A stretch of 64,000 nucleotides of DNA, from contig NZ_AP018207.1 of assembly GCF_002367995.1 (NCBI RefSeq), forward strand, positions 4,339,083 to 4,403,082. Reading direction: 5' to 3'. Positions 1-64,000 of this stretch are shown here, piece after piece. The first letter of the stretch is position 1. Every line of letters starts with the position of its first letter. The notes under the pieces were generated by a model. The model searched no databases. It was not told where the DNA came from and worked only from the letters and a program-made list of their open reading frames with translations. Source of the stretch: Calothrix brevissima NIES-22. GTDB lineage: Bacteria; Cyanobacteriota; Cyanobacteriia; Cyanobacteriales; Nostocaceae. The translations under genes and the position numbers were made by a program.

Positions 1-405
1 CGGAAAATGGATCAGGGGATGATACCAATTAGGATTTTAAATGTATAACTTAGGCGATCGCTTTTTTTTTGAGCATTGTTTCCCCCATACTGAGATGCGG
101 ATTTCCCTACCCTAGCGCAAGATATTCAAGTAGGTCGGCGTAATTAAAATACTGGTAAGGGTTGTCATTTGTCAGAGACGCGATTAATCGCGTCTGTACA
201 TTTGTCATTGGTAAGGGGTTGAAGTCTATTTACGTTTCGTAATATAGTTTAGTGCCATTAATGATTTACTTAGTACTGCTTTGCATAAGTTCATAAATTT
301 TTAAACGCAAAGGAACGCGGAGGTTAGCGCAAAGTTTCGCAGAGTATTTCCTAAGCTAATTTGCTATGAATTAATGAAATTGTGTACTTAGTATGATTTG
401 TGTTG
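1..405. other. gene-free left edge with dispersed repeats
   Basis: No convincing gene lies here. There is a perfect palindrome at 175-195 (core GACGCGATTAATCGCGTC) and a stretch at 303-345 of the 'ACGCAAAGG...GCGCAAAG' type, which recurs near 23722, 38669 and 58042. Both are dispersed repeats rather than regulatory sites that can be tied to a gene. Confidence 0.6.
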
Positions 406-1284
406 TTAGTTAGCGATCGCCAAACTAGAAAATAACCACAGAATCCCCCCAGCTAGCAGGACACAGACAATTCCTGCTACACCAGCGAGAGGTTTTTTGT
501 TTTTACCCGTAAACCATTCGGATACTTTACCTGTGTAGGTAATTAGCTCTGCTGTGTCTAAAGTAGCGATCGCCCATACCCAACCAGCATGTAATCCCCA
601 AGCTATACCCAAATTACCGCCATCAACTAACCTCGCCAATACCAGTACCATCCCCATCAGCCAAAGTCCTGGGAGTTGGGGAATAGTTTCTTTCTGTTCC
701 CAAACTAAATGCAGCAGGGCAAAAATGAGGCTAGAAATTACACCAGCTAACCAAATTGGGTATTGTTGAGTTAACTCTGTGATTAAGAAGCCGCGAAAAA
801 TTAATTCTTCAATAGCACCTACTAATAAAGCTATCAAGGGAATTGGTAGTAAGTTGGCTAGTACTAACTTGTTATTTTCTGTTTGCCATTGGCACCAACC
901 TAGCAAGAATTGTCCAGCAAACACGATAGCAAGGCTAATTACTCCCAAGCCAAAGCCAAAAAGTAAAGAAGTGAAAAGGGAAAGATTAGCAACCAAGCCA
1001 TAATTAGCGAAAGATCCTCCAGCGAGAGAATTCATCCCCCATAAAATTAGCGGTGCTAATAAATACAGGGGTATTAATAAGGGTAGCTTTTGCTCAGGTT
1101 GTAAACTTTTACCAGGTTTCCATTTAAGTGCGATCGCTATTACTACTGCTATTGGTAACCAACACAATACCCACAAGCTAAAAAAAGCCATCACCACAAC
1201 TAATACTGGTGTATCTTTGAGAAATACCAGTAAAGTGTCGGCTGATGGCTGCAACAATGTGATAAAAATAGGCACAAAAAACAC
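406..1284 (-). CDS. CPBP family intramembrane metalloprotease
   Basis: A 292-residue polytopic membrane protein with about eight hydrophobic segments. The CPBP (CAAX protease / bacteriocin-processing) signature is visible: EExxxR at residues 159-164 (EELIFR), a histidine in FALLHL (H192) and another in GLHAGW (H232). These residues bind metal and form the active site in the family. Members cleave within or next to the membrane; the substrate here is unknown. The start codon is GTG at 1284. It is a single gene, followed in the same direction by nothing obvious. Family assignment is firm; the biological role is not. Confidence 0.9.
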   Translation of the reverse strand: MFFVPIFITLLQPSADTLLVFLKDTPVLVVVMAFFSLWVLCWLPIAVVIAIALKWKPGKSLQPEQKLPLLIPLYLLAPLILWGMNSLAGGSFANYGLVANLSLFTSLLFGFGLGVISLAIVFAGQFLLGWCQWQTENNKLVLANLLPIPLIALLVGAIEELIFRGFLITELTQQYPIWLAGVISSLIFALLHLVWEQKETIPQLPGLWLMGMVLVLARLVDGGNLGIAWGLHAGWVWAIATLDTAELITYTGKVSEWFTGKNKKPLAGVAGIVCVLLAGGILWLFSSLAIAN

Positions 1285-1474
1285 GACTAACTTCTTGCAA
1301 CAATAGATTTCTTGATTTTAATCAAGACTCTAATAAAAGTAGTCACTTATGCAAGAGGTATAATCGTATTTTTTCCGATACGACAAGTTTTCCAACGACA
1401 GTTGTTAGTTTGTTGTGTTGCTAGAGATAAGTTATTCAGCATTAGCTTTAACCTATCCCTATCATCAAAACAAC

Positions 1475-1918
1475 TTAATCTTCGTCGTCTTCTAAATCTT
1501 CTTCGTCTAGATCGTCAACATCTAAATCTGCTGAGGTTAATTTTTTGTCACTTTCACCAAGTTGAATCAAGTGAATGTGCTTGTATCCTAAGCGGATTTC
1601 AAATTCATCACCTGGCTTTAAGCCCATTGCTTTGGTGTATGTAGCACCAATCACAATTTGACCATTTTGATGAACGCTAACTCGATATGTCGGTTCGCGA
1701 CCTCGGCCATCTTTGGGTGCTTCTGGGCTGAGAGGAATTCCTCTAGCAGATAGCAAAGCGTCATAAAAATCGGTGAGATTAACACGAACTTGATTATTCT
1801 TAGTGACCGTGTAATAGCCGCACTGCTTTGCTCGTTCTCGACGTGGTAAATTGGAAAGCTCTTTTACTTTAGCAAGCAATGCTTTTCCGGTTAATGGTGC
1901 GGTTGCAGTTTCAGTCAT
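1475..1918 (-). CDS. cyAbrB-type transcriptional regulator
   Basis: Cyanobacterial AbrB-like regulator of about 147 residues. The N-terminal part (TGKALLAKVKEL...RRERAKQCGYYT) is the typical cyAbrB region. The AbrB-like swapped-hairpin part lies near YRVSVHQNGQIVIGATYTKAMGLKPGDEFEIRLG, and the C-terminus is strongly acidic (DVDDLDEEDLEDDED). In this family the DNA-binding half is C-terminal, and members control carbon/nitrogen balance and heterocyst genes. I prefer the ATG at 1918 (MTETATA) because it matches the usual family N-terminus; an in-frame ATG at 1927 adds three residues. No partner gene is adjacent. Confidence 0.9.
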   Translation of the reverse strand: MTETATAPLTGKALLAKVKELSNLPRRERAKQCGYYTVTKNNQVRVNLTDFYDALLSARGIPLSPEAPKDGRGREPTYRVSVHQNGQIVIGATYTKAMGLKPGDEFEIRLGYKHIHLIQLGESDKKLTSADLDVDDLDEEDLEDDED

Positions 1919-3604
1919 TATGCTCAAAATTTCCTTAATTTCTCCAAACTAACAAACGGTATCTTCTGCCAGAATTTAGCCTTTTAGCATCTGCACAGAG
2001 TCAATCTGGTCATGACATTTTTGGGTAAATTCCTGCTGCTATGAGTAAGCCCAAACACCTCTTTTATGGTTGCCCATAAATAGATTAGAGTACCTGGTAA
2101 TCGCAGGCATCAATTTTGGTGATTTTACGTCACTTTTAACCAGGATTCGCCAACGAAAATGAAATTATTTTTTCTTTTGGCGCTAATGTAGCGGTGTAAC
2201 TTTAAGCCACCTTTACAAATTTTGTGGGTTGTACTGCAATCAGTCCAATAGACCAATAAATTGCAGATTTTCCACTATCAATGCTTGCCATTATTGCCCT
2301 TAAGTTATAGGGTTTACCCTAATATTACTCTGAGGCTTTAGACAGCATGAGATTTGAATATGGTCATACAGGCATACACCCTTTTGGCCTGCTAGTAGAG
2401 ACGTAAAATTTCTTGTCTCTAGATTACGAGATTAACAAAGCAGTAGTAGCCGCGCTTATACGGCTCTTGATACTGGTTTTGTTCCTGCGTAATTTTATAT
2501 TAAATACTAGCATGGACTAATAATAGCAAAATAGTTGTTTTATTTATAATTAAACTTACTGGTAAATTTTTATGGAAATCTCTTAGCTCCAGGAATTAAA
2601 AAACGATGAGGATTTTTCTTGCGCTTGATTGGGGTTATGAGGATTGTAGCCGTGGTTTTCTCAAAATTACTTTAATTTAGACTGTGAGTTTTGACAAGTG
2701 AGTTTATCTCAGATTTCCTTGATTGTGACGACACAAAAAGTTATGAGGATGTCCATCCCTATTATTAGGGAACCAACAAAAAGCAGGCAGAGGATTCTTT
2801 TCGTCTGTCTAGGGGAAGATTAGTTTTTCTCCATCTGTCTATTGCTTTATTGCCACTACTAGATGTTGATTATGGCTGTCACAGTTGTAAATCTACAAAA
2901 AGTTCGCAATTCATAACCTTTTGAGCTATCTATACTCTCAGGTCGTGACTGCTGTTGACATTAAGATGTAGTGCTAACATCAGGTAGATTTCGTTTGTTA
3001 ATTTTTGCTAGGACGGTAATTTACACAAGTCCATCTGTGGCTAATCATTTCTCACCTATACTGCCAAACAGGTCAATCAAATGTAAAGCAGTAATAATTT
3101 TTTTGATGTAGGCTCAAGAGAACTAGACAAATATTACCTGCCTGACGTAAAAACGAAAATCTTAATGGTTATCCTCAAACTAGTAGAACTCTCAAGTAAG
3201 TCAAAAGTCACTGATTCACAAGTCAAAAGACTTTTATTATAGGCTCTAGTCAGGTTTTAAATGGTGGGCTGATTGACGTGCTTGCTGTAGTGGTAGTTCT
3301 GTGTCTGATGCAAAATATCTTGCGGAAAACTAAGCTATAGGTAGCTGCAAAATTGATCATACTTTGGGATCGCTCAGTATCAGGGCAAAGACAAAAACTT
3401 ATATTTTAGTATTTTGAGGTATTTGTAGGGATGACTCGATTGCTGGGGTACTGTACTAGAATCAGTAGGTCTTTAATCATCAGCCTATTAACATCTAGTT
3501 CTCATCTAGGGCAACAAGAGTATAGCCGATTTTTCACAATTACCTGTCTGTAGTTGAAGTTGCTCAGGTAGGTAGGAGAATTTAAAAATTTTGGTTGGTA
3601 ATAT
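1919..3604. other. 1.7 kb gene-free stretch between cyabrB and sdhB
   Basis: This stretch lies between two divergent genes. No open frame with a recognisable product was found on either strand, and no tRNA or known structured RNA. The longest short frame I noticed is 24 codons at 2606-2680 (starting MRIFLALDWG), with no clear ribosome site. It must hold the promoters of both neighbours. Its length is unusual for this window. Confidence 0.6.
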
Positions 3605-4612
3605 ATGGAAGTTCTGTTTAAGGTTATTCGCCAGCAACACAATTCGTCTCCTGTTTTACAAACTTACCTTTTAGAGGTAGAACCAGGCAATACTATTTTG
3701 GATTGTCTCAATCGGATTAAATGGGAGCAAGATGGCACTTTAGCGTATCGCAAAAATTGTCGCAATACAATTTGTGGTAGTTGTGCGATGCGAATTAATG
3801 GACGCTCGGCTTTAGCTTGTAAGGAAAATGTTGGCAGTGAAATTAGCAGATTACAAAAAATGCGATCGCCTGCGTCTGCTGACAATACCATTCCCGAAAT
3901 CACGATCGCTCCTCTGGGAAATATGCCAGTCATTAAGGATTTAGTTGTGGATATGAGCAGCTTCTGGAACAATTTAGAAGCGGTGACGCCTTATGTCAGC
4001 ACAGCAGCGCGACAAGTTCCCGAAAGAGAATTTTTACAAACTCCCCAAGAGCGATCGCTACTCGACCAAACGGGTAATTGTATTATGTGTGGCGCTTGCT
4101 ACTCAGAATGCAATGCACGGGAAGTTAACTCAGATTTTGTCGGCCCCCATGCACTCGCCAAAGCTTACCGAATGGTAGCCGACTCCCGCGACCAAGATAC
4201 CGAAAATCGCCTAGAAAATTACAACGAAGGGACTAAAGGAGTGTGGGGTTGTACCCGTTGTTTGTACTGTGATTCTGTCTGTCCAATGGAAGTAGCACCA
4301 CTGGAACAAATTACAAAAATTAAGCAAGAAATTCTCACTCGCAAGCAAGCCAGCGATGGGCGCTCAATTCGTCACCGAAAAGTGTTAGTCGAACTTGTGA
4401 AAGAAGGCGGCTGGATCGATGAACGTAAATTTGGTTTACATGTTGTCGGCAATTATTTTCGCGATCTGCGCGGATTACTGAGTTTGGCACCTTTAGGTTT
4501 AAGAATGATCGCCAAAGGCAAATTCCCACTTTCCTTTGAATCTTCTGAAGGTACACAACAAGTGCGATCGCTCATTGAAGCTGTGCAGGAAACTGTAGAG
4601 GCTAGGGGCTAG
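3605..4612 (+). CDS. sdhB: succinate dehydrogenase / fumarate reductase iron-sulfur subunit
   Basis: Electron-transfer subunit of succinate dehydrogenase, 335 residues (E. coli SdhB has about 240). The [2Fe-2S] ligands are C52, C57, C60 and C72. The second domain has C159-x2-C162-x2-C165-x3-C169 and C216-x2-C219-x2-C222-x3-C226. C216, C222 and C226 align with the usual ligands, and C219 is an extra cysteine where [3Fe-4S] enzymes have Val or Ile, which suggests a [4Fe-4S] cluster instead. There is a C-terminal extension after about residue 240. The flavoprotein subunit is not next to it. The last codons run into a GGGGCTA-type repeat. In cyanobacteria this enzyme feeds the thylakoid plastoquinone pool. 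Confidence 0.92.
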   Translation: MEVLFKVIRQQHNSSPVLQTYLLEVEPGNTILDCLNRIKWEQDGTLAYRKNCRNTICGSCAMRINGRSALACKENVGSEISRLQKMRSPASADNTIPEITIAPLGNMPVIKDLVVDMSSFWNNLEAVTPYVSTAARQVPEREFLQTPQERSLLDQTGNCIMCGACYSECNAREVNSDFVGPHALAKAYRMVADSRDQDTENRLENYNEGTKGVWGCTRCLYCDSVCPMEVAPLEQITKIKQEILTRKQASDGRSIRHRKVLVELVKEGGWIDERKFGLHVVGNYFRDLRGLLSLAPLGLRMIAKGKFPLSFESSEGTQQVRSLIEAVQETVEARG

Positions 4613-4774
4613 GGAAGGGAGACAAGGGAGACAAGGAGGACAAAATTAATTCAAAATTCAAAACTTGTACTGAGCCTGTCGAAGTATTCAAAATTCAGAA
4701 ATATTTTTGACTTTTGACTTTTGACTTTTGACTTTTTATGCCCAATGCCCAATGCCCATTTACAATTGACTCCC
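4613..4774. repeat. short tandem repeats after sdhB
   Basis: Consecutive short repeats: GGGAGACAAGG units, then TTTTGAC heptamers (five or so copies), then CCCAATG heptamers. This is the STRR type common in Nostocales. No gene is present. Confidence 0.85.
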
Positions 4775-5299
4775 TCACCTTGGATCTTGAGGGACATTAA
4801 TCGGTTGTCCAAATCGGTTATACACAAAAATATCCCATTGCCCATTATTAGTAGTTTCAAAAGCAATTCTGGTACCATCAGCGCTAATCGTGGGGTTGCG
4901 GACTTCTGCTTGCAGATTCGCAGTTAAATTCCGCGATTGGCGTGTTTCGCGATCGTAGAGGATTATAGCCGATCGCCCTTGACGACTAGCAGCAAAAACT
5001 AGATAACGCCCGTCTTCAGATACGCTGGGATGAGATGCGATCGTATCTAAGGAATTTAAACCAGGTAAATCAACTAAATTACCAGTTATGCGATCGAATA
5101 AGTAAACATCTTGGCTACCCCGTCTGTCACTAGTAAAAACAATATATCTGCCAGCCATTTGCGGGTTTGATTCAGAGGCTAAACTGTTAAGGCTGCGCCC
5201 ACCTGGATCGAAAGGGTAACTCAAAAGGCGGGGATAGCCAAAACACCCAGTCAATAAACTTGAGCAGGCAATTACAGATATAAAAATAGATTTTTTCAT
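4775..5299 (-). CDS. TolB-like mini beta-propeller lipoprotein
   Basis: A 174-residue predicted lipoprotein. The signal peptide MKKSIFISVIACSSLLTGC ends in a lipobox (LLTGC, C19). Three PD40/WD40-like TolB blades follow (YIVFTSDRRGSQDVYLFD, YLVFAASRQGRSAIILYD, RIAFETTNNGQWDIFVY). Three blades cannot close a six-bladed propeller alone, so it may oligomerise. The ATG at 5299 is preferred over one 18 bp upstream because it gives a proper signal peptide. It is paralogous to the next gene at 5466-6035 and in the same orientation. Its function is unknown; a periplasmic or outer-membrane location is inferred. Confidence 0.8.
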   Translation of the reverse strand: MKKSIFISVIACSSLLTGCFGYPRLLSYPFDPGGRSLNSLASESNPQMAGRYIVFTSDRRGSQDVYLFDRITGNLVDLPGLNSLDTIASHPSVSEDGRYLVFAASRQGRSAIILYDRETRQSRNLTANLQAEVRNPTISADGTRIAFETTNNGQWDIFVYNRFGQPINVPQDPR

Positions 5300-5465
5300 A
5301 TAGCAGTCATTAGTCATTAGTAAATCGTAAATAGTCTAGTAACTAATAACTCATATTTTTTTGGAAGTAAGCCAATAAAAATCAACCAAACTAGCTTAAG
5401 AAAGCTTAATAAAATTGAAATCCTTACCAATGACAAATGACCAATGACCAATGACCACACATTAC

Positions 5466-6035
5466 CTATGGTGCTGTAGGTGGTGGAGCGACAGTGGCAC
5501 CATTAGGAATATCTAACTCAATATTTGGCCCCCGGTCGAGAACTTCAATGTCCCACTGACCACGGCTAGCGGTTTCAAATACTATGTAACGCCCGTCTGG
5601 GCTGATTCCTGGTTTTCTGACCCAGCCGCGATAAATTGGCGTCATAATTTGTGACTGTTGGGTAGCGCGATCGTAAAGGGCTACAACAGGTCTTCCTTGG
5701 TCGCTAGTTAAATAAGCAATATAACGTCCTGTGTAGCTCAGGCTAGGACTTTCAGCAATGGTTTCCGGTCTATTTAAGCCCGGAGTTTGTATAAAACTTT
5801 GCCTTTCTAAGTCATAGACTAAAATTTGGTGACTGCCATTGCGATTAGAAACAAACCCTAAAAAGCGCCCATTGCCACTCAAACTTGGTTGCTCTTCTGT
5901 GTAGCGACTGTTGAGGGAAGTAGGGCCAATTGGTATGTTACCGGAACTGCAAGATCCAAGCACAGTTGCCAAGCTAAAAACTAGGCTCCAATGAATCGGT
6001 CTTTGGAGCCAAAATACTAGTGTAACTTTTTTCAC
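5466..6035 (-). CDS. TolB-like mini beta-propeller lipoprotein, paralog
   Basis: A 189-residue predicted lipoprotein with a lipobox VLGSC (C29) after a hydrophobic segment, then three TolB-type blades (FLGFVSNRNGSHQILVYD, YIAYLTSDQGRPVVALYD, YIVFETASRGQWDIEVLD). It starts with GTG at 6035, behind a good ribosome site (AAGGTGAG). Similarity to the 4775-5299 protein blade by blade indicates tandem duplication. The two lie 166 bp apart, separated by TGACCAA-type repeats. The C-terminus is proline-rich (TVAPPPTAP). Function unknown. Confidence 0.8.
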   Translation of the reverse strand: MKKVTLVFWLQRPIHWSLVFSLATVLGSCSSGNIPIGPTSLNSRYTEEQPSLSGNGRFLGFVSNRNGSHQILVYDLERQSFIQTPGLNRPETIAESPSLSYTGRYIAYLTSDQGRPVVALYDRATQQSQIMTPIYRGWVRKPGISPDGRYIVFETASRGQWDIEVLDRGPNIELDIPNGATVAPPPTAP

Positions 6036-6065
6036 CTCACCTTATTTCCATCGCCCCTGACAGTT

Positions 6066-6977
6066 TTAAATATCATCAAAATTGTTGGAATCATCAGAAT
6101 TTACATCTGGTCGTTCCAGAGGTTTATATTCTACGTAATCAGTTGGTATCGCCTCATCATCATTACGTTCTCTGCGTGAAGATGAATCGCTAGCTGGACG
6201 GCGTCTCCTCGGTCTGGGGGTGACATCCTCATCACGGGGTTCGGAACGCTGTGGTCGGTTATTTGGACGACGAGAAGGTTTTCTGACTTCTGATTCCGAA
6301 CTGTCCCAATCATCAACTTCTCTCGAAGCTGAACCCCAGTCTTCTTGTTCCACAGTATCTGCGGGACGGCTTACAGAACGCCCAGAATTACGGCGACGGT
6401 TTCTATCCCCTGAATCTTGTTTGTCACTACTACTGGGACGTTCAGAACGTCGGGGAGATGAATCTGTGTAGTAATCATCACGCGAGGAACGCTCTTCTCT
6501 ACTAGCTCTAATTCGGGGACGTACAGGACGTTCTTCTTCCTCATAAGGTAGGGGATCTAAATCATCATCCACCTCAGCTTGATACCCTTGTCTTCGCCGC
6601 CTGTCATAGGTATATTTGTTGCTGACCTCTCGCTCTTCATCCACAATTGGGGTATTGCGCTTGGCTTGTTGAGTCGCAATACTACGCAAGCGAATACTTT
6701 CAACGGCAAAAAATACAGTTGTACCCACTAAAAGCAGCTGACCAAATTGCAAAATTGGGTCTAATCGCCAACCTTGGAAAATTAAAATAAAGCCGCAAAG
6801 TAAACCTACCGCCGCAAAAAATATATCTTGATCTCGAGACAGCTCAGGACGCACAGTCCGTAAAAAATACAGTGCTGCCCCAGCCACAGCCAAGAAAATT
6901 CCTAGAATACTGGCTGAGTTTGTCCCAAAATTTACTTGAGCCAGAATACTGACTGAGTTCAGCCCAAAATTTATCAT
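6066..6977 (-). CDS. Ycf66 family protein
   Basis: About 303 residues. The N-terminal third matches the Ycf66 domain: a hydrophobic segment (SILGIFLAVAGAALYFL), then RTVRPELSRDQDIFFAAVGL, a second and a third membrane segment. After residue ~115 comes a long hydrophilic tail rich in Arg, Asp, Ser and Pro, probably disordered. The ATG at 6977 (MINFGLNS) fits the family better than one 21 bp upstream. Ycf66 is conserved in cyanobacteria and some plastids; its molecular role is not established. It lies just downstream of psbX in the same direction. Confidence 0.88.
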   Translation of the reverse strand: MINFGLNSVSILAQVNFGTNSASILGIFLAVAGAALYFLRTVRPELSRDQDIFFAAVGLLCGFILIFQGWRLDPILQFGQLLLVGTTVFFAVESIRLRSIATQQAKRNTPIVDEEREVSNKYTYDRRRRQGYQAEVDDDLDPLPYEEEERPVRPRIRASREERSSRDDYYTDSSPRRSERPSSSDKQDSGDRNRRRNSGRSVSRPADTVEQEDWGSASREVDDWDSSESEVRKPSRRPNNRPQRSEPRDEDVTPRPRRRRPASDSSSRRERNDDEAIPTDYVEYKPLERPDVNSDDSNNFDDI

Positions 6978-7056
6978 TGATCTATATCCCAATATCAAAT
7001 CTATGTTAGCGAGTCACAATTAAAATCACTACTCTAATTAGTCACAATAATATTTA

Positions 7057-7091
7057 AGCTTCAAAGCATCAGGTAAAGAAGCTTTGAAGCT
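7057..7091 (-). terminator. hairpin downstream of psbX
   Basis: A 10-bp perfect stem (GCTTCAAAGC ... GCTTTGAAGC) with a 13-nt loop lies between psbX and ycf66. On the minus strand it is followed by an AT-rich run. It may end or attenuate the psbX transcript. Confidence 0.5.
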
Positions 7092-7231
7092 ATTCACCAC
7101 AAGCTAAACAATTTTGTGTCTGTCAGCTAAGTATACCCTGTCTCCTGTAAGAGCAATTGCTGTGTACGCTGCAATTAGGTATATAGCTAACAGACCAGCA
7201 GTTATCAGAGTCAAACTGACTCCTGCCAAGA

Positions 7232-7351
7232 TTATGAACGTTGGATTTTATCTTTTTGGCTAATGAAAATCAAACCAACTGTCGCCGGAATAACGACAAT
7301 CACAGCACCCCAAAACAGACTCCAAAGAAAATTTGCTAAAGCAGGTGTCAT
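7232..7351 (-). CDS. psbX: photosystem II reaction centre protein PsbX
   Basis: A 39-codon gene that length cut-offs easily miss. It begins [20 protein letters not shown] and ends QKDKIQRS, which is the standard PsbX pattern: a short N-terminus, one membrane helix with [11 protein letters not shown], and a basic tail. PsbX sits at the edge of photosystem II near cytochrome b559. Start ATG at 7349-7351, stop TAA at 7232-7234. ycf66 follows 255 bp downstream on the same strand, with a hairpin between them. Confidence 0.92.
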
Positions 7352-7609
7352 AGTTCTCAACCATTTTTTACATACTTCATCATAATTCTAATGGTGTATC
7401 AGTTCCTTGAGAAGGCACTAGATCGTGAGATACAACACAACCAGTCCCCTGGTAAATGATGAACTGAACGGTCGCATATATTTACTTTTCCATGCTTCAG
7501 AGGAAGTGGCAGCATTTGGTTAAAATTATAGAGAGTGCTTTACAATGCTTAAAATTTTTGCAATCTCGCCCAGGTTTTTTCTGCGTTCACAGATAGTACT
7601 GCAAAACTA

Positions 7610-7903
7610 ATGACTGGTGTTAACCTAATTACTTGGATTCTCAATCCTGTATTGGGATTGATGATATTTTTGTTCATTTTTCGCATCATTCTCACTTGGT
7701 ATCCGCAAGTGGATCTAAATCGGTTCCCCACTAATCTTGTAGCTTGGCCTACTGAACCCTTTTTAGCCTTGTTGCGAAAGCTAGTACCCCCCATCGGTGG
7801 AGTAGATATTACCCCGATTATTTGGGTCGGGATTTTCAGTTTGCTACGGGAAATTCTCCTTGGTCAGCAAGGATTACTTACTATGATGTCGCGTGTAAGT
7901 TAG
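7610..7903 (+). CDS. YggT family membrane protein
   Basis: 97 residues. The first hydrophobic segment is followed by the family motif FRIILTWYPQVDLNRFP and then PTEPFLALLRKLVPPIGGVDITPIIW, the typical YggT/Ycf19 pattern with two membrane segments. Related proteins affect osmotic tolerance, chloroplast or nucleoid distribution and division. It is divergent from psbX, with about 260 bp between the starts. The gene ends directly before short tandem repeats. Confidence 0.9.
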   Translation: MTGVNLITWILNPVLGLMIFLFIFRIILTWYPQVDLNRFPTNLVAWPTEPFLALLRKLVPPIGGVDITPIIWVGIFSLLREILLGQQGLLTMMSRVS

Positions 7904-7995
7904 AAATTGGGCATGGGGCATTGGGGCATGGGGCATGGGGCATTGAGGATTTGTTTTACTTTTCCCCTAGTGCCTTATCCCTAGCCCCTAGCTCC
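7904..7995. repeat. CATGGGG-type short tandem repeat
   Basis: Heptamers of the GGGGCAT type (about six units from 7910) followed by CCCTAGC units. The stretch separates the convergent yggT and accC genes. Confidence 0.8.
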
Positions 7996-9339
7996 TTAGC
8001 TTTTTAACTCTTGCACAAAATTAGTGTAGACATTACCCTGCAAGAACTGTGGGGTTTCCATAATTCTTTGATGAAAGCCAATGGTGGTAGGCAATCCGGT
8101 GATAGCACACTCCCGTAAGGCTCGTTTCATGCGGTTAATAGCGGTGGGACGGTCGGGACCCCAAACAATTAACTTACCAATGAGAGAGTCGTAGTAAGGG
8201 GGGATTTGGTAATCTGTGTAAACATGGGAATCGATGCGCACGCCCGGGCCACCTGGTGGAAGATAGCCGCTAATACGTCCGGGAGAAGGACGGAAATCAT
8301 GATCCGGGTCTTCGGCGTTAATTCGGCATTCAATTGCATGACCTTGTAACACTACTTGGTCTTGAGTCAGCTTGAGTCTTTCCCCTTGAGCAACGCGAAT
8401 TTGTTCGGCAACCAAATCTACTCCTGTAATCATCTCTGTTACAGGATGCTCAACTTGAATCCGGGTATTCATTTCCATGAAGTAGAATTTACCCGATTTA
8501 TCTAAAAGAAATTCAATGGTGCCTGCCCCAGTATAGTTAATATACTGGGCAGCTTTGATCGCTGCTTGTCCCATTTTCTCCCGCAGTTCTGGGTCAATAG
8601 CGGGGCTAGGAGCTTCTTCCAACAGCTTTTGATTGCGTCGCTGAATTGAGCAGTCGCGTTCGCCTAAATGAATTACGTTACCGTAATTATCTGCCAAAAT
8701 TTGAAATTCAATATGGCGTGGACGCTCAATAAATTTTTCTATATAAACGCCAGAGTTGCCAAAAGCTGCACCAGCTTCTCCTTGCGCTGCCAGGAAGAGT
8801 TTGACGAAGTCGCTTTCACAAGTAACTAGGCGCATACCCCGGCCGCCACCACCTGCGGTGGCTTTGATCATCACCGGATAGCCAATTTCTTTAGCTAGTG
8901 TTAATCCTTCTTGCTCAGATTCTACTAAACCATCACTACCCGGTACTGTAGGTACACCAGCTTTTTGCATGGTTTCTTTGGCTGTGGATTTGTCACCCAT
9001 TAAGCGGATGGCTTCGGGGGTGGGGCCAATAAAGGCAATATGATGGTCGGCACATATTTCGGCAAACCGGGCATTTTCAGCTAGGAAGCCATATCCAGGA
9101 TGAATGGCGGTAGCATTCCGGGTTAAGGCGGCAGCAATAATGTTGGGAATGTTCAAATAACTTTTACTGCTGGCAGGTTCGCCAATACAAACCGCTTCAT
9201 CGGCAAGTTGTACATGTAGCGCATTCCGGTCAACAGTGGAGTGAACAGCAACTGTTGCAATTCCCATTTCCTCACAGGCTCGGAGAATACGAAGGGCGAT
9301 TTCTCCCCGATTGGCAATTAATATTTTGTCAAACTTCAT
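7996..9339 (-). CDS. accC: acetyl-CoA carboxylase biotin carboxylase subunit
   Basis: 447 residues, the usual length. AccC carboxylates biotin on AccB using ATP and bicarbonate, the first step of fatty-acid synthesis. It has the N-terminal biotin carboxylase domain ([13 protein letters not shown]), the glycine-rich ATP loop GGGGRGM at 163-169, the [12 protein letters not shown] motif at 227-238 and the catalytic [14 protein letters not shown] at 289-302. The start ATG gives the standard N-terminus [15 protein letters not shown]. accB is not adjacent, as is usual in cyanobacteria. Confidence 0.97.
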
Positions 9340-9709
9340 TTTTTAGCTTCGATATCTGTACCAGTAGATTGACATTCTCTCCCATTCAACTTGCAACAAT
9401 GCTTTCCGCCTTATTTCAAATTATGACAGGAGATTCCCCAACCTCTTCCCTAAAAGGTGCATAAACCCTCAGAGTAGTTTCCCAAAGGGTAGGATTTGGC
9501 TGAGACCGCCTACGGGGTTTAACTAGATTAACAATATTGCTACTGTTAGTCTCTTGCATGTACCTGAACTAGGTTTGTGCAAGCTTACTCTGCATCCCAC
9601 GTTGGCTTACCTTTTTTAATATCTCTCGTGATGTGACTATATTTCTGTCCATCTGATATCCACTGACAGAAAATTTATGCTATATTCTAAGTTCAGTGAT
9701 AAAAACCGT
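9340..9709. other. gene-free stretch between accC and tRNA-Leu
   Basis: About 370 bases holding the promoters of accC (minus) and tRNA-Leu (plus). I see no gene, repeat or obvious structured RNA in it. Confidence 0.6.
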
Positions 9710-9790
9710 GCGGATGTGGCGGAATTGGTATACGCGCACGCTTGAGGTGCGTGTGGCTTTGCCTTGCGAGTTCGAGTCTCGCCATCCGCA
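9710..9790 (+). tRNA. tRNA-Leu (anticodon GAG)
   Basis: An 81-nt class II tRNA. The acceptor stem is GCGGATG with CATCCGC, and the discriminator base is A at 9790. The D arm is GCGGAATTGGTATACGC. The anticodon stem CACGC/GCGTG encloses the loop TTGAGGT, giving anticodon GAG. A variable arm (GGCTTTGCC) and a GTTCGAGTC T loop follow. CCA is not encoded. Confidence 0.97.
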
Positions 9791-9947
9791 TTTTTAGTGC
9801 ATAGTTAAATGTCAAAGGTCAATAGTCAAAGGTTAAGAACCGGAGGCTATTGACTTTTGTTGTGTTTCATTGGCCATTTGTCATTGGTTTTGACTATTGA
9901 CTATTGACAAGCCTATTATAGAAATAGATGAACTTTTGTAAAGAACA

Positions 9948-10571
9948 TTGACTGCAATCTTTAAACCGACAGACAACTTAACATTGCCAGCAGCATGGCA
10001 TCGTCTGACTCCGATTTGGCAAGGTGGTGAGGATGTCATTAAGCAAAGTTTGCCGCATTCAAAGCTGGCTCCTACTTGGCAAATGCTACTTTTGGGTGAT
10101 GGTTCGCCAACACGCCATTTAGAATTGCTTACGGGCGAGCCGACGGAAGTAGATGTGATTGATATGTCATTGATTGGTATGGATGCGGATGCTGCTCCTG
10201 ATTTGATTCAAGCTGTACCTGGCCCCAGATTGCGGCGACAGGTTTGGCTGCGGACTGCCTCTGGTCAGCGATTGGCTTATGCTACTTCTTGGTGGGAAGC
10301 TAGTCATGTAGATGAGTATTTGCAAAACCGTTCATTACCGATTTGGGCTAGTTTAGCCCGTCTGCGGACTGAGTTATATCGGGATGTACAGGGGATTTAC
10401 TATGGCTATTCGCCTGCTCTAGAGTCTGGTTTTGGGGTGAAGGGGCCTTTTTGGGGTCGCCATTATTTGTTTTGGCATCATGGGCAGCCTTTGACATTAA
10501 TATATGAAGTTTTTTCGCCGTATTTAACTAAATACTTAGGGCCGATGCATCTCAATTCTAGCGATCGCTAA
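9948..10571 (+). CDS. chorismate lyase (DUF98 family)
   Basis: A 207-residue protein of the DUF98 / chorismate pyruvate-lyase family. In cyanobacteria this enzyme makes 4-hydroxybenzoate from chorismate, the head group precursor of plastoquinone. Family features are TWQMLLLGDGSPTRHLELLTG near the N-terminus, RRQVWLRTASGQRLAYATSWW in the middle and YYGYSPALESGFGVKGPFWGRHYLFWHHGQPLTLIYEVFSP at the end. The start is TTG at 9948; an in-frame stop lies only 9 nt upstream, so the N-terminus cannot be much longer. It is monocistronic and convergent with the ABC transporter. Confidence 0.85.
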   Translation: MTAIFKPTDNLTLPAAWHRLTPIWQGGEDVIKQSLPHSKLAPTWQMLLLGDGSPTRHLELLTGEPTEVDVIDMSLIGMDADAAPDLIQAVPGPRLRRQVWLRTASGQRLAYATSWWEASHVDEYLQNRSLPIWASLARLRTELYRDVQGIYYGYSPALESGFGVKGPFWGRHYLFWHHGQPLTLIYEVFSPYLTKYLGPMHLNSSDR

Positions 10572-10629
10572 TAACCTACAATTACACGTATCAGGTTTTT
10601 CTGGAAAGGTCTACTACTGTTTCTCAGAT

Positions 10630-10664
10630 ACAAGGTTGGGTTGAGGAACGAAACCCAACCTTGT
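10630..10664. terminator. hairpin between convergent genes
   Basis: AAGGTTGGGTT / AACCCAACCTT inverted repeat with a 9-nt loop, between the chorismate lyase and the ABC transporter. It could terminate transcription from either side. The sequence is also of a type dispersed in cyanobacterial genomes. Confidence 0.5.
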
Positions 10665-10693
10665 ATATTGAGAGAAGTAGTAGATACAACTAA

Positions 10694-12841
10694 CTACGGT
10701 GTGAGAAAATCTAAATGGTCGCCTGGTAAGGAACGTAACTCTTCTACTTTTCCTTCCATTTTCAATTTTCCCTTTTCTAAGAAAATAATCCAGTCAGCAC
10801 GCTCAATCACTCTGGGACGGTGGCTGATAATAATTGTTGTTTTGCCTGTTCTGTAAAATAGCAGTCTATCTAAAATTTCTGATTCACTACTGGGGTCAAG
10901 TCCAGCTGTAGATTCATCTAAAATTAGTATGGGTGGATTATGAACTATGGCGCGCGCTAGTGCTAGTCTTTGTCTTTGTCCACCAGAAATATTTGCGCCA
11001 AATTCTCCTAAAACTGTTTGATATGTGTCGGGTAATTTACTAATAAATTCGTCAGCGAGGGTAATTTGACAGGCGTTGACAATTTCTTCAAAACTGACAT
11101 TTGGAGAACCTATGCGGAAGTTTTCAATAATTGAGCGACTCCAAAAATGAGCATCTTGGGGAACTAGAACTACTTGTTTTCGTAATGATTCTAAAGATAA
11201 ATCTTGTTGGTTATAAATGCCATAGCGGATATTGCCAGATTGCACTGTATGTAAACCAGCAATTAATTTAGCTAAGGTACTTTTGCCACAACCTGATTTG
11301 CCAATTAAGGCAATAACTTTACCCCCAGGAAGGGTGACTGAAAAATCTTCTAATAAGTCTACCCTGCCAGCATAATAAAAATTTAATTTACTACAAATAA
11401 TATCTGTATTATCGGAAATATTTGCCCAAGGTTTCTGTGTATCTGAAGACGATTCAGGGGTACTGTCAATAACTTCTTGGATGCGGGTATTAGCAGTTTG
11501 TACTTGAGCAAATTCATCGACAATACCGATAATAAAACTAAATAGACCAGTAACATTACCAGTCATACTAGAAAATGCTAGTAATTGACCTATAGTTAAT
11601 TCTTTACTAATAACAAGTTGACTGCCGAATAGCAATAAAACTGTACTACCAATATTAGCAACTAGTCCAGAGAACTTCTGATTAATGATTTGAATATGGA
11701 TTGTTGTTAAAGATAATTTAGTTAAGCGGCGAAATCGGCTTTGTAATTCCTCCCAAAATTGTGCAGATGCGGTAGTAGTTTTCAGGGTTAATGCACCTTT
11801 AAAAATTTCTACTAACACCCCTTGGTTTTCGGCATCTAAAACCATATATTTACGAGTTTTTTGTTGCACAATAGGTAAAAAGACAATTGTACTTATGCTC
11901 ATTAAAACCGCAATTAATATAGAGAATAAGGATAATTTCCAACTGTAATAAAACATCAAGCATAAGCAAACTATCGCCATAAATAATTTGGTAGGAAACC
12001 CGATTACTCCTTGGGCAATGAAGCTATTGATCTTTTCAATATCTCTCAGTCTACTGGCTACTTCCCCACTACGACGAGCTTCGTAGTATTTCAAAGGTAA
12101 GTTTAATATTTTTTGTCCAAATTCTAACATTAACTTTAATTGGAAGCGTTGGGCAAAATTAGCAATTAGCATATTTTGCACCAACTCTAAGCTGCTGTTG
12201 ACAACGTGCATGACAATTACTGCTAATACTAGAGAGATCAGCAAATCAGAATCACGCCGCACTAAAACATCATCCGTGAGAATCTGTATCAGGAAAGGAG
12301 AGGCTAAAGACAATAAGCCAATTAATTGGGAAATTACCAAGGCTTCTAAAATCAAACCTCGGTATGGCAAGATACCCTGAACAATCTTTTCAAAAGTGTT
12401 AAGTTTGTCATCAGGTTCGGCAAAAAAACGATTTGCATCTGGTTGGAGTAATAACACTACTCCATTTTGCCAACCTTCAATGAGTTCCTGTTCAGAAAGA
12501 TAACGAAGACCTATTGCTGGGTCACCAATAATATATTTTTTACGACGCTGACCATACAAAACTACCCAGTGAAATCCTTTCCAATGGATAATCGCGGGTA
12601 GTGGCATTTGTGACAGTTTTTTGAGAAAATTTTCTGATGCTTTGCCAGTTCGAGTGTAAAGACCTAAAGCTTCTGTACCACGTCTTAAACCTAACAAAGT
12701 AGTTCCCAGTTGACCGCTACCAATTGCCTCGCGGATACGGTTAATAGTTAAATTACGCCCATAAAATTTGAGAATAGAAGCAACACAAGCTGCCCCACAG
12801 TCTTCTTCACTGTGTTGCATCACAACTGGGTATTTCTTCAT
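10694..12841 (-). CDS. peptidase-containing ABC transporter (C39 bacteriocin exporter)
   Basis: 715 residues with three domains in the order of double-glycine peptide exporters. The N-terminal C39 peptidase (1-135) has catalytic C15 (EEDCGAAC), oxyanion Q9, H91 (FHWVV) and D107 (GDPAI). A six-helix ABC membrane domain spans about 155-445. The nucleotide-binding domain has Walker A GKSGCGKST (514-522), signature SGGQ (619-622), Walker B ILILDE (638-643) and H674. It should cut a leader after Gly-Gly and export the peptide through a HlyD/TolC-type channel. Its substrate is probably the peptide at 13423-13668, and its adaptor the protein at 14540-16519. Confidence 0.95.
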   Translation of the reverse strand: MKKYPVVMQHSEEDCGAACVASILKFYGRNLTINRIREAIGSGQLGTTLLGLRRGTEALGLYTRTGKASENFLKKLSQMPLPAIIHWKGFHWVVLYGQRRKKYIIGDPAIGLRYLSEQELIEGWQNGVVLLLQPDANRFFAEPDDKLNTFEKIVQGILPYRGLILEALVISQLIGLLSLASPFLIQILTDDVLVRRDSDLLISLVLAVIVMHVVNSSLELVQNMLIANFAQRFQLKLMLEFGQKILNLPLKYYEARRSGEVASRLRDIEKINSFIAQGVIGFPTKLFMAIVCLCLMFYYSWKLSLFSILIAVLMSISTIVFLPIVQQKTRKYMVLDAENQGVLVEIFKGALTLKTTTASAQFWEELQSRFRRLTKLSLTTIHIQIINQKFSGLVANIGSTVLLLFGSQLVISKELTIGQLLAFSSMTGNVTGLFSFIIGIVDEFAQVQTANTRIQEVIDSTPESSSDTQKPWANISDNTDIICSKLNFYYAGRVDLLEDFSVTLPGGKVIALIGKSGCGKSTLAKLIAGLHTVQSGNIRYGIYNQQDLSLESLRKQVVLVPQDAHFWSRSIIENFRIGSPNVSFEEIVNACQITLADEFISKLPDTYQTVLGEFGANISGGQRQRLALARAIVHNPPILILDESTAGLDPSSESEILDRLLFYRTGKTTIIISHRPRVIERADWIIFLEKGKLKMEGKVEELRSLPGDHLDFLTP

Positions 12842-13422
12842 AATTAAAACAAGTTTTTATGTGGCGATTAGTACTGAGAATGAAATGATTGTTTAGAAAT
12901 TAGATTTGAAAAAAAATTTTGTATTTAAAGCTTGTAGTTTGAGTGTTTTCGCTCCAGATATAAGCAGTATACACACAGCTTATTATTGAGCCAAAAAATA
13001 AGATGAGCTTTCTTGCCTAATCAATAGGCTAGTTTTTTAAGTAGATTTGATTGAATAGCGATTAATCAATTTGGATTTTTAATTTATAAGAATCCAAAAG
13101 CTGAACTAATTAATGCATGAACTGGCTGTAAAAAATAGCTAAAAATATAGCTTTTACAACCAGCTAATGCTATGGTATGCATAAGCCATTAAACAACTAA
13201 GGCGATATAGAGTGCGGCTATCCCTATTAGCCGCGTCTCTACCTAAAGCTTATACAAACCATTTTGAATTACACTTAAGTAACAATTGGGACTGCCAAAT
13301 AACAAAACACCCAAGTTATTTTTTGTGGGATGGTGTTGGTGCCTTTTCAAGGTAATAAGTAGGCAAGATGCCCGTACCACAAGGTTGGATAAGTGATGTT
13401 GACTATCCCCTGATTGTGATTA
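12842..13422. other. AT-rich stretch between precursor peptide and exporter
   Basis: About 580 bases without a gene. It contains two hairpins: CTGGCTGTAAAA paired with TTTTACAACCAG around 13120-13163, and GCGGCTA/TAGCCGC at 13214-13234. The precursor gene and the exporter share a strand, so a transcript could cross this stretch, with the hairpins setting their ratio. That is inference. Confidence 0.5.
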
Positions 13423-13668
13423 TCAGCAGTATGATTTTGGAGGTTCACATACAGGTTGTGGAGGTGGGCACACAGGTTGTGGAGGTGGGCACACAGGTTG
13501 TGGTGCTACATAAACTGGTTTTGGCAAACACCAACTAAAAAGAAAACTCCAACTCCAACTTAGTAAACCAAAAGTACCACCTGAAATTGTTGATTGATTT
13601 TCATCAGACAATTCAGACAAGCAGCTTTCGTCAATAGACAGCAATTTATTTTCAGAGTTGATCGTCAT
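13423..13668 (-). CDS. double-glycine leader peptide with Cys/Pro heptad core
   Basis: An 81-residue precursor. The leader (1-31) has the canonical pattern SELSDENQSTISGG, with Gly-Gly at 30-31 where C39 peptidases cut. The predicted mature peptide is 50 residues. It begins TFGLLSWSWSFLFSWC and continues with a proline-rich tail whose cysteines fall exactly seven apart (C60, C67, C74, C81), plus C47. The tail repeat PPPQPVC is encoded by a 21-bp DNA repeat at about 13454-13502. The ribosome site AGGAAG (13675-13680) lies 6 nt before the ATG, so the start is secure. The exporter gene follows on the same strand. I know no named family with this core; bacteriocin, signal or surface peptide are all possible. 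Confidence 0.82.
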   Translation of the reverse strand: MTINSENKLLSIDESCLSELSDENQSTISGGTFGLLSWSWSFLFSWCLPKPVYVAPQPVCPPPQPVCPPPQPVCEPPKSYC

Positions 13669-13801
13669 GATAAACTTCCTGATTTGGGGATGTTAATTTT
13701 GATGTAGATGAGCTTTTATCCATTTTTATTAATTACAGATGTTAGAAAATTTATCTGTAACAAACAAAAATGTTGACATAATCGTGTAATTACAAAAAAT
13801 T

Positions 13802-13824
13802 CAGCCAAAATGGCTGTTTTATTT
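13802..13824. terminator. bidirectional Rho-independent-type terminator
   Basis: Perfect stem CAGCCA-AAA-TGGCTG. On the plus strand it is followed by TTTTATTT; on the minus strand by AATTTTTTG. It has no annotated gene directly upstream on either strand, which hints at a short unannotated transcript. Confidence 0.6.
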
Positions 13825-14291
13825 GTGTGATTACTATTGTTTCCTAAGCTCATGGCTATAAACCTACAGCATCTAAAACAAAAAGTACAGTCTTTTTGAA
13901 GTTTTCTAAATACTATGTTGTTAAGTAGTAATTTAAGCATATTTTATTTGGCGAGCATCGGCAGTCAAGAATAAATATAGATAGCGTTAGTCATTGATTA
14001 TTAAAGGATTACGCGGATTTTAATGTTTAGTTTTTTACTAGTGATATTGCAAAAATTAATGTTTATTTTTATACAGAAAACACATTTATTTATTATCAAG
14101 ATACACTGTAAAAATTTAATAAAATTTTGATAAATACAAAAAACGCCAAGGATGATATATTTTTTCGGTAATAGAAAAATAACGTTTCACCAAGAAGAAA
14201 TAACTTAAATTTGTGATGCAGAAACATCCGATTTTATTTGAATGTACATTAGTACTACAAATTAAGTGTGTGGCAAAGTTTTGTGGAACAT

Positions 14292-14478
14292 TTTTTAACC
14301 TGTTGACTATATGCTTAAATAACAAAGAGGCTAGTACCAGCGATCATTTTTTGATATAAATTTTTAGGAAAATGTTACTAGCTAATTAGTCAAAAAAATA
14401 AATTTTGTTCAATATTTTTTTAATCTCTTGACTATATGCTTAAATAACAAAGAGTCAGTACCAGCGATCATTTTTGGA
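14292..14478 (+). repeat. duplicated ~60-bp block upstream of the receiver-HlyD gene
   Basis: Two near-identical copies begin 125 bp apart: TTGACTATATGCTTAAATAA at 14303 and again at 14428, each followed by an AACAAAGAG stretch and AGTACCAGCGATCATTTTT. TTGACT resembles a -35 hexamer. The copies could be tandem promoters or regulator sites for the gene starting at 14540. Confidence 0.75.
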
Positions 14479-14539
14479 TGCAATAGCATAAAAATGTTGT
14501 TAAAAAATTAATAGAAAATAAATTTTTATATAAAAATAT

Positions 14540-16519
14540 ATGATTAGAGTTTTGCTGGTTGACGACCAACAAGCTGTGAGAGATTACTTAAGATCATTGA
14601 TTGAAAAAGAAACAGATCTTGAAGTAGTTGGTGTTGCAGATAATGGAAAGACTGCTATTCTCAAAGTCGCTAATTTACAGCCAGATGTGGTTATTCTCGA
14701 TATGGTAATGCCGGAGATGGATGGGATTAATGCGACAAAGATTATTAGTGAAAGATTTCCGAAGACGAAAGTTTTGGTGTTGAGTGGTTATGACAAGCAT
14801 CAATATATTCAGGCATCGTTAAATGCGGGAGCAAGTGGTTATATACTCAAAGATGCATCGCCAGAAGAACTGAGAGATTCAATTCGCTTGGTGGAAAAAG
14901 GCTACACTCAGTTAGCACCTGGTTTAATTAGTAAAATTATTCCGCAACAGCCAATATCGGATGCAGAAATTGTCAGTATTCAAAAAAGTTTGGATGTTCA
15001 GAGTTCAGGAATAGTTCTCCAAGAAAATACTCCTACTTTCTTGGATGTAATTCAGACAGAGGAACTTTTACCGAATACAACTCGTTGGGTAGAAGTGGGA
15101 GGACTGTTTTTAATTGCAACTGTTGCAACAGCAGTGATTTTATCTGCGGTGATTCAATATAAAATAGTTGTGAAAGCACCTGCGAATGTGCGTCCGGCGG
15201 GAGAAATACGTTTAGTACAAGCAGCACAAGAAGGAACAGTGAAGAGGATTCTTGTGCAAGAGAATCAAGTGGTAAAAGCACAAGATATTATTGCCATTAT
15301 CGATGATAGCCAACTACAAATTAAAAAAAGTCAGCTTTTAGGTAATATTCAGCAAAACGAAATGCAACTGATGCAACTGGATGCGCAAATTCTGGCTGTC
15401 GATAGACAAATAGTAGCAGAAACAGAGCGCAACCAAAGAGCGATCGCATCGGCGACAGCAGATTTGCAACGTACCCAAAGAGAATATCAACAAAGCACTG
15501 TATCCAGTAGCGGACAACTAGAAGAAGTCCAGGCGAATATTAAAATTGCTCAGGATGAATTACAAAAAGCCGAATTTGATTTTAAATCAATGCAAGCGAA
15601 TTTGAAAGCCACAGAAGCAGCCTTGAAAGCGGCGAAACTAAAACGCGATCGCTATTTGAGTATTGCGACATCTGGCTCAATTTCTAAAAATCAATTGGAA
15701 GAGGTGCAACTAGCATTAGAACAGCAACAACAATCTTTATTATCTCAAAAATCAAGTTTAGAAGCTCAAAAGCAAGTTATCGAAAGACAACAACAAGCTG
15801 TAGCAGCAGCTAAGAGTAAATATAAACCAGCAGCCGCAGCAACGCATCCTAGTGATGCTATTCTGGCAATGGCACAGGAAAAAATTGCCCAAGAACGTGC
15901 CGCAGGTGTAGGAAGTTTGGCACGCTTGAAGCAGGAAGAAAATAGTTTGAACCAGCGAAAACTGGAAATTCAAAATATAATTAACAGTGCCAAAAAAGAC
16001 TTAGGACAAATAGAAAAACAACTACAATTAACGATAATTCGTTCTCCGGAAACAGGGACTATTTTGAAGTTAGAACTGCGAAATCCTCAGCAATTAGTAC
16101 GCCCAGGGGAAGCGATCGCGCAAATAGCACCTTCTGAGGCTCCTTTGGTAGTCAAAGCTAATGTCAGCGTGGAGGATATTAGCAAAGTAAAGGTTTGTAA
16201 ATCGCCAAAAGTTACTGATTGCCAAGAAGGTAAAGTGCAAATGCGAATTTCTGCTTATCCTTATCCAGATTATGGGATTTTGCAGGGTGCTGTGAGGAGT
16301 ATTAGTGCGGATGTGATTGATGAACCGCAAAATAATCCTATGATTGCAACTGCGCCTTATTATGAGGTGACTATTGAGCCGGAAAAACTTTATTTAGAAA
16401 AAGGCGATCGCTCTTATCCCATTCAACCAGGAATGGAAGTAACGGCAGAAATTATTTCCCAAAAAGAAACTTTATTAACATTTATTCTGAGGAAAGCACG
16501 GCTGCTGACTAATTTATAG
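14540..16519 (+). CDS. receiver domain fused to HlyD-type secretion adaptor
   Basis: 659 residues. Residues 1-125 form a NarL-type phospho-receiver with D8/D9, phospho-acceptor D54 (VVILDMVMPEMDG), S82 and K104. Where a LuxR-type DNA-binding domain would follow (after RLVEKGYTQLAPGLISKII), the chain continues to a membrane helix (about 186-206). Then come a biotinyl-lipoyl-like segment (GEIRLVQAAQEGTVKRILVQENQVVKAQD), a long coiled coil (about 265-500) and the second lipoyl half plus beta-barrel typical of HlyD. The adaptor should bridge the C39 exporter to an outer-membrane channel, with the receiver in the cytoplasm. No histidine kinase is adjacent. No good ribosome site is seen before the ATG. 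Confidence 0.9.
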   Translation: MIRVLLVDDQQAVRDYLRSLIEKETDLEVVGVADNGKTAILKVANLQPDVVILDMVMPEMDGINATKIISERFPKTKVLVLSGYDKHQYIQASLNAGASGYILKDASPEELRDSIRLVEKGYTQLAPGLISKIIPQQPISDAEIVSIQKSLDVQSSGIVLQENTPTFLDVIQTEELLPNTTRWVEVGGLFLIATVATAVILSAVIQYKIVVKAPANVRPAGEIRLVQAAQEGTVKRILVQENQVVKAQDIIAIIDDSQLQIKKSQLLGNIQQNEMQLMQLDAQILAVDRQIVAETERNQRAIASATADLQRTQREYQQSTVSSSGQLEEVQANIKIAQDELQKAEFDFKSMQANLKATEAALKAAKLKRDRYLSIATSGSISKNQLEEVQLALEQQQQSLLSQKSSLEAQKQVIERQQQAVAAAKSKYKPAAAATHPSDAILAMAQEKIAQERAAGVGSLARLKQEENSLNQRKLEIQNIINSAKKDLGQIEKQLQLTIIRSPETGTILKLELRNPQQLVRPGEAIAQIAPSEAPLVVKANVSVEDISKVKVCKSPKVTDCQEGKVQMRISAYPYPDYGILQGAVRSISADVIDEPQNNPMIATAPYYEVTIEPEKLYLEKGDRSYPIQPGMEVTAEIISQKETLLTFILRKARLLTNL

Positions 16520-17147
16520 TTGATTGTTGATTGTTGACTGTTGACTGTTGACTGTATGAAAATACAGCTTATTTCAGGAAAATGAGGTACGCACTTCGGG
16601 GCATGGCAGTGCCAGTGCCCCTACAATAGACGATAATCTGTACCTCACTAACTTGCAATCTGCTGTATCTAGTATCAGTGAGAAGACTGCTGCGATCGCG
16701 ACTATTATTGAATGTCAGTCCCGCATCCGCGCCTATTGTGGCTTTGTGGGACTTGTTTTTGTTGCAGATCAAAGTCTTCCTATAGTTGCTCTTAAGCCTG
16801 ATTTCATCGGAATACATCGATTTTTTATTGTGCATTCAGGGCACATTAGACCCCATTGACTTGCAGCTTTGTCAAGTTAGTTATATCCTCAAATTGCTGA
16901 AGATAACGGATTTACCTGAGCAAAATTTTGAATTTGTCCGGCGAAATACACTAAAGTGTGTTAGCAAAGGTGATTCACGATAAATACAAAACTGGTGAAA
17001 TAGTTGGGAAATGAGATGCTCCCAGGAGCAAGATTGTTAAGGGTGGATAAATTAATCTATCTAATTAACTGCCCGATAAGATGGGAAACCTTTTGGTTTA
17101 CTTGACCAATCAAGTAATGAATTCGTAAGTATGAGGTATAGGTTTTA
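16520..17147. other. gene-free stretch with a miniature repeat element
   Basis: The left part holds TTGACTG repeats and an inverted-repeat element (16562-16668). The remainder carries two overlapping short frames (16653-16859 and 16786-16983) with no recognisable product. They could be relics of a decayed gene. Confidence 0.5.
16562..16668. mobile_element. MITE-like inverted-repeat element, copy A
   Basis: A ~107-bp element with nested inverted repeats: outer ATACAGC/GCTGTAT and inner GAGGTAC/GTACCTC. It contains GGGGCATGGCAGTGCCAGTG followed by CCCCTAC. About 75 bp recurs inverted at 30001-30075, so it is a dispersed element. It encodes no protein. Confidence 0.65.
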
Positions 17148-18848
17148 ATGCCACTGCCTATTGTGTCTGTTCCGATAAAGAAAACCAAGAAACCGTCTTT
17201 GCTGCTGATACTGTCTTGTGCTTGGATATTGATAGGTTTAGGAAGTGCGGCATATTGGCTATTAACTCGGTTTCAACTATTGTCTCGAGATTTGCCAGTA
17301 GGGGCCACAATTATTCCTCAAGATGCTTTATTGACGGTTTCTTTAACTACAGATCCGAAACAATGGCAGCAATTGCGACAGTATGGGACAAAAGAAACCC
17401 AAGCAGAACTGGATCGAAATTTAGTGAAGCTGCGCGATCGCTTTCTCACGAATAATGGTTATGATTTCCAAAAAGATATTCAACCTTGGGTAGGTAATGA
17501 AGTCACTTTAGCAATTCTCGCACCCCAAACAAGTCAACCTGCACCTAAACCAGTTTCGACTAACGCAGAGGCTGTTAATAGCCAGCAGTCGATGGTGATG
17601 GTTTTGCCAATCAAAAACCCTGAAAAAGCGAAAAGCCTGTTAGCACAACCAAAAACTTTAAAACAAAGTCAATGGATTGACCGCACATATCAGGGTTTTA
17701 CAATTAAACAAACCGATGGTCAAACTGGGGAAAACCTTTCCGCTACAGTATTAAATGGACAATTCTTAATTATTACTGATAATCCCAAAGCGACAGAAAG
17801 AGCAATTGATGCTTATAAAAATAAAACTTCCTTAGCTAATACAGCAGGATTCGCGTCCAACTTGCCGAAAATTGCTAATTATCAACCTTTTGCTCAGTTT
17901 TATATTAATGTACCCACAGCTGCGAGGATAGCCGCAGCAGCACCCAATCGCCAATTACCTGCGCAAGTTTTGGCGCAATTGCAAAATAACCAAGGCTTGG
18001 CAGGGACAATTAACTTAGAACCAGAAGGAATACGTTTAAAAGGCGTTTCTTGGCTAAATCCGAATAGTCAGCGAGTGCTAGCAGTGGAAAATAATGCAGG
18101 GAGAATGCAAAGCCTAGTCCCAGCAGAAACCTTAATGATGCTTTCTGGTGGGAATTTACAAAGGCTTTGGGACGACTATGAAAGAACATCGCGAGGAAAT
18201 CCCCAGTCGCCAATTCTTCCCGAACAATTACGAGGTGGCGTGAAATCCTTAACAACCCTGGATTTGGATCGGGATTTGCTGCGGTGGATGAAAGGCGAGT
18301 TTTCTTTATCGGTAATTCCCAACACCCCAAAAGATGCAGCAACAGCAGATTTTCGGGCTGGATTGCTGTTTATGGTACAGGCAAGCGATCGCAATTTAGC
18401 GGAAGCATCCATCAAACAGCTTGATGAAGTGATGAAAAATCAATACCAGTTCCAAATTAAACCTGCTACGGTTGCAGGTAAAACCGTTACCAACTGGGTT
18501 GCGCCTTATGGTACCTTAACGGCTACTCATGGCTGGTTAGATGGAGACATTGCTTTTTTAATCGTGGGTGCGCCAATTGCCGATAAAATCGTTCCCAGGC
18601 CTAGCATTACTTTAGCTAGCAGCACACCTTTTAAACAAACAGTACCGGCAGAACCTAATCCCACAAACGGTCAATTTTTCTTGGATGTGGAACAGACAGC
18701 GAAAAATTTCCCCTTACCGACTTTATTTCCTCGTCAAAAAACTTGGTTAGCCGCTACCCGTTCGATTGGTGTAACAACAGCTGTCAGCGATAATCGCAGT
18801 ACTCGCTATGATATATTTTTCGCACTGAAGAAAGCGGATCGTTCTTAG
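17148..18848 (+). CDS. DUF3352 domain-containing protein
   Basis: 566 residues with an N-terminal membrane anchor (about 17-40, LLLILSCAWILIGLGSAAYWLL) and a large exported domain matching the cyanobacterial DUF3352 type. It starts with DLPVGATIIPQDALLTVSLTTDPKQW and has repeated motifs such as NPEKAKSLLAQ and GFTIKQTD. The function is unknown. It is probably anchored in the inner or thylakoid membrane and faces the periplasm or lumen. ccsA follows 203 bp downstream on the same strand, but a block of short repeats lies between them. Confidence 0.85.
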   Translation: MPLPIVSVPIKKTKKPSLLLILSCAWILIGLGSAAYWLLTRFQLLSRDLPVGATIIPQDALLTVSLTTDPKQWQQLRQYGTKETQAELDRNLVKLRDRFLTNNGYDFQKDIQPWVGNEVTLAILAPQTSQPAPKPVSTNAEAVNSQQSMVMVLPIKNPEKAKSLLAQPKTLKQSQWIDRTYQGFTIKQTDGQTGENLSATVLNGQFLIITDNPKATERAIDAYKNKTSLANTAGFASNLPKIANYQPFAQFYINVPTAARIAAAAPNRQLPAQVLAQLQNNQGLAGTINLEPEGIRLKGVSWLNPNSQRVLAVENNAGRMQSLVPAETLMMLSGGNLQRLWDDYERTSRGNPQSPILPEQLRGGVKSLTTLDLDRDLLRWMKGEFSLSVIPNTPKDAATADFRAGLLFMVQASDRNLAEASIKQLDEVMKNQYQFQIKPATVAGKTVTNWVAPYGTLTATHGWLDGDIAFLIVGAPIADKIVPRPSITLASSTPFKQTVPAEPNPTNGQFFLDVEQTAKNFPLPTLFPRQKTWLAATRSIGVTTAVSDNRSTRYDIFFALKKADRS

Positions 18849-18985
18849 GAAGGGATAAGGAAAGGGGGACAAGGAGGACAAGGGAGACAAGGGGGACAAG
18901 GAGGACAAAAAAAGTTATGAATGATACTCAATGCCCAATGCCCCATGCCCCATGCCCCATGCCCAATGCCCAATGCCCAATATAA
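18849..18985. repeat. 9-bp and 7-bp short tandem repeats
   Basis: GGGACAAGG/AGGACAAGG nonamers followed by ATGCCCC/ATGCCCA heptamers (about eight units). These are the same units as at 46840-46898 and 62279-62351. Confidence 0.85.
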
Positions 18986-19051
18986 CCGCTAACCAGATAG
19001 GATCAGAACAGTCAGAATAAAAATTTAAAGAATGACTGGGGAGAACACTTT

Positions 19052-20107
19052 ATGAATCTGGTTGTACTCCAGAATTGGCTGGACAATGCTTCCTTTGCTG
19101 TCTTATTCCTCACCATGCTGGTGTATTGGGTAGGGGCGGCTTTTCCGAATCTGCCGGCCTTTGCTGCTTTGGGGACAGCTGGAATGGCGATCGCTAATTT
19201 GTGTATAGCTACCTTATTAGGGGCGCGATGGATCGAAGCTGGCTATTTTCCCCTGAGTAATTTGTATGAATCTCTGTTTTTCTTGACTTGGGGGATTACA
19301 ACAATTCATTTGATTGCCGAAAATTCTAGTCGCAGTCGCTTGGTGGGTGTGGTTACTGCGCCTGTGGCGATGGGGATTACAGCTTTTGCGGCTTTAACAT
19401 TACCATCGCAAATGCAAGTGTCAGAACCTTTGGTACCGGCACTCAAGTCTAATTGGCTGATGATGCACGTTAGCGTGATGATGTTAAGTTACGCTACTTT
19501 GATGGTGGGTTCTTTGTTAGCGATCGCATTTTTGATTGTCACTCGCGGTCAAAAGATCCAACTACAAGGCAGTTCTGTTGGTACTGGTGGCTATCGCAGC
19601 AATGGTTATAAGTTACGCAAAGCCGGTGAATTAGTCACGGAACCACAAGTACCTGTGGCTGACAATAATGGTTTTGTGCGCTACGAAAGCAATAGCAATG
19701 GTAATGGTAAAACCGCCGTTTTAGATTTAGTTACTGCACCTCAATCAGAAACTATTACATCTGCTGAACCTCTTTCACCTCAGCGTCTAAATTTAGCTGA
19801 AACTCTAGATAACATCAGTTATCGCATTATTGGTTTGGGATTTCCTTTATTAACAATTGGGATTATTGCTGGTGCGGTTTGGGCTAATGAAGCATGGGGT
19901 TCTTATTGGAGTTGGGACCCGAAAGAAACTTGGGCATTAATTACTTGGTTATTTTTCGCGGCTTATCTTCATGCGAGAATTACTCGTGGTTGGCAAGGTC
20001 GTCGTCCGGCAATTTTAGCGGCGAGTGGTTTGGTTGTAATTTGGATTTGCTATTTGGGTGTGAATCTTTTAGGTAAGGGTTTACATTCTTACGGTTGGTT
20101 TTTCTAA
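19052..20107 (+). CDS. ccsA: cytochrome c biogenesis protein CcsA
   Basis: 351 residues, polytopic. It carries the haem-handling WWD motif [13 protein letters not shown] (282-294) and conserved histidines, including the one in [10 protein letters not shown]. This is the CcsA/ResC partner of System II, which delivers and attaches haem to apocytochromes in the thylakoid lumen or periplasm (cytochromes f, c6, c550). A hydrophilic insert (about 170-245) before the WWD domain is variable in the family. Ccs1 is not in the window. A terminator follows. Confidence 0.93.
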
Positions 20108-20160
20108 TTCAGAAGGCAGAAGGCAGGAGGCAGAAGGCAGAAGGTTATTCTCATTAATAA

Positions 20161-20192
20161 AAAACTCCACCCACAAGGGAATGGAGTTTTTT
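20161..20192 (+). terminator. Rho-independent terminator of ccsA
   Basis: AAAACTCCA ... TGGAGTTTTTT stem with a CCCACAAGGGAA loop and a T-run, 54 bp after the ccsA stop. Confidence 0.8.
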
Positions 20193-20222
20193 ATAAAATT
20201 CTGTATTTAGTTGTTAATTAAT

Positions 20223-20843
20223 ATGGTTCAAATTCCAGTTCAGAAATTAAGTTTTACGGATTTTTTAGAACAGTATCCTGATGGTTCTGGGATTTATGAA
20301 TTGGTAAATGGAGAGATTATCAAAGTGGAACCGACTAGGGCGCATAAGAATGTAGCAAGATTTATTATGTTGGGCTTTAATGATGAAATTCGCCGCTTAA
20401 ATCTTGACTATATTGCTGATAAAGATGTGGTTGTAAGAACATTTTCTAGTACGGGAGAAGAACAAGGTAGAAATCCTGATGTGGGTGTAGTTAAAGCATC
20501 TCAGTGGAATAGTAATGTGTTAGCTTATGGGGCGTTAATTGAGCCGATTCAACTGGCTGTGGAAGTGACTTCAACTAATTGGGACGATGATTATATTGAT
20601 AAATTAGATGAGTATCAACGCCTTGGTATTCTTGAATATTGGATTGTGGATTATTTAGCGATCGCTTCTCGTGCTTATCTCGGTAATCCTAAATTACCTA
20701 CGGTGTTTGTTTATCAATTAATTGATGGACAATATCAAGTGCAAAAATTTACAGGTAATGACAGGATTATTTCTGCAACTTTCCCAGAATTACAAATTAC
20801 TATTAAACAAATTGTAGATTCTAGTCAAATCCAAAAACTTTAA
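20223..20843 (+). CDS. Uma2 family (DUF820) putative endonuclease
   Basis: About 206 residues of the Uma2 / PD-(D/E)XK superfamily, very abundant in cyanobacteria. It shows YELVNGEIIKVEP near the N-terminus, GRNPDVGVV (the PD element) and LAVEVTSTNWDDDYIDKLDEYQRLGILEYWIVD. The E-x-K position reads EVT. The ATG at 20223 is preferred over an upstream TTG. The cellular role of the family is unknown. It is a single gene behind the ccsA terminator. Confidence 0.88.
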   Translation: MVQIPVQKLSFTDFLEQYPDGSGIYELVNGEIIKVEPTRAHKNVARFIMLGFNDEIRRLNLDYIADKDVVVRTFSSTGEEQGRNPDVGVVKASQWNSNVLAYGALIEPIQLAVEVTSTNWDDDYIDKLDEYQRLGILEYWIVDYLAIASRAYLGNPKLPTVFVYQLIDGQYQVQKFTGNDRIISATFPELQITIKQIVDSSQIQKL

Positions 20844-20994
20844 TTTTTATTTTTAGGACTTACGCACAAATCCTCTCAAACTCTTATTCTCTGTGAACTC
20901 TGTGTCCTCTGCGGTACCCTTCGGGAAGCCGCTAGCGCGTCTACAATTTTCTGTTACCTTTGCGTAACTACTGATTTCTTATCAAAAGACATTT
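20844..20994. repeat. dispersed repeat between Uma2 gene and small ORF
   Basis: CTCTGTG / CCTCTGCGG direct repeats followed by a palindromic segment (GCGGTACCCTTCGGGAAGCC). Similar pieces occur at 51900-51935 and 59380-59410. Confidence 0.6.
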
Positions 20995-21246
20995 TTACCA
21001 CTTTAAATAAGCAGCTTCAATTCCCTGTTCGCGCTTAATTTTGCTATCTTTTTCAAACCAAGCAATTACCTGTGCTGTTGTTAAATCTTCTATAGTCACA
21101 CCATATTCTTGGGCAATATGTGTTAAAAGCTTCAGGGATGAAATTGTCAATCTTGTTAAAAATTTTTCTGAAGAAGATAACAAAGCTGCGTCTACTTTTG
21201 CTGATTCTTCTAAACTTAAAAATTGTTCTGATGGAGAATTTGTCAT
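20995..21246 (-). CDS. conserved small protein, unknown function
   Basis: 83 residues, mostly helical and amphipathic, with no membrane segment or known motif (LSLEESAKVDAALLSSSEKFLTRLTISSLKLLTHIAQEYG). It looks like a real soluble protein by composition. It lies downstream of sufR on the same strand, separated by 76 bp of short tandem repeats, and its start codon sits at the edge of those repeats. Function unknown. Confidence 0.6.
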   Translation of the reverse strand: MTNSPSEQFLSLEESAKVDAALLSSSEKFLTRLTISSLKLLTHIAQEYGVTIEDLTTAQVIAWFEKDSKIKREQGIEAAYLKW

Positions 21247-21322
21247 TGGTCAGTAGTCAGTGATCAGTGGTCATTATATCTTCCTTGTCCTCCTTGTCCT
21301 CCTTGTCCTCCTTGTCCCCCTT
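21247..21322. repeat. short tandem repeats downstream of sufR
   Basis: CAGTGGTCA-type repeats followed by four CCTTGTCCT nonamers. It belongs to the same nonamer family as 18849, 46840 and 62279. Confidence 0.85.
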
Positions 21323-22003
21323 CTATTCCCGCGCTTGGACTAAATATCCACAGCGATGCTCACCGTTAATAATCCAGTGGGTGCGCTCGACTGTACAATC
21401 GGGGAGGACTGCGGCGAACATTTCTAGTTCATGACCGCAAACGCTAGGAAAGGATTCGGCAACATTAGAAATAGCACATTTATGCTCAATGAAGAGAAAG
21501 CGATCGCTCTTTGTGGAATCATCAGGCTCTACAGCATGATACTCTGCCATGAAGCCTTCTGCTTTTCTAAATTCTACTAAATTGGCGACTCGTTCTTTGA
21601 GGGAACCGTTACCCAAGCGATCGCGATATTCTTGGGCTTTGCGTTCCCATTGTTTCTGTAAAATGTTCTTAACTTGGTCTTTGCCTACGGTTTCTGCTAA
21701 AGTATCCAGCAGGGAAACAGCAAAATTTCCGTAACTATCACCCAAGCGATCGCTATCTTGACGATACAGGCGATCGCGTCCTCTAGAACTCAGTTGGTAT
21801 ACATGCTGCGGTCTCCCCATCCCCGCTTGTACCATTGTTGAATATAAAATTAACTCTTCGGCCTCCAAATCCTTAAGATGGCGGCGAATCGCTTGCGGAC
21901 TAATATCCAACTCTTCGGCTAGCTCAAAAGCGGTGGCTTGTGAGTGTTTCAGGAGATACTCTAGAATATCTTGCTTCGTTGAGGACTGGTGGGTAGTCGT
22001 CAT
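21323..22003 (-). CDS. sufR: SufR, Fe-S-sensing repressor of the suf operon
   Basis: 226 residues. The N-terminal winged helix-turn-helix of the DeoR/ArsR-like type (QDILEYLLKHSQATAFELAEELDISPQAIRRHL) is followed by the cluster-binding motif C176-x12-C189-x13-C203-x14-C218, exactly the SufR spacing. SufR binds a [4Fe-4S] cluster and represses sufBCDS and itself when cluster supply is adequate. It is divergent from sufB, and the 246-bp gap contains two CAAC-N6-GTTG operators. Assignment is firm. Confidence 0.97.
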   Translation of the reverse strand: MTTTHQSSTKQDILEYLLKHSQATAFELAEELDISPQAIRRHLKDLEAEELILYSTMVQAGMGRPQHVYQLSSRGRDRLYRQDSDRLGDSYGNFAVSLLDTLAETVGKDQVKNILQKQWERKAQEYRDRLGNGSLKERVANLVEFRKAEGFMAEYHAVEPDDSTKSDRFLFIEHKCAISNVAESFPSVCGHELEMFAAVLPDCTVERTHWIINGEHRCGYLVQARE

Positions 22004-22062
22004 CTTCTCTGCTAGACGCTGCGCGAACGTCCCAAAAAATTTATTTGAAAATTTGACTTTAA

Positions 22063-22076
22063 CAACATTGTTGTTG
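22063..22076. promoter_or_regulatory. SufR operator 1
   Basis: CAAC-ATTGTT-GTTG, which matches the SufR recognition pattern CAAC-N6-GTTG. It lies 60 bp before the sufR start. Confidence 0.8.
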
Positions 22077-22107
22077 TTAATCTAGCGTAAAATGAAGATA
22101 AGTTAAA

Positions 22108-22121
22108 CAACAAGGATGTTG
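22108..22121. promoter_or_regulatory. SufR operator 2
   Basis: CAAC-AAGGAT-GTTG, embedded in the longer palindrome AACAAC-N6-GTTGTT. It is centred 45 bp from operator 1 and on the sufB side. Confidence 0.82.
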
Positions 22122-22249
22122 TTTTAGTCTTCATCCTTATTCTAACAGCCGTGTAACCACTCTGTAACCCCAGATGGGAATCGGCTACAAAACCAAGCCC
22201 GTCTCCCATCCTGAAGAGAGATTCCAACGAACACGAGAGATTACTACCG

Positions 22250-23689
22250 ATGAGCGCCACTGTCAAAACCTTAGTCAACCAACCTTACAAGTATGGCTTC
22301 GTCACTGATATTGAAGCCGACACTATTCCGCGTGGACTAAACGAGGACATTATCCGCTTGATATCCGCCAAGAAGAATGAGCCGGAATTCATGCTGGAGT
22401 TTCGCCTCAGAGCGTATCGCCAGTGGCTGAAAATGACAGAACCTACTTGGCCTAATGTCAAGTATCCCCCCATAAATTATCAGGATATCATTTACTATTC
22501 CGCGCCGAAACAGAAAAAACAAAAGCTGGAAAGTTTGGATGAGGTAGATCCCACTTTACTAGAAACCTTTGAAAAGCTAGGTATTCCCCTATCTGAACAA
22601 AAGCGTCTAGCCAATGTTGCTGTTGATGCAATTTTTGATAGCGTTTCCGTCGCCACTACATTTAAGGAAAAGCTAGCGAAAGATGGCGTCATTTTCTGTT
22701 CCATTTCCGAAGCATTGCGGGAACATCCAGAATTGATCAAAAAATATCTGGGTAGCGTGGTTCCGGTAGCTGATAATTACTTTGCGGCTTTGAACGCTGC
22801 TGTATTTAGCGATGGTTCTTTTGTCTATATTCCTAAAGGCGTAAAATGCCCAATGGAACTTTCTACCTACTTCCGCATCAACTCTGGTGATACGGGACAA
22901 TTTGAGCGCACGTTGATTGTGGCTGAAGAAGGTAGCTATGTTTCCTACCTGGAAGGTTGTACTGCGCCAATGTATGACAGCAACCAACTTCATGCGGCGG
23001 TTGTGGAATTGGTAGCTTTAGATAACGCGGAAATTAAATATTCCACAGTGCAAAACTGGTACGCTGGTGATGCTAACGGTAAAGGTGGAATTTATAACTT
23101 TGTTACCAAGCGCGGTTTGTGTCAGGGTGTAAATTCTAAGATTTCCTGGACGCAAGTAGAAACAGGTTCAGCAATTACTTGGAAGTATCCTAGCTGCGTG
23201 TTGGTGGGTGATAATTCTGTGGGTGAATTTTACTCGGTGGCGCTGACAAATAATATGCAGCAAGCTGACACCGGGACGAAGATGATTCATGTTGGTAAAA
23301 ATACTCGCAGTACAATTATTTCTAAGGGTATCTCTGCTGGTAACTCTAGTAACAGCTATCGCGGTTTGGTAAAAGTTAATCCGAAAGCTGAAGGCGCGAG
23401 AAACTATTCCCAGTGCGACTCGATGCTAATTGGCGATAATGCCCATGCCAATACTTTCCCTTATATTCAAGTACAAAATAATACGGCGAAGGTGGAGCAT
23501 GAGGCTTCTACGTCGAAGATTGGCGAGGATCAGCTATTCTACTTTGCGCAACGAGGAATTTCTGCGGAAGATGCTGTTTCGATGATGATTAGCGGCTTCT
23601 GTAAGGATGTGTTTAATCAGCTACCGATGGAATTTGCGGTGGAAGCTGATAAGTTATTGAGCCTGAAGTTAGAAGGTTCTGTTGGGTAA
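22250..23689 (+). CDS. sufB: Fe-S cluster assembly scaffold SufB
   Basis: 479 residues, standard length. SufB forms the SufBCD scaffold on which Fe-S clusters are built. Typical stretches are [20 protein letters not shown]-like (residues around 195), [14 protein letters not shown] and the conserved C-terminal beta-helix with [16 protein letters not shown]. It is first gene of sufB-sufC-sufD-sufS, under SufR control. The start is ATG at 22250. Confidence 0.98.
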
Positions 23690-23778
23690 TTCTCCAGCCA
23701 TAGATTAAGAGAATTTATCTCACGCAAAGGCGCAAAGGCGCAAAGAAGACGAAGAGAGAACAGATAGAGAGAGAGAAC

Positions 23779-24567
23779 ATGATTATTGAAAATAGTGAAG
23801 TTGTTTTGTCAGTTAAGGATCTGACAGCGACTGTTGATGGAACGCCGATTCTTAAGGGTGTGAATCTGGAAGTTCGTGCGGGCGAAATTCATGCGATTAT
23901 GGGGCCGAATGGTTCTGGTAAAAGTACTTTTTCTAAAGTATTGGCTGGACATCCAGCATATCAGGTGACTGGTGGTGAGGTAATTTTTCAAGGACAAAAT
24001 CTGCTGGAATTGGAACCGGAGGAACGTGCTAGAACGGGTGTGTTTTTGGCGTTTCAATATCCTTTAGAAATTCCTGGCGTCAGCAATTTAGATTTCTTGC
24101 GGGTAGCTTATAATTCTCGCCGCAAAGCACAGGGTTTGGAAGAACTGGATGCGTTTGATTTTGACGATTTGGTAGAGGAAAAGTTGGAAGTGGTGAAGAT
24201 GAATCCCGCTTTCCTCAACCGCAGTGTCAATGAAGGTTTTTCTGGTGGTGAGAAGAAGCGCAATGAAATTTTGCAAATGGCGCTGCTGGAACCAAAGTTA
24301 GCAATTTTGGATGAAACTGATTCTGGTTTAGATATTGATGCGCTGAAAATTGTGGCGAATGGGGTGAATCAATTAGCCAGTCCGGAAAATGCGACGATTA
24401 TGATTACCCACTATCAGCGTTTGCTTGACTATATTGTGCCTGACTTTGTGCATGTGATGGCGTATGGCAGAATTCTTACTAGTGGTGGTAAGGAGTTGGC
24501 GCTAGAGTTGGAGTCTCGCGGTTATGACTGGATTTTGGAAGAAGCTGCGGTTGAGGTGGGTGTGTAA
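23779..24567 (+). CDS. sufC: Fe-S assembly ATPase SufC
   Basis: 262 residues, ABC-type ATPase that powers the SufBCD scaffold. Walker A is GPNGSGKST (42-50), the Q-loop FQYP, signature [10 protein letters not shown] and Walker [13 protein letters not shown]. The usual SufC feature of a Glu-Thr after the Walker B Asp (DETDSGLD) is present. The stop and the sufD start overlap by one base (TAATG), so the two are translationally coupled. GCGCAAAG repeats lie just upstream (23722-23745). Confidence 0.98.
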
Positions 24568-25916
24568 TGACTATTCAAGTTTCTCCCAGTTCGATAGCTA
24601 ATTTGTTGGATCAGGATGATTATCTGACTGGGTTATTAAGTCGGGTAAGTCAAGAAACAGCAGCAGGTTGGTTAGAAGGTTTACGTCAAGGTGCTGCTAA
24701 TTGGGTAAGTCATTCGCATATCCCTACCACCCGTGAGGAAGAATGGCGCTTTACTGATTTGTCAGGTTTGCGCAAGGTGGAATTTCAGTTAGGGAAGCAA
24801 GTTTTTACTGATATTTCGGCGTTTGCTTTACCGGAAGCGGCGAATAGTCGTTTGGTGTTTGTTAATGGTGTGTATGCGCCGGAGTTATCGGCTATTGATT
24901 TACCTCAGGGTGTGGTTGTCGGGAATTTGACGGCTTTAGCGGATGAGGTACAGGCAGGAATTAGCAAGTATTTGGCTAAAACTGAGGGCGCGCAAGAGGT
25001 TTTTACGGCGCTGAATACTGCTGGCTTGGCTGATGTGGCAGTGGTATTGGTGAGAAAGAATGTAGTAGTTGACACGCCGATTCATTTGTTGTTTGTTTCT
25101 GTTGCTGGGGAAGAAGCGACGATTTCTCAGCCGCGTTGTTTGGTGGTAGCGGAAAGTGGTTCGCAGGTGACTTTGGTGGAAGAATATGTGAACCGCCAAG
25201 ACGCCAAGTACGCCAAGGAAGAGGAGAGGGTTTATTTTACGAATGCGGTGACGGAGATTTGGCTGGCGGAGAATGCCCAGGTGAGTCACACTAGGGTTGA
25301 GCGGGAAGGTGGAGAGGCTTTTCATGTTGGGAAGACGGCGATCGCTCAGGCGCGTGATAGTCGCTATACTTGTAACGCGATTAGTTTTGGTGGGAAGCTG
25401 TCACGCCATAATTTAGAGGTTTTGCAAACTGGCGAGCAAACGGAAACCACTCTCAACGGTTTGACAATGATTTTTGGGAATCAGTTAGCTGATACTCACA
25501 GTGCGATCGCGCTGAATCATCCCTATGGTAAAAGTGAACAGTTGCATAAGTGTATTGTAGGCGATCGCGCTCATGCAGTATTTAACGGTAAGGTTTTTGT
25601 GCCTAAGCCAGCACAGCTAACAAACGCAGCCCAATTAAACCGGAATTTGCTACTATCATCTAAAGCGAGAGTTGATACCAAACCTCAACTGGAAATTACC
25701 GCAGATAATGTCAAGTGCGCTCACGGTGCTACTGTTAGCCAGTTGGAAGATGATGAAATATTTTATCTGCAAAGCCGGGGAATTGACCAAAATGCTGCCC
25801 GGAACTTATTAATTAACGCTTTTGCTGCCGAAATCATCAATAAAATCCCCGTTGCTTCCCTGCGACAAAGCCTATTAACCACAGTCAATAGTCTTAAGTC
25901 ATCCAATGACAAATGA
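24567..25916 (+). CDS. sufD: Fe-S assembly protein SufD
   Basis: 449 residues, the SufB-like partner in SufBCD. The C-terminal core (FGNQLADTHSAIALNHPYGKSEQLHKCIVGDRAHAVFNGKV) is typical. Residues 209-221 (NRQDAKYAKEEER) are encoded by a dispersed DNA repeat at 25191-25229 that also occurs between genes at 59331 and 63301. They sit between two conserved strands and look like an in-frame insertion that the fold tolerates. The last residues (SSNDK) and the stop codon come from TGACAAA-type short repeats. Confidence 0.95.
   Translation: MTIQVSPSSIANLLDQDDYLTGLLSRVSQETAAGWLEGLRQGAANWVSHSHIPTTREEEWRFTDLSGLRKVEFQLGKQVFTDISAFALPEAANSRLVFVNGVYAPELSAIDLPQGVVVGNLTALADEVQAGISKYLAKTEGAQEVFTALNTAGLADVAVVLVRKNVVVDTPIHLLFVSVAGEEATISQPRCLVVAESGSQVTLVEEYVNRQDAKYAKEEERVYFTNAVTEIWLAENAQVSHTRVEREGGEAFHVGKTAIAQARDSRYTCNAISFGGKLSRHNLEVLQTGEQTETTLNGLTMIFGNQLADTHSAIALNHPYGKSEQLHKCIVGDRAHAVFNGKVFVPKPAQLTNAAQLNRNLLLSSKARVDTKPQLEITADNVKCAHGATVSQLEDDEIFYLQSRGIDQNAARNLLINAFAAEIINKIPVASLRQSLLTTVNSLKSSNDK
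25191..25222. repeat. dispersed repeat inside sufD
   Basis: A 31-bp block beginning GAACCGCCAAGACGCCAAG is identical, on the opposite strand, to 63299-63331, and differs by one base in the part shared with 59331-59360. In sufD it is read in frame without a stop. Confidence 0.85.
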
Positions 25917-25947
25917 CTAATGACTAATGACAAATGACTAATCACCA
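25905..25947. repeat. ATGACAA/ATGACTA short tandem repeat at the sufD-sufS junction
   Basis: Heptamers of the AATGACA / ATGACTA type. They supply the sufD stop codon and end directly at the sufS start codon (25948). Confidence 0.85.
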
Positions 25948-27210
25948 ATGACATTTACTTCTACCAAAACCCTAGCCGATTTAGTTCGTGCTGACTTCCC
26001 GATTTTGCATCAGGAAGTCAACGGTAAACCCCTCGTTTACCTGGATAATGCTGCTACTTCCCAAAAACCTCTTCAAGTATTAAATACACTGCGAGATTAT
26101 TATCAGCAGTATAATGCCAACGTGCATCGAGGCGCGCATATTCTCAGCGCTCAAGCTACTGATGCTTATGAAGGTGCTAGAGATAAAGTTGCTAAATTTA
26201 TCAACGCTGCTTCGCGTCAAGAAATTGTTTACACCCGCAACGCGAGTGAAGCAATTAACTTGGTAGCTTACAGCTGGGGAATGAATAATTTACAGCCAGG
26301 AGATGAGATTATTCTGTCGGTGATGGAACACCACAGTAATATAGTTCCTTGGCAATTTGTATCCCAAAAAACGGGTGCGGTACTGAAATTTGTCGAACTG
26401 ACTCCCGAACAAACTTTTGATTTTGAACAGTTCAAAACACTAATTTCTGCTAAAACTAAATTAGTGTCAGTCGTTCATGTTTCTAACACCTTGGGTTGTA
26501 TAAATCCAGTGAAAGAAATAGCTGCGATCGCTCACAGATACGGTGCGAAATTCTTAATGGATGCTTGCCAAAGTGTCCCTCATATGCATATTGATGTGCA
26601 AGATATTGACTGTGATTGGTTAGTCGCCTCCGGTCATAAAATGTGCGCCCCAACTGGGATAGGCTTTTTGTATGGCAAATTAGAACTGTTAGAATCTATG
26701 CCGCCATTTTTTGGTGGTGGTGAGATGATTGCTGAAGTATATTTAGACCATTCCACCTATGCGGAATTACCCCATAAATTTGAAGCGGGTACGCCAGCAA
26801 TTGGGGAAGCGATCGCACTTGGTGCAGCCATCGATTATCTTACTAATATAGGTATGGATAAAATCCATGCTTATGAAGCCGAATTAACAGCTTATTTGTT
26901 TCAACAATTAGCGCAAATTCCCCAAATTCAAATTTACGGGACGAAACCAGATGCTAAAGGAGAAGGTAGAGCCGCTTTAGCCTCATTTACCGTAACAGAT
27001 ATTCATGCCAATGACCTATCTACATTATTAGATCAAGAAGGCGTTGCTATCCGTTCTGGACATCACTGTACTCAACCATTACACCGTTACTTAAATGTGG
27101 CGGGAACTGCAAGAGCAAGTTTATATTTCTACAATACCCGTGAGGAAATTGATATTTTTATCAAGGCTTTGAAGGAGACTATTGACTTTTTTGCCGGAAT
27201 ATTTGCTTAA
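25948..27210 (+). CDS. sufS: cysteine desulfurase SufS
   Basis: 420 residues. PLP enzyme that takes sulfur from cysteine for Fe-S assembly. The PLP lysine is K231 ([10 protein letters not shown]) and the catalytic cysteine is C374 ([11 protein letters not shown]). The short loop around the catalytic Cys is typical of group II SufS. Last gene of the suf operon, followed by a strong terminator. No sufE is present nearby. Confidence 0.98.
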
Positions 27211-27214
27211 TTTT

Positions 27215-27238
27215 AGCTGGGCAATGCCCAGCTTTTTT
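27215..27238 (+). terminator. Rho-independent terminator of the suf operon
   Basis: AGCTGGGCA/TGCCCAGCT stem followed by TTTTTT, 5 bp after the sufS stop. Confidence 0.9.
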
Positions 27239-27249
27239 AATCTCAAATT

Positions 27250-27546
27250 TTAAACTTTCTCTAACTGTTCAACCTCTGCACCTGCAATTAAATTCTTTAG
27301 ATAGTCGCGGGTTTCAGCGAAGGTTAAATACAAAAAATTGTTGTATTGAACAAGAATTTCGTATTGATCGAGAATGACATTATTAGCATCTTCACGCCAA
27401 CTCAAACCGTAAATTAATCCTAAATTACAAGCCTTGCTTCCCAATTCCCCGATTTCTAAGAGTATCTCTTTATATTCAGGCTTGAGTTTCCCGGTTCTAA
27501 TCATCTCATCAAGTAGGGCTTGATATTCAGTATTCGTTTCGCTCAT
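27250..27546 (-). CDS. hypothetical protein, unknown function
   Basis: About 98 residues from the ATG at 27546 (MSETNTEYQALLDEMIRTGK). The in-frame upstream extension to 27627 has an unlikely composition. The protein is acidic and helical with no known motif (EIGELGSKACNLGLIYGLSWREDANNVILDQYEILVQYNN). It is convergent with sufS and shares its terminator region. It looks like a conserved soluble protein. Confidence 0.6.
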   Translation of the reverse strand: MSETNTEYQALLDEMIRTGKLKPEYKEILLEIGELGSKACNLGLIYGLSWREDANNVILDQYEILVQYNNFLYLTFAETRDYLKNLIAGAEVEQLEKV

Positions 27547-27682
27547 AAATCGTATAAAATTTAGCAACAAGCACCTGTAATTATAACCGCTAAAAATTAA
27601 AATTATGGAATTTGTGCAACATCCCATTTGCTAAAGCAGTTAAAAGCTAACCCTAAACCTGTGCGTTGCCAGAGGTCTATTA

Positions 27683-27816
27683 TTTACAGCAGTTTTCACC
27701 TATTTGAACCACATCTGTCGTAGGGGCACGGCATCCACAATCTTCTCGTATATACAATAATCTTACTGGTGCCGTGCCCCTACAGTGTTGTCTATTTACC
27801 TGAAAATTGCTGTAAA
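27683..27816. mobile_element. nested inverted-repeat element
   Basis: The outer inverted repeat is TTTACAGCAGTTTTCA / TGAAAATTGCTGTAAA (one mismatch pair). Inside lies a perfect 14-bp inverted repeat GTAGGGGCACGGCA / TGCCGTGCCCCTAC at 27720-27733 and 27770-27783. There is no coding capacity. It looks like one miniature element inserted in another. Confidence 0.6.
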
Positions 27817-27902
27817 AGGTAAAATTCAGCAAAAAATACTTATAATCCGATGATCAACTTGATAAGTATATTATGAGTATAGTTGACTTATGAATGGCAA
27901 AA

Positions 27903-28526
27903 CTATTGCAATGTCCATGCAGCTTGGAAAAAGTCACGTTCGCAGAACATTGCATAACGATAGGTAGATTGTACTAACGGTGTAGCGATCGCGTAATTAT
28001 CAACTAAAGTTTCTAATTGTTGTGCTAAAGGTTGAAATTCTGCACTGCTGTAAGTTTGAATCCAGTTTGTATATGCATGATTAGGAATACCATTAATAGC
28101 TAACTGTTCTCCCAAAAAAGCATACAGGCGCATACATGGAGACATTGCCGCCGCCGTTAAACCCACATCTCCACCCCAAGCTGTCGCTAATAAAAAGTCA
28201 GTGTAACGCCGGGTAGCTGCGCCTGGTTCGACAGCCTGTAAGTTAACTCCCCATTGTGCAGCATAGCTTTCATGGAGCTTGAGTTCCTGCAAAACGCCAT
28301 CAGCTAGGGCGTGAAATGTGGTGAATCCCTGCCAATCTGGTGCTTTTGCCGCAGCGACACTGTAAGCACGGGCAAAAGCTTCTAAGAAAAAAGCATCTTG
28401 TCCGACATAATAAGCAAATTTTTCTGACTCAAGACTACCATCAGCTATGCCTTGCACAAAAGGATGCTCTAGACAAGCTAAGACTAAATCTTGATTAACT
28501 GTCCATAATTCAAGGGAGAGAGTCAT
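27903..28526 (-). CDS. tenA: TenA-family protein (thiaminase II-like)
   Basis: 207 residues, all-helical TenA fold. Family features are DAFFLEAFARAYSVAAAKAP, LHESYAAQWGV, the cysteine C131 in AAMSPCMRLYAFLGE (nucleophile position in TenA_C enzymes) and CERDFFQAAW near the end. TenA hydrolyses the pyrimidine half of degraded thiamine for salvage. The start ATG lies at the edge of a CAGTTGT repeat block. No thi genes are adjacent. Confidence 0.85.
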   Translation of the reverse strand: MTLSLELWTVNQDLVLACLEHPFVQGIADGSLESEKFAYYVGQDAFFLEAFARAYSVAAAKAPDWQGFTTFHALADGVLQELKLHESYAAQWGVNLQAVEPGAATRRYTDFLLATAWGGDVGLTAAAMSPCMRLYAFLGEQLAINGIPNHAYTNWIQTYSSAEFQPLAQQLETLVDNYAIATPLVQSTYRYAMFCERDFFQAAWTLQ

Positions 28527-28664
28527 TTGTCAGTTGTCAGTTGTCAGTTGTCAGTTGTTATTAGGCATTAGGCATTAGCCATTAGGCAATATTTATTCGT
28601 CCTCTGCTTCCTTGTCTCCCTTGTCTCCCTTGTCTCCCTTGTCCTCCTTGTCTCCCTTATCGCC
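28527..28664. repeat. short tandem repeats between tenA and the pentapeptide gene
   Basis: Three repeat types in a row: TCAGTTG heptamers, GCATTAG heptamers and CCTTGTCTC nonamers. No gene. Confidence 0.85.
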
Positions 28665-29435
28665 CTAGAAGGGAAAGAACTGTAACAAGACGGAACCAAG
28701 ACTACCTACAAAGTCAAAAAAGCTAGGTTTGCCAACATTTACTTTACCATCTGGGGGTGTTTGTAATTCTTTGATAAATGCTTGGGCTGTTTGGGTACCA
28801 GGAGCGTTTTTTTGCTCTGTAAAGAGTTTGGCGGCAATTTCCGCATCTTTAAATGCGCCTTGTCTATCTAATATTTGGTAACGAGCAACACCACGGGCTA
28901 AGTAGGCTTCACCGTAATCGGTTTTAGTGGCGATCGCTTGATTAAAATAATCAATAGCTTGTTGTGTATTGCCTTTTTGGGCTTCTGCTACACCCCAAGC
29001 ATAAAATTCTTCTGGTGTGGCAATTTGTGTGGGTATGCCAATTGCACCTTGTAGATAAGTACTATTGAGATTGACGCCAGTTAATTCTGCATTGACTAGA
29101 TAGGAGTTTCTGAAGTCTGCACTGGCTAAATTTGCACCAGCAAGCCTGGCGGCGTTGAGGTTTGCTCCAAATAAACTCGCACCTGCTAGGTTTGCACCGC
29201 GTAAATCAGCACCAGTTAAGTTTGCACGGCTGAGGTTTGCACCTGCGAGATTAGCGCCGCTTAAATTCGCTCCAGTTAAATCAGCCAAAACTAAACCTGC
29301 ACCTACTAAGTCACAGTTTTGACATTGTTTTGTCGATAATAATTGTCTGATATGTTCGGAATTCGCTGCTTCGACTCTCGTTGTCAAGCTAATTATTGTT
29401 AAAAATAGGGTTGTGGCTAAAACTTGGCTTTTCAT
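28665..29435 (-). CDS. exported pentapeptide-repeat protein with TPR
   Basis: About 256 residues from the ATG at 29435 (MKSQVLATTLFLTIISLTTRVEAA), which gives a clean signal peptide; an ATG 15 bp upstream is possible. CQNCDLVGAGLVLADLTG leads into about 15 A(D/N)LxX pentapeptide repeats forming a right-handed beta-helix (roughly 45-130), then a TPR-like pair (FYAWGVAEAQKGNTQQAIDYFNQAI). It is probably periplasmic or lumenal. Function unknown. The architecture is common in cyanobacteria. Confidence 0.85.
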   Translation of the reverse strand: MKSQVLATTLFLTIISLTTRVEAANSEHIRQLLSTKQCQNCDLVGAGLVLADLTGANLSGANLAGANLSRANLTGADLRGANLAGASLFGANLNAARLAGANLASADFRNSYLVNAELTGVNLNSTYLQGAIGIPTQIATPEEFYAWGVAEAQKGNTQQAIDYFNQAIATKTDYGEAYLARGVARYQILDRQGAFKDAEIAAKLFTEQKNAPGTQTAQAFIKELQTPPDGKVNVGKPSFFDFVGSLGSVLLQFFPF

Positions 29436-29533
29436 ACTCTTTGCCGCCATATTGATGACTGAGTTCTCAACTTTCGCTGAGATATATTTATACTTCAGCC
29501 TATGATATGAACAATATTAGCTAGTCGCCACAA

Positions 29534-29689
29534 TTAGTATGAAATATTACCAATAACTTGAGTATAATTAAAGGCTTGTTTAGAATTTAAGTTAATATTG
29601 CCAGTTTGTTTAGGATTGGACAAATTCAATCCTGTAAATAAACTAAGGCTGAGTGTCAAACCAAAGGCTAGTAATAATTTTTCGAGCAT
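29534..29689 (-). CDS. small predicted secreted peptide
   Basis: 51 residues from ATG 29689, preceded by GGAG at a good distance, which decides the start. The N-terminus MLEKLLLAFGLTLSLSLFTG reads as a signal sequence, followed by a polar Asn-rich tail. There is no known family. It lies between the pentapeptide gene and the Tim44-like gene, all on the minus strand. It may not be real. Confidence 0.4.
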   Translation of the reverse strand: MLEKLLLAFGLTLSLSLFTGLNLSNPKQTGNINLNSKQAFNYTQVIGNISY

Positions 29690-30131
29690 AAGAGTTACTC
29701 CACATAGTTGCCAAGTAATTACCAAGGATGAGGTTCATTGTCAGTATTATTGATTTTTTGGCAACGCTAAGTGATAACTGCTGTTATTTCCTGTGATATA
29801 AGTCCGATAGGGTTGTGATTGCGATCGCACTTAAATAAATTGCACCCCTGTAACTACATAGAGTACAAAAATTTCGGCATTAGGGAGTCCCAAGGTGCCA
29901 ACCTAAAAACTGTCACAATAGAGTACTGAGAGTAAATTTGCTGGTGCTTTTGCATACTATAGCAATCCTATTTGAGATGCAAACAGAAGGGACAAGGAAG
30001 ATACAGCAGATTCCCAGTTGGTGAGGTACAGATTCTCGTTGATTGTAGGGGCACTGGCACTGCCATGCCCCGAAGCGCGACTATATTTTTTGTAAATTCT
30101 TGCGATCGCCAAACTTTGTGCTTTCCAGAGA
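29690..30131. other. gene-free stretch with a repeat element
   Basis: It holds the inverted copy of the 16562-16668 element (30001-30075). The rest shows no gene or hairpin. Confidence 0.6.
30001..30075. mobile_element. MITE-like element, copy B (inverted relative to 16562)
   Basis: Starts ATACAGCAGATT, then GTGAGGTACAGATT and GTAGGGGCACTGGCACTGCC. On the reverse strand it is nearly identical to 16590-16668. It lacks the outer left end of copy A. Confidence 0.65.
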
Positions 30132-31382
30132 TTAAATTTCCGAGCAGATTTGACTAATGTCTTTCAAATAGAAATTTTTGGCAGAGTCTAGCATAAAATC
30201 CCAATACTCAGTAAAGAATAATGGGTAAGATTCACCACTGAGCACATATCCTTTAGGTGACAGTACAAAGTTTGTCATTTTAGCATTTATCTGGAATCTA
30301 AAAATATAGTTATTCTCGTCTTGGTAAAAATTAAGCGGTGCAATTTCCATGACTTCAGGGTGATAAATGATATCAAAATTATTACCAAAATCGCTTTGAA
30401 AAATCTGGCATTGCTGAGAGTAAAATGGCTCTTTAATATAGGCTTGCATCTTGTTAAATTTTTTCATTGTCCAGTCACGTTGATACTTGATAAACAATTT
30501 ACTTACTTGCTCAACTAGTTCTGATTTAGCAAAAAGATGCTGATATTTTTCTTCGTCAATTTCTGAGGCGATTGGTATGTGTTGCCAAATCTCCTGATTT
30601 TTTACATAGCGCAGAGAGTAGCGATTAGTAAATTTCGGATTAATTTTAGTAGTAAATTGTATTAAGTCAGAATTATCGCTAAATTGTTTACCGTAGAAAC
30701 GCACAAAGTTATAAAGTTCTCTAAAAAAGAGAACTGGTAATAAAACAAGCACTAAGGTTAAAGTTGCTAGGATTAGTTTTGGGAGAGTCTTGGCGTTAAT
30801 AGGCGTGTATACTCTCCCGTTTCCACTACGCGATCCATAACTTCCTCGAGATCCACCACCACCAGATCCGCCACCGCCACCTTTGTTATGAACTAAAATA
30901 CCCTCGGCATAAAAATTATGATTGGGATTAACAGATAACAGATTATAGACAGTGACAGGTTTTTGAATATAGTCAATGCTAGAAATAACAGGAGTATCGC
31001 CAGCAAATCCAATCAGGCGATCGCCTAATTTAAGTTGTTGCGTTTGCAGCAACTTTACCCCTGTAGCAGTTTTGATATAAAAGGGATGAGTAGCTGTGAC
31101 TTTAATTTTGTGATTGATTACATAATATTCAGGAGAGGAAACTACTTGAATTTCACTAATCTCCCCAATCTCCGGACTTTGCTTGGTGAAGTTATAACTA
31201 ATAATGCTGTCACCGGGATGTAATTTTTCAATAGCTTTAACACCATCAACAGTTAAAATAGCAGTCCCAGGAGCAAAACAACCTCCACGAGCATAAGCAG
31301 AATCAGTTATCCAAAAAGCAAAACATAAGATAAAAGTTAGACTAATACATAAGATTTTGGTTAAAGCATAACGATTTTTCAT
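30132..31382 (-). CDS. Tim44-like membrane protein with intein-like Hint domain
   Basis: 416 residues. A signal peptide (1-32, ending YARGG) is followed at once by a Hint domain: block A CFAPGTAILTVDG starting at C35, block B TATHP with H99, and the C-terminal block NFYAEGILVHN ending at H165-N166. Next come a Gly-rich linker (GGGGGSGGGGSRGSYGSRS), a membrane helix (about 199-220) and a Tim44-like domain (about 245-416). Without residues 35-166 the N-terminus reads like ordinary bacterial Tim44-like proteins (signal peptide, Gly/Ser linker, TM). The residue after HN is Lys, so this matches a B-type bacterial intein-like domain rather than a standard intein. Its function is unknown. Confidence 0.85.
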   Translation of the reverse strand: MKNRYALTKILCISLTFILCFAFWITDSAYARGGCFAPGTAILTVDGVKAIEKLHPGDSIISYNFTKQSPEIGEISEIQVVSSPEYYVINHKIKVTATHPFYIKTATGVKLLQTQQLKLGDRLIGFAGDTPVISSIDYIQKPVTVYNLLSVNPNHNFYAEGILVHNKGGGGGSGGGGSRGSYGSRSGNGRVYTPINAKTLPKLILATLTLVLVLLPVLFFRELYNFVRFYGKQFSDNSDLIQFTTKINPKFTNRYSLRYVKNQEIWQHIPIASEIDEEKYQHLFAKSELVEQVSKLFIKYQRDWTMKKFNKMQAYIKEPFYSQQCQIFQSDFGNNFDIIYHPEVMEIAPLNFYQDENNYIFRFQINAKMTNFVLSPKGYVLSGESYPLFFTEYWDFMLDSAKNFYLKDISQICSEI

Positions 31383-31566
31383 ATTAGTTATTTACTCTAA
31401 CGACAGTTACCGAGTTTTTTATCCTGGCGATGGCAGGTTAGCAAATTTTATTTTATTAACTAAATTCATGCCACCTCTAGAAGTGATTTAATTATAAATT
31501 CATTTTAAATGCTTAATTTTTCGCAAATATTGTGAAAATTGCTCTAAGTCTAAATCAATAAAATAA

Positions 31567-31607
31567 TCAGCCTGCTCAAAACCTCAAATTGAGGCTAAAC
31601 AGGCTGA
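31567..31607 (-). terminator. hairpin downstream of the 1050-residue repeat protein
   Basis: TCAGCCTG/CAGGCTGA with an inner CCTCAA/TTGAGG stem. On the minus strand it is followed by TTATTTTATT. Confidence 0.65.
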
Positions 31608-31651
31608 ATTGGTGTTGAATTAATTCCGCAAACTTATGCAAACAGGGATGT

Positions 31652-34600
31652 TTAGCTGAGGAAGTTTAAACCACCTGTAGCGGCGATGACACCAGCGATC
31701 GCACTTGCAACTAGTGAAGTCAAAGCGGTACCAAATAGCCACCATGCAGCAGTTGCAACGCTTTTCTTGGTTTCTTCCACTTGCTTTTTGGCTTGGTGTT
31801 GGATAGCTTTGATGCGTTTTTGCGTTTCTTGTTGAATGCGTTCGGCGCGGTGTAATACGCTATCTCGTGCGGCTTCTACGCGATCGATAATTTTGTTCGC
31901 ATCTTCCTGGGAAATATCGCTGCGCGAACTGAGTAACGCTACTAGGGTATCGCGATCGAAGTTGCTGAGGCGATCGCGTAAGGCTTCAAATCCAGCTTGG
32001 GGATCGTCAAACAATTTCGCAAAGTCTTGCTGAATGTTTTCGTAGTTCAATTCTGGACGATCTAAGGAGTTAAGATAGTCGCGAATTCGGCTAGTGGAGT
32101 TATCTAGCACCGATTGTACTCTTTGCTGAATTTGCTGATATTGCTTACTCAAGGAGTCGCGTACAGATTCGATTTGATCCAAGATGCGGTTGGCTTCTTC
32201 TTCGGAGATGTCTTCCCGTTGAGATAGTAAGCTGACAATTGTGGAACGATCGAATTTGGATAAGCGATCGCTTAAATTTCCTATTCCCAATCTTGGATCT
32301 TGCAGCAGTAATTGTAAATCGCGCTTGATACCTTCAGGGTTGAGTTCTTCTTTATTGGTGTGACGCAGGTAATTTTCTAAAGTCTTACCAAAGTCTACAA
32401 CTTTTTGGGTAGTGCGCTTTGCTAAACGTTGCGGCGCGTTGACAATATTATTAATCGCTGCTTGGAATTGATCGATAGCACGATTAATTTGTTCTTCGCT
32501 GAGGTTTCCTTGCTGGCTGAGGAGTTGTACCAAGGTATCGCGATCGAATTGCGATAGGCGTTCTCTGAAGGCTACAGCACCCTCTTGCGGATCTGCTAGT
32601 AGAGTTTCTAAATCTTGGCGAATACCTTCGGGGTTAAGTTCTTCTAAATTGGTATTGCGGAGATATTCAGCAATTTTAGCGCTAGTTTGTTCGTATTGTT
32701 CTTTGGCTTTACCTGCTAAGGCTTGCGGTGCTTGTAAGATGTTATCTCTAACTTCTTCTAAGCGATCGATAGTTTGATTAATTTGTTCTTCACTCAAATC
32801 TTGACGCTGAGATAGCAGGTGTACCAAAGTATCGCGATCGAATTGGGAGAGGCGTTCTTTTAAAGCAGAAATTCCCGCTTGTGGGTCTTCGAGTAAAGTT
32901 CTAAAATCGCGTTTGATACCTTCAGGATTCAGTTCATCCTTATTGGTATTGCGCAGATAATCTTCTACTCGTTGACGCAGTTCAGCCGTTTTGGCTTGTG
33001 CTTGCTCTTGCAGTTCTCTCACATTATTTAAGACAGAGTCGCGAGTGCTTTCGAGTTTGTTAATAATATTATTAACTTCCTCTTCGCTCAAGTCTTGACG
33101 TTGCTGAAGCACTTGAATAAATGTCTCGCGATTCAATTGTGAGAAACGTTCTTGTAAATCTTCTAAAGCTGCTTGTGGATCTGCTAACAAGTCAGAAAAA
33201 TTATGCTGAATATTTTCTGGCGTGAGTTCTTCTTTCCCTGTGGAACGCAGATAATTTTCAATTTGCGTCTGTACATCTTGCCATTGTTTTTTGGCTGTAC
33301 CTTGTTGTACAGTTGCTAAAACTTCTTGGCGAATACTTTCTAGCTGTTGGACAATTTCTTTAACTCGCGCTTCGCTCAGATCGCTACGTCTAATTAGCAA
33401 GTTTGTTAAATAATCTGGATCGATTTCTGCTAATTCTCGGCGCGTAGTTTCTGGATCGGCTTGTGGATCGTAGATGATATCTTGAAATTCATCTTTAATT
33501 GTCAAGCGGTTAAAATGCCAAGGGAAGGAATTAGAGATGTAATCCTCGACATCGGCTTTAATATTGTTGGGGTTTGATTGTGGTAAATTCTCAGATATTT
33601 GTTCGGCAGTTTTATCTGTGAATTTTTGTAGTTCCTGGGTGATTTTCTCAACGTCGATGTCTTGAACTTTATCTTTCAGTTTTTGCAACTGATTGGTAAT
33701 CTTGTCCACATCGATATCAGAAAGATTAACTCTATCTAATAATAATGGGACAGCCGCACCTACACCATATTGTACAGCTTGCTTCAGTCCACCGTTGCTA
33801 CTACCATTACCATTTCCGCCACCAACTGTAACTAATTCCTGAAGGCGTTCGCCTAAGTTTTCTGATTTTAACTCTTCAGGTGTGGCAGATTTGAGAATGT
33901 TAATTACTTGCTCTGTGGGATTTTTGCGCGATGCAGCTTGTTTCCAAACAGCTTCTAATTGATCGGCAATTTTGTTGATATCGCCTGAAGATAAATTTAA
34001 ACGAGAGCTAATTAAATCCACAAAGGTTTGGCGATTGATATTGCGGATTGCATCGCTATTAGCAATATCCTGGAAATTGACATCTTTGAGTATCTGCTGA
34101 AATTGATTGCCAATTTCTTTGACATTCAGGTTTGGTACTTGCAGAGAACTTAAAGAACTTTGTAGCGTATTGCGAATAGTATCAGCATCAAAACCTGAAG
34201 TTAATTCTCTCCGTACTGCTGCTGTGATTTCTTCAGCAGTGGAAACCATTTGTTTTTGGGCTAAATTTCCCCCGATACCCGCAGTTGCAGCCCCAGTTAG
34301 GGTTTGCAAACCAGAAGTAAAGGTACTGGCGAGAGAACCAATTAAGGAACCGACGGTAGATGAGCCTAACCAAACTACCAAAAAGAAAAAGGTAGACCAA
34401 ATAACTATACCGATAATGGCTCCAAATAAGGCACTTTGGATTAAACTTAGTTTCACCGCTAAAAAACTAGCAGCAAATATAGAAATTGTTGAGGTAATTA
34501 ATGCCCAAATGCCAATTTTAGATTCTACTTCGCGAATTTTATGCCCCAAACTTTCTGAGCGATCACTATCATCGTCATCATCAATATCCCACGAGGAAAT

Positions 34601-34804
34601 CCCCGCAGCTACAGAAAAGTTGGTTAATAGTAACTGAAAGGCTAATGCCATTAAAGTACCAGCCAAAAAAGCCACAAAAAACTTTGGGCTTGAAAAAATA
34701 ATCGGCAATCTTTCTTGACTGATAACTTCTGGTATACCGTTAGCAGGTGTTACTCCCAAGGATAGCCAATCCCATCTCAACATAGTTTCAAAATTTTGAA
34801 ACAT
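31652..34804 (-). CDS. large membrane protein with ~100-residue helical repeats
   Basis: 1050 residues. The N-terminal membrane region has helices near 41-62, 97-117 and 124-147; an acidic loop (DIDDDDDSDRSES) lies between the first two. The long hydrophilic middle contains about six copies of a unit of 80 to 110 residues. Its hallmark is YLRNTNKEELNPEGI, then LLxDPQ, then RLSQFDRDTLVxLLSQR and SEExxNxIID. A Lys/Glu-rich coiled segment and a last membrane helix (GTALTSLVASAIAGVIAATG) end the chain. The family occurs in cyanobacteria but I cannot name a function. It is divergent from the stress-protein gene at 35381. A structural or membrane-tethering role is inferred only. Confidence 0.8.
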   Translation of the reverse strand: MFQNFETMLRWDWLSLGVTPANGIPEVISQERLPIIFSSPKFFVAFLAGTLMALAFQLLLTNFSVAAGISSWDIDDDDDSDRSESLGHKIREVESKIGIWALITSTISIFAASFLAVKLSLIQSALFGAIIGIVIWSTFFFLVVWLGSSTVGSLIGSLASTFTSGLQTLTGAATAGIGGNLAQKQMVSTAEEITAAVRRELTSGFDADTIRNTLQSSLSSLQVPNLNVKEIGNQFQQILKDVNFQDIANSDAIRNINRQTFVDLISSRLNLSSGDINKIADQLEAVWKQAASRKNPTEQVINILKSATPEELKSENLGERLQELVTVGGGNGNGSSNGGLKQAVQYGVGAAVPLLLDRVNLSDIDVDKITNQLQKLKDKVQDIDVEKITQELQKFTDKTAEQISENLPQSNPNNIKADVEDYISNSFPWHFNRLTIKDEFQDIIYDPQADPETTRRELAEIDPDYLTNLLIRRSDLSEARVKEIVQQLESIRQEVLATVQQGTAKKQWQDVQTQIENYLRSTGKEELTPENIQHNFSDLLADPQAALEDLQERFSQLNRETFIQVLQQRQDLSEEEVNNIINKLESTRDSVLNNVRELQEQAQAKTAELRQRVEDYLRNTNKDELNPEGIKRDFRTLLEDPQAGISALKERLSQFDRDTLVHLLSQRQDLSEEQINQTIDRLEEVRDNILQAPQALAGKAKEQYEQTSAKIAEYLRNTNLEELNPEGIRQDLETLLADPQEGAVAFRERLSQFDRDTLVQLLSQQGNLSEEQINRAIDQFQAAINNIVNAPQRLAKRTTQKVVDFGKTLENYLRHTNKEELNPEGIKRDLQLLLQDPRLGIGNLSDRLSKFDRSTIVSLLSQREDISEEEANRILDQIESVRDSLSKQYQQIQQRVQSVLDNSTSRIRDYLNSLDRPELNYENIQQDFAKLFDDPQAGFEALRDRLSNFDRDTLVALLSSRSDISQEDANKIIDRVEAARDSVLHRAERIQQETQKRIKAIQHQAKKQVEETKKSVATAAWWLFGTALTSLVASAIAGVIAATGGLNFLS

Positions 34805-35380
34805 AGAATTATCTCTCTTGCATGTGATGGTTGAAATTCCATTTCTTGAAAAAATGGCTTATTTATTAGTTTAGAAAGTAGTTCTAGTTACACACACTTT
34901 CCTAAGTCGTAAATTTAGTAATCAAAAGATATACTTATTTAGAAATAAGTATATATATTGTTAATTTTTCAATTAAAATTATTTGGGTGTTACTACCCGA
35001 TAATTAAGCTAATTATTTAATTGATTAATTTGCCAATAAATGTTCTTCAACAACAGTTTTTATTTGAATATGCCAGATTTAAGATTAAAAATAGTTATGA
35101 TAAAAATCATCTATCAAAGATAATCAGATTTATAGATATTTACTCATAATCTTTGCAAATATTTACAATCATTTTTTAGATAAAATCGATTCAGAAAATT
35201 TAATTTTCTAACTATGTATCTGGATACATTTTAGGGATTTTCTAATTATCTATATCCAATGATAGATAAATAATTTCTCCCAAATGATTGATGAAAAGTG
35301 ATTTTAAAAAAAGCATAAATAGGCTTAGAGAGCTTACATAATTTAGCTGTTTAAGTAATTTTCTTATTTGGGAGAAACAA
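34805..35380. other. AT-rich divergent promoter region
   Basis: About 575 bases, strongly AT-rich, between the divergent 1050-residue gene and the GSP17M-like gene. No short ORF, repeat array or clear hairpin stands out. Confidence 0.6.
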
Positions 35381-36667
35381 ATGGCTGTAGTAACTAGACG
35401 TGCTATAGGCGTATTTCATAATCGTAGTGATGTTGAACAAGCTCTGCGCGAGTTAGGTAAAGCTGGCATTGTTATGGATAGAGTATCTGTAATTGCCAGA
35501 GATAGAGACCATAACGGTGAAATCGCTGGCGCTGCGGTGAGCGAGAAGGTTGGCGATAAATCTGATGAAGGTGCAAAAGTTGGTGCAGTTTCCGGTGGTG
35601 CATTGGGTGGTTTAACAGGGTTATTGGTAGGTCTTGGTAGTTTAGCCATCCCCGGAATTGGCCCAATTATGCTAGCTGGTGCAGCAGCTACGGCTTTAGC
35701 GACAACTATCGCTGGTGGTGCGATTGGTGCGGCGGCTGGTAGTTTACTTGGTGGATTAATTGGGTTAGGAATTCCCGAAGAACGCGCCAGAGTTTACAAC
35801 GAACGAGTCGAACGAGGCGGTTATTTAGTCATCGTTGATGGTACAGACGAAGATATTGCTAGAGCCGAACCAATTCTACGTCGTTGGAATATTGAAGAAT
35901 TCAATGTTTATGACCGTCCGAGCAGTGAATATGATGTTCCTGGTACTCCCGTTGGTGCTGTAGGTACTGGAGTTGCTCAGACTCCTGTTGCTACTCATGG
36001 AGATGTCCGCGCTCATAGAAGAGCGATTGGCGTGTTTGCACACCGTCGCGATGCAGAAGCAGCACTGACAGAACTGCGTGATGCAGGTTTCCCCTTGAGT
36101 CGAGTCTCGCTGATTGCGAAAAATACAGATGGCGATCGCATTGCTGGCGTTAATACTGGTGTAGATAGAAACATTGGTACTGGTAATAAAGCAGATGAAG
36201 GCGCGAAAGCAGGTGCAGCTACAGGCGCAGCTTTAGGTGGTTTAGGTGGTTTGTTGGTTGGTTTGGGTGCATTAGCTATCCCCGGAGTCGGCCCTGTAAT
36301 TGCAGGTGGTGCAGCCGCTACAGCGTTGGCTACAGCCGTAACAGGTGGTGCAATTGGTGCAGCAGCTGGTGGGATTACAGGTGGTTTGGTTGGCTTAGGT
36401 ATTCCTGAAAATCGTGCCAAAGTTTATAGCGATCGCTTTAATCGCGGCGACTATATTGTCATCGTTGATGGTACAGAATCGGAAATCCATCAAGCTGAAA
36501 CTATCCTCAAACGTCGGGGAATTGAAGAATTCGGAGTTTTTGACGCTACTGATTTAGACAGAGTACACCATAGCGATCGCCATGTTGTAGATACTTCTCA
36601 TCCTGGTGACGTTAGTAGAGACGAGCCGGCTGTGGTAATTGTCGATCGCCGTGATGAAACTCTCTAA
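35381..36667 (+). CDS. duplicated general-stress-protein-like (GSP17M) protein
   Basis: 428 residues made of two similar halves (about 5-180 and 210-385). Each has a ferredoxin-like N-terminal piece (RRAIGVFHNRSDVEQALREL / HRRAIGVFAHRRDAEAALTE), a long Gly/Ala-rich hydrophobic hairpin (GGLTGLLVGLGSLAIPGIGP) and a closing piece (GIPEERARVYNERVERGGYLVIVDG). This is the GSP17M / stress-protein pattern in tandem. The hairpin may insert in a membrane. GGGAGAAACAA before the ATG supplies the ribosome site. It heads a co-oriented set of stress or envelope genes (35381-38574). Confidence 0.85.
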   Translation: MAVVTRRAIGVFHNRSDVEQALRELGKAGIVMDRVSVIARDRDHNGEIAGAAVSEKVGDKSDEGAKVGAVSGGALGGLTGLLVGLGSLAIPGIGPIMLAGAAATALATTIAGGAIGAAAGSLLGGLIGLGIPEERARVYNERVERGGYLVIVDGTDEDIARAEPILRRWNIEEFNVYDRPSSEYDVPGTPVGAVGTGVAQTPVATHGDVRAHRRAIGVFAHRRDAEAALTELRDAGFPLSRVSLIAKNTDGDRIAGVNTGVDRNIGTGNKADEGAKAGAATGAALGGLGGLLVGLGALAIPGVGPVIAGGAAATALATAVTGGAIGAAAGGITGGLVGLGIPENRAKVYSDRFNRGDYIVIVDGTESEIHQAETILKRRGIEEFGVFDATDLDRVHHSDRHVVDTSHPGDVSRDEPAVVIVDRRDETL

Positions 36668-36777
36668 GGCGTAAAAATTTCCGGTATTGGAGCAAGGGTA
36701 AAAATAACTTGCTCCTACTTCCTCCCACACACATCAGCACAAATCAAAATTCGCATATTGATCTCAAGAGCAAAGAA

Positions 36778-37248
36778 ATGAAAAAACTCACACCTGTCTT
36801 AATTAGCAGTCTTCTAATTTTCGGTGCTGTTGCTTGTAATAACACAGAAAAAACCAGTCAATCAGCACCCGCTAATCCTAACGAAGCAGTAGAAAGACCA
36901 GATGCACAAGCAACAGAAGCTGCACAAAAAGATGCTCAAAGCGAGACTCGCCGCAGACAATTAAATTCTGATATTCGCGCTCGCGAACAGCGAAATAATG
37001 CTACCGGTGGCGATACTCAAAGAGCTACAGGCGACCTTGCTAGCGAAGTTCGCTCTAAATTAGAAGCGAATATTCCTAATGGCGCTCTTACAGTTGAAGC
37101 TGCTGAAAATGGTACGGTTACTGTTGGTGGAACTGTCAATAATCAGGATCAGTTAAATAAAATTGCACCTTTATCTAAGGAAATTAAAGGTGTCAAACAA
37201 GTAGTTGTTAAAGCAGTAGTTGCGCCGCCAACTCAACAAAATCGATAA
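36778..37248 (+). CDS. BON-domain lipoprotein
   Basis: About 157 residues from the ATG at 36778 (MKKLTPVLISSLLIFGAVAC), chosen because it gives a lipoprotein signal with C20; a longer frame starts at 36709. A polar, Gln/Ala-rich linker follows, then a BON domain (DLASEVRSKLEANIPNGALTVEAAENGTVTVGGTVNNQDQL). BON domains bind membranes or phospholipids, and OsmY-like proteins respond to osmotic stress. It lies 110 bp after the GSP17M-like gene on the same strand. Confidence 0.85.
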   Translation: MKKLTPVLISSLLIFGAVACNNTEKTSQSAPANPNEAVERPDAQATEAAQKDAQSETRRRQLNSDIRAREQRNNATGGDTQRATGDLASEVRSKLEANIPNGALTVEAAENGTVTVGGTVNNQDQLNKIAPLSKEIKGVKQVVVKAVVAPPTQQNR

Positions 37249-37252
37249 TCAT

Positions 37253-37279
37253 AAATCCTAGTTAATTTTACTAGGATTT
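37253..37279. terminator. hairpin after the BON lipoprotein gene
   Basis: AAATCCTAG/CTAGGATTT stem of 9 bp with a 9-nt AT loop, 4 bp after the stop. There is no long T-run. Confidence 0.5.
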
Positions 37280-37446
37280 ACTCTGACAAAATCATAATTA
37301 TTAAAGCCTGTAATCAGAAAATTATGTATAATTGATTATAGGCTTTTGCCGCGATTGCCATGATTTCAACATACAATCAAGGCTATTTTATTGATTGACA
37401 TTCAATCAATAATGACAACTTGGGTGAAGCACACAATACAAAAGTT

Positions 37447-37881
37447 ATGACAACCGAACAACAGCAAATGGAATTCGCTAACTCTACCTCCCCAGAGGCG
37501 AGTGTAGCTATTACAGGCACAAACAATCAAAATTTGCCAAAGCTACCTCCAGCAAATCAATCTAATGAGCAATGGCAACAAATTGGGCGTCAGGTTGCTG
37601 ACTTTTTAGCACAGCTTCCTGAATATGTAGGCAGATTTTTTAACCAATATCAACAGCCGTTAGTCACTATATTTTTGATTTTGTCTGCATTTGTGACACT
37701 AAAAGTAGTGTTAGCAGTTCTGAGTGCAATTAATACGATTCCTTTACTTGCGCCAACTTTTGAGTTAATTGGTATCGGTTACACAGCTTGGTTTGCTTCC
37801 CGTTATCTGATTAAAGCTGACAATCGCCAAGAACTAGGTCAAGAAATTCGCCGTTTTCAAAATCAGATTGTCGGCTCGTAA
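37447..37881 (+). CDS. CAAD-domain membrane protein
   Basis: About 144 residues from ATG 37447 (MTTEQQQMEFA); a TTG 27 bp upstream is less likely. A polar N-terminus is followed by an amphipathic helix, two membrane helices (PLVTIFLILSAFVTLKVVLAVLSAI and LLAPTFELIGIGYTAWFASRYLI) and a basic C-terminal helix. This is the CAAD/CURT1-like module, which bends or anchors thylakoid membranes and also occurs fused to some cyanobacterial aminoacyl-tRNA synthetases. Here it stands alone. Confidence 0.85.
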   Translation: MTTEQQQMEFANSTSPEASVAITGTNNQNLPKLPPANQSNEQWQQIGRQVADFLAQLPEYVGRFFNQYQQPLVTIFLILSAFVTLKVVLAVLSAINTIPLLAPTFELIGIGYTAWFASRYLIKADNRQELGQEIRRFQNQIVGS

Positions 37882-37920
37882 TTTATTGATAGCTTAATTT
37901 GAGTCAATCAGTTATTTAAA

Positions 37921-37950
37921 TGTAGCCTAAAATAAAAAGGCTACATTTTC
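37921..37950 (+). terminator. Rho-independent terminator of the CAAD gene
   Basis: TGTAGCC ... GGCTACA stem followed by TTTTCTTG. Confidence 0.75.
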
Positions 37951-38166
37951 TTGTGTCTATATTTATGACAAATGACAAATGACAGCCGTTGACAGTTATA
38001 TTTAATTACACCAACAAACTTAAAAGAAAATAATATATCCCTGGGGATAGAGTAAATAGTTAATTATCCTCAGTAATGCACTTCTAAAGATAGTATCTTT
38101 ATCTTGATGAAAAGTTTAATCTAGTCCCATAAGTTATCAACAAAATGTTTAACGAGGGCGTGATTT

Positions 38167-38574
38167 ATGACTAATAAAGAAGTTAGAAAAGCAGTAGATT
38201 CTTCCGAGCGCGTTGAATCAGATTCTTATGATAGAGGTATTATTCCAGCCGAAACAGCAGCGCGGAGAGAAAGAGAAGGAGACTTATATAAAACAGTCCC
38301 TACAGAAGAAAGAGAAGCCAGCGCTTCCACAGACGATCAAACCCACTCTGATAGCATCCGCACTACAGACGGTTACACAGTGGATAAAGAAGGTTTATTA
38401 AATAATTATGCTGTTGAGCCAGAAATGTATTATGAAGTACCTGGCGATGCACAAGAATCAGCAGCACAAGACACTGCTAACCGTGTGGAAGAATTAATTG
38501 AAGCGAATGAAGATAAAGAAGGTGAATTAACAGATAAGAATGATACTCGCGGTAGAGGCCCAGGGCTTGTTTAA
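38167..38574 (+). CDS. hydrophilic acidic protein, unknown function
   Basis: 135 residues, very polar and acidic (Glu, Asp, Thr-rich), with no hydrophobic core or signal; probably disordered. It has YDRGIIPAETAARREREGDLY near the start and ANRVEELIEANEDKEGELTD near the end. Composition resembles desiccation or stress hydrophilins, but I do not recognise a family. It ends the co-oriented stress gene set and has its own terminator. Confidence 0.7.
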   Translation: MTNKEVRKAVDSSERVESDSYDRGIIPAETAARREREGDLYKTVPTEEREASASTDDQTHSDSIRTTDGYTVDKEGLLNNYAVEPEMYYEVPGDAQESAAQDTANRVEELIEANEDKEGELTDKNDTRGRGPGLV

Positions 38575-38600
38575 ACTGCTTGTGGTACTGTAATTATGAT

Positions 38601-38630
38601 GATGAGGATTTTGTCCTCATCTTTATTTTT
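38601..38630 (+). terminator. Rho-independent terminator
   Basis: GATGAGGA/TCCTCATC stem followed by TTTATTTTT, 27 bp after the acidic-protein gene. Confidence 0.85.
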
Positions 38631-38639
38631 ATATGTTGG

Positions 38640-38735
38640 TAGGTGAGGTTAAAAAATAATGTTTTTAACGCAGAGGAACGCAAGGGAAAGCGCAAAGTGA
38701 CGCAGAGGTTGGCGTAATAGTTGGGATTTTTGAAG
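38640..38735. repeat. ACGCAGAGG-type dispersed repeat
   Basis: Contains AACGCAGAGGAACGCAAGG and GCGCAAAGTGACGCAGAGG. It resembles 303-345 and 58042-58125. It lies between convergent genes. Confidence 0.65.
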
Positions 38736-38751
38736 ATGGTGAAAGGTTATA

Positions 38752-41700
38752 TTAATTGAGGGGAAGGTGAATGATAAACTCTGTACCATTACCGGGAGCA
38801 GAATTACATTCAAGAGTACCAGCATGTTTTTCGGTGATAATTTGATGGCTGATCGATAATCCTAATCCTGTACCTTTACCTTCTGCTTTAGTAGTAAAGA
38901 AGGGATGGAAAATTAGCTGCTGTAATTCTTGTGAAATACCGAGTCCATTATCTGCAATGGTAATTACTGCATAGTCGTTTTCTAATGCTGTTTTAATCAT
39001 AATAATATTGGGTTGTTTTTCTAAATCAGAATATTTCTTACCTGTATTAGACTCTTCTAAAGCATCAATAGCATTGGCTAAGAAGTTCATAAATACTTGA
39101 TTGAGTTGTCCTAAATAACAGGGAATTTGTGGTAAATTACCATATTCTTTAATTACCTGAATTGCTGGACGATTAGATTTAGCTTTGAGGCGATGTTGTA
39201 GGATCATTAATGTGGTATCTAAACCTTTATGAATATCGCTCAGTTTTCTTTGTCCATCATCGTTGCGTGAATAATTGCGTAACGATTGCATGATATCTTG
39301 AATGCGATCGCTTCCTAGTTGCATTGAATTAATCATCTTCGGTAAATCTTTTAGCAAATACTCTATCTCTATTTCTTCTCCATGCTCCTGAATCTCAGCA
39401 GGTGGGTTTGGGTATTGTTGCTGGTATAAATTTAAGTGGGCAATTAAATCTGTAATGTACTGTTCAGTATAGGAGAGACTACCACTGATGAAACCTAGCG
39501 GATTGTTGACTTCGTGGGCAACACCGGCTACTAGTTGTCCTAAAGACGAGATTTTTTCGGTTTGTACGAGTTGCGCTTGCGTTCGCTGGAGTTTTTCGAG
39601 GGATTGTTGCAATTGCTGGGATTTTTCTTGCTCGCGGGCGTAAAGGCTGGCGTTTTCAATGGCTATGGCGGCTTGGATTGATAATAGCTTGAGAATTTCT
39701 CGGCGATCGCTTGTAAAGGCATCGGTAGTTAAGTTATTCTCTAAATATATAATGCTAATCATTTTGCCTTGATACAAAATTGGCGTACATATTACAGATT
39801 TTGGTTGATGCTGAAGAATGTAAGCATCGGTGTTATAAATACTTGCTTCGCTGGCATTACCTAATATTAAGGTTTCCTGGGTTCTGGCAACATAGTTAAT
39901 TAAAGAAGCGGGAACATCTGCACTGCAATCTACAGGTGTAGATTCCATAATTATCAAAGTATCATTTTGTTCTTTATCAATGGCTTTGATAAATAGCTCG
40001 CCTGCTTGTTCTAAAATTAAACATCCCTTTTGCGATGCGGTATTTTCTAAGAGAATATGCAGCAGTTTTCTTAAAAGATTATCGAGAATAATTTCACTAG
40101 AAATGGCTTCTGCTGCTTTCATTACCGTTACCCAATCTAAGGTATTGTTAGTGCTGTGAGTATTATTGGTATTTCTGAGGATGTTTTGGTGAGCGGTAAT
40201 TGATGTTAAGCAATTATCGATAATTACTTGTTGATTTTTCGCTATAAATTGAGTGCGAGAAATTAAATTAGGATAGCGGTTTTCTAAATCTGTGACTTTG
40301 GCGATCGCACCCCATTTAATGTAACCATAATAAGCCTCTGTCATATAAGTTTTAGCAATTTTATTTTTACCTAAATCTAAGTAAAATATGGCAGCACGTT
40401 CGTTTGCTAAAGACTCTTCTTGAATGTAACCATTTTCGCCAGCACCAAAAATTGCAGCATCATATAAATCCATAGCTGCTAAAATTTGTCCTTGAATTCT
40501 GGCGATTTCTGCTGCTACTAAATCATATTTATGTTGAAAGTTACAGGGTGCATTTTCTGCCCAATGCTTTAATTTTTGTTGATTAGCTTGGACTTGTGCT
40601 AACATTTCGCTTTGTTTATCAACTGCGACATTTAAATAATTAGCTAACAGCGCTAAAGAATAGTAGAAGTAGTAAACAGCAGCTAATAATATACCTAAAG
40701 TCGCTCTTTGATAAGGAGCAGCTTTTTGACTATAATTAATAGCTGAATCATATTCGCCAAATAAATACAGCATCATTATCTTGGCAATATAAGCAGCAAA
40801 TAGCCCTTGATAATATTTAGTTTGCTCAAACCAAGAAAAAATATTTGGATCGGCAAAACTGGCTGTAATTAAATCACATGGTTTATCAACTTCACCTTGA
40901 AGATTTAAAACTAATTGTCCCCAAATATTAGCATATTTGACATAGGGCTGCTGTTTTAACTTGCGCAGTAGTGCAGTATATTCTTTTTGGCGCTGATTCA
41001 CTATTTCTAAGTTTTCTCCTGAGAGAAATAGTTGCGTACAATAAGCAATTACAGTTAAACCAGCATGGGCAATATTCCCTACTTCTAAACCGCTATGAAT
41101 TCCTTTAATTAAGGGATTAAATGTAGATTTAATATGTTCTTTACCTGGTAAAGCATAGGTACTAACTACCATATATACTTTAACTTCTAATTCTTTAGCG
41201 GGATATTGTGCTAATAAGCTAAAGGCTATTTTACCGGAGTGATAAGCAGCAATTGGATCGCCAATAATCGATTGCAAAAATGCAGTATAAGCACCATATA
41301 CATAAGATGCTAATGGCGAATGACCATGTTCTAAACATAAATTCACCATTGTTAAAACTATCTGGGGATAAATATCTGGTGCAGATTGATAAGCTGCTGC
41401 TGAAATTTTGCTAAGAATGCGAATACTTGCTAAATGACAAGGGTGAGTCATTTCGGCAAAAGTCGCTAAATCTGAGAGCGCTGGTAGTTGCGGTAAATTA
41501 TGGCGATCGCCTGTATAATCTACTAAAGTAATTCCTAACATTTCTACTGCTTTTATCCCCACTTTCACGCCTTGAAATTGTTGAGATTGGGCAATATGCA
41601 TGTCAATTATCAGTTCATAAACTTTGACTAAATCCAGTAAATTAGCTGCTTGTTGAATGACAATATCTGCTAATTGCTGTGCTGTTTCAAAGTTGGTTGT

Positions 41701-44142
41701 TAAATACTCTGCTTCTGCACCTTCAACATAAATATTTAAAGTTAAATTATATTGAAATTGCCAACTATCTACTGCTAAAAGTTCTCGCGCAATCCGCAGA
41801 TAACTCACAGCAGGTTCGTGTGCTGCGGCTGCTTTGGCTTTATGTCCAGCAGTTAAATTTAATTGTGCTAATTCATCTTTTTGTGGCTGTGTTGAAAAAA
41901 GCTCAATAGCATAATTAAATTGATTGACAATATCAAAAATATGCGCCTCAATTTCTGCTTTTGATTGGCTTTGCAGGAGTAATTCACCAATTTTAAAATG
42001 GGTAGATTGTTTCTGGGATTCTAATATAAGAGAATAGGCTGCTTGTTGGACGCGATCGTGTAAAAAACGGTATGTAATTTGCGAATTATCAAACCCCATC
42101 ATGTCTAACTCTTCATCAGCAAACAGTAGGGGAATGTTGTATTCATTACTCAATGGTAAAATTAATCCCGCTTGTAAAGCTGGTTCTAAAGCAGCAGCTA
42201 CGAGAAGCGATCGCTGTTCGCTAACTGTTGCTAAAATATTTAAACTGAACCGCGCACCAATACAAGCTGCTAATTTCAGGGTATTTTGGGTAGTCTCTGG
42301 TAATTTTGCAATATTACCTGCGAGTAAATCAACTACACTTTTATCGGCAATTCCTGTAGCTTGAATCTGTTGTAAATCCCATTGCCAACAATTTTGAGTA
42401 AAATCAAACTTGAGTAGTTGATCCTGATGTAATGTTTTTAAAAGTTGGGTGAAGAAGAAGGGATTACCTTGAGTTTTATTAAATAATAATTCGGCTAAAG
42501 ATAAGCTATTTTTACCATCATTTAACGTGTCTGCCAAAATTTGCTGTATATGGTTTAAACCCAAGGGTGACAGCACAATATTATTAATGATGGTTCCAGC
42601 TTGAGCAATATCCTCTAATGTTTTCAGTAATGGATGACTACCAGTCACCTCATTATCTCGATACGCGCCAATTAGTAGCAAATATTGCGTATCTGGATTA
42701 GTCGCCAACACTTGAATGAAATCTAGGGAAGCAGAATCAGCCCACTGTAAATCATCGAGAAATATAGTTAAAGGATGTTCCCTTTGACTAAAAACTTGAA
42801 TAAAAGCTTGAAATACTTGATTAAATCGGTTTTGCGCTTCTTTTAAACCTAGTTGCGGTATTAAAGGCTGTTTACCAATGATGCGTTCAACTTCGGGAAT
42901 CACATCAATAATTACTTGTCCGTTACCATTCAAAGCTGATAGTAACTTCTGTTTCCAAACTGCTAATTGTGCATTAGTTTCTGTAAGTAACTGTTGGATG
43001 AGGTTTTGTAATGCTTGAATTAAAGAAGCATAGGGAATATTACGCTGAAATTGATCGAATTTACCACGAATAAAGTAACCCCGTTGGCGAACAATCGGTT
43101 TATGAACTTCGTTGACTAAAGATGATTTCCCAATCCCAGAGTAACCAGATACCAGCACCAACTCAATTTTTGCTTGTGCTGCTGCTACCCGTTCAAACGC
43201 AGCTAATAAAGTTAATACTTCCTTCTCCCTACCGTAGAGTTTTTGGGGGATGAGAAGATTTGCAGTGCGATCGCGTTCTCCAGGGGTAAAGTTAGATATT
43301 GTCCCCTGAGTTTTCAGTTGCTCTAAACACAATTGTAAATCCGCCAATAGCCCAGCAGCTGTTTGATAGCGTTCTTCAGCATTTTTCGCCATTAGTTTCG
43401 CAATAATTGCTGCTAAAACATCCGGTACTTCTGGATTCAACTGTTGAATCGGCGTGGCTTGTTTAGCAATATGGTAGTGAATTAACTCTAAAGGATCGTG
43501 ACTGGGAAATGGTAGTTTTTCGGTAAGTATTTCGTAAAACGTCACCCCCAATGCATAAAAGTCACTGCGATAATCCACACAACGATTCATTCGCCCTGTT
43601 TGTTCTGGTGACATATATGCGAGAGTCCCTTCCAATTGGTTGGGATTGGTAATTTGCGGAGTTTCTTTATCCAACCGGGAAGCAATACTAAAATCGGTGA
43701 GTTTTACTTCTTGAGATTGGGGATTGATGATGATATTAGCTGGCTTAATATCTTTGTGGACAATGTGTTGCTGATGTAGACAGTCAATTGTTCTCGCTAG
43801 GGAAACTGCAATTGTGAGAAAACACAGGAGAGAAGGTTTTTCTGTGGAAAGCCATTGTTTGAGACTAATACCACCAAAGTCTTCGCAAACTAGAACTAAA
43901 CGATGTTCGTAGTTTTCCAGGCGATAAACTTTCACCAAACCAGCTAAATCGAGATTTTCTCTGATTTTATATTCGTGTTTGAGGCGAAAAATCTGTTCTA
44001 GGCTGGGATAGTCAGCTTTGAGGACTTTGAGAATTACTGGTTGATTGTTTATTTGAGAAGTTGCTCTGTAGAGATTAGTGTCTATTCCTTCATGTACAAC
44101 TTCTGCAACTACATACCCTGGTATCCCGAACAATGGCGACAC
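38752..44142 (-). CDS. Ser/Thr kinase - AAA ATPase - GAF - histidine kinase
   Basis: 1796 residues, the trifunctional signalling architecture known from Anabaena HstK-type proteins. Kinase domain (8-265): K39, E57, HKDIKPAN (129-136) and MSPE; the magnesium motif reads DFS (150-152) instead of DFG. AAA/STAND-like ATPase: Walker [10 protein letters not shown] (333-341), later [13 protein letters not shown] long helical, TPR-like region fills about 560-1270. A GAF-like domain (about 1330-1490) and a coiled coil precede the histidine kinase: H1543 ([10 protein letters not shown]), N box [11 protein letters not shown]1 ADNGLGIS, G2 GKGTGLGLS. It is cytoplasmic and has no adjacent response regulator. 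The ligand and output are unknown. Confidence 0.95.
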
Positions 44143-44370
44143 AATTTTTTCCCTGTTTATAAAATGATATTTATATTTCTAGATTTCCCGGATAACAGTG
44201 CTAAATAACTATAATTTGGAAAAAATATAAATTAGTTTACCAATTATTAGCGGATTCAATAGCCCAATAATCAGCATTTTCAGCAAATTAACCTATTACT
44301 AAAATTTCTGTGCTATACCTGTATCGAAATTCTAATTAATTTAGGTAACTATCAGGAGGATTGCGTAAAT

Positions 44371-45228
44371 ATGACCCAAAATTTGCACAAATCAGAATTA
44401 CAACATTTCCGCAATATTTATATTTTTGGTGACAGTTATTCGGATACTGGTAATGCTTTCAATCGTACAGGAGGAATTTTAGCTGCACCGCCAAATTATC
44501 AGGGAAGATTCTCTAATAATTTGATTTGGGTTGATTATTTAGCTGAAAGCTTAAATTTAAGCGTAAAAACTGCTGATAATAGCGTCAGCAATCAGGGAAT
44601 TAATTTTGCTGTGGGTGGCGCAACTACAGGTGAAGAAAATTTATTTCCGGCGGTGATTCCTAACTTACCAGAATTATCAGGATTGCAACAACAAATACAA
44701 TCCTATATAAGCAGCTTACAACAAAGTCAGGCGGATGCTTTATATATTATCTGGGCTGGTGCTGCGGATTACGCTCCTTTTGTGAATGGTGTACCTCAAT
44801 ATAGCGATACAACTACTACTATCGCTAATATTTCTACAGCTATCAATACTTTAATAGAATCTGGTGCGAGAAATATTTTATTAGCGAATGTAATTGATAT
44901 TGGTAAGACACCTTTAGCAGTTGAAGTTAATCAAATTACCAGTTCCGATTTAGTTAGTCAGGTAGTTAAGAAACATAACGAATCTTTAACAGAAATTGCT
45001 TACATTTTTGCAGAAAAAGTTAATTTAATGTTATTCGATGTCAAGTCTATTGTGGATGAAGCGATCGCGCATCCGCACAAGTTTGGTTTTACAAATACCA
45101 CTCAAGCTAGTTCCCTGGTAGAATCGAGCAATCCAGATGAGTATGTATTCTGGGATTTAGTCCACCTAACAAGCAAGGCGAATCGATTAATCGCGAATGC
45201 AGCTTTAGCCAGATTAGCAAAAGGCTAA
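44371..45228 (+). CDS. SGNH/GDSL hydrolase
   Basis: 285 residues. Block I is IFGDSYSDTGNAF with the nucleophile S22, and the catalytic D-x-x-H is DLVHLT (D262, H265) near the end. GDSL esterases/lipases of this type cleave ester bonds in lipids or glycans. No signal peptide is obvious, so it may be cytosolic. AGGAGG before the ATG is a strong ribosome site. Its stop codon overlaps the stop of the convergent metallophosphatase gene by 3 bases. Confidence 0.9.
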   Translation: MTQNLHKSELQHFRNIYIFGDSYSDTGNAFNRTGGILAAPPNYQGRFSNNLIWVDYLAESLNLSVKTADNSVSNQGINFAVGGATTGEENLFPAVIPNLPELSGLQQQIQSYISSLQQSQADALYIIWAGAADYAPFVNGVPQYSDTTTTIANISTAINTLIESGARNILLANVIDIGKTPLAVEVNQITSSDLVSQVVKKHNESLTEIAYIFAEKVNLMLFDVKSIVDEAIAHPHKFGFTNTTQASSLVESSNPDEYVFWDLVHLTSKANRLIANAALARLAKG

Positions 45229-46787
45229 ATTTCAAATGGTGCAATTTCGCGATCGCACCATTGGCGTTGATACCATTCTGCAACTAAAGGACGGACAATA
45301 AATTTAGGCTGGCGATCGCCTTTGACATCAATGCGCAAACAGGAGTAAGGTCTATGTTTATGGTAACCTTGTCCGCTACGTCCGATGAAAAGTTGCGATC
45401 GCGCCATTAATTTCTCGCCATCTTCCCGAATTTCCGTCAATTCTGCACCCTCTGGACGTTGGCGACGTAAACTAAAACCACTACCACCACATACAATCCA
45501 GGGGATATGAGAATCAGCATGTCCTGTATCTGTTGTTTGTAGATATTCTAAACAATGAGCGTGACCGTTAATAACTAAATCTACTAAAGGACGATTTTCC
45601 GTCAGAGAACCTAATTTTTCTGCTACCGCATCAAACACCCCCCGTAACCGATTACGAATTGCTAAAGTTTGCGCTTGTTCCCATTTTGTCGCCTCAGTCA
45701 CATAGGGTGGATGATGAAAGAAAATTATCCTTCCCCGCACTTGGGGATTTTGCCAAGATTCAATTAATCTTTGTCTTAACCAATCTAACTGTTCAATATC
45801 AATAACTGTAGTTTTATTAAAATCTAATTGCTTTTCTATATCAACTATAATTTCTTCAATTTGTGTGAGTTTAACTTGCAAATCGTCTAATTGTTCAGCA
45901 TCTTGAGGATTATTAGGATTAAGAATTGCTGAATCTGCCACAATTTGCTGCTTTTCTTGTTCTAAAACAGTGCGGCGTTTTTCTAAAAATCTTCTATCAG
46001 CATCACCTTCTCGTGTTTTTGGTATTGGTGGTGGTTCGTTAAATGTATTAGAATCCAAAGCAAAGAAATCAATGCCACCATAGCGAAAAGTATAATAGCG
46101 ATTAGGCAGGCGAGTAAAGCTTCCTGGCTGATAGGAAAGACAGCGATTATTATTGATTGTACTTGTATAATGTTGGTCTAAATGACTGGCTAAATCGCCT
46201 GGAGACTGCAAGGCGCAGAGATAGTCTAAAAACGCCCTCGCATAAGCATCACCAGTTCCCGAACCATATAAACCCACATCTAAATCTAAACGCGATCGCA
46301 ATAATCGCCTGATTGGTAAAGTACTAATAGAAACTAAGCCAAATAATAGGGGTAAATCATAGTAATCGTGATTTCCCGGTACAGGTAAAATTGGCAGTTT
46401 GAACACCATTTTGTCATAGGCAATTTTTTTCGCTTGTTCTCCATCAACGAGAAATTCTTGGTAAGGCTGAATAAAATTTTGTTGATAATATTCTTTCGAC
46501 CCTACCAGATAAATTACATCGCCTGTATGCAACATAAAACGACATTCATGATGATGCGGTAGCATTAATTCCGCCACCTGACGTTGGGGGTTATGTCCCT
46601 TATGCGTCCCCGAACCACTATCCCCGACAACTAAAAATGAAAACTCCAAATCTTCTGCGCGATCGTCTTGGATTACTAGCTGAGTTTGGTCAATACCGCG
46701 TTCAAGAATTAGCGGATCTTGCCATTTTACCCTCTGCTGCATCTTGCTAATTTTTTTGGCGATCGCTGGGTCAGAAACAAGTTTCAA
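45225..46787 (-). CDS. calcineurin-type metallophosphoesterase
   Basis: 520 residues with the five metallophosphoesterase motifs: FLVVGDSGSGTH (D-x-x), MLHTGDVIYL (GD), VPGNHDYYD (GNHD), IIFFHHPPYV (HH) and NGHAHCLEY (GHxH). An insert with a coiled coil (about 230-310) separates the third and fourth motifs. There is no clear signal peptide. The substrate is unknown. It is encoded directly downstream of the lipid kinase on the same strand, across a short-repeat block. Confidence 0.88.
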   Translation of the reverse strand: MKLVSDPAIAKKISKMQQRVKWQDPLILERGIDQTQLVIQDDRAEDLEFSFLVVGDSGSGTHKGHNPQRQVAELMLPHHHECRFMLHTGDVIYLVGSKEYYQQNFIQPYQEFLVDGEQAKKIAYDKMVFKLPILPVPGNHDYYDLPLLFGLVSISTLPIRRLLRSRLDLDVGLYGSGTGDAYARAFLDYLCALQSPGDLASHLDQHYTSTINNNRCLSYQPGSFTRLPNRYYTFRYGGIDFFALDSNTFNEPPPIPKTREGDADRRFLEKRRTVLEQEKQQIVADSAILNPNNPQDAEQLDDLQVKLTQIEEIIVDIEKQLDFNKTTVIDIEQLDWLRQRLIESWQNPQVRGRIIFFHHPPYVTEATKWEQAQTLAIRNRLRGVFDAVAEKLGSLTENRPLVDLVINGHAHCLEYLQTTDTGHADSHIPWIVCGGSGFSLRRQRPEGAELTEIREDGEKLMARSQLFIGRSGQGYHKHRPYSCLRIDVKGDRQPKFIVRPLVAEWYQRQWCDREIAPFEI

Positions 46788-46802
46788 TGTAATTTACTCC
46801 AT

Positions 46803-46898
46803 TTGTCAGTTGTCAGTTGTCAGTTGTCAGTTGTTAGTTGTCATTTGTCCTCCTTGTCCCCCTTGTCCCCCTTGTCCTCCTTGTCCCCCTTGTCCCCC
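46803..46898. repeat. TGTCAGT heptamers and CCTTGTCCC nonamers
   Basis: About five TGTCAGT units (46805-46835) followed by CCTTGTCCC/CCTTGTCCT nonamers up to about 46898. The nonamer part overlaps the 3' end of the lipid kinase gene and is read there as Gly/Glu-Asp-Lys. Confidence 0.9.
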
Positions 46899-47869
46899 GA
46901 ATTATCAGCCGGATTTTTCATTTCAATTACCAAATTTGGTAGCCCATCTAACTTCTCTACTGGTACTACTTCATCTACTTGAGGCACAAAAATCTTTAAT
47001 CCAGATGGTACACATTTAACTTCGATTGGCGTGTTACCGATAATTTCGCCATCTAAAGCTACTTTTTGCGGGGGATTTGTGGTGATTTTAAATTGTTTAG
47101 CGCGGAGGTAGCCGATATCATCACGTTCTACGGGATTACCCGCAGAAGCAGTTTGGAATAAATGATATGTAGCTGCGATCGCGCCGGCTTTGTTTGCTGG
47201 TGCGACAATAGTTAAATCTAGCAGTCCATCATCATAAATAATCCCAGCTGGCCCTTGCGCTAAAACTGAAGTCGGGGGTGCTGCATTGGCGACAGTGACA
47301 GCTGCAGCTTGAGTTTTAATGATTCTGTCTTCGGTTTCAATTTCTACATCAAAACTTTCTAATTCTCGCAATTGCTGAATGCCGGCGAGGACGTAAGCTA
47401 AAATACCAAAGCGCTTTTTTGCTTCTCTGTCTGCACGTTCTACCGTTTCTGCTTCAAAACCGATACCTACTAGTAGTACCATTGGTAGATCGTTGCAATA
47501 GGCGACATCGACATTCTTAGTTGCACCTTGGAGAATTGTCTCACAAGCGGCTTCAATGGTATCGGGAATAGTCAAAGCTGTAGCAAAAGCGTTCGCCGTT
47601 CCCCTGGAAATGATGCCTAAGGGAATATTAGTATTAACTACAGCTGCGGCGGCGGCGGAGAGAGTTCCATCACCACCAGAAGCGATAATTTCATCTACTC
47701 CACGTTCCACTGCTGCATAAGCTAGTTGATCTGCACCAACTTCTTCAGTAGTAAAGTAAATATCTAAATCAATTTCTGGCTCTAATATTGCCCGAATCTG
47801 TGCCAATTCTTGTTCTGAGTCACCTTGACCAGCTACGGGATTAAAGATGAGGCAAGCGGAACGCTTCAT
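46841..47869 (-). CDS. diacylglycerol kinase-family lipid kinase with repeat-derived tail
   Basis: About 342 residues from ATG 47869 (MKRSACLIFNPVAGQG). The DAGK catalytic signature is complete: NPVAGQG at the N-terminus and GGDGT at 65-69, then GIISRGTANAFA. The C-terminal half is the usual beta-sandwich (PAGIIYDDGLLDLTIVAP, VALDGEIIG). The YegS/DgkB type phosphorylates diacylglycerol or related lipids. The last 18 residues are six Gly/Glu-Asp-Lys triplets encoded by the 9-bp repeat at 46840-46898; the normal family end is near EMKNPA. Confidence 0.92.
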   Translation of the reverse strand: MKRSACLIFNPVAGQGDSEQELAQIRAILEPEIDLDIYFTTEEVGADQLAYAAVERGVDEIIASGGDGTLSAAAAAVVNTNIPLGIISRGTANAFATALTIPDTIEAACETILQGATKNVDVAYCNDLPMVLLVGIGFEAETVERADREAKKRFGILAYVLAGIQQLRELESFDVEIETEDRIIKTQAAAVTVANAAPPTSVLAQGPAGIIYDDGLLDLTIVAPANKAGAIAATYHLFQTASAGNPVERDDIGYLRAKQFKITTNPPQKVALDGEIIGNTPIEVKCVPSGLKIFVPQVDEVVPVEKLDGLPNLVIEMKNPADNSGDKGDKEDKGDKGDKEDK

Positions 47870-48021
47870 AAGAATCAAAGCTTAAAATACAATATCGTTA
47901 AAAATTATCAAAATTATTCATACCATACCGATAAGATTGCTTCTTCCTCCTCACGGCAGGTTCTCAGCTATTGACACACTTGATGAAGGAAGGGGGCTAG
48001 CTTGAAAATATTGTTGACTGT

Positions 48022-48289
48022 TGTAGGGGCGGGTTCAAGATCATACGTGTCAACTTAAGCCGAAAGCTATATAGGGCAGGCGTTGTGCAAAAACCCTCTC
48101 GCCCTCATCCCCTAACCCCTTCTCCCCAAGGAGAAGGGGAATTGGATCTCTAGCTCCCCTCTCCCTTGGGAGAGGGGCTGGGGGTGAGGGCAGAACGTTG
48201 TCACCAAGCGGGTTTCACGTTAAGTTGACATCAATGGTTCACAGATATCCTCACCGATCAACAATGATCTAAATAAACCCGCCCCTACA
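48022..48289. mobile_element. nested MITE-like composite
   Basis: Three layers of inverted repeats. The outer is TGTAGGGGCGGGTT / AACCCGCCCCTACA (48022-48035, 48276-48289). The middle is TGTCAACTTAA / TTAAGTTGACA (48048-48058, 48220-48230). The inner is a GCCCTCATCCCC... / ...GGGGTGAGGGC element (about 48094-48191). GACTGT flanks both outer ends (48016-48021, 48290-48295), which may be a 6-bp target duplication, though the flank is itself repetitive. Confidence 0.7.
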
Positions 48290-48322
48290 GACTGTTGACT
48301 GGGAGGAGAAATTTTTCAGATT

Positions 48323-48504
48323 GCAATCGGATCAAGTTTGAATGCAATCGGATCAAGTTTGAATGCAATCGGATCAAGTTTGAATGCAATCGGATCAAGT
48401 TTGAATGCAATCGGATCAAGTTTGAATGCAATCAAATCAAGTTTGAATGCAATCGGATCAAGTTTGAATGCAATCGGATCGAGTTTGAATGCAATCAAAT
48501 CGAC
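48323..48504. repeat. 21-bp tandem repeat, eight full units and a partial ninth
   Basis: Unit GCAATCGGATCAAGTTTGAA plus T. Units 1-5 and 7 are identical, units 6 and 9 have AAA for GGA and unit 8 has GAG for AAG, so the array is recent. It lies 54 bp before the DUF1311 gene. Confidence 0.95.
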
Positions 48505-48557
48505 TAACAAGGCTATTTTCTGCTATTTTGGTGCATACACGTACATTCTAAAATATT

Positions 48558-48980
48558 ATGAATCGGTTTTTACTACATTTTTTCAGTATGATTGCCCTCA
48601 GTAGTTTGTCTGTTGCGACTGTGACAATGGCAAACACAACACCGGAAACCTTAAATATAAAATTAGCGCAAAAGCTTAACTGTAATAACGCGCAAACTCA
48701 AGTCGAAATTAATCAATGCGCTCAGTTATCTTATCAAAATGCTGATAAAAAATTGAATCAAGTTTATAAAAAACTTCTGCCAACTTTATCTAGTTCTAGA
48801 AAACAGAAATTAATTACTGCACAGCAAGCCTGGATTAAATTTCGCGATACCAGTTGTGAGTTTGAACGCAGCCAATATGAAGGCGGAACTATTGCACCTA
48901 GTATTTATGTTGGTTGCTTAGAACGCATTACGCAACAACGTACTCAACAATTACAGGATTACCTAAATTCAGAGAATTGA
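48558..48980 (+). CDS. LprI/DUF1311-family exported protein
   Basis: 140 residues. Signal peptide (1-25, ALSSLSVATVTMA) then the DUF1311 domain with its four-cysteine pattern: LNCNNAQTQVEINQCAQLSYQNADKKLNQVYKKL and AWIKFRDTSCEFERSQYEGGTIAPSIYVGCLERIT. LprI in mycobacteria inhibits lysozyme, but most family members have no tested function. The 21-bp array lies upstream, where its promoter should be. Confidence 0.88.
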   Translation: MNRFLLHFFSMIALSSLSVATVTMANTTPETLNIKLAQKLNCNNAQTQVEINQCAQLSYQNADKKLNQVYKKLLPTLSSSRKQKLITAQQAWIKFRDTSCEFERSQYEGGTIAPSIYVGCLERITQQRTQQLQDYLNSEN

Positions 48981-49275
48981 TATTAACTGAAAGCTGAATC
49001 CTCAATCCTTTAAGCTAATACTCATCTAAAATTGCGTAACTACTAATAAGGGCTGTCAACAGTCAACAGTCAACCGTCAACAGTCAACAGTCAACAGCCC
49101 TCACAATGGATTGTGCAACTTCAAAGCAGATTAGCTTATCCTGATATTTGGTAAATAAATGTAAAGAAAATCGCAATTAAACTTAACTCAAATTAAGCAA
49201 TTAGCATCCGGTAAGTCACTCACTGCGGTAGTCTAGATGAGAGTGAAATTATCGCCTTGTTTGACATTTTGTTTT
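48981..49275. repeat. GTCAACA short tandem repeat and hemC leader
   Basis: About seven GTCAACA heptamers (49056-49098) enclosed by GGGCTGT/ACAGCCC, so the block can fold as a hairpin. The remainder is the hemC upstream region. Confidence 0.75.
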
Positions 49276-50247
49276 ATGACTTCAACTGTTTCCAGTCCTG
49301 CACGCACAATCCGTATTGGTTCTCGTAAAAGTCAACTGGCTCTAGTTCAAACCCACTGGGTAAAAGAGCAACTACAAAAAAGCTATCCTGAGATTGCTTT
49401 TGAAGTCCATACCATGTCTACCCAAGGCGACAAAATCCTGGATGTAGCATTAGCCAAAATTGGTGATAAAGGATTATTTACCAAAGAATTAGAAGTTGGG
49501 ATGCTGAATCAGGAGATTGATTTTGCGGTACATTCCCTCAAGGATCTGCCAACTAAATTACCAGAAGGTTTAACATTGGCAGCAATTACCGAAAGGGAAA
49601 ATCCAGCAGATGCTTTGGTACTGCACGAAAAGTATAAAGGTCAGCAAATTGATACTTTACCAGCAGGTGCAGTAATTGGTACATCCTCGCTGCGGAGATT
49701 AGCCCAGTTACGCCATAAATTCCCCCATTTTACTTTTAAAGATGTGCGGGGAAATTTGAATACACGCATGGCTAAATTAGATGCGGGTGAATATGATGCT
49801 TTAATTTTGGCAGTAGCAGGGTTAGAGCGCTTGGGAATGAGCGATCGCGTTCATCAAATTTTACCTAAAGAAATCTCGCTCCATGCAGTTGGTCAAGGTG
49901 CTTTGGGTATAGAATGCCGTGCAGATGATACCGAATTGATATCTCTGCTCAAAGCGATCGAACATCCCGAAACCCGCGATCGCTGTTTAGCTGAACGTGC
50001 CTTTTTACGCGATCTCGAAGGCGGCTGTCAAGTACCCATTGGTGTAAATACGGAAATTAATGGTGATACTTTAACCTTAACCGGGATCGTTGCTAGCGTC
50101 GATGGACAAAATCTAGTCAAAGACACCGTTACCGGAGAAGCCAAGAACGCCGAAAATCTGGGTACACAACTCGCGCATTTATTGCGAGAACAAGGCGCAC
50201 AAGCAATCTTAGATGTGATTTTTACCGAAATCCAAAGAGGTTCTTAA
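49276..50247 (+). CDS. hemC: hydroxymethylbilane synthase (porphobilinogen deaminase)
   Basis: 323 residues from ATG 49276; an in-frame ATG 39 bp upstream gives an atypical N-terminus. It joins four porphobilinogen units on the way to haem and chlorophyll. [29 protein letters not shown] and RGNLNTR are the standard motifs. C251 in [10 protein letters not shown] carries the dipyrromethane cofactor. It stands alone, with no other hem gene nearby. Confidence 0.97.
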
Positions 50248-50363
50248 GCCAATCCGCACCCGGATATGGTTAGATAAGTAATCAGTGAACAGTGAAAAAG
50301 TCATGATTGAGTAACTAAAAACTGATTCACTGTGTAGGCAGAATCGGGGAAACATATATTACC

Positions 50364-51797
50364 ATGCGGATTCTATTTGTTGCAGCAGAGGCAGCTCCAG
50401 TTGCAAAAGTTGGCGGAATGGGTGATGTTGTCGGCGCATTACCCAAAATCTTGAGAAAAATGGGGCATGATGTGCGGATATTCTTGCCCTACTATGGCTT
50501 TCTCCCAGACAAAATGGAGATTCCTAAAGAACCCATTTGGCGAGGGTTTGCCATGTTTCAGGACTTTGCTGTTTACGAAAGCATCCTTCCTGGTACTGAT
50601 GTTCCCTTGTATTTATTTGGACATCCTGCCTTTACGCCTCGTCGGATTTATTCCGGAGAGGATGAAGATTGGCGGTTCACTTTGTTTGCCAACGGTGCAG
50701 CCGAATTTTGCTGGAATTATTGGAAGCCAGAGATTGTCCACTGTCACGATTGGCACACAGGGATGATTCCCGTCTGGATGAACCAAGATCCAGATATCAC
50801 CAGCGTGTTCACCATTCATAACTTGGCTTATCAAGGGCCTTGGCGTTGGTATTTAGATAAAATTACTTGGTGTCCTTGGTATATGCAAGGACACAACACA
50901 ATGGCGGCGGCGGTGCAATATGCAGACAGGGTAAATACTGTATCTCCCACCTACGCCGAGCAAATTAAAACACCTGCTTATGGCGAAACCATAGAAGGTT
51001 TATTGTCTTTTATTAGCGGTAAGTTATCCGGGATTATTAACGGTATAGATACTGAGGTTTATAACCCAGAAAACGACAAATATATTGCCCAGACATTTAC
51101 AAAGGATACTTTAGATCAACGTAAAGCTAATAAAATTGCCTTACAAGAAGAAGTTGGGTTAGAAGTTAATTCCAATGCCTTTTTAATTGGCATGGTAACC
51201 CGATTAGTAGAGCAAAAAGGCTTAGATTTAGTGATCCAAATCCTCGATCGCTTTTTGGCATATACTGATGCTCAATTCGTGTTGTTGGGAACAGGCGATC
51301 GCTATTACGAAACCCAAATGTGGCAGTTAGCATCCCGCTATCCCGGACGCATGGCTACTTACCTACTGTATAACGATGCTTTATCTCGCCGCATCTACGC
51401 TGGTACAGATGCTTTCTTAATGCCTAGTCGGTTTGAACCCTGCGGTATCAGCCAAATGATGGCTTTGCGTTACGGTTCCGTCCCCATTGTTCGGCGTACA
51501 GGTGGGTTAGTTGATACAGTATCCCATTTCGACCCCATGAACGATGCCGGTACTGGTTATTGTTTTGACCGCTATGAACCCCTAGATTTGTTCACCTCCA
51601 TGATTCGCGCCTGGGAAGGTTTCCGTTTCAAACCCCAATGGCAAGAATTACAAAAACGCGGTATGAGTCAGGATTTCAGCTGGTATCAATCAGCCAAGCA
51701 ATATGTCAAGCTGTATAGATCCATTTACGGCTTACCAGAACAAGAGGAAGCACCGCAACCAGAATTAGAGTTAAATGAGCCGGTAGCTACTAGTTGA
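50364..51797 (+). CDS. glgA: glycogen synthase
   Basis: 477 residues, GT5 family. It adds glucose from ADP-glucose to glycogen. The substrate motif KVGGMGD is at residues 15-21, and the C-terminal KTGGL-like region reads [10 protein letters not shown]. Other features are [11 protein letters not shown] and the [12 protein letters not shown] motif. The stop codon lies inside the 8-bp duplication that flanks the miniature element at 51798-51982. Confidence 0.97.
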
Positions 51798-51982
51798 GGG
51801 AGCATCCCAAATGTGCAAAAACGCCCTCACCCTATAAGGGTGGGGCTAGAAATACGAAGCCTGCCTTTGCAGGCTCAAAGTTTGATAGCCTGCGTTCGTC
51901 GAAGACGTTCCCGAAGGGTAGGCAGGCTTTGTTGGTATAGCAATACCCTTCTAGGGTATTGCGTCAAAATTGGGATGCTCCC
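51798..51982. mobile_element. 185-bp MITE with 13-bp inverted repeats and 8-bp target duplication
   Basis: Terminal inverted repeats GGGAGCATCCCAA (51798-51810) and TTGGGATGCTCCC (51970-51982). The flanking direct repeat CTAGTTGA occurs at 51790-51797 and 51983-51990, exactly abutting both ends. It has internal hairpins (AGCCTGC ... GCAGGCT) and no coding capacity. Such an element would have to be moved by a transposase encoded elsewhere. Confidence 0.9.
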
Positions 51983-52060
51983 CTAGTTGATAGTAGAAAA
52001 TTCTCTTCCCATAGTGAAGAAACTGATTGACAGTGCTTGGAAAAACTGATCTAAATTCGA

Positions 52061-52088
52061 CCCCTTTCTTCAGGAAGGGGTTTTGTTT
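52061..52088 (+). terminator. Rho-independent terminator of glgA
   Basis: CCCCTTTCT/AGGAAGGGG stem with a T-rich tail (TTTTGTTT). It is about 265 bp after the glgA stop because the miniature element lies between them. Confidence 0.75.
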
Positions 52089-52629
52089 AGATAAAGAAGT
52101 GATAATTTTCAATTTTATTAGCTAGGCGTGAAGCTAAAAAATTACTTGCATCTTTTAAAGCGTCGTAAATTTGAATCGCTTCTTCTCGATATTTGGTAAT
52201 CTTTTCTGTATTCCAATAATATGGTGGTGGTTGGAGATTGCTAATTCTATCTGCCAATTTCACTAGCCAAATTTCTTTTGGTTGTTGTTGAATTCTTTGT
52301 AAGCTATCTGCCATTTGCAGGTGTTTGGCTAAACTATTATCTTTAGTTAAAGCCAGGACACCGTTAGCAACATTCGTACCAAATTCGCTGGCTACTTGTT
52401 CATAAGTTATATTGGTATCTTCGATGGTGTCATGCAAAATTGCGCATTGAATTGCTAAATTACCATCATATTCTTGATTTTCATTTAGGGCCGCAATTAC
52501 TTCCATACTTACAAAACTTAAATGCATAATATAAGGTATATCTGAACCAGGAATTTTCTGCCCTTGATGTGCTTGTGCAGCAAATTTATAAGCTTTAATA
52601 TAGGTTTCTTGCGACCAGTTTTGCATCAT
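52087..52629 (-). CDS. HD-domain hydrolase (MESH1/SpoT-hydrolase-like)
   Basis: 180 residues. HD motif residues are H36 (YIMHLSF), H66-D67 (AILHDTIEDT), ED 70-71 and the later Asp in VKLADRISNL. This is the small-alarmone hydrolase type, so cleavage of (p)ppGpp is plausible but could also be of another nucleotide. There is no synthetase domain. It follows the zinc-ribbon gene by 18 bp on the same strand, which suggests an operon. Confidence 0.8.
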   Translation of the reverse strand: MMQNWSQETYIKAYKFAAQAHQGQKIPGSDIPYIMHLSFVSMEVIAALNENQEYDGNLAIQCAILHDTIEDTNITYEQVASEFGTNVANGVLALTKDNSLAKHLQMADSLQRIQQQPKEIWLVKLADRISNLQPPPYYWNTEKITKYREEAIQIYDALKDASNFLASRLANKIENYHFFI

Positions 52630-52647
52630 ATATAAAAACTCTCTGAT

Positions 52648-52851
52648 TTAATCATCGGGAAATTGCCAAGATGAAATAGTTTCAACATCTTGGCTATGAC
52701 ATTGAGTACAAGTAGCGTCAAATATTGAATCCATCCATTCATAACCACAATTGCGACAATGACAAAAAATATTATTGCGGTTAGCATCTTTGATTCCCTG
52801 ATGCCATTGTTGTAATTCTTGAGAATTAGAGAAGGGAAAATTCTCAGACAT
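52648..52851 (-). CDS. small zinc-ribbon protein, unknown function
   Basis: 67 residues. Cysteines at C30, C32, C35, C48 and C51 form a probable zinc ribbon (FCHCRNCGYEW ... ATCTQCHSQ). It is acidic at the C-terminus (WQFPDD). It precedes the HD hydrolase in the same apparent operon, so it may bind that enzyme or a nucleic acid. I do not recognise a named family. Confidence 0.7.
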   Translation of the reverse strand: MSENFPFSNSQELQQWHQGIKDANRNNIFCHCRNCGYEWMDSIFDATCTQCHSQDVETISSWQFPDD

Positions 52852-53117
52852 AAAGATTAAGCCTGATAAAAAGATGTGGCTGATAAAACTATTGCTTATG
52901 AATTATACTTGAGTTCGTTAAAATCTGCGATCGCTTAATTCCAGTTTACGAACGCTTGAGTAGTTTGGCGAAAATCTTTAGCTAAGGCAGATTTAAGACA
53001 ATTTTCAATGTCTGATTTTAGGCTTGTAATGTCACTCCTGGCAAAACTGGGGGTGACATTGCATAATTTGTATCTTTCAAACCTAAATTCTATTGCGAAC
53101 CTATACAGCAATAGATT

Positions 53118-53447
53118 ATGAAATTTATCATTAGATTTACTGGATTAGCCTTGATGCTTTTTGGTATTAAAGTTTTAGCAAGCAGCGTAATTTTTTCTGG
53201 ATACTTTATTCCTAGCTTACCTGTGATATTGTTGATCACTGCCGGAATATTGACATTAAAATATGGGGGACATAATCGTCAATATGCTTGGCTGATGATT
53301 GCTGCTAGCTTGGCTTATGCAATTATGAGTAGTGTAATTTTTATTGCGCCAATCTCGCTGGTTTCCTTTGCTTTAGCATTAATTGCTGTGAGTATGGGCT
53401 ACACTATGCTGACTACGGGAAAAGTGAAATTGCAATTATTACCTTAG
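53118..53447 (+). CDS. small integral membrane protein, unknown function
   Basis: 109 residues with four hydrophobic segments (FTGLALMLFGIKVLA, LPVILLITAGILTLKYG, YAWLMIAASLAYAIMSSVIF, LVSFALALIAVSMGYTML) and basic loops. Composition and codon use look like a real gene. There is no motif I can assign. Confidence 0.6.
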   Translation: MKFIIRFTGLALMLFGIKVLASSVIFSGYFIPSLPVILLITAGILTLKYGGHNRQYAWLMIAASLAYAIMSSVIFIAPISLVSFALALIAVSMGYTMLTTGKVKLQLLP

Positions 53448-53981
53448 TTGTTATTTGTTAAAGTCATAGAGTTTTCTTTACTATCGATATTTATCTTTTG
53501 TATTGAATTAGCCGGAATGCTTGTTTTCTAACTGGATAAGCGGATTTAGGGATTTTCAAGATGCGATCGCATTTCCGTCAATGCGGTATGATTGCCATTG
53601 GTTATCATACCTGCTGAATATTGACCTGATCTCCTAATCAGCGCTAAATTGTTCAATTGAGCGTCTTGTGTTTAAAGTTACTTGCAAACTTGGAGTAAAT
53701 GCGGTATCTGTATTATCTTTAGCAATATGTAGCAAAAGGTTGACCGTTGTCAGTATATTAGGCTATTGAGGAGTTGAGCTAAATCTCATAAGCTCTGACT
53801 GCTCTTGATTTGCAAGAGTATTCTAAAATCAGCCTAGTTAGACTTGGTGTATTAAGTCTACTTAACGGCTGGGATGACTAGTCATTTAGGTGGCGATTTA
53901 ATAGACCAAGCCGTAATTAACGCTACATCAAAGTCAGGAGCTTAATACGTATAAACTATCAACTAAATCAAGGATAAACAG
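53448..53981. other. gene-free stretch with one strong hairpin
   Basis: 534 bases. The clearest feature is an 8-bp perfect stem GGTATGAT / ATCATACC (53585-53592, 53604-53611) with an 11-nt loop. No gene or known RNA family is recognised. Confidence 0.55.
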
Positions 53982-54395
53982 TTGAAACAGCAGCAAATTA
54001 TCATGGGAAGCATCTCCGCCACAGTATCTGCGATCGCCGTCGGATATTTGGGCGTACAATACTTAAATCAGAATGCAATGTACACAGTTGCTGGTGCAAT
54101 GATGGGACTGGGTGCGACAACACAAATTACCCAAACTAAGTTGAAATCCCCAGGTAAAAAGTCAAAGCAATCGCCATCACCACAACCCGCTTCACCTGTT
54201 GTTGCTGTACTTGAACAAGCACCACAGCCGATACAACCAATTTATCAACCAATTGAACAACAGATTGAACAGAAAATTGAGCAAAAGATTGAACAACCTA
54301 TTGAAGTTGTCGAATCAGATTCTAGTAAAGAATTAAAATCAGAAACAGATCCCGTAATTGAACGATTTCTTACATTGGGTTTGGAAGATTTTTAA
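53982..54395 (+). CDS. anchored protein with Pro/Gln-rich repeat linker, unknown function
   Basis: 137 residues with a TTG start at 53982 (an ATG at 54003 is possible). A hydrophobic N-terminus (IIMGSISATVSAIAVGYLGVQYL and a second short segment) is followed by a basic stretch (KSPGKKSKQSP). Next comes a low-complexity linker of repeated IEQ/IEQK and QPI units, and an acidic C-terminal motif (DPVIERFLTLGLEDF). The pattern suggests a membrane anchor with a short C-terminal docking peptide. Family unknown. Confidence 0.6.
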   Translation: MKQQQIIMGSISATVSAIAVGYLGVQYLNQNAMYTVAGAMMGLGATTQITQTKLKSPGKKSKQSPSPQPASPVVAVLEQAPQPIQPIYQPIEQQIEQKIEQKIEQPIEVVESDSSKELKSETDPVIERFLTLGLEDF

Positions 54396-54470
54396 ATACC
54401 GTAGGGGTGGGGTTTCCCCACCCTCTAGGTTTTGGTCATAGGGCATGGGGCATTGGTAATTTATCGGAAA

Positions 54471-57284
54471 TTACAATAGAGCAGCAAAGTAATTTAAAGT
54501 GGCTGGATGGGTATTGATTAATTGTTGAACTTTTGATTCTGATTCAGATAAATTATTGCTGTGAGTTTGAGTAATTTCTAGATTCTCTTCCCAACTCAAA
54601 TTTTCAATACCTAATAATTTAGCTAACGCATTAGTTGTTGCTGGCGAATTAAACAGAAATTCTCTAATTCTTAACTCACTTTCACTGAGTGTAGGTGCAG
54701 CATCAACTATCTGAACCTCTTTTTGTATTTCAGGTTGCGGCTTTGACCATGCGGGAATCCAGTTATTAAAGCCAGCTAAACTCTTCGGGAAATTACTTGA
54801 GGCTTCTTTAATTAATGCTTGGAGAATTTGCGCATGGGGTCGCAATTTCAGAATCAGACTAGGTAACCAAGGTAATAAAATTTTATCGGGAACGGTGGCG
54901 AATAATTTACTCAACAGTTCGACGACAAATTTACTAATTCTCGGTGCAAAGGTTAAAGATAAAATAAACCCATTTAGATATTCGGGGAAAGATTTAATTA
55001 ACATTTCGTTGTTAATCACATCATTGAAGAATTCCCGAATCGCTTCTAATTTTCTTAATGTTAATAACCATTCTGTTGTCCACAATAAACCGATTTTGGC
55101 GGGGTCGTCTAAACCTTGGCTGGATTGTTTGACACCGATTAATAATTGACTGCGGTTACAACCGAGAGATAACGCCAAACTTTCCAGGGTAAAGATAAAA
55201 TTCAGCATCCCGGCGATTTGTTCGGGGGTGGTTCCTCTATCAGCAAAGGCTTGGGGTAGTAATGTGGCGTAATGTCCGTAACCAGTGGTAACAAAATTTT
55301 CTATCCATTGCGGTAAGCCTGTGGGTGTGGCGCGGTAGTAATGGACTAACCTGCGGACTCGTTCAAATACTTGGGGTGCGTCGCTGACACCTGTTTCTTG
55401 TTTGAGGAGAGAAATTGCGTGTTCTCCGAGTTCTTGAGTAAGTCGCAAACTCCGCGCGTATAAAATACTATCTTCAGTGGCTTTGAGTACATCGCTGGTT
55501 TTGGCTTGGGGAGAAAAAGCTGTTTGTTTGAGACGCTGTTCTAAAACTTGCTCGATGCTGACACCTTCATAACCAAGCATAATGAGATGGCGCTGGTATT
55601 TACCGATGCGAATTTCCCAAGATTCTTGAATCGGTTTAGAACCAAGACTGCGATCGCCTATAATTGGCTTGACAATCGTATCACTCAACAAATAATGCAA
55701 TCGCCACAGCACATCCGAACAGGGTAAAAGTTCTGGCTGCTGTTTGAAATCCATTAAGGCGCGTTGGTTGGTTTGTGCAAGTAGGTTGACACCCAGTGGT
55801 TGAAGCCTATCGTACACATCTTGCGCTAGAGGAGGTAAAGAAGCGTAACCAACCGTACCAATGCGATCGCCTCCGAGTAAAATTTGGCAAAGTTGGTAAA
55901 TATTGCGTTTTTTGGGAGTGCGGTCTTTTTCTAAGCAGGTAATTGCTGCATCTTGGAAATCGTAGGGTGTGGGGTGCATTCGGTTTCGCATCCCCGCTAG
56001 CAGCATTGAGGTTTGATAAATGGCGATGGAGTCGGCGGTACTAGCTAAATAGGCATTTTTCCGCGCTAATCCGACAATATCAGCGCACCATTGCAATAAT
56101 TGTTCTGTATCAGCTACGGCTAGTTCTGGGGGACGAGTTAAAAAGGCTGCGAGGGTGGAATTGGTGGCTGTAACAGGACTTGGTTTGGTTTTAGTGGCTT
56201 TCTCTTCTTTATTGAGCGAAAATCCTTTTAACCCCGTAACCTTAAGATTCTTTTTCCAAGTTGCTTCTGCTAGGGATACCGTACCGGCTGGGTGATGAAA
56301 TTGGTATTCAATAGCTGCAAAACTGGAAGGAATTAAACCATATAACCATTTAGTTTGGGTGCGTTCCGGGATTTCCCAGAGATTATTATTATTTACGCTA
56401 TATTCTGCCACATCGCTAGCAGAGTGCGCTGCACCACATATATAGATAGCTTCCGCAGGTGCAATATTATTAGCCGCCATGTGTTTTTTCATGGAAGTCC
56501 ACATATAGCGTTCGCGCTGACGGTCGATTTCGATATCTTTGTTGCGAGTTCCTAAACGGCGCATTAAGCTACCAATGAGGAACATTATCTGACGATATGT
56601 ATCGTAATCCGCACCGATAATTGCGGTTTCTACATACTCATCCCACCATTCCGAAAAGTGGCGTGTATTGGAATTGCGGAGTAAAAAGCTTAAAAATTGG
56701 TCAAAAGTGGGGACGAGGCTACCTACTTCTACACCTAACGCCGAACCATGCATTTTTGCTTCATCGCTGGCGGGTTCCTCTGATTCTTCAGCAAGTTTAG
56801 TATCAGGGGGTTCCCATTGAAAGACAAAATCCACCGCCCTATCAACAAATACTAGCTGAGTTTCGGGATTTTGTAGCGCAAATGCGATCGCTTGATATTC
56901 TGCAGAAGCTTCGGTAATCGGTGCAACCACACTCAACGGCATGATTTTGGGCGAAAAATGCTCGGATTCGGCAGCGAAGGCTTGTAAAGCGACGGGTAAT
57001 TTACAATCGCGGAGATTTTCAACGGTGTTTTGTAAATCTTCGCACAGTTCCAAGTAGATGACTTTCGGCGGTTTTTCCCGTAAACGGCGCACCATCTGCA
57101 AAGCGGAGGATGGGGAATGGTGACATACGGGGAATATTTCTAGGGGTTCGCTGCTGGCTTTTTCTACGTCTTGTATTAAAGCCGTTAGCATTTCGCTTAA
57201 AGGTTGTGCATCAGTAGCGAATTTTTCCGCAGCGTTGAGGAGTTGTTCTTGGAGTGCGTTGAATGCAGTTGGGAGAGTAACCAT
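54471..57284 (-). CDS. DUF5682 family protein
   Basis: 937 residues. The N-terminal domain shows the DUF5682 pattern: FPVCHHSPSSALQMVRRLREKPPKVIYLELCEDL, then LSVVAPI, and later YICGAAHSASDVAEYS. Large alpha-helical regions follow, and the last ~120 residues contain two similar pieces (SESELRIREFLFNSPATTNALAKLLGI and SESKVQQLINTHPATLNYFAALL) like small winged-helix motifs. The protein lies with MoxR, VWA and SWIM genes in the same orientation, which is the usual context. Biochemical role unknown. Confidence 0.82.
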   Translation of the reverse strand: MVTLPTAFNALQEQLLNAAEKFATDAQPLSEMLTALIQDVEKASSEPLEIFPVCHHSPSSALQMVRRLREKPPKVIYLELCEDLQNTVENLRDCKLPVALQAFAAESEHFSPKIMPLSVVAPITEASAEYQAIAFALQNPETQLVFVDRAVDFVFQWEPPDTKLAEESEEPASDEAKMHGSALGVEVGSLVPTFDQFLSFLLRNSNTRHFSEWWDEYVETAIIGADYDTYRQIMFLIGSLMRRLGTRNKDIEIDRQRERYMWTSMKKHMAANNIAPAEAIYICGAAHSASDVAEYSVNNNNLWEIPERTQTKWLYGLIPSSFAAIEYQFHHPAGTVSLAEATWKKNLKVTGLKGFSLNKEEKATKTKPSPVTATNSTLAAFLTRPPELAVADTEQLLQWCADIVGLARKNAYLASTADSIAIYQTSMLLAGMRNRMHPTPYDFQDAAITCLEKDRTPKKRNIYQLCQILLGGDRIGTVGYASLPPLAQDVYDRLQPLGVNLLAQTNQRALMDFKQQPELLPCSDVLWRLHYLLSDTIVKPIIGDRSLGSKPIQESWEIRIGKYQRHLIMLGYEGVSIEQVLEQRLKQTAFSPQAKTSDVLKATEDSILYARSLRLTQELGEHAISLLKQETGVSDAPQVFERVRRLVHYYRATPTGLPQWIENFVTTGYGHYATLLPQAFADRGTTPEQIAGMLNFIFTLESLALSLGCNRSQLLIGVKQSSQGLDDPAKIGLLWTTEWLLTLRKLEAIREFFNDVINNEMLIKSFPEYLNGFILSLTFAPRISKFVVELLSKLFATVPDKILLPWLPSLILKLRPHAQILQALIKEASSNFPKSLAGFNNWIPAWSKPQPEIQKEVQIVDAAPTLSESELRIREFLFNSPATTNALAKLLGIENLSWEENLEITQTHSNNLSESESKVQQLINTHPATLNYFAALL

Positions 57285-57345
57285 AATTAATTCGTAGTTC
57301 GTAATTCGTAATTCGTAATTAAGAGGTTTAAATTATATTTAGGTT
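57285..57345. repeat. TTCGTAA short tandem repeat
   Basis: Three TTCGTAATTCGTAATT-type units directly upstream of the DUF5682 gene. Confidence 0.6.
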
Positions 57346-57479
57346 TTTGATGGGCAATTTTTTGGGGAATTTTAGATAATGCGTAAATAAAGTTAACTTG
57401 TGGGGTTTGTCATTTGTGGGTAGGCGTGTTCTGGATTTCCCATAATATAAATACAACCCATGTCAGAATCGGAGGCTTT

Positions 57480-58022
57480 ATGTCACTGACAGTTGAAGAT
57501 TTAGAAAAAATGCAGCAACAGTACCCCGACTACCGCATGGAATTAGTTAAAGGTAATGTTATTGTCATGAGTCCATCAGGATACGAATCAGATGAAGTTG
57601 CGGCTACGATGGTGTCTCAGTTATACAACTGGGTGAAACCACGTAAATTAGGCAGAATAACAGCTTCTAGTGCTGGTTTTAGATTGCCAAACTCAGATTT
57701 ACGCGCACCAGATGCTTCGTTTGTTTTAGCTGAACGCTTGCGTCGCAGTCCCAAAACTTTTGCTCAATTGGCTCCTGATTTAATTGTTGAAGTCAAGTCC
57801 CCCAGCGATAATGTAGAAGATATCAGAGCGAAGATTCAAGAATTTCTGAGTTTGGGAACTACAGTCGGAATTTTGCTGAATCCCGATGAACAAATTGTGG
57901 AAGTTTACAATGTGGAAAAAGAGGTAATAGTACTGCACAATGGCGATGTCCTAACGGTTCCCGAATTGCTTCCAGGTTGGGAAGTAGCAATTTCCGATTT
58001 ATGGCCTGTAGAATTTGATTGA
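57480..58022 (+). CDS. Uma2 family (DUF820) putative endonuclease
   Basis: 180 residues from ATG 57480 (MSLTVEDLEKMQQQYPDYRM), whose ribosome site CGGAGG lies 5 nt before it; the frame extends to a GTG at 57414 but lacks such a site. It has the full PD-(D/E)XK pattern (RAPDASFV ... LIVEVKSPSDNVEDIRAKIQEF). It is on the opposite strand, between the DUF5682 and MoxR genes. Its insertion there looks independent of the five-gene system. Confidence 0.88.
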   Translation: MSLTVEDLEKMQQQYPDYRMELVKGNVIVMSPSGYESDEVAATMVSQLYNWVKPRKLGRITASSAGFRLPNSDLRAPDASFVLAERLRRSPKTFAQLAPDLIVEVKSPSDNVEDIRAKIQEFLSLGTTVGILLNPDEQIVEVYNVEKEVIVLHNGDVLTVPELLPGWEVAISDLWPVEFD

Positions 58023-58129
58023 GGTACTTGTATCACTTTTACGTTCCTCTCTGCGCCTCTGTGTCTCTGCGTGAGATAAAAGAGAAATAAACCGCAGAGG
58101 ACGCAGAGAACGCAGAGAAAGAAGAGTTT
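58023..58129. repeat. inverted CTCTGCG/CGCAGAG dispersed repeats
   Basis: CTCTGCGCCTCTGTGTCTCTGCG on one arm (58050-58075) and CGCAGAGGACGCAGAGAACG on the other (58093 on) can pair into a long hairpin between the convergent Uma2 and MoxR genes. It could act as a bidirectional terminator. Confidence 0.65.
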
Positions 58130-59284
58130 TTAAAATAACCCCATCGCTTGTTTCCCACCTTCGAGGAAGGCTTCCCATTCACCTTTTTCTTCTTTACTAC
58201 GCTTCTCCACAACGGCGTGCCAAAATTGATTCATCACAGAAATATCTTCTGGTTGACGACGTACCAAAGTACCGACTAATGACTTAGCTAACGCACCCGC
58301 TTCTAAATTAGTCGCACCAAAATAGCGACTGTGTAAAATCGCATCTTCTAATACACCAATTTGTTCGGCTGTGGAAAGCGCCGATTCTAAACGCTGGTCA
58401 TCAGAACTAGCTGCGGCGCTGGTTTCGCGCAAGTCGGCGAAGGTCTGCAATAATACATCTAATAATGTTGGCGGTACATCCACCTCAAAACCGTGACGGT
58501 TCATTAATTCCTTGGTGCGGAACAGGATAATTTCTTTTTCCTGCTTCTTATTCGTCACCACCGGCATATGTACGAAATTAAACCGCCGTTTCAACGCTGA
58601 AGAAAGTTCATTGACACCCCTGTCGCGGCTGTTGGCTGTAGCGATAACATTAAATCCGGGTTGCGCGAAAGCTACGTTATCTGTCTTTAATTCGGGAATT
58701 GAAATATACTTTTCACTCAGTATAGATATCAGTGCATCTTGCACATCGGAAGTACAGCGTGTCAATTCCTCAAATCTGCCCATTGCACCAGTGTGCATCG
58801 CTGTCATAATGGGTGAGGGTATCAAAGAATCGCGGGATTGACCAGCCGCAATTACCATCGCCACGTTCCAAGAATATTTAATTTGGTCTTCTGTAGTTCC
58901 CGCCGTTCCTTGAACTACATAAGTAGAATTACCAGAAATTGCGGCTGCGAGTAACTCAGCTAACCAGCTTTTACCTGTACCTGGGTCACCAATTAACAGT
59001 AAACCACGGTCAGAAGCTAAAGTGACAATAGCACGTTCTGCGATCGCACTATCTCCATACCATTTCTGTTCAATTTGCCTATCTAACTTTTGCGATGGCA
59101 TACTTCCCAATACAAAAGTCCTCACCATTTGCGGTGATAGTCGCCAAGAAAACGGCTTTGTACCTTTATCAATTGATGCTAAATATTCCAACTCTTCCGC
59201 ATATTTCATCTCCGCCGGCTGTCTTAACATCACAGTATTATCTTTCGTCTCGCTACTTGCATTATTACTTTTAGCCCTTGCCAT
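58130..59284 (-). CDS. MoxR-type AAA+ ATPase
   Basis: 384 residues. Walker A GDPGTGKS (99-106), Walker-B-like MGRFEELTR (FEE at 171-173), sensor 1 ATANSRD (N218) and the arginine finger region ALKRRFNF. This is the MoxR/dynein-like AAA+ group, which acts with VWA proteins to remodel or insert cofactors into targets. The ribosome site AGGAG lies 7 nt before the ATG. The VWA partner is encoded 169 bp upstream and DUF5682 is downstream. Confidence 0.92.
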   Translation of the reverse strand: MARAKSNNASSETKDNTVMLRQPAEMKYAEELEYLASIDKGTKPFSWRLSPQMVRTFVLGSMPSQKLDRQIEQKWYGDSAIAERAIVTLASDRGLLLIGDPGTGKSWLAELLAAAISGNSTYVVQGTAGTTEDQIKYSWNVAMVIAAGQSRDSLIPSPIMTAMHTGAMGRFEELTRCTSDVQDALISILSEKYISIPELKTDNVAFAQPGFNVIATANSRDRGVNELSSALKRRFNFVHMPVVTNKKQEKEIILFRTKELMNRHGFEVDVPPTLLDVLLQTFADLRETSAAASSDDQRLESALSTAEQIGVLEDAILHSRYFGATNLEAGALAKSLVGTLVRRQPEDISVMNQFWHAVVEKRSKEEKGEWEAFLEGGKQAMGLF

Positions 59285-59330
59285 TTTTATCTCCTAATAA
59301 TTAATGTAAAATCTCTCTTAAACTCTCTTG

Positions 59331-59360
59331 CTTGGCGTCCTTGGCGTCTTGGCGGTTCAT
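59331..59360. repeat. dispersed repeat, intergenic copy
   Basis: On the minus strand this reads TGAACCGCCAAGACGCCAAG and continues GACGCCAAG. It is the same element as inside sufD (25191) and at 63301. Confidence 0.85.
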
Positions 59361-59453
59361 TTTTCTTATTTTTAAACTAACCGCGTTCGCGAAGCGTCTC
59401 GAAGAGAAGGTCACAAAGTAAGAAAATTTTGCAGCAAATATGGGTGAGTTCTC

Positions 59454-60875
59454 TCAACTCACAATCACCTTCTTTAACTCCTGAATTAACTTCTTCGGAC
59501 TACCCGTTAAAATCGGCATACCCAACTCCTTCAACTTATCCCTAAACCATTGATTCACGCTGAAATATCCCGAACTTGTCACAGCACCCACCGGAATAAA
59601 ATGCAATCCCGACTCCTTCAACGATTTAATATAGTCGAATAAAACTTGGTCGCTACCACCTTCATAAAAATCAGAAATTAACACCATCGCCGTATTATTT
59701 GGTTCTAAAATCTTTTGTGCAGCTTCCACTAACGCCGCATAAATATGCGTCCCTCCACCTAATTGAGTTCGTAATAAAACCTCAAATGGATCATGTACCC
59801 AAGCTGTTAAATCAATGACTCGCGTATCAAACGCTAATAAATGTACATCCACATTCGGAAGTCCGGCGAAAATTGACGCGAGAATTGTACATTGCACCAT
59901 CGCATCCACCATTGAACCTGATTGGTCAACTACGACAATCATGCGAGTTGGTGTTTTTTTCTTGGCTGTATGGTGGTAATACAATCTATCAACAAATAAC
60001 CTCTGTTCTTCTGGGTTCCAGTTAGTTAAATTCTTCCAAATTGTCCGCTTTAAATCTAAATTGCGAAATATCCGTTTTGGTGGAACCGAATAATCGATTT
60101 TGCCGGCGACAGCTTGCGCGACTTGTAACCGCAAAACTTGTGCTAGTTCGTCTACATATTCCTGAATTAACCGTTTGGCGTTTTTCAACGCATTTCCTGA
60201 TAAATGCGCCTTTTCTCGTAATAACTGTTCTACCAAAGCCATTGATGGTGTAAGTTGACTGGCTAACCTGTCATCTTTGAGGACTTCATGTAAAGCCATG
60301 CGGTGAATTAATTCACCTTCTAAAGCTTTCAGGGTAGCGCGTAGTTGTTCTTCGGTAACGGTGAAACCGCCACCAGTACCCATACCTGCACCCATACCGC
60401 CACTGTTACCGCTACCTTGTCCTTGATTACTGGGATTTTTCCCGATAGCTGGCCCATTTCCCCGCAAACTTCCCGGTTGACATCCTAAAGCTTGTTCTAA
60501 AAATCCTACATCTTTTAGCCATTGCGCGTATTGTTGGGCGGTGACAACTCCGGTTTGGGTGTTGGGGCCGAAAGCATTCAGGAGTAATTTAGAGAAAACT
60601 AATCCTCGGCGTAGGGTAGCGGTTTCAGCTTCCGGTGTTGTGTCGTCTTGGGGAATAATGGGATTATTAAAATCTGCCTCTAATTCTGGGTAGCGGTGGA
60701 GTAAGTTTTCAATACTAATATTCGGGTCGAGGATTAATTGGGGTAAATTTAACTCGCTGACAACTTCCGTCGCCATTTGTTCAAAATTTGCACCCTGTTC
60801 GCTAAAGCCAAACATACTGGTTAGTAAGCGCCAGTATACAACTTGACGGCGTTGAGCAATTTGTTCTGTATCCAT
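59454..60875 (-). CDS. VWA-domain protein, MoxR partner
   Basis: 473 residues. The N-terminal helical part is followed by a Gly-rich linker (about 150-172) and a C-terminal von Willebrand A domain with a complete MIDAS: DQSGS (317-321), T376 (GGGTH) and D402 (ISDFYEG). It should bind a target through a metal ion while MoxR hydrolyses ATP. The ribosome site GAGG precedes the ATG, and the upstream gene ends only 9 nt before it, so the two are coupled. Confidence 0.9.
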   Translation of the reverse strand: MDTEQIAQRRQVVYWRLLTSMFGFSEQGANFEQMATEVVSELNLPQLILDPNISIENLLHRYPELEADFNNPIIPQDDTTPEAETATLRRGLVFSKLLLNAFGPNTQTGVVTAQQYAQWLKDVGFLEQALGCQPGSLRGNGPAIGKNPSNQGQGSGNSGGMGAGMGTGGGFTVTEEQLRATLKALEGELIHRMALHEVLKDDRLASQLTPSMALVEQLLREKAHLSGNALKNAKRLIQEYVDELAQVLRLQVAQAVAGKIDYSVPPKRIFRNLDLKRTIWKNLTNWNPEEQRLFVDRLYYHHTAKKKTPTRMIVVVDQSGSMVDAMVQCTILASIFAGLPNVDVHLLAFDTRVIDLTAWVHDPFEVLLRTQLGGGTHIYAALVEAAQKILEPNNTAMVLISDFYEGGSDQVLFDYIKSLKESGLHFIPVGAVTSSGYFSVNQWFRDKLKELGMPILTGSPKKLIQELKKVIVS

Positions 60876-60884
60876 AATTTTTCC

Positions 60885-62387
60885 TCAACTCTTACGCAGT
60901 AGTCTGCTAGAACGTTCTTGTAAGATTCCCACGACGCTATTTTTAATGGAATCTTTTTTCGCAATAACTGACGCTGCGGTTTGTCCAGTAGATGTGATTT
61001 TGTTTTTCACTGCTACTGCTAAAGGTTGGACTGACCATTTACCCGCATCGAAGCGTAGTAAACCGAATATTTGCTGAGATTTGGCTATTATGTCTAAATT
61101 TAATTCTGATAAACTGCTGATACGTTCATTAGCAATGCTGAGTTCTCCCGCATCACCCCAACTTAAAGCAATATTCTCGTCATTTTTCACGACTTGATAA
61201 TTACTGAGATATATCGGTTCCGCGATTTGGATGGGATGGCGATCGCACGCGGCGACTGTAGAATAAATCAAGCTATTACCTGTATTCTCAGCAAAAAATT
61301 CCGCCGCCCGCTTCATTAAATTATAATTTTCACCAAGTTCGCCTTGACCTTGCCACAATAAATCTCCGGTAGGTAGCAAGGGTACATCTGTAATTTTCAA
61401 AACGCGATTTTGGGCGAAAGCATCTAATAAAACAGCCGCATTGCTAAATAAAAGCCAAATTTGCTCATTATTAATTGCATCTACCTTATAAGCTGATTGG
61501 GTAACTCGCACCAGTTGAGTTTGATTGTTTGCATTTAGCAACCCGTAGGCTGTGAAACTAACTAAATTGGCGTGTTGGCGTAAATCTAAACCTAAAATTT
61601 CTAAATTACCCGATATTGGCTGTGATTTTGGTAAAATAGCTGGGCTTACAGTCCCTAACATTGCCTGAGTCCACAAATCAACCCAACGATATTTGGGAAT
61701 TGCTTGGCTATCAGCAACGGGAAGATTTCCCATCAACTCATTAAAATAGCCAGTCAGTAAAGCCGCTTGTCTGATTAATAAAGGTTCCGCTTGGATTTGT
61801 TCCAGTGTCCCTAAAAACGGAACCAAAGTTGCGATATCCAAACGTGCATAACCGACTAAAGCAATTTCCATCAACCAGTGACGCACACTAGCTAACAAGA
61901 CTTTGACATTATTCGGCGGTTCTTCAGCTTCATTTTTCTGTTCTACTTCAGCTATGGCTGCGCGTCCTAACAAACTCCTGACTTGAGATTGTAATGTATC
62001 AAATAGCGCTCCTTGAATTGCCGCGCGCACAGTCGCTAACACCGCAAAATGCTTATCTACAAACTCATTTGTGCTAATCGCCTGAGTAGATTCAGTTAAA
62101 GATGATTGTAAAGGCGTGCCAGTAAATACACGCTCTACAGATTGTAAGGTTTGTAAATGTTGCTCATCTAAATTCGCAAAACCAGTAATAAAACACTCAT
62201 CTAAACTCGCAATCAACTCGAATATTTCTTGATTGCTTTCGCTGATTTGATGCAATGCGCCGGGGAAAGCCATGTGTTGGAGACAAGGAGGACAAGGGGG
62301 ACAAGGAGGACAAGGGGGACAAGGAGGACAAGGGGGACAAGGAGGACAAGGGTTCATCGCGTCTCTGCCCAATGCCCAATGCCCCAT
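60885..62387 (-). CDS. DUF5691-like helical protein with optional (CPP)7 head
   Basis: 500 residues from ATG 62387, or 463 from ATG 62273 (MAFPGALHQI). The core (from about residue 40) is all-helical, and family DUF5691 is my best guess from the neighbourhood. The extra N-terminus of the long form is MGHWALGRDAMNP followed by seven Cys-Pro-Pro triplets, encoded by 9-bp repeats at 62279-62351. The upstream ATG lies 9 nt after the SWIM stop and has TAGGG before it, so coupling would favour the long form; the downstream ATG has no ribosome site. Which start is used cannot be decided here. Confidence 0.6.
   Translation of the reverse strand: MGHWALGRDAMNPCPPCPPCPPCPPCPPCPPCPPCLQHMAFPGALHQISESNQEIFELIASLDECFITGFANLDEQHLQTLQSVERVFTGTPLQSSLTESTQAISTNEFVDKHFAVLATVRAAIQGALFDTLQSQVRSLLGRAAIAEVEQKNEAEEPPNNVKVLLASVRHWLMEIALVGYARLDIATLVPFLGTLEQIQAEPLLIRQAALLTGYFNELMGNLPVADSQAIPKYRWVDLWTQAMLGTVSPAILPKSQPISGNLEILGLDLRQHANLVSFTAYGLLNANNQTQLVRVTQSAYKVDAINNEQIWLLFSNAAVLLDAFAQNRVLKITDVPLLPTGDLLWQGQGELGENYNLMKRAAEFFAENTGNSLIYSTVAACDRHPIQIAEPIYLSNYQVVKNDENIALSWGDAGELSIANERISSLSELNLDIIAKSQQIFGLLRFDAGKWSVQPLAVAVKNKITSTGQTAASVIAKKDSIKNSVVGILQERSSRLLRKS
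62279..62351. repeat. GGACAAGGG/GGACAAGGA nonamer array
   Basis: Eight units of 9 bp, alternating GGACAAGGG and GGACAAGGA. On the minus strand it is read in frame as (Cys-Pro-Pro)n at the start of the DUF5691-like gene. Confidence 0.95.
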
Positions 62388-62396
62388 GCCCTATAA

Positions 62397-62942
62397 TTAA
62401 ACAAACCAACTCATTTCAGGTAGGGGAGAGTTAGCGGTTTGTAATTCGAGGTAGCGGAGGTAGTTTAAGAAACGGCTGAAGACTTCGCTAGCTGGTTCTT
62501 TTTTTACCGTACCGCGACGGTTGATGATGTCGTTCAGGGAAGTAATTTGACTGGGGTCGCCGGGAACTTTAAGATAATTTATTACTTGGTCAATACCGTA
62601 AGTTGCGATCGCTTCTTTCATCACAGCTTGTAAATGTTTGCAGGGATAGCCGCTTAAACCTCCACAAGGGCGATTATTGTTGGTACTGCAATAATAATCT
62701 AGGGTTCCAGCTTCAAAAAAAGATACATACACTCTTTCAATATCAGAACCGCTAGAAACTACTCCTTGTACGCGATGATTGAATAACTCCACAAACGGAA
62801 CCTGCTTCACATCCCGCTTGGTTGCAGCATTTTTCTGGTTGGCAGCTATAAACGATGAATTAGGCATAATATCAATCATCCCCAGTTGGCGAAATGGTGA
62901 AATCGTCAAATCATCATCGACAAATTTAGCAAACTCGAACAT
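62397..62942 (-). CDS. SWIM zinc-finger protein
   Basis: 181 residues. A diverged SWIM motif is C85-x7-C93-x7-C101-x-H103 (YCSTNNNRPCGGLSGYPCKHLQAV), where the classic form is C-x-C. The flanking helices match the SWIM protein of MoxR-VWA clusters. SWIM fingers bind DNA or proteins. It is first of the five-gene set on the minus strand and is followed 9 nt later by the DUF5691-like gene. Confidence 0.82.
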   Translation of the reverse strand: MFEFAKFVDDDLTISPFRQLGMIDIMPNSSFIAANQKNAATKRDVKQVPFVELFNHRVQGVVSSGSDIERVYVSFFEAGTLDYYCSTNNNRPCGGLSGYPCKHLQAVMKEAIATYGIDQVINYLKVPGDPSQITSLNDIINRRGTVKKEPASEVFSRFLNYLRYLELQTANSPLPEMSWFV

Positions 62943-63152
62943 TCAACATGGTTTTAGCCCACTTACCATGCTCATCTATAAATTTTACATATAACAACCA
63001 TAAAAACACTTAAATTAGTGGCTCTTTGCAAAAGTTATTACAGTAAGGGTTAGGGACTAGGGGCTAGGGACTAGGGACACAAACAGGTAACATTAAGTCA
63101 AAGTATGACAAATTTCATGCAAAAGTCGTCACAATCAGGCAATATCACTTAA

Positions 63153-63236
63153 CATTAAGTCTTATAGTTGTCCCATTAAGTCTTATAGTTATTCCATTAA
63201 GTCTTATAGTTGTTCCATTAAGTCTTAATAGTTGTC
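63153..63236. promoter_or_regulatory. four 21-bp direct repeats, possible operator array
   Basis: Unit CATTAAGTCTTATAGTT plus four bases, repeated at exactly 21 bp (two helical turns): 63153, 63174, 63195, 63216. Isolated half-copies (ACATTAAGTC) lie at 63090 and 63151. The array is about 210 bp upstream of the SWIM gene and 260 bp upstream of the TamB-like gene. Confidence 0.7.
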
Positions 63237-63298
63237 TGATTTAAGTATAGGAATCCTAAATCATTTGTGAAATTTACTAATTCTCATTTTTTCCTCTT

Positions 63299-63331
63299 GT
63301 CCTTGGCGTACTTGGCGTCTTGGCGGTTCAT
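63299..63331. repeat. dispersed repeat, second intergenic copy
   Basis: CTTGGCGTACTTGGCGTCTT and flanks. It matches the sufD internal copy over 31 bases on the reverse strand. Confidence 0.85.
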
Positions 63332-63495
63332 TAAAAAAAATATTTTCACAACTCAGATGAGATTGCTATAGTTTGCAAAAATGCAATCTACCACAGAGAT
63401 GATTTTAGAATTCGCATTTTCAGGCAGTCTAATAAAGGTAGACTCAATGCATAGAAGCATCTAAGAAGCTTTCTCCGGCTTCCCGTACAAATAAG

Positions 63496-64000
63496 ATGAC
63501 ACGTTCCCCGGATTCTCATCGACGGTTATGGCTGCTGATCTTAACCCGTACCAGCATTGGTTTGGTACTGGCGTTAATTGCTGGAATTGTCGGGGGTGTT
63601 TGGTGGGCGAATATTTTTATACATGAAAAGCTAGCACCGTTAATTGAAAGCAATTTGTTGCAATTGCTAGGAAGACCTGTAAAGTTAGGTGCTGTTGAAG
63701 CTTTTTCGCCTAATAGTCTGCGTTTTGGTTCTACGTCAGTTCCTGCAACAACTACAGATCCCGATAAATTAGTAGCACAAGCAGTAAATGTCGGCTTCAA
63801 TCCTTGGGAGTTAGTTTTTAACCGGACTTTAAAGCTCAATGTTACCTTAGTTCGCCCAGATATCTATATTGAACAAGATAAACAAGGGCGTTGGGTATCT
63901 ACAAGAATTAATACAGCCACTCAAGAAAATGCTGGTTTCATTAAAACTGAATTAGAAACCCTGAATCTGCAAAATGGCGTTTTAGTCTTATCGCCATTGC
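63496..64000 (+). CDS. TamB-like translocation/lipid-transport protein, 5' part
   Basis: The frame is open from ATG 63496 to the window edge (168 codons). It starts MTRSPDSHRRLWLLILTRTS, with a membrane anchor (IGLVLALIAGIVGGVWWANIF), then LIESNLLQLLGRPVKLGAVEAFSPNSLRFGSTSVPATTTDPDKL and NVGFNPWELVFNRTLKLNVTLVRPDIYIEQDKQGRWVSTRI. This is the N-terminus of the large AsmA/TamB group, which bridges inner and outer membranes for lipid or beta-barrel transport. The ribosome site is weak. Confidence 0.8.
   Translation, partial: MTRSPDSHRRLWLLILTRTSIGLVLALIAGIVGGVWWANIFIHEKLAPLIESNLLQLLGRPVKLGAVEAFSPNSLRFGSTSVPATTTDPDKLVAQAVNVGFNPWELVFNRTLKLNVTLVRPDIYIEQDKQGRWVSTRINTATQENAGFIKTELETLNLQNGVLVLSPL

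What the first reader, a model, noticed from the sequence alone, without database searches (positions are those of the whole stretch)
10694..16519. Self-contained peptide export locus with a receiver-bearing adaptor
A C39-peptidase ABC exporter, a double-glycine precursor on the same strand and a divergent HlyD adaptor form a complete processing and export set except for the outer-membrane channel. The precursor core fits no class I can name, and no modification enzyme is adjacent. Each part is seen in sequence; that they work together is inferred from proximity and the C39/GG match.
Basis: partly seen in the sequence, partly recalled or inferred. Interest (0 to 1): 0.78.

Follow-up and report, generated by a model that had tools for sequence, protein, structure and literature searches.

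The report
Signal receiver fused to peptide-export adaptor
A Nostoc-type cyanobacterium carries an ordinary small-peptide export locus whose membrane adaptor has gained a phosphorylation-type signal receiver, and in close relatives that adaptor has survived intact after the exporter beside it decayed.

Summary
The three genes are real and exactly placed. The C39 ABC exporter and double-glycine precursor are a new member of a well-known cyanobacterial kind: 203 of 217 family genomes (own included) have a strong exporter homologue; 14 of 14 loci fetched on exporter match alone have an HlyD gene within 4 kb; double-glycine ORFs flank 17 of 23 exporters examined. The unusual part is the adaptor: a NarL-type receiver fused to a complete HlyD protein. 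It is full-length in 6 of 8 held genomes of the genus and in no listed row of the other 209 family genomes. In the 5 other carriers the exporter survives only as a decayed C-terminal fossil, no precursor was found, and the adaptor is intact and under purifying selection. So 'self-contained' is wrong: the adaptor outlived its exporter and probably serves others. The convincing relatives of the precursor (4 genes, 3 genomes) are not near C39 exporters. Best reading: phosphorylation of the cytoplasmic receiver controls adaptor assembly or engagement, gating peptide export; the gating is inferred, not shown. New variant of a known kind.

The parts
10694..12841 (-). C39-peptidase ABC exporter, 715 aa; cysteine, His/Asp and ATPase motifs intact
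   Evidence: nearest listed relative 70% identical in G193
13423..13668 (-). double-glycine precursor, 81 aa: 31-aa leader plus 50-aa core (hydrophobic/Trp head, then PPPQPVC repeats; 14 Pro, 5 Cys)
   Evidence: homologues in 3 genomes at E 7e-9 to 5e-10; 21-nt tandem repeat in the DNA
14540..16519 (+). receiver-HlyD fusion adaptor, 659 aa
   Evidence: full-length orthologues in 5 of 7 other held genomes of the genus
14540..14914 (+). NarL-type receiver domain (aa 1-125) with D8, D9, D54, S82, K104
   Evidence: these residues are identical in the six aligned sequences; Foldseek LiaR/DesR/VraR receivers
14915..15010 (+). linker (aa 126-157), low model confidence from 134 on; 56-59% identical between window and relatives against 87-91% for the receiver
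15011..16516 (+). complete HlyD-type adaptor (aa 158-659): one transmembrane helix at 181-204, lipoyl half, long coiled-coil hairpin, beta-barrel
14291..14479 (.). duplicated block upstream of the adaptor gene (39 nt + 23 nt, spacing 124-125), no other copy found in the genome

Best explanation
The locus exports a small processed peptide through a C39-type type I secretion conduit, and the adaptor's receiver makes the conduit responsive to a two-component signal. Shown from sequence: a C39 exporter with intact catalytic motifs, a precursor with a double-glycine leader, an adaptor with a receiver N-terminal to its single transmembrane helix and with invariant phosphorylation residues, and adaptor constraint that outlived the exporter. 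Inferred: the C39 domain cuts after GG-31 and the 50-residue core leaves through exporter, adaptor and a TolC-like channel encoded elsewhere. Inferred with less support: a histidine kinase phosphorylates D54; as in other NarL-family receivers this changes receiver dimerisation, which, tethered by the linker at the inner membrane, promotes or blocks adaptor oligomer assembly or exporter docking. In relatives that lost the exporter the same adaptor would serve one of the other C39 exporters. The peptide is more likely a surface, matrix or communication peptide (EbfG-like) than a classical bacteriocin, but this is the weakest step.
For: Domains and motifs. Leader resemblance follows exporter kinship: the sister exporter (G193, tree support 1.0) has a double-glycine ORF whose last 22 leader residues match 11 of 22; 13 other leaders from exporter or adaptor loci match 4-9 over 16-22 residues. 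HlyD neighbours 14 of 14 loci fetched on exporter match alone. Fusion conserved in 6 of 8 held genus genomes with identical receiver catalytic residues. Receiver dN/dS mean 0.105 and HlyD part 0.294 among the five exporter-less relatives. dS of the fusion between window and those relatives (0.59-0.62) lies within the range of six neighbouring genes (0.50-0.99, two of the five relatives compared), which fits vertical inheritance. Each exporter-less genome has 2-5 short C39 exporters with no related HlyD within 8 kb. TolC-type genes exist elsewhere. Precedent: EbfG1-4/PteB (PMC4997328, outline and passages).
Against: No kinase partner identified; no expression, phosphorylation or secretion data. 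The HlyD part evolves faster in exporter-less genomes (0.294) than three other HlyD groups in the same five genomes (0.149, 0.188, 0.091), which fits partial relaxation. Exporter and adaptor trees disagree on nearest relatives, so they were not always a pair. Over the last 12 leader residues the sister exporter's ORF leads only narrowly (8 of 12; L134 has 7). The precursor has no orthologue in the other genus genomes at E<=0.01 (one weak 30% hit, E 0.003), and its leader relatives lie away from C39 exporters.
Confidence: 0.5

Rival explanations
1. Ordinary bacteriocin-type or lanthipeptide-type export locus; the receiver is a neutral passenger of a gene fusion and does not regulate export.
For: Precursors near cyanobacterial C39 exporters are described as putative bacteriocins (PMC3140520, passages). 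The adaptor's nearest relatives in the tree (L134, L135; support 0.953) sit in loci with LanM genes, and the sister exporter sits beside a HopA1/APH pair of the kind that dehydrates class V lanthipeptides (PMC9486802, abstract and passages).
Against: Receiver catalytic residues are identical in the six aligned sequences and its dN/dS is lower than that of the HlyD part (0.105 against 0.294); a passenger should drift. No modification gene is adjacent here.
Confidence: 0.25
2. In the exporter-less relatives, and perhaps here too, the fusion is mainly a membrane-tethered receiver (phosphate sink or signalling scaffold); the HlyD half is largely an anchor.
For: Receiver more constrained than the HlyD half, and HlyD dN/dS raised relative to three other HlyD groups; exporter lost in 5 of 6 carriers.
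Against: The HlyD reading frame is intact over its full length in all five, with dN/dS well under 1 (0.22-0.44); adaptor-less C39 exporters are available in each genome.
Confidence: 0.15
3. The precursor ORF is not a functional substrate of this exporter: a leader-bearing peptide that happens to lie beside it, or a decaying gene.
For: No orthologue in the genus at E<=0.01 apart from a weak hit, and relatives in other genomes unlinked to exporters.
Against: Leader plus first core residues (T-L/F-G-L-L) conserved with genes in 3 other genomes; the leader resembles that of the sister exporter; same strand, upstream of the exporter, with AGGA 8 nt before the ATG.
Confidence: 0.1

Closest known systems
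Cyanobacterial C39/HlyD 'bacteriocin' gene clusters (Wang et al. 2011, PMC3140520)
   Same: Short-type C39 ABC exporter, HlyD, double-glycine precursors with very diverse cores (passages read)
   Different: The passages seen describe HlyD as a single-domain protein; here it carries a receiver
EbfG1-4 / PteB of Synechococcus elongatus PCC 7942 (PMC4997328, PMC9981879)
   Same: Small double-glycine proteins cut and exported by a C39 ABC transporter; a secreted EbfG1 peptide is Pro-rich (TTYNPPSYPYPSYPK)
   Different: Core similarity not tested; biofilm role not shown here; no receiver-adaptor in the passages seen
HlyD-family adaptors (TIGR01843; structures EmrA, MacA)
   Same: Lipoyl half, hairpin, barrel; Foldseek best hit EmrA 4tko, E 1.6e-17, though TM-scores are low (0.24 by query, 0.42 by target) over the flexible model; TIGR01843 E 9e-44
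   Different: TIGR01843 score 150 bits is below the curated cut-off of 208.65; extra N-terminal receiver
NarL/LiaR/DesR/VraR response regulators
   Same: Receiver fold and catalytic residues; LiaR 5hev, DesR 4le0 and VraR 7ve6 among the top Foldseek hits
   Different: The DNA-binding output domain is replaced by a membrane adaptor
Class V lanthipeptide clusters (LanK/LanY; PMC9486802)
   Same: The sister exporter's locus in G193 has HopA1 (E 2e-56) and APH (E 5e-10) genes between exporter and HlyD
   Different: No such genes adjacent at the window locus; Ser/Thr are few in the window core

Membership tests
C39 double-glycine peptide exporter | C39 peptidase + ABC membrane + ABC ATPase in one chain | tested here: met
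   all three above curated cut-offs
C39 double-glycine peptide exporter | Catalytic Cys/His/Asp and ATPase motifs | tested here: met
   (C15; HWVV at 91; GDPA at 106; Walker A, signature, Walker B, H-loop)
C39 double-glycine peptide exporter | Cleaves and exports a double-glycine precursor | not testable with these tools
   needs mass spectrometry
NCBIfam peptide cleavage/export ABC subfamilies (TIGR01193, TIGR03796) | Score above curated cut-off | tested here: not met
   375.8 against 523.85; 430.7 against 853.3
Double-glycine precursor | Short acidic leader with hydrophobic -12 and -4 and GG at -2/-1 | tested here: met
   position -7 is Gln rather than hydrophobic
Double-glycine precursor | Member of a named precursor family (NHLP, Nif11, lanthipeptide, others) | tested here: not met
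   no Pfam or NCBIfam match at E<=10
HlyD-family adaptor | Lipoyl half, hairpin, barrel, single N-terminal transmembrane helix | tested here: met
   the lipoyl Pfam matches are below their own cut-offs (24.7 against 29.8; 20.5 against 22.1), HlyD_3 is above
HlyD-family adaptor | TIGR01843 curated cut-off | tested here: not met
   150.1 against 208.65 bits
Response-regulator receiver | Receiver fold with acidic pair, phospho-Asp, Thr/Ser, Lys | tested here: met
Response-regulator receiver | Phosphorylated by a cognate histidine kinase | not testable with these tools
   needs biochemistry; no partner kinase was identified
EbfG/PteB-like matrix peptide system | Product in biofilm matrix or on cell surface, export dependent on C39 Cys | not testable with these tools
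   only an anatomical parallel

The most novel reading that the evidence does not exclude
A type I secretion adaptor under direct post-translational two-component control: a phosphorylated cytoplasmic receiver gates assembly of the export conduit, and the same adaptor has been conserved in relatives as a shared, signal-controlled adaptor for other C39 exporters after its own exporter decayed.
Probability: 0.35. Interest if true: 0.78.

Novelty: new variant of a known kind. Interest (0 to 1): 0.52.

Why it matters
Two-component control of efflux and type I export is, to my knowledge, normally transcriptional. A receiver built into the adaptor would be direct control of the export machine, and the genus offers a natural experiment: one genome with exporter, peptide and receiver-adaptor, five with the receiver-adaptor and an exporter fossil, two with an empty site. 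Four literature searches combining HlyD or adaptor terms with receiver terms listed 3, 0, 2 and 1 papers, five different papers in all. I opened passages in three of them (PMC8277102, of which only the first 300,000 of 747,799 characters are held; PMC13125312; PMC4971617) and saw no such fusion; PMC12487129 and PMC5985334 were seen as listings only.

Tried and rejected
Fusion as an artefact: rejected, the same 658-659-residue frame is open in six genomes. Fusion elsewhere: a 296-aa query over 388 class genomes found only the window genome at E<=1e-50 (distant or split matches could be missed). A scan of the 240 loci then held (some overlapping) found the receiver+HlyD combination only in the window genome and the five relatives; that is a check of held DNA, not a survey. 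Two rows with N-terminally extended matches (G143 from residue 37, G140 from 72) were fetched; the extension is a 24% chance match in the upstream exporter. Rows starting at 137 and 139 (G166, G163) were not examined. LanM in the own genome: PF13575 gave no match but no control rang either, so it is inconclusive. Weak precursor hits in 13 genomes were set aside: 12 at E 5e-4 to 0.01 were not followed up, and G138 (E 2e-6) proved to be a match in an intergenic GGGCATTG-type repeat with no leader. A first leader pattern missed the window peptide because its hydrophobic positions were set wrongly and was replaced. Promoter-like sites are no more frequent than in shuffles; three terminator-like sites were found against 0.7 expected and not pursued. 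Species-tree placement of the two empty-site genomes is weak (63% bootstrap), so gain of the locus after their split and loss in them cannot be told apart. The fossils differ in length (L117 keeps more), so one shared loss is likely but not proven. The paper search on Pro-rich double-glycine peptides (listing only) showed nothing that I followed.
Full report
What is there. The window lies in a 9.26-Mb genome, by its kinship a Nostoc-type cyanobacterium: named genomes carrying the same fusion are Nostoc linckia FACHB-104 and Nostoc carneum NIES-2107. All three genes stand at the stated coordinates. The exporter (715 aa) has C39, ABC-membrane and ATPase domains above curated cut-offs and intact catalytic motifs. 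The precursor has a 31-aa leader and a 50-aa core with a hydrophobic, Trp-containing head and a tail of PPPQPVC repeats (14 Pro, 5 Cys). The adaptor (659 aa) is a receiver (Pfam E 1e-28) followed by an HlyD protein.

The export set is ordinary. Of 217 family genomes, own included, 203 have an exporter homologue at E<=1e-150; the own genome has nine C39 matches, six of them strong. Among 14 loci fetched on exporter similarity alone (L124, L228-L240), all 14 contain an HlyD gene within 4 kb. Double-glycine leader ORFs occur at 17 of 23 exporter loci examined (41 ORFs in 230 kb), 0 in 220.5 kb of exporter-free DNA, and 1 in five shuffles. This is a description rather than a blind test: the pattern was tuned after seeing some leaders; the 23 loci are those 14, the window, and eight chosen for the adaptor or as own-genome paralogues; and the control was cut so as to leave out the unlinked precursor relatives in L125-L127, which the same pattern would be expected to hit. 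Of the six misses, L122, L134 and L135 have such ORFs under the looser pattern, L123 has a 40-aa one, and L130 and L132 have none that I found. Such clusters were described in 2011 (PMC3140520, passages read).

The precursor. No Pfam or NCBIfam model matches. In 217 genomes 17 have a match at E<=0.01, but apart from the window only G019 (two tandem genes), G021 and G024 are convincing (E 7e-9 to 5e-10); G138's match is a repeat artefact and 12 weaker ones were not followed up. The convincing ones share the leader (11 of 12 residues before the cut for G024) and the first core residues T-L/F-G-L-L; their tails are Ser/Gly-rich. They stand alone, in the same gene neighbourhood in all three genomes, without C39 or HlyD genes in the 2-10 kb held on either side. 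The exporters listed for those genomes lie elsewhere. So the leader family works, if at all, with an unlinked exporter there. At the window locus, pairing with the exporter is supported by position and by leader resemblance to the ORF beside the sister exporter (11 of 22; 13 other leaders picked from exporter or adaptor loci match 4-9 over 16-22 residues; over the last 12 the lead is narrow, 8 against 7 for L134). Among exporters 65-66% identical, L232, L235, L236 and L237 have precursors with Pro-rich repeat cores of another sequence and L231 a Pro/Lys-rich one, while L233 and L234 do not show this clearly. So repetitive Pro-rich tails recur in this part of the exporter family. A secreted EbfG1 peptide of Synechococcus elongatus is also Pro-rich (PMC4997328, passages); EbfG4 is found on the cell surface and in the matrix, and EbfG1-3 form amyloid (PMC9981879, abstract and passages). 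That is my reason for preferring a matrix or surface peptide over a bacteriocin; it is an analogy.

The adaptor. The receiver is an addition to a complete HlyD protein: outside the fusion carriers the listed alignments mostly begin between residues 149 and 174 (the exceptions are told in Tried and rejected), where HlyD proteins of receiver-less relatives start. Full-length matches (1-659, 77-80% identity) occur in G012, G013, G014, G015 and G018; G016 and G017 lack the fusion, and none of the listed rows for the other 209 genomes spans it (the table is truncated at its weak end). D8, D9, D54, S82 and K104 are identical in all six aligned sequences. The AlphaFold model has a confident receiver (mean pLDDT about 88 over residues 1-120), a low-confidence linker, a helix at 181-204, and a hairpin over about 257-497; overall pTM is 0.37, so domain arrangement is not predicted. 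Foldseek finds EmrA/MacA adaptors for one half (low TM-scores) and LiaR/DesR/VraR receivers for the other.

History of the locus. The five other carriers are syntenic with the window on both sides, but between the chorismate-lyase-like gene and the fusion they have only 850-1196 bp (my scripts and notes call this gene CpcT, which Pfam corrects). That gap holds a decayed remnant of the exporter's C-terminus (residues about 612 or 643 to 715, pieces 41-71% identical, same place and orientation). In all five the best match among the 23 exporters compared is the window's own, and the remnants carry stops and frameshifts. No convincing trace of the precursor was found there (best E 7.1). The exporters listed for those genomes are 60-63% identical to the window's, so its orthologue is not elsewhere in them. 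G016, G017 and the outgroup G193 have the two flanking genes adjacent with none of the three genes between. Synonymous divergence of the fusion between window and carriers (0.59-0.62) lies within the range of six neighbouring genes, at its lower side (0.50-0.99, measured against two of the five carriers). So exporter and fusion were most likely together in the ancestor of the window strain and the five, and the exporter was lost in the five.

Selection after the loss. Among the five exporter-less genomes (ten pairs) dN/dS averages 0.105 for the receiver (0 to 0.21) and 0.294 for the HlyD part (0.22 to 0.44). Three other HlyD groups in the same five genomes average 0.149, 0.188 (both with an exporter adjacent) and 0.091 (stand-alone). 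The fusion is therefore still selected, somewhat less strictly in its HlyD half. Pairwise counting is crude and pairs are not independent. Each of these genomes has 2 to 5 short C39 exporters without a related HlyD within 8 kb (long exporters, weak C39 matches and HlyD matches above 1e-60 were left out, and G016 and G017 were not included). Partners in trans are therefore available.

Modularity. In the exporter tree the window groups with G193 (support 1.0); in the HlyD tree the window adaptor groups with L134/L135 (0.953), not with G193. L134 and L135 have LanM genes (DUF4135 + LANC); G193 has a HopA1/APH pair between exporter and HlyD, the type shown to dehydrate a class V lanthipeptide, with a cyanobacterial precursor group noted in that paper (PMC9486802, abstract and passages). 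Exporter and adaptor thus look combined from different sources, and no modification gene is adjacent here.

Mechanism. The receiver precedes the only transmembrane helix, so by the usual HlyD topology it faces the cytoplasm, beside the exporter's ATPase and C39 domains. Receivers of this family change dimerisation on phosphorylation, and HlyD-type adaptors act as oligomers (both from general knowledge). The simplest link is that phosphorylation alters adaptor assembly or docking. This is inferred. The outer-membrane step would use one of the OEP proteins encoded elsewhere (two strong genes).

Verdict. An ordinary export set with an unusual adaptor. The fusion and its survival without the exporter are the real finding.

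Noticed in passing
window 30132-31382 (-): 416-aa protein with a signal-peptide-like start and a HINT domain (PT-HINT E 3.6e-13) followed by a Gly/Ser spacer: a self-processing-type domain in an apparently exported protein.
   Followed up: partly
window 14291-14355 and 14416-14479: Near-perfect duplicated block 125 bp apart upstream of the receiver-adaptor gene; no other copy found in the genome. In two exporter-less relatives (L116, L119) parts of both copies align to one site.
   Followed up: partly
L129 6388-7317 (own genome C1, about 3.71 Mb): A Ser/Thr protein kinase gene (Pkinase E 8e-41) lies between the exporter and the HlyD gene of a paralogous locus: a second phosphorylation-type protein beside peptide export in the same genome.
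   Followed up: no
L124 10217-12609 (G193): HopA1 and APH genes between exporter and HlyD: probable cyanobacterial class V lanthipeptide locus with a Ser/Lys-rich double-glycine precursor at 12904-13065.
   Followed up: partly
G012 C1:7526093, G013 C1:7696360, G014 C130:55884, G015 C74:43657, G018 C1:3081991: A stand-alone HlyD gene without a short C39 exporter within 8 kb in all five exporter-less genomes (in G014 the contig ends 1 kb away), under strong constraint (dN/dS 0.091).
   Followed up: partly
window 38752-44142 (-): 1796-aa protein that reads like a Ser/Thr kinase - ATPase - GAF - histidine kinase fusion (from its sequence; no domain search run); a possible but untested phosphate donor some 22 kb from the adaptor gene.
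   Followed up: no
window 60885-62387 (-) and 18845-18973 (-): Intergenic repeats that read as PCPPCPP run into the listed N-terminus of one ORF; the true start may be further in.
   Followed up: no
G000 C1:5523356-5524877: Another short C39 exporter of the genome lies beside a weak outer-membrane-channel match, with no related HlyD gene within 8 kb.
   Followed up: no
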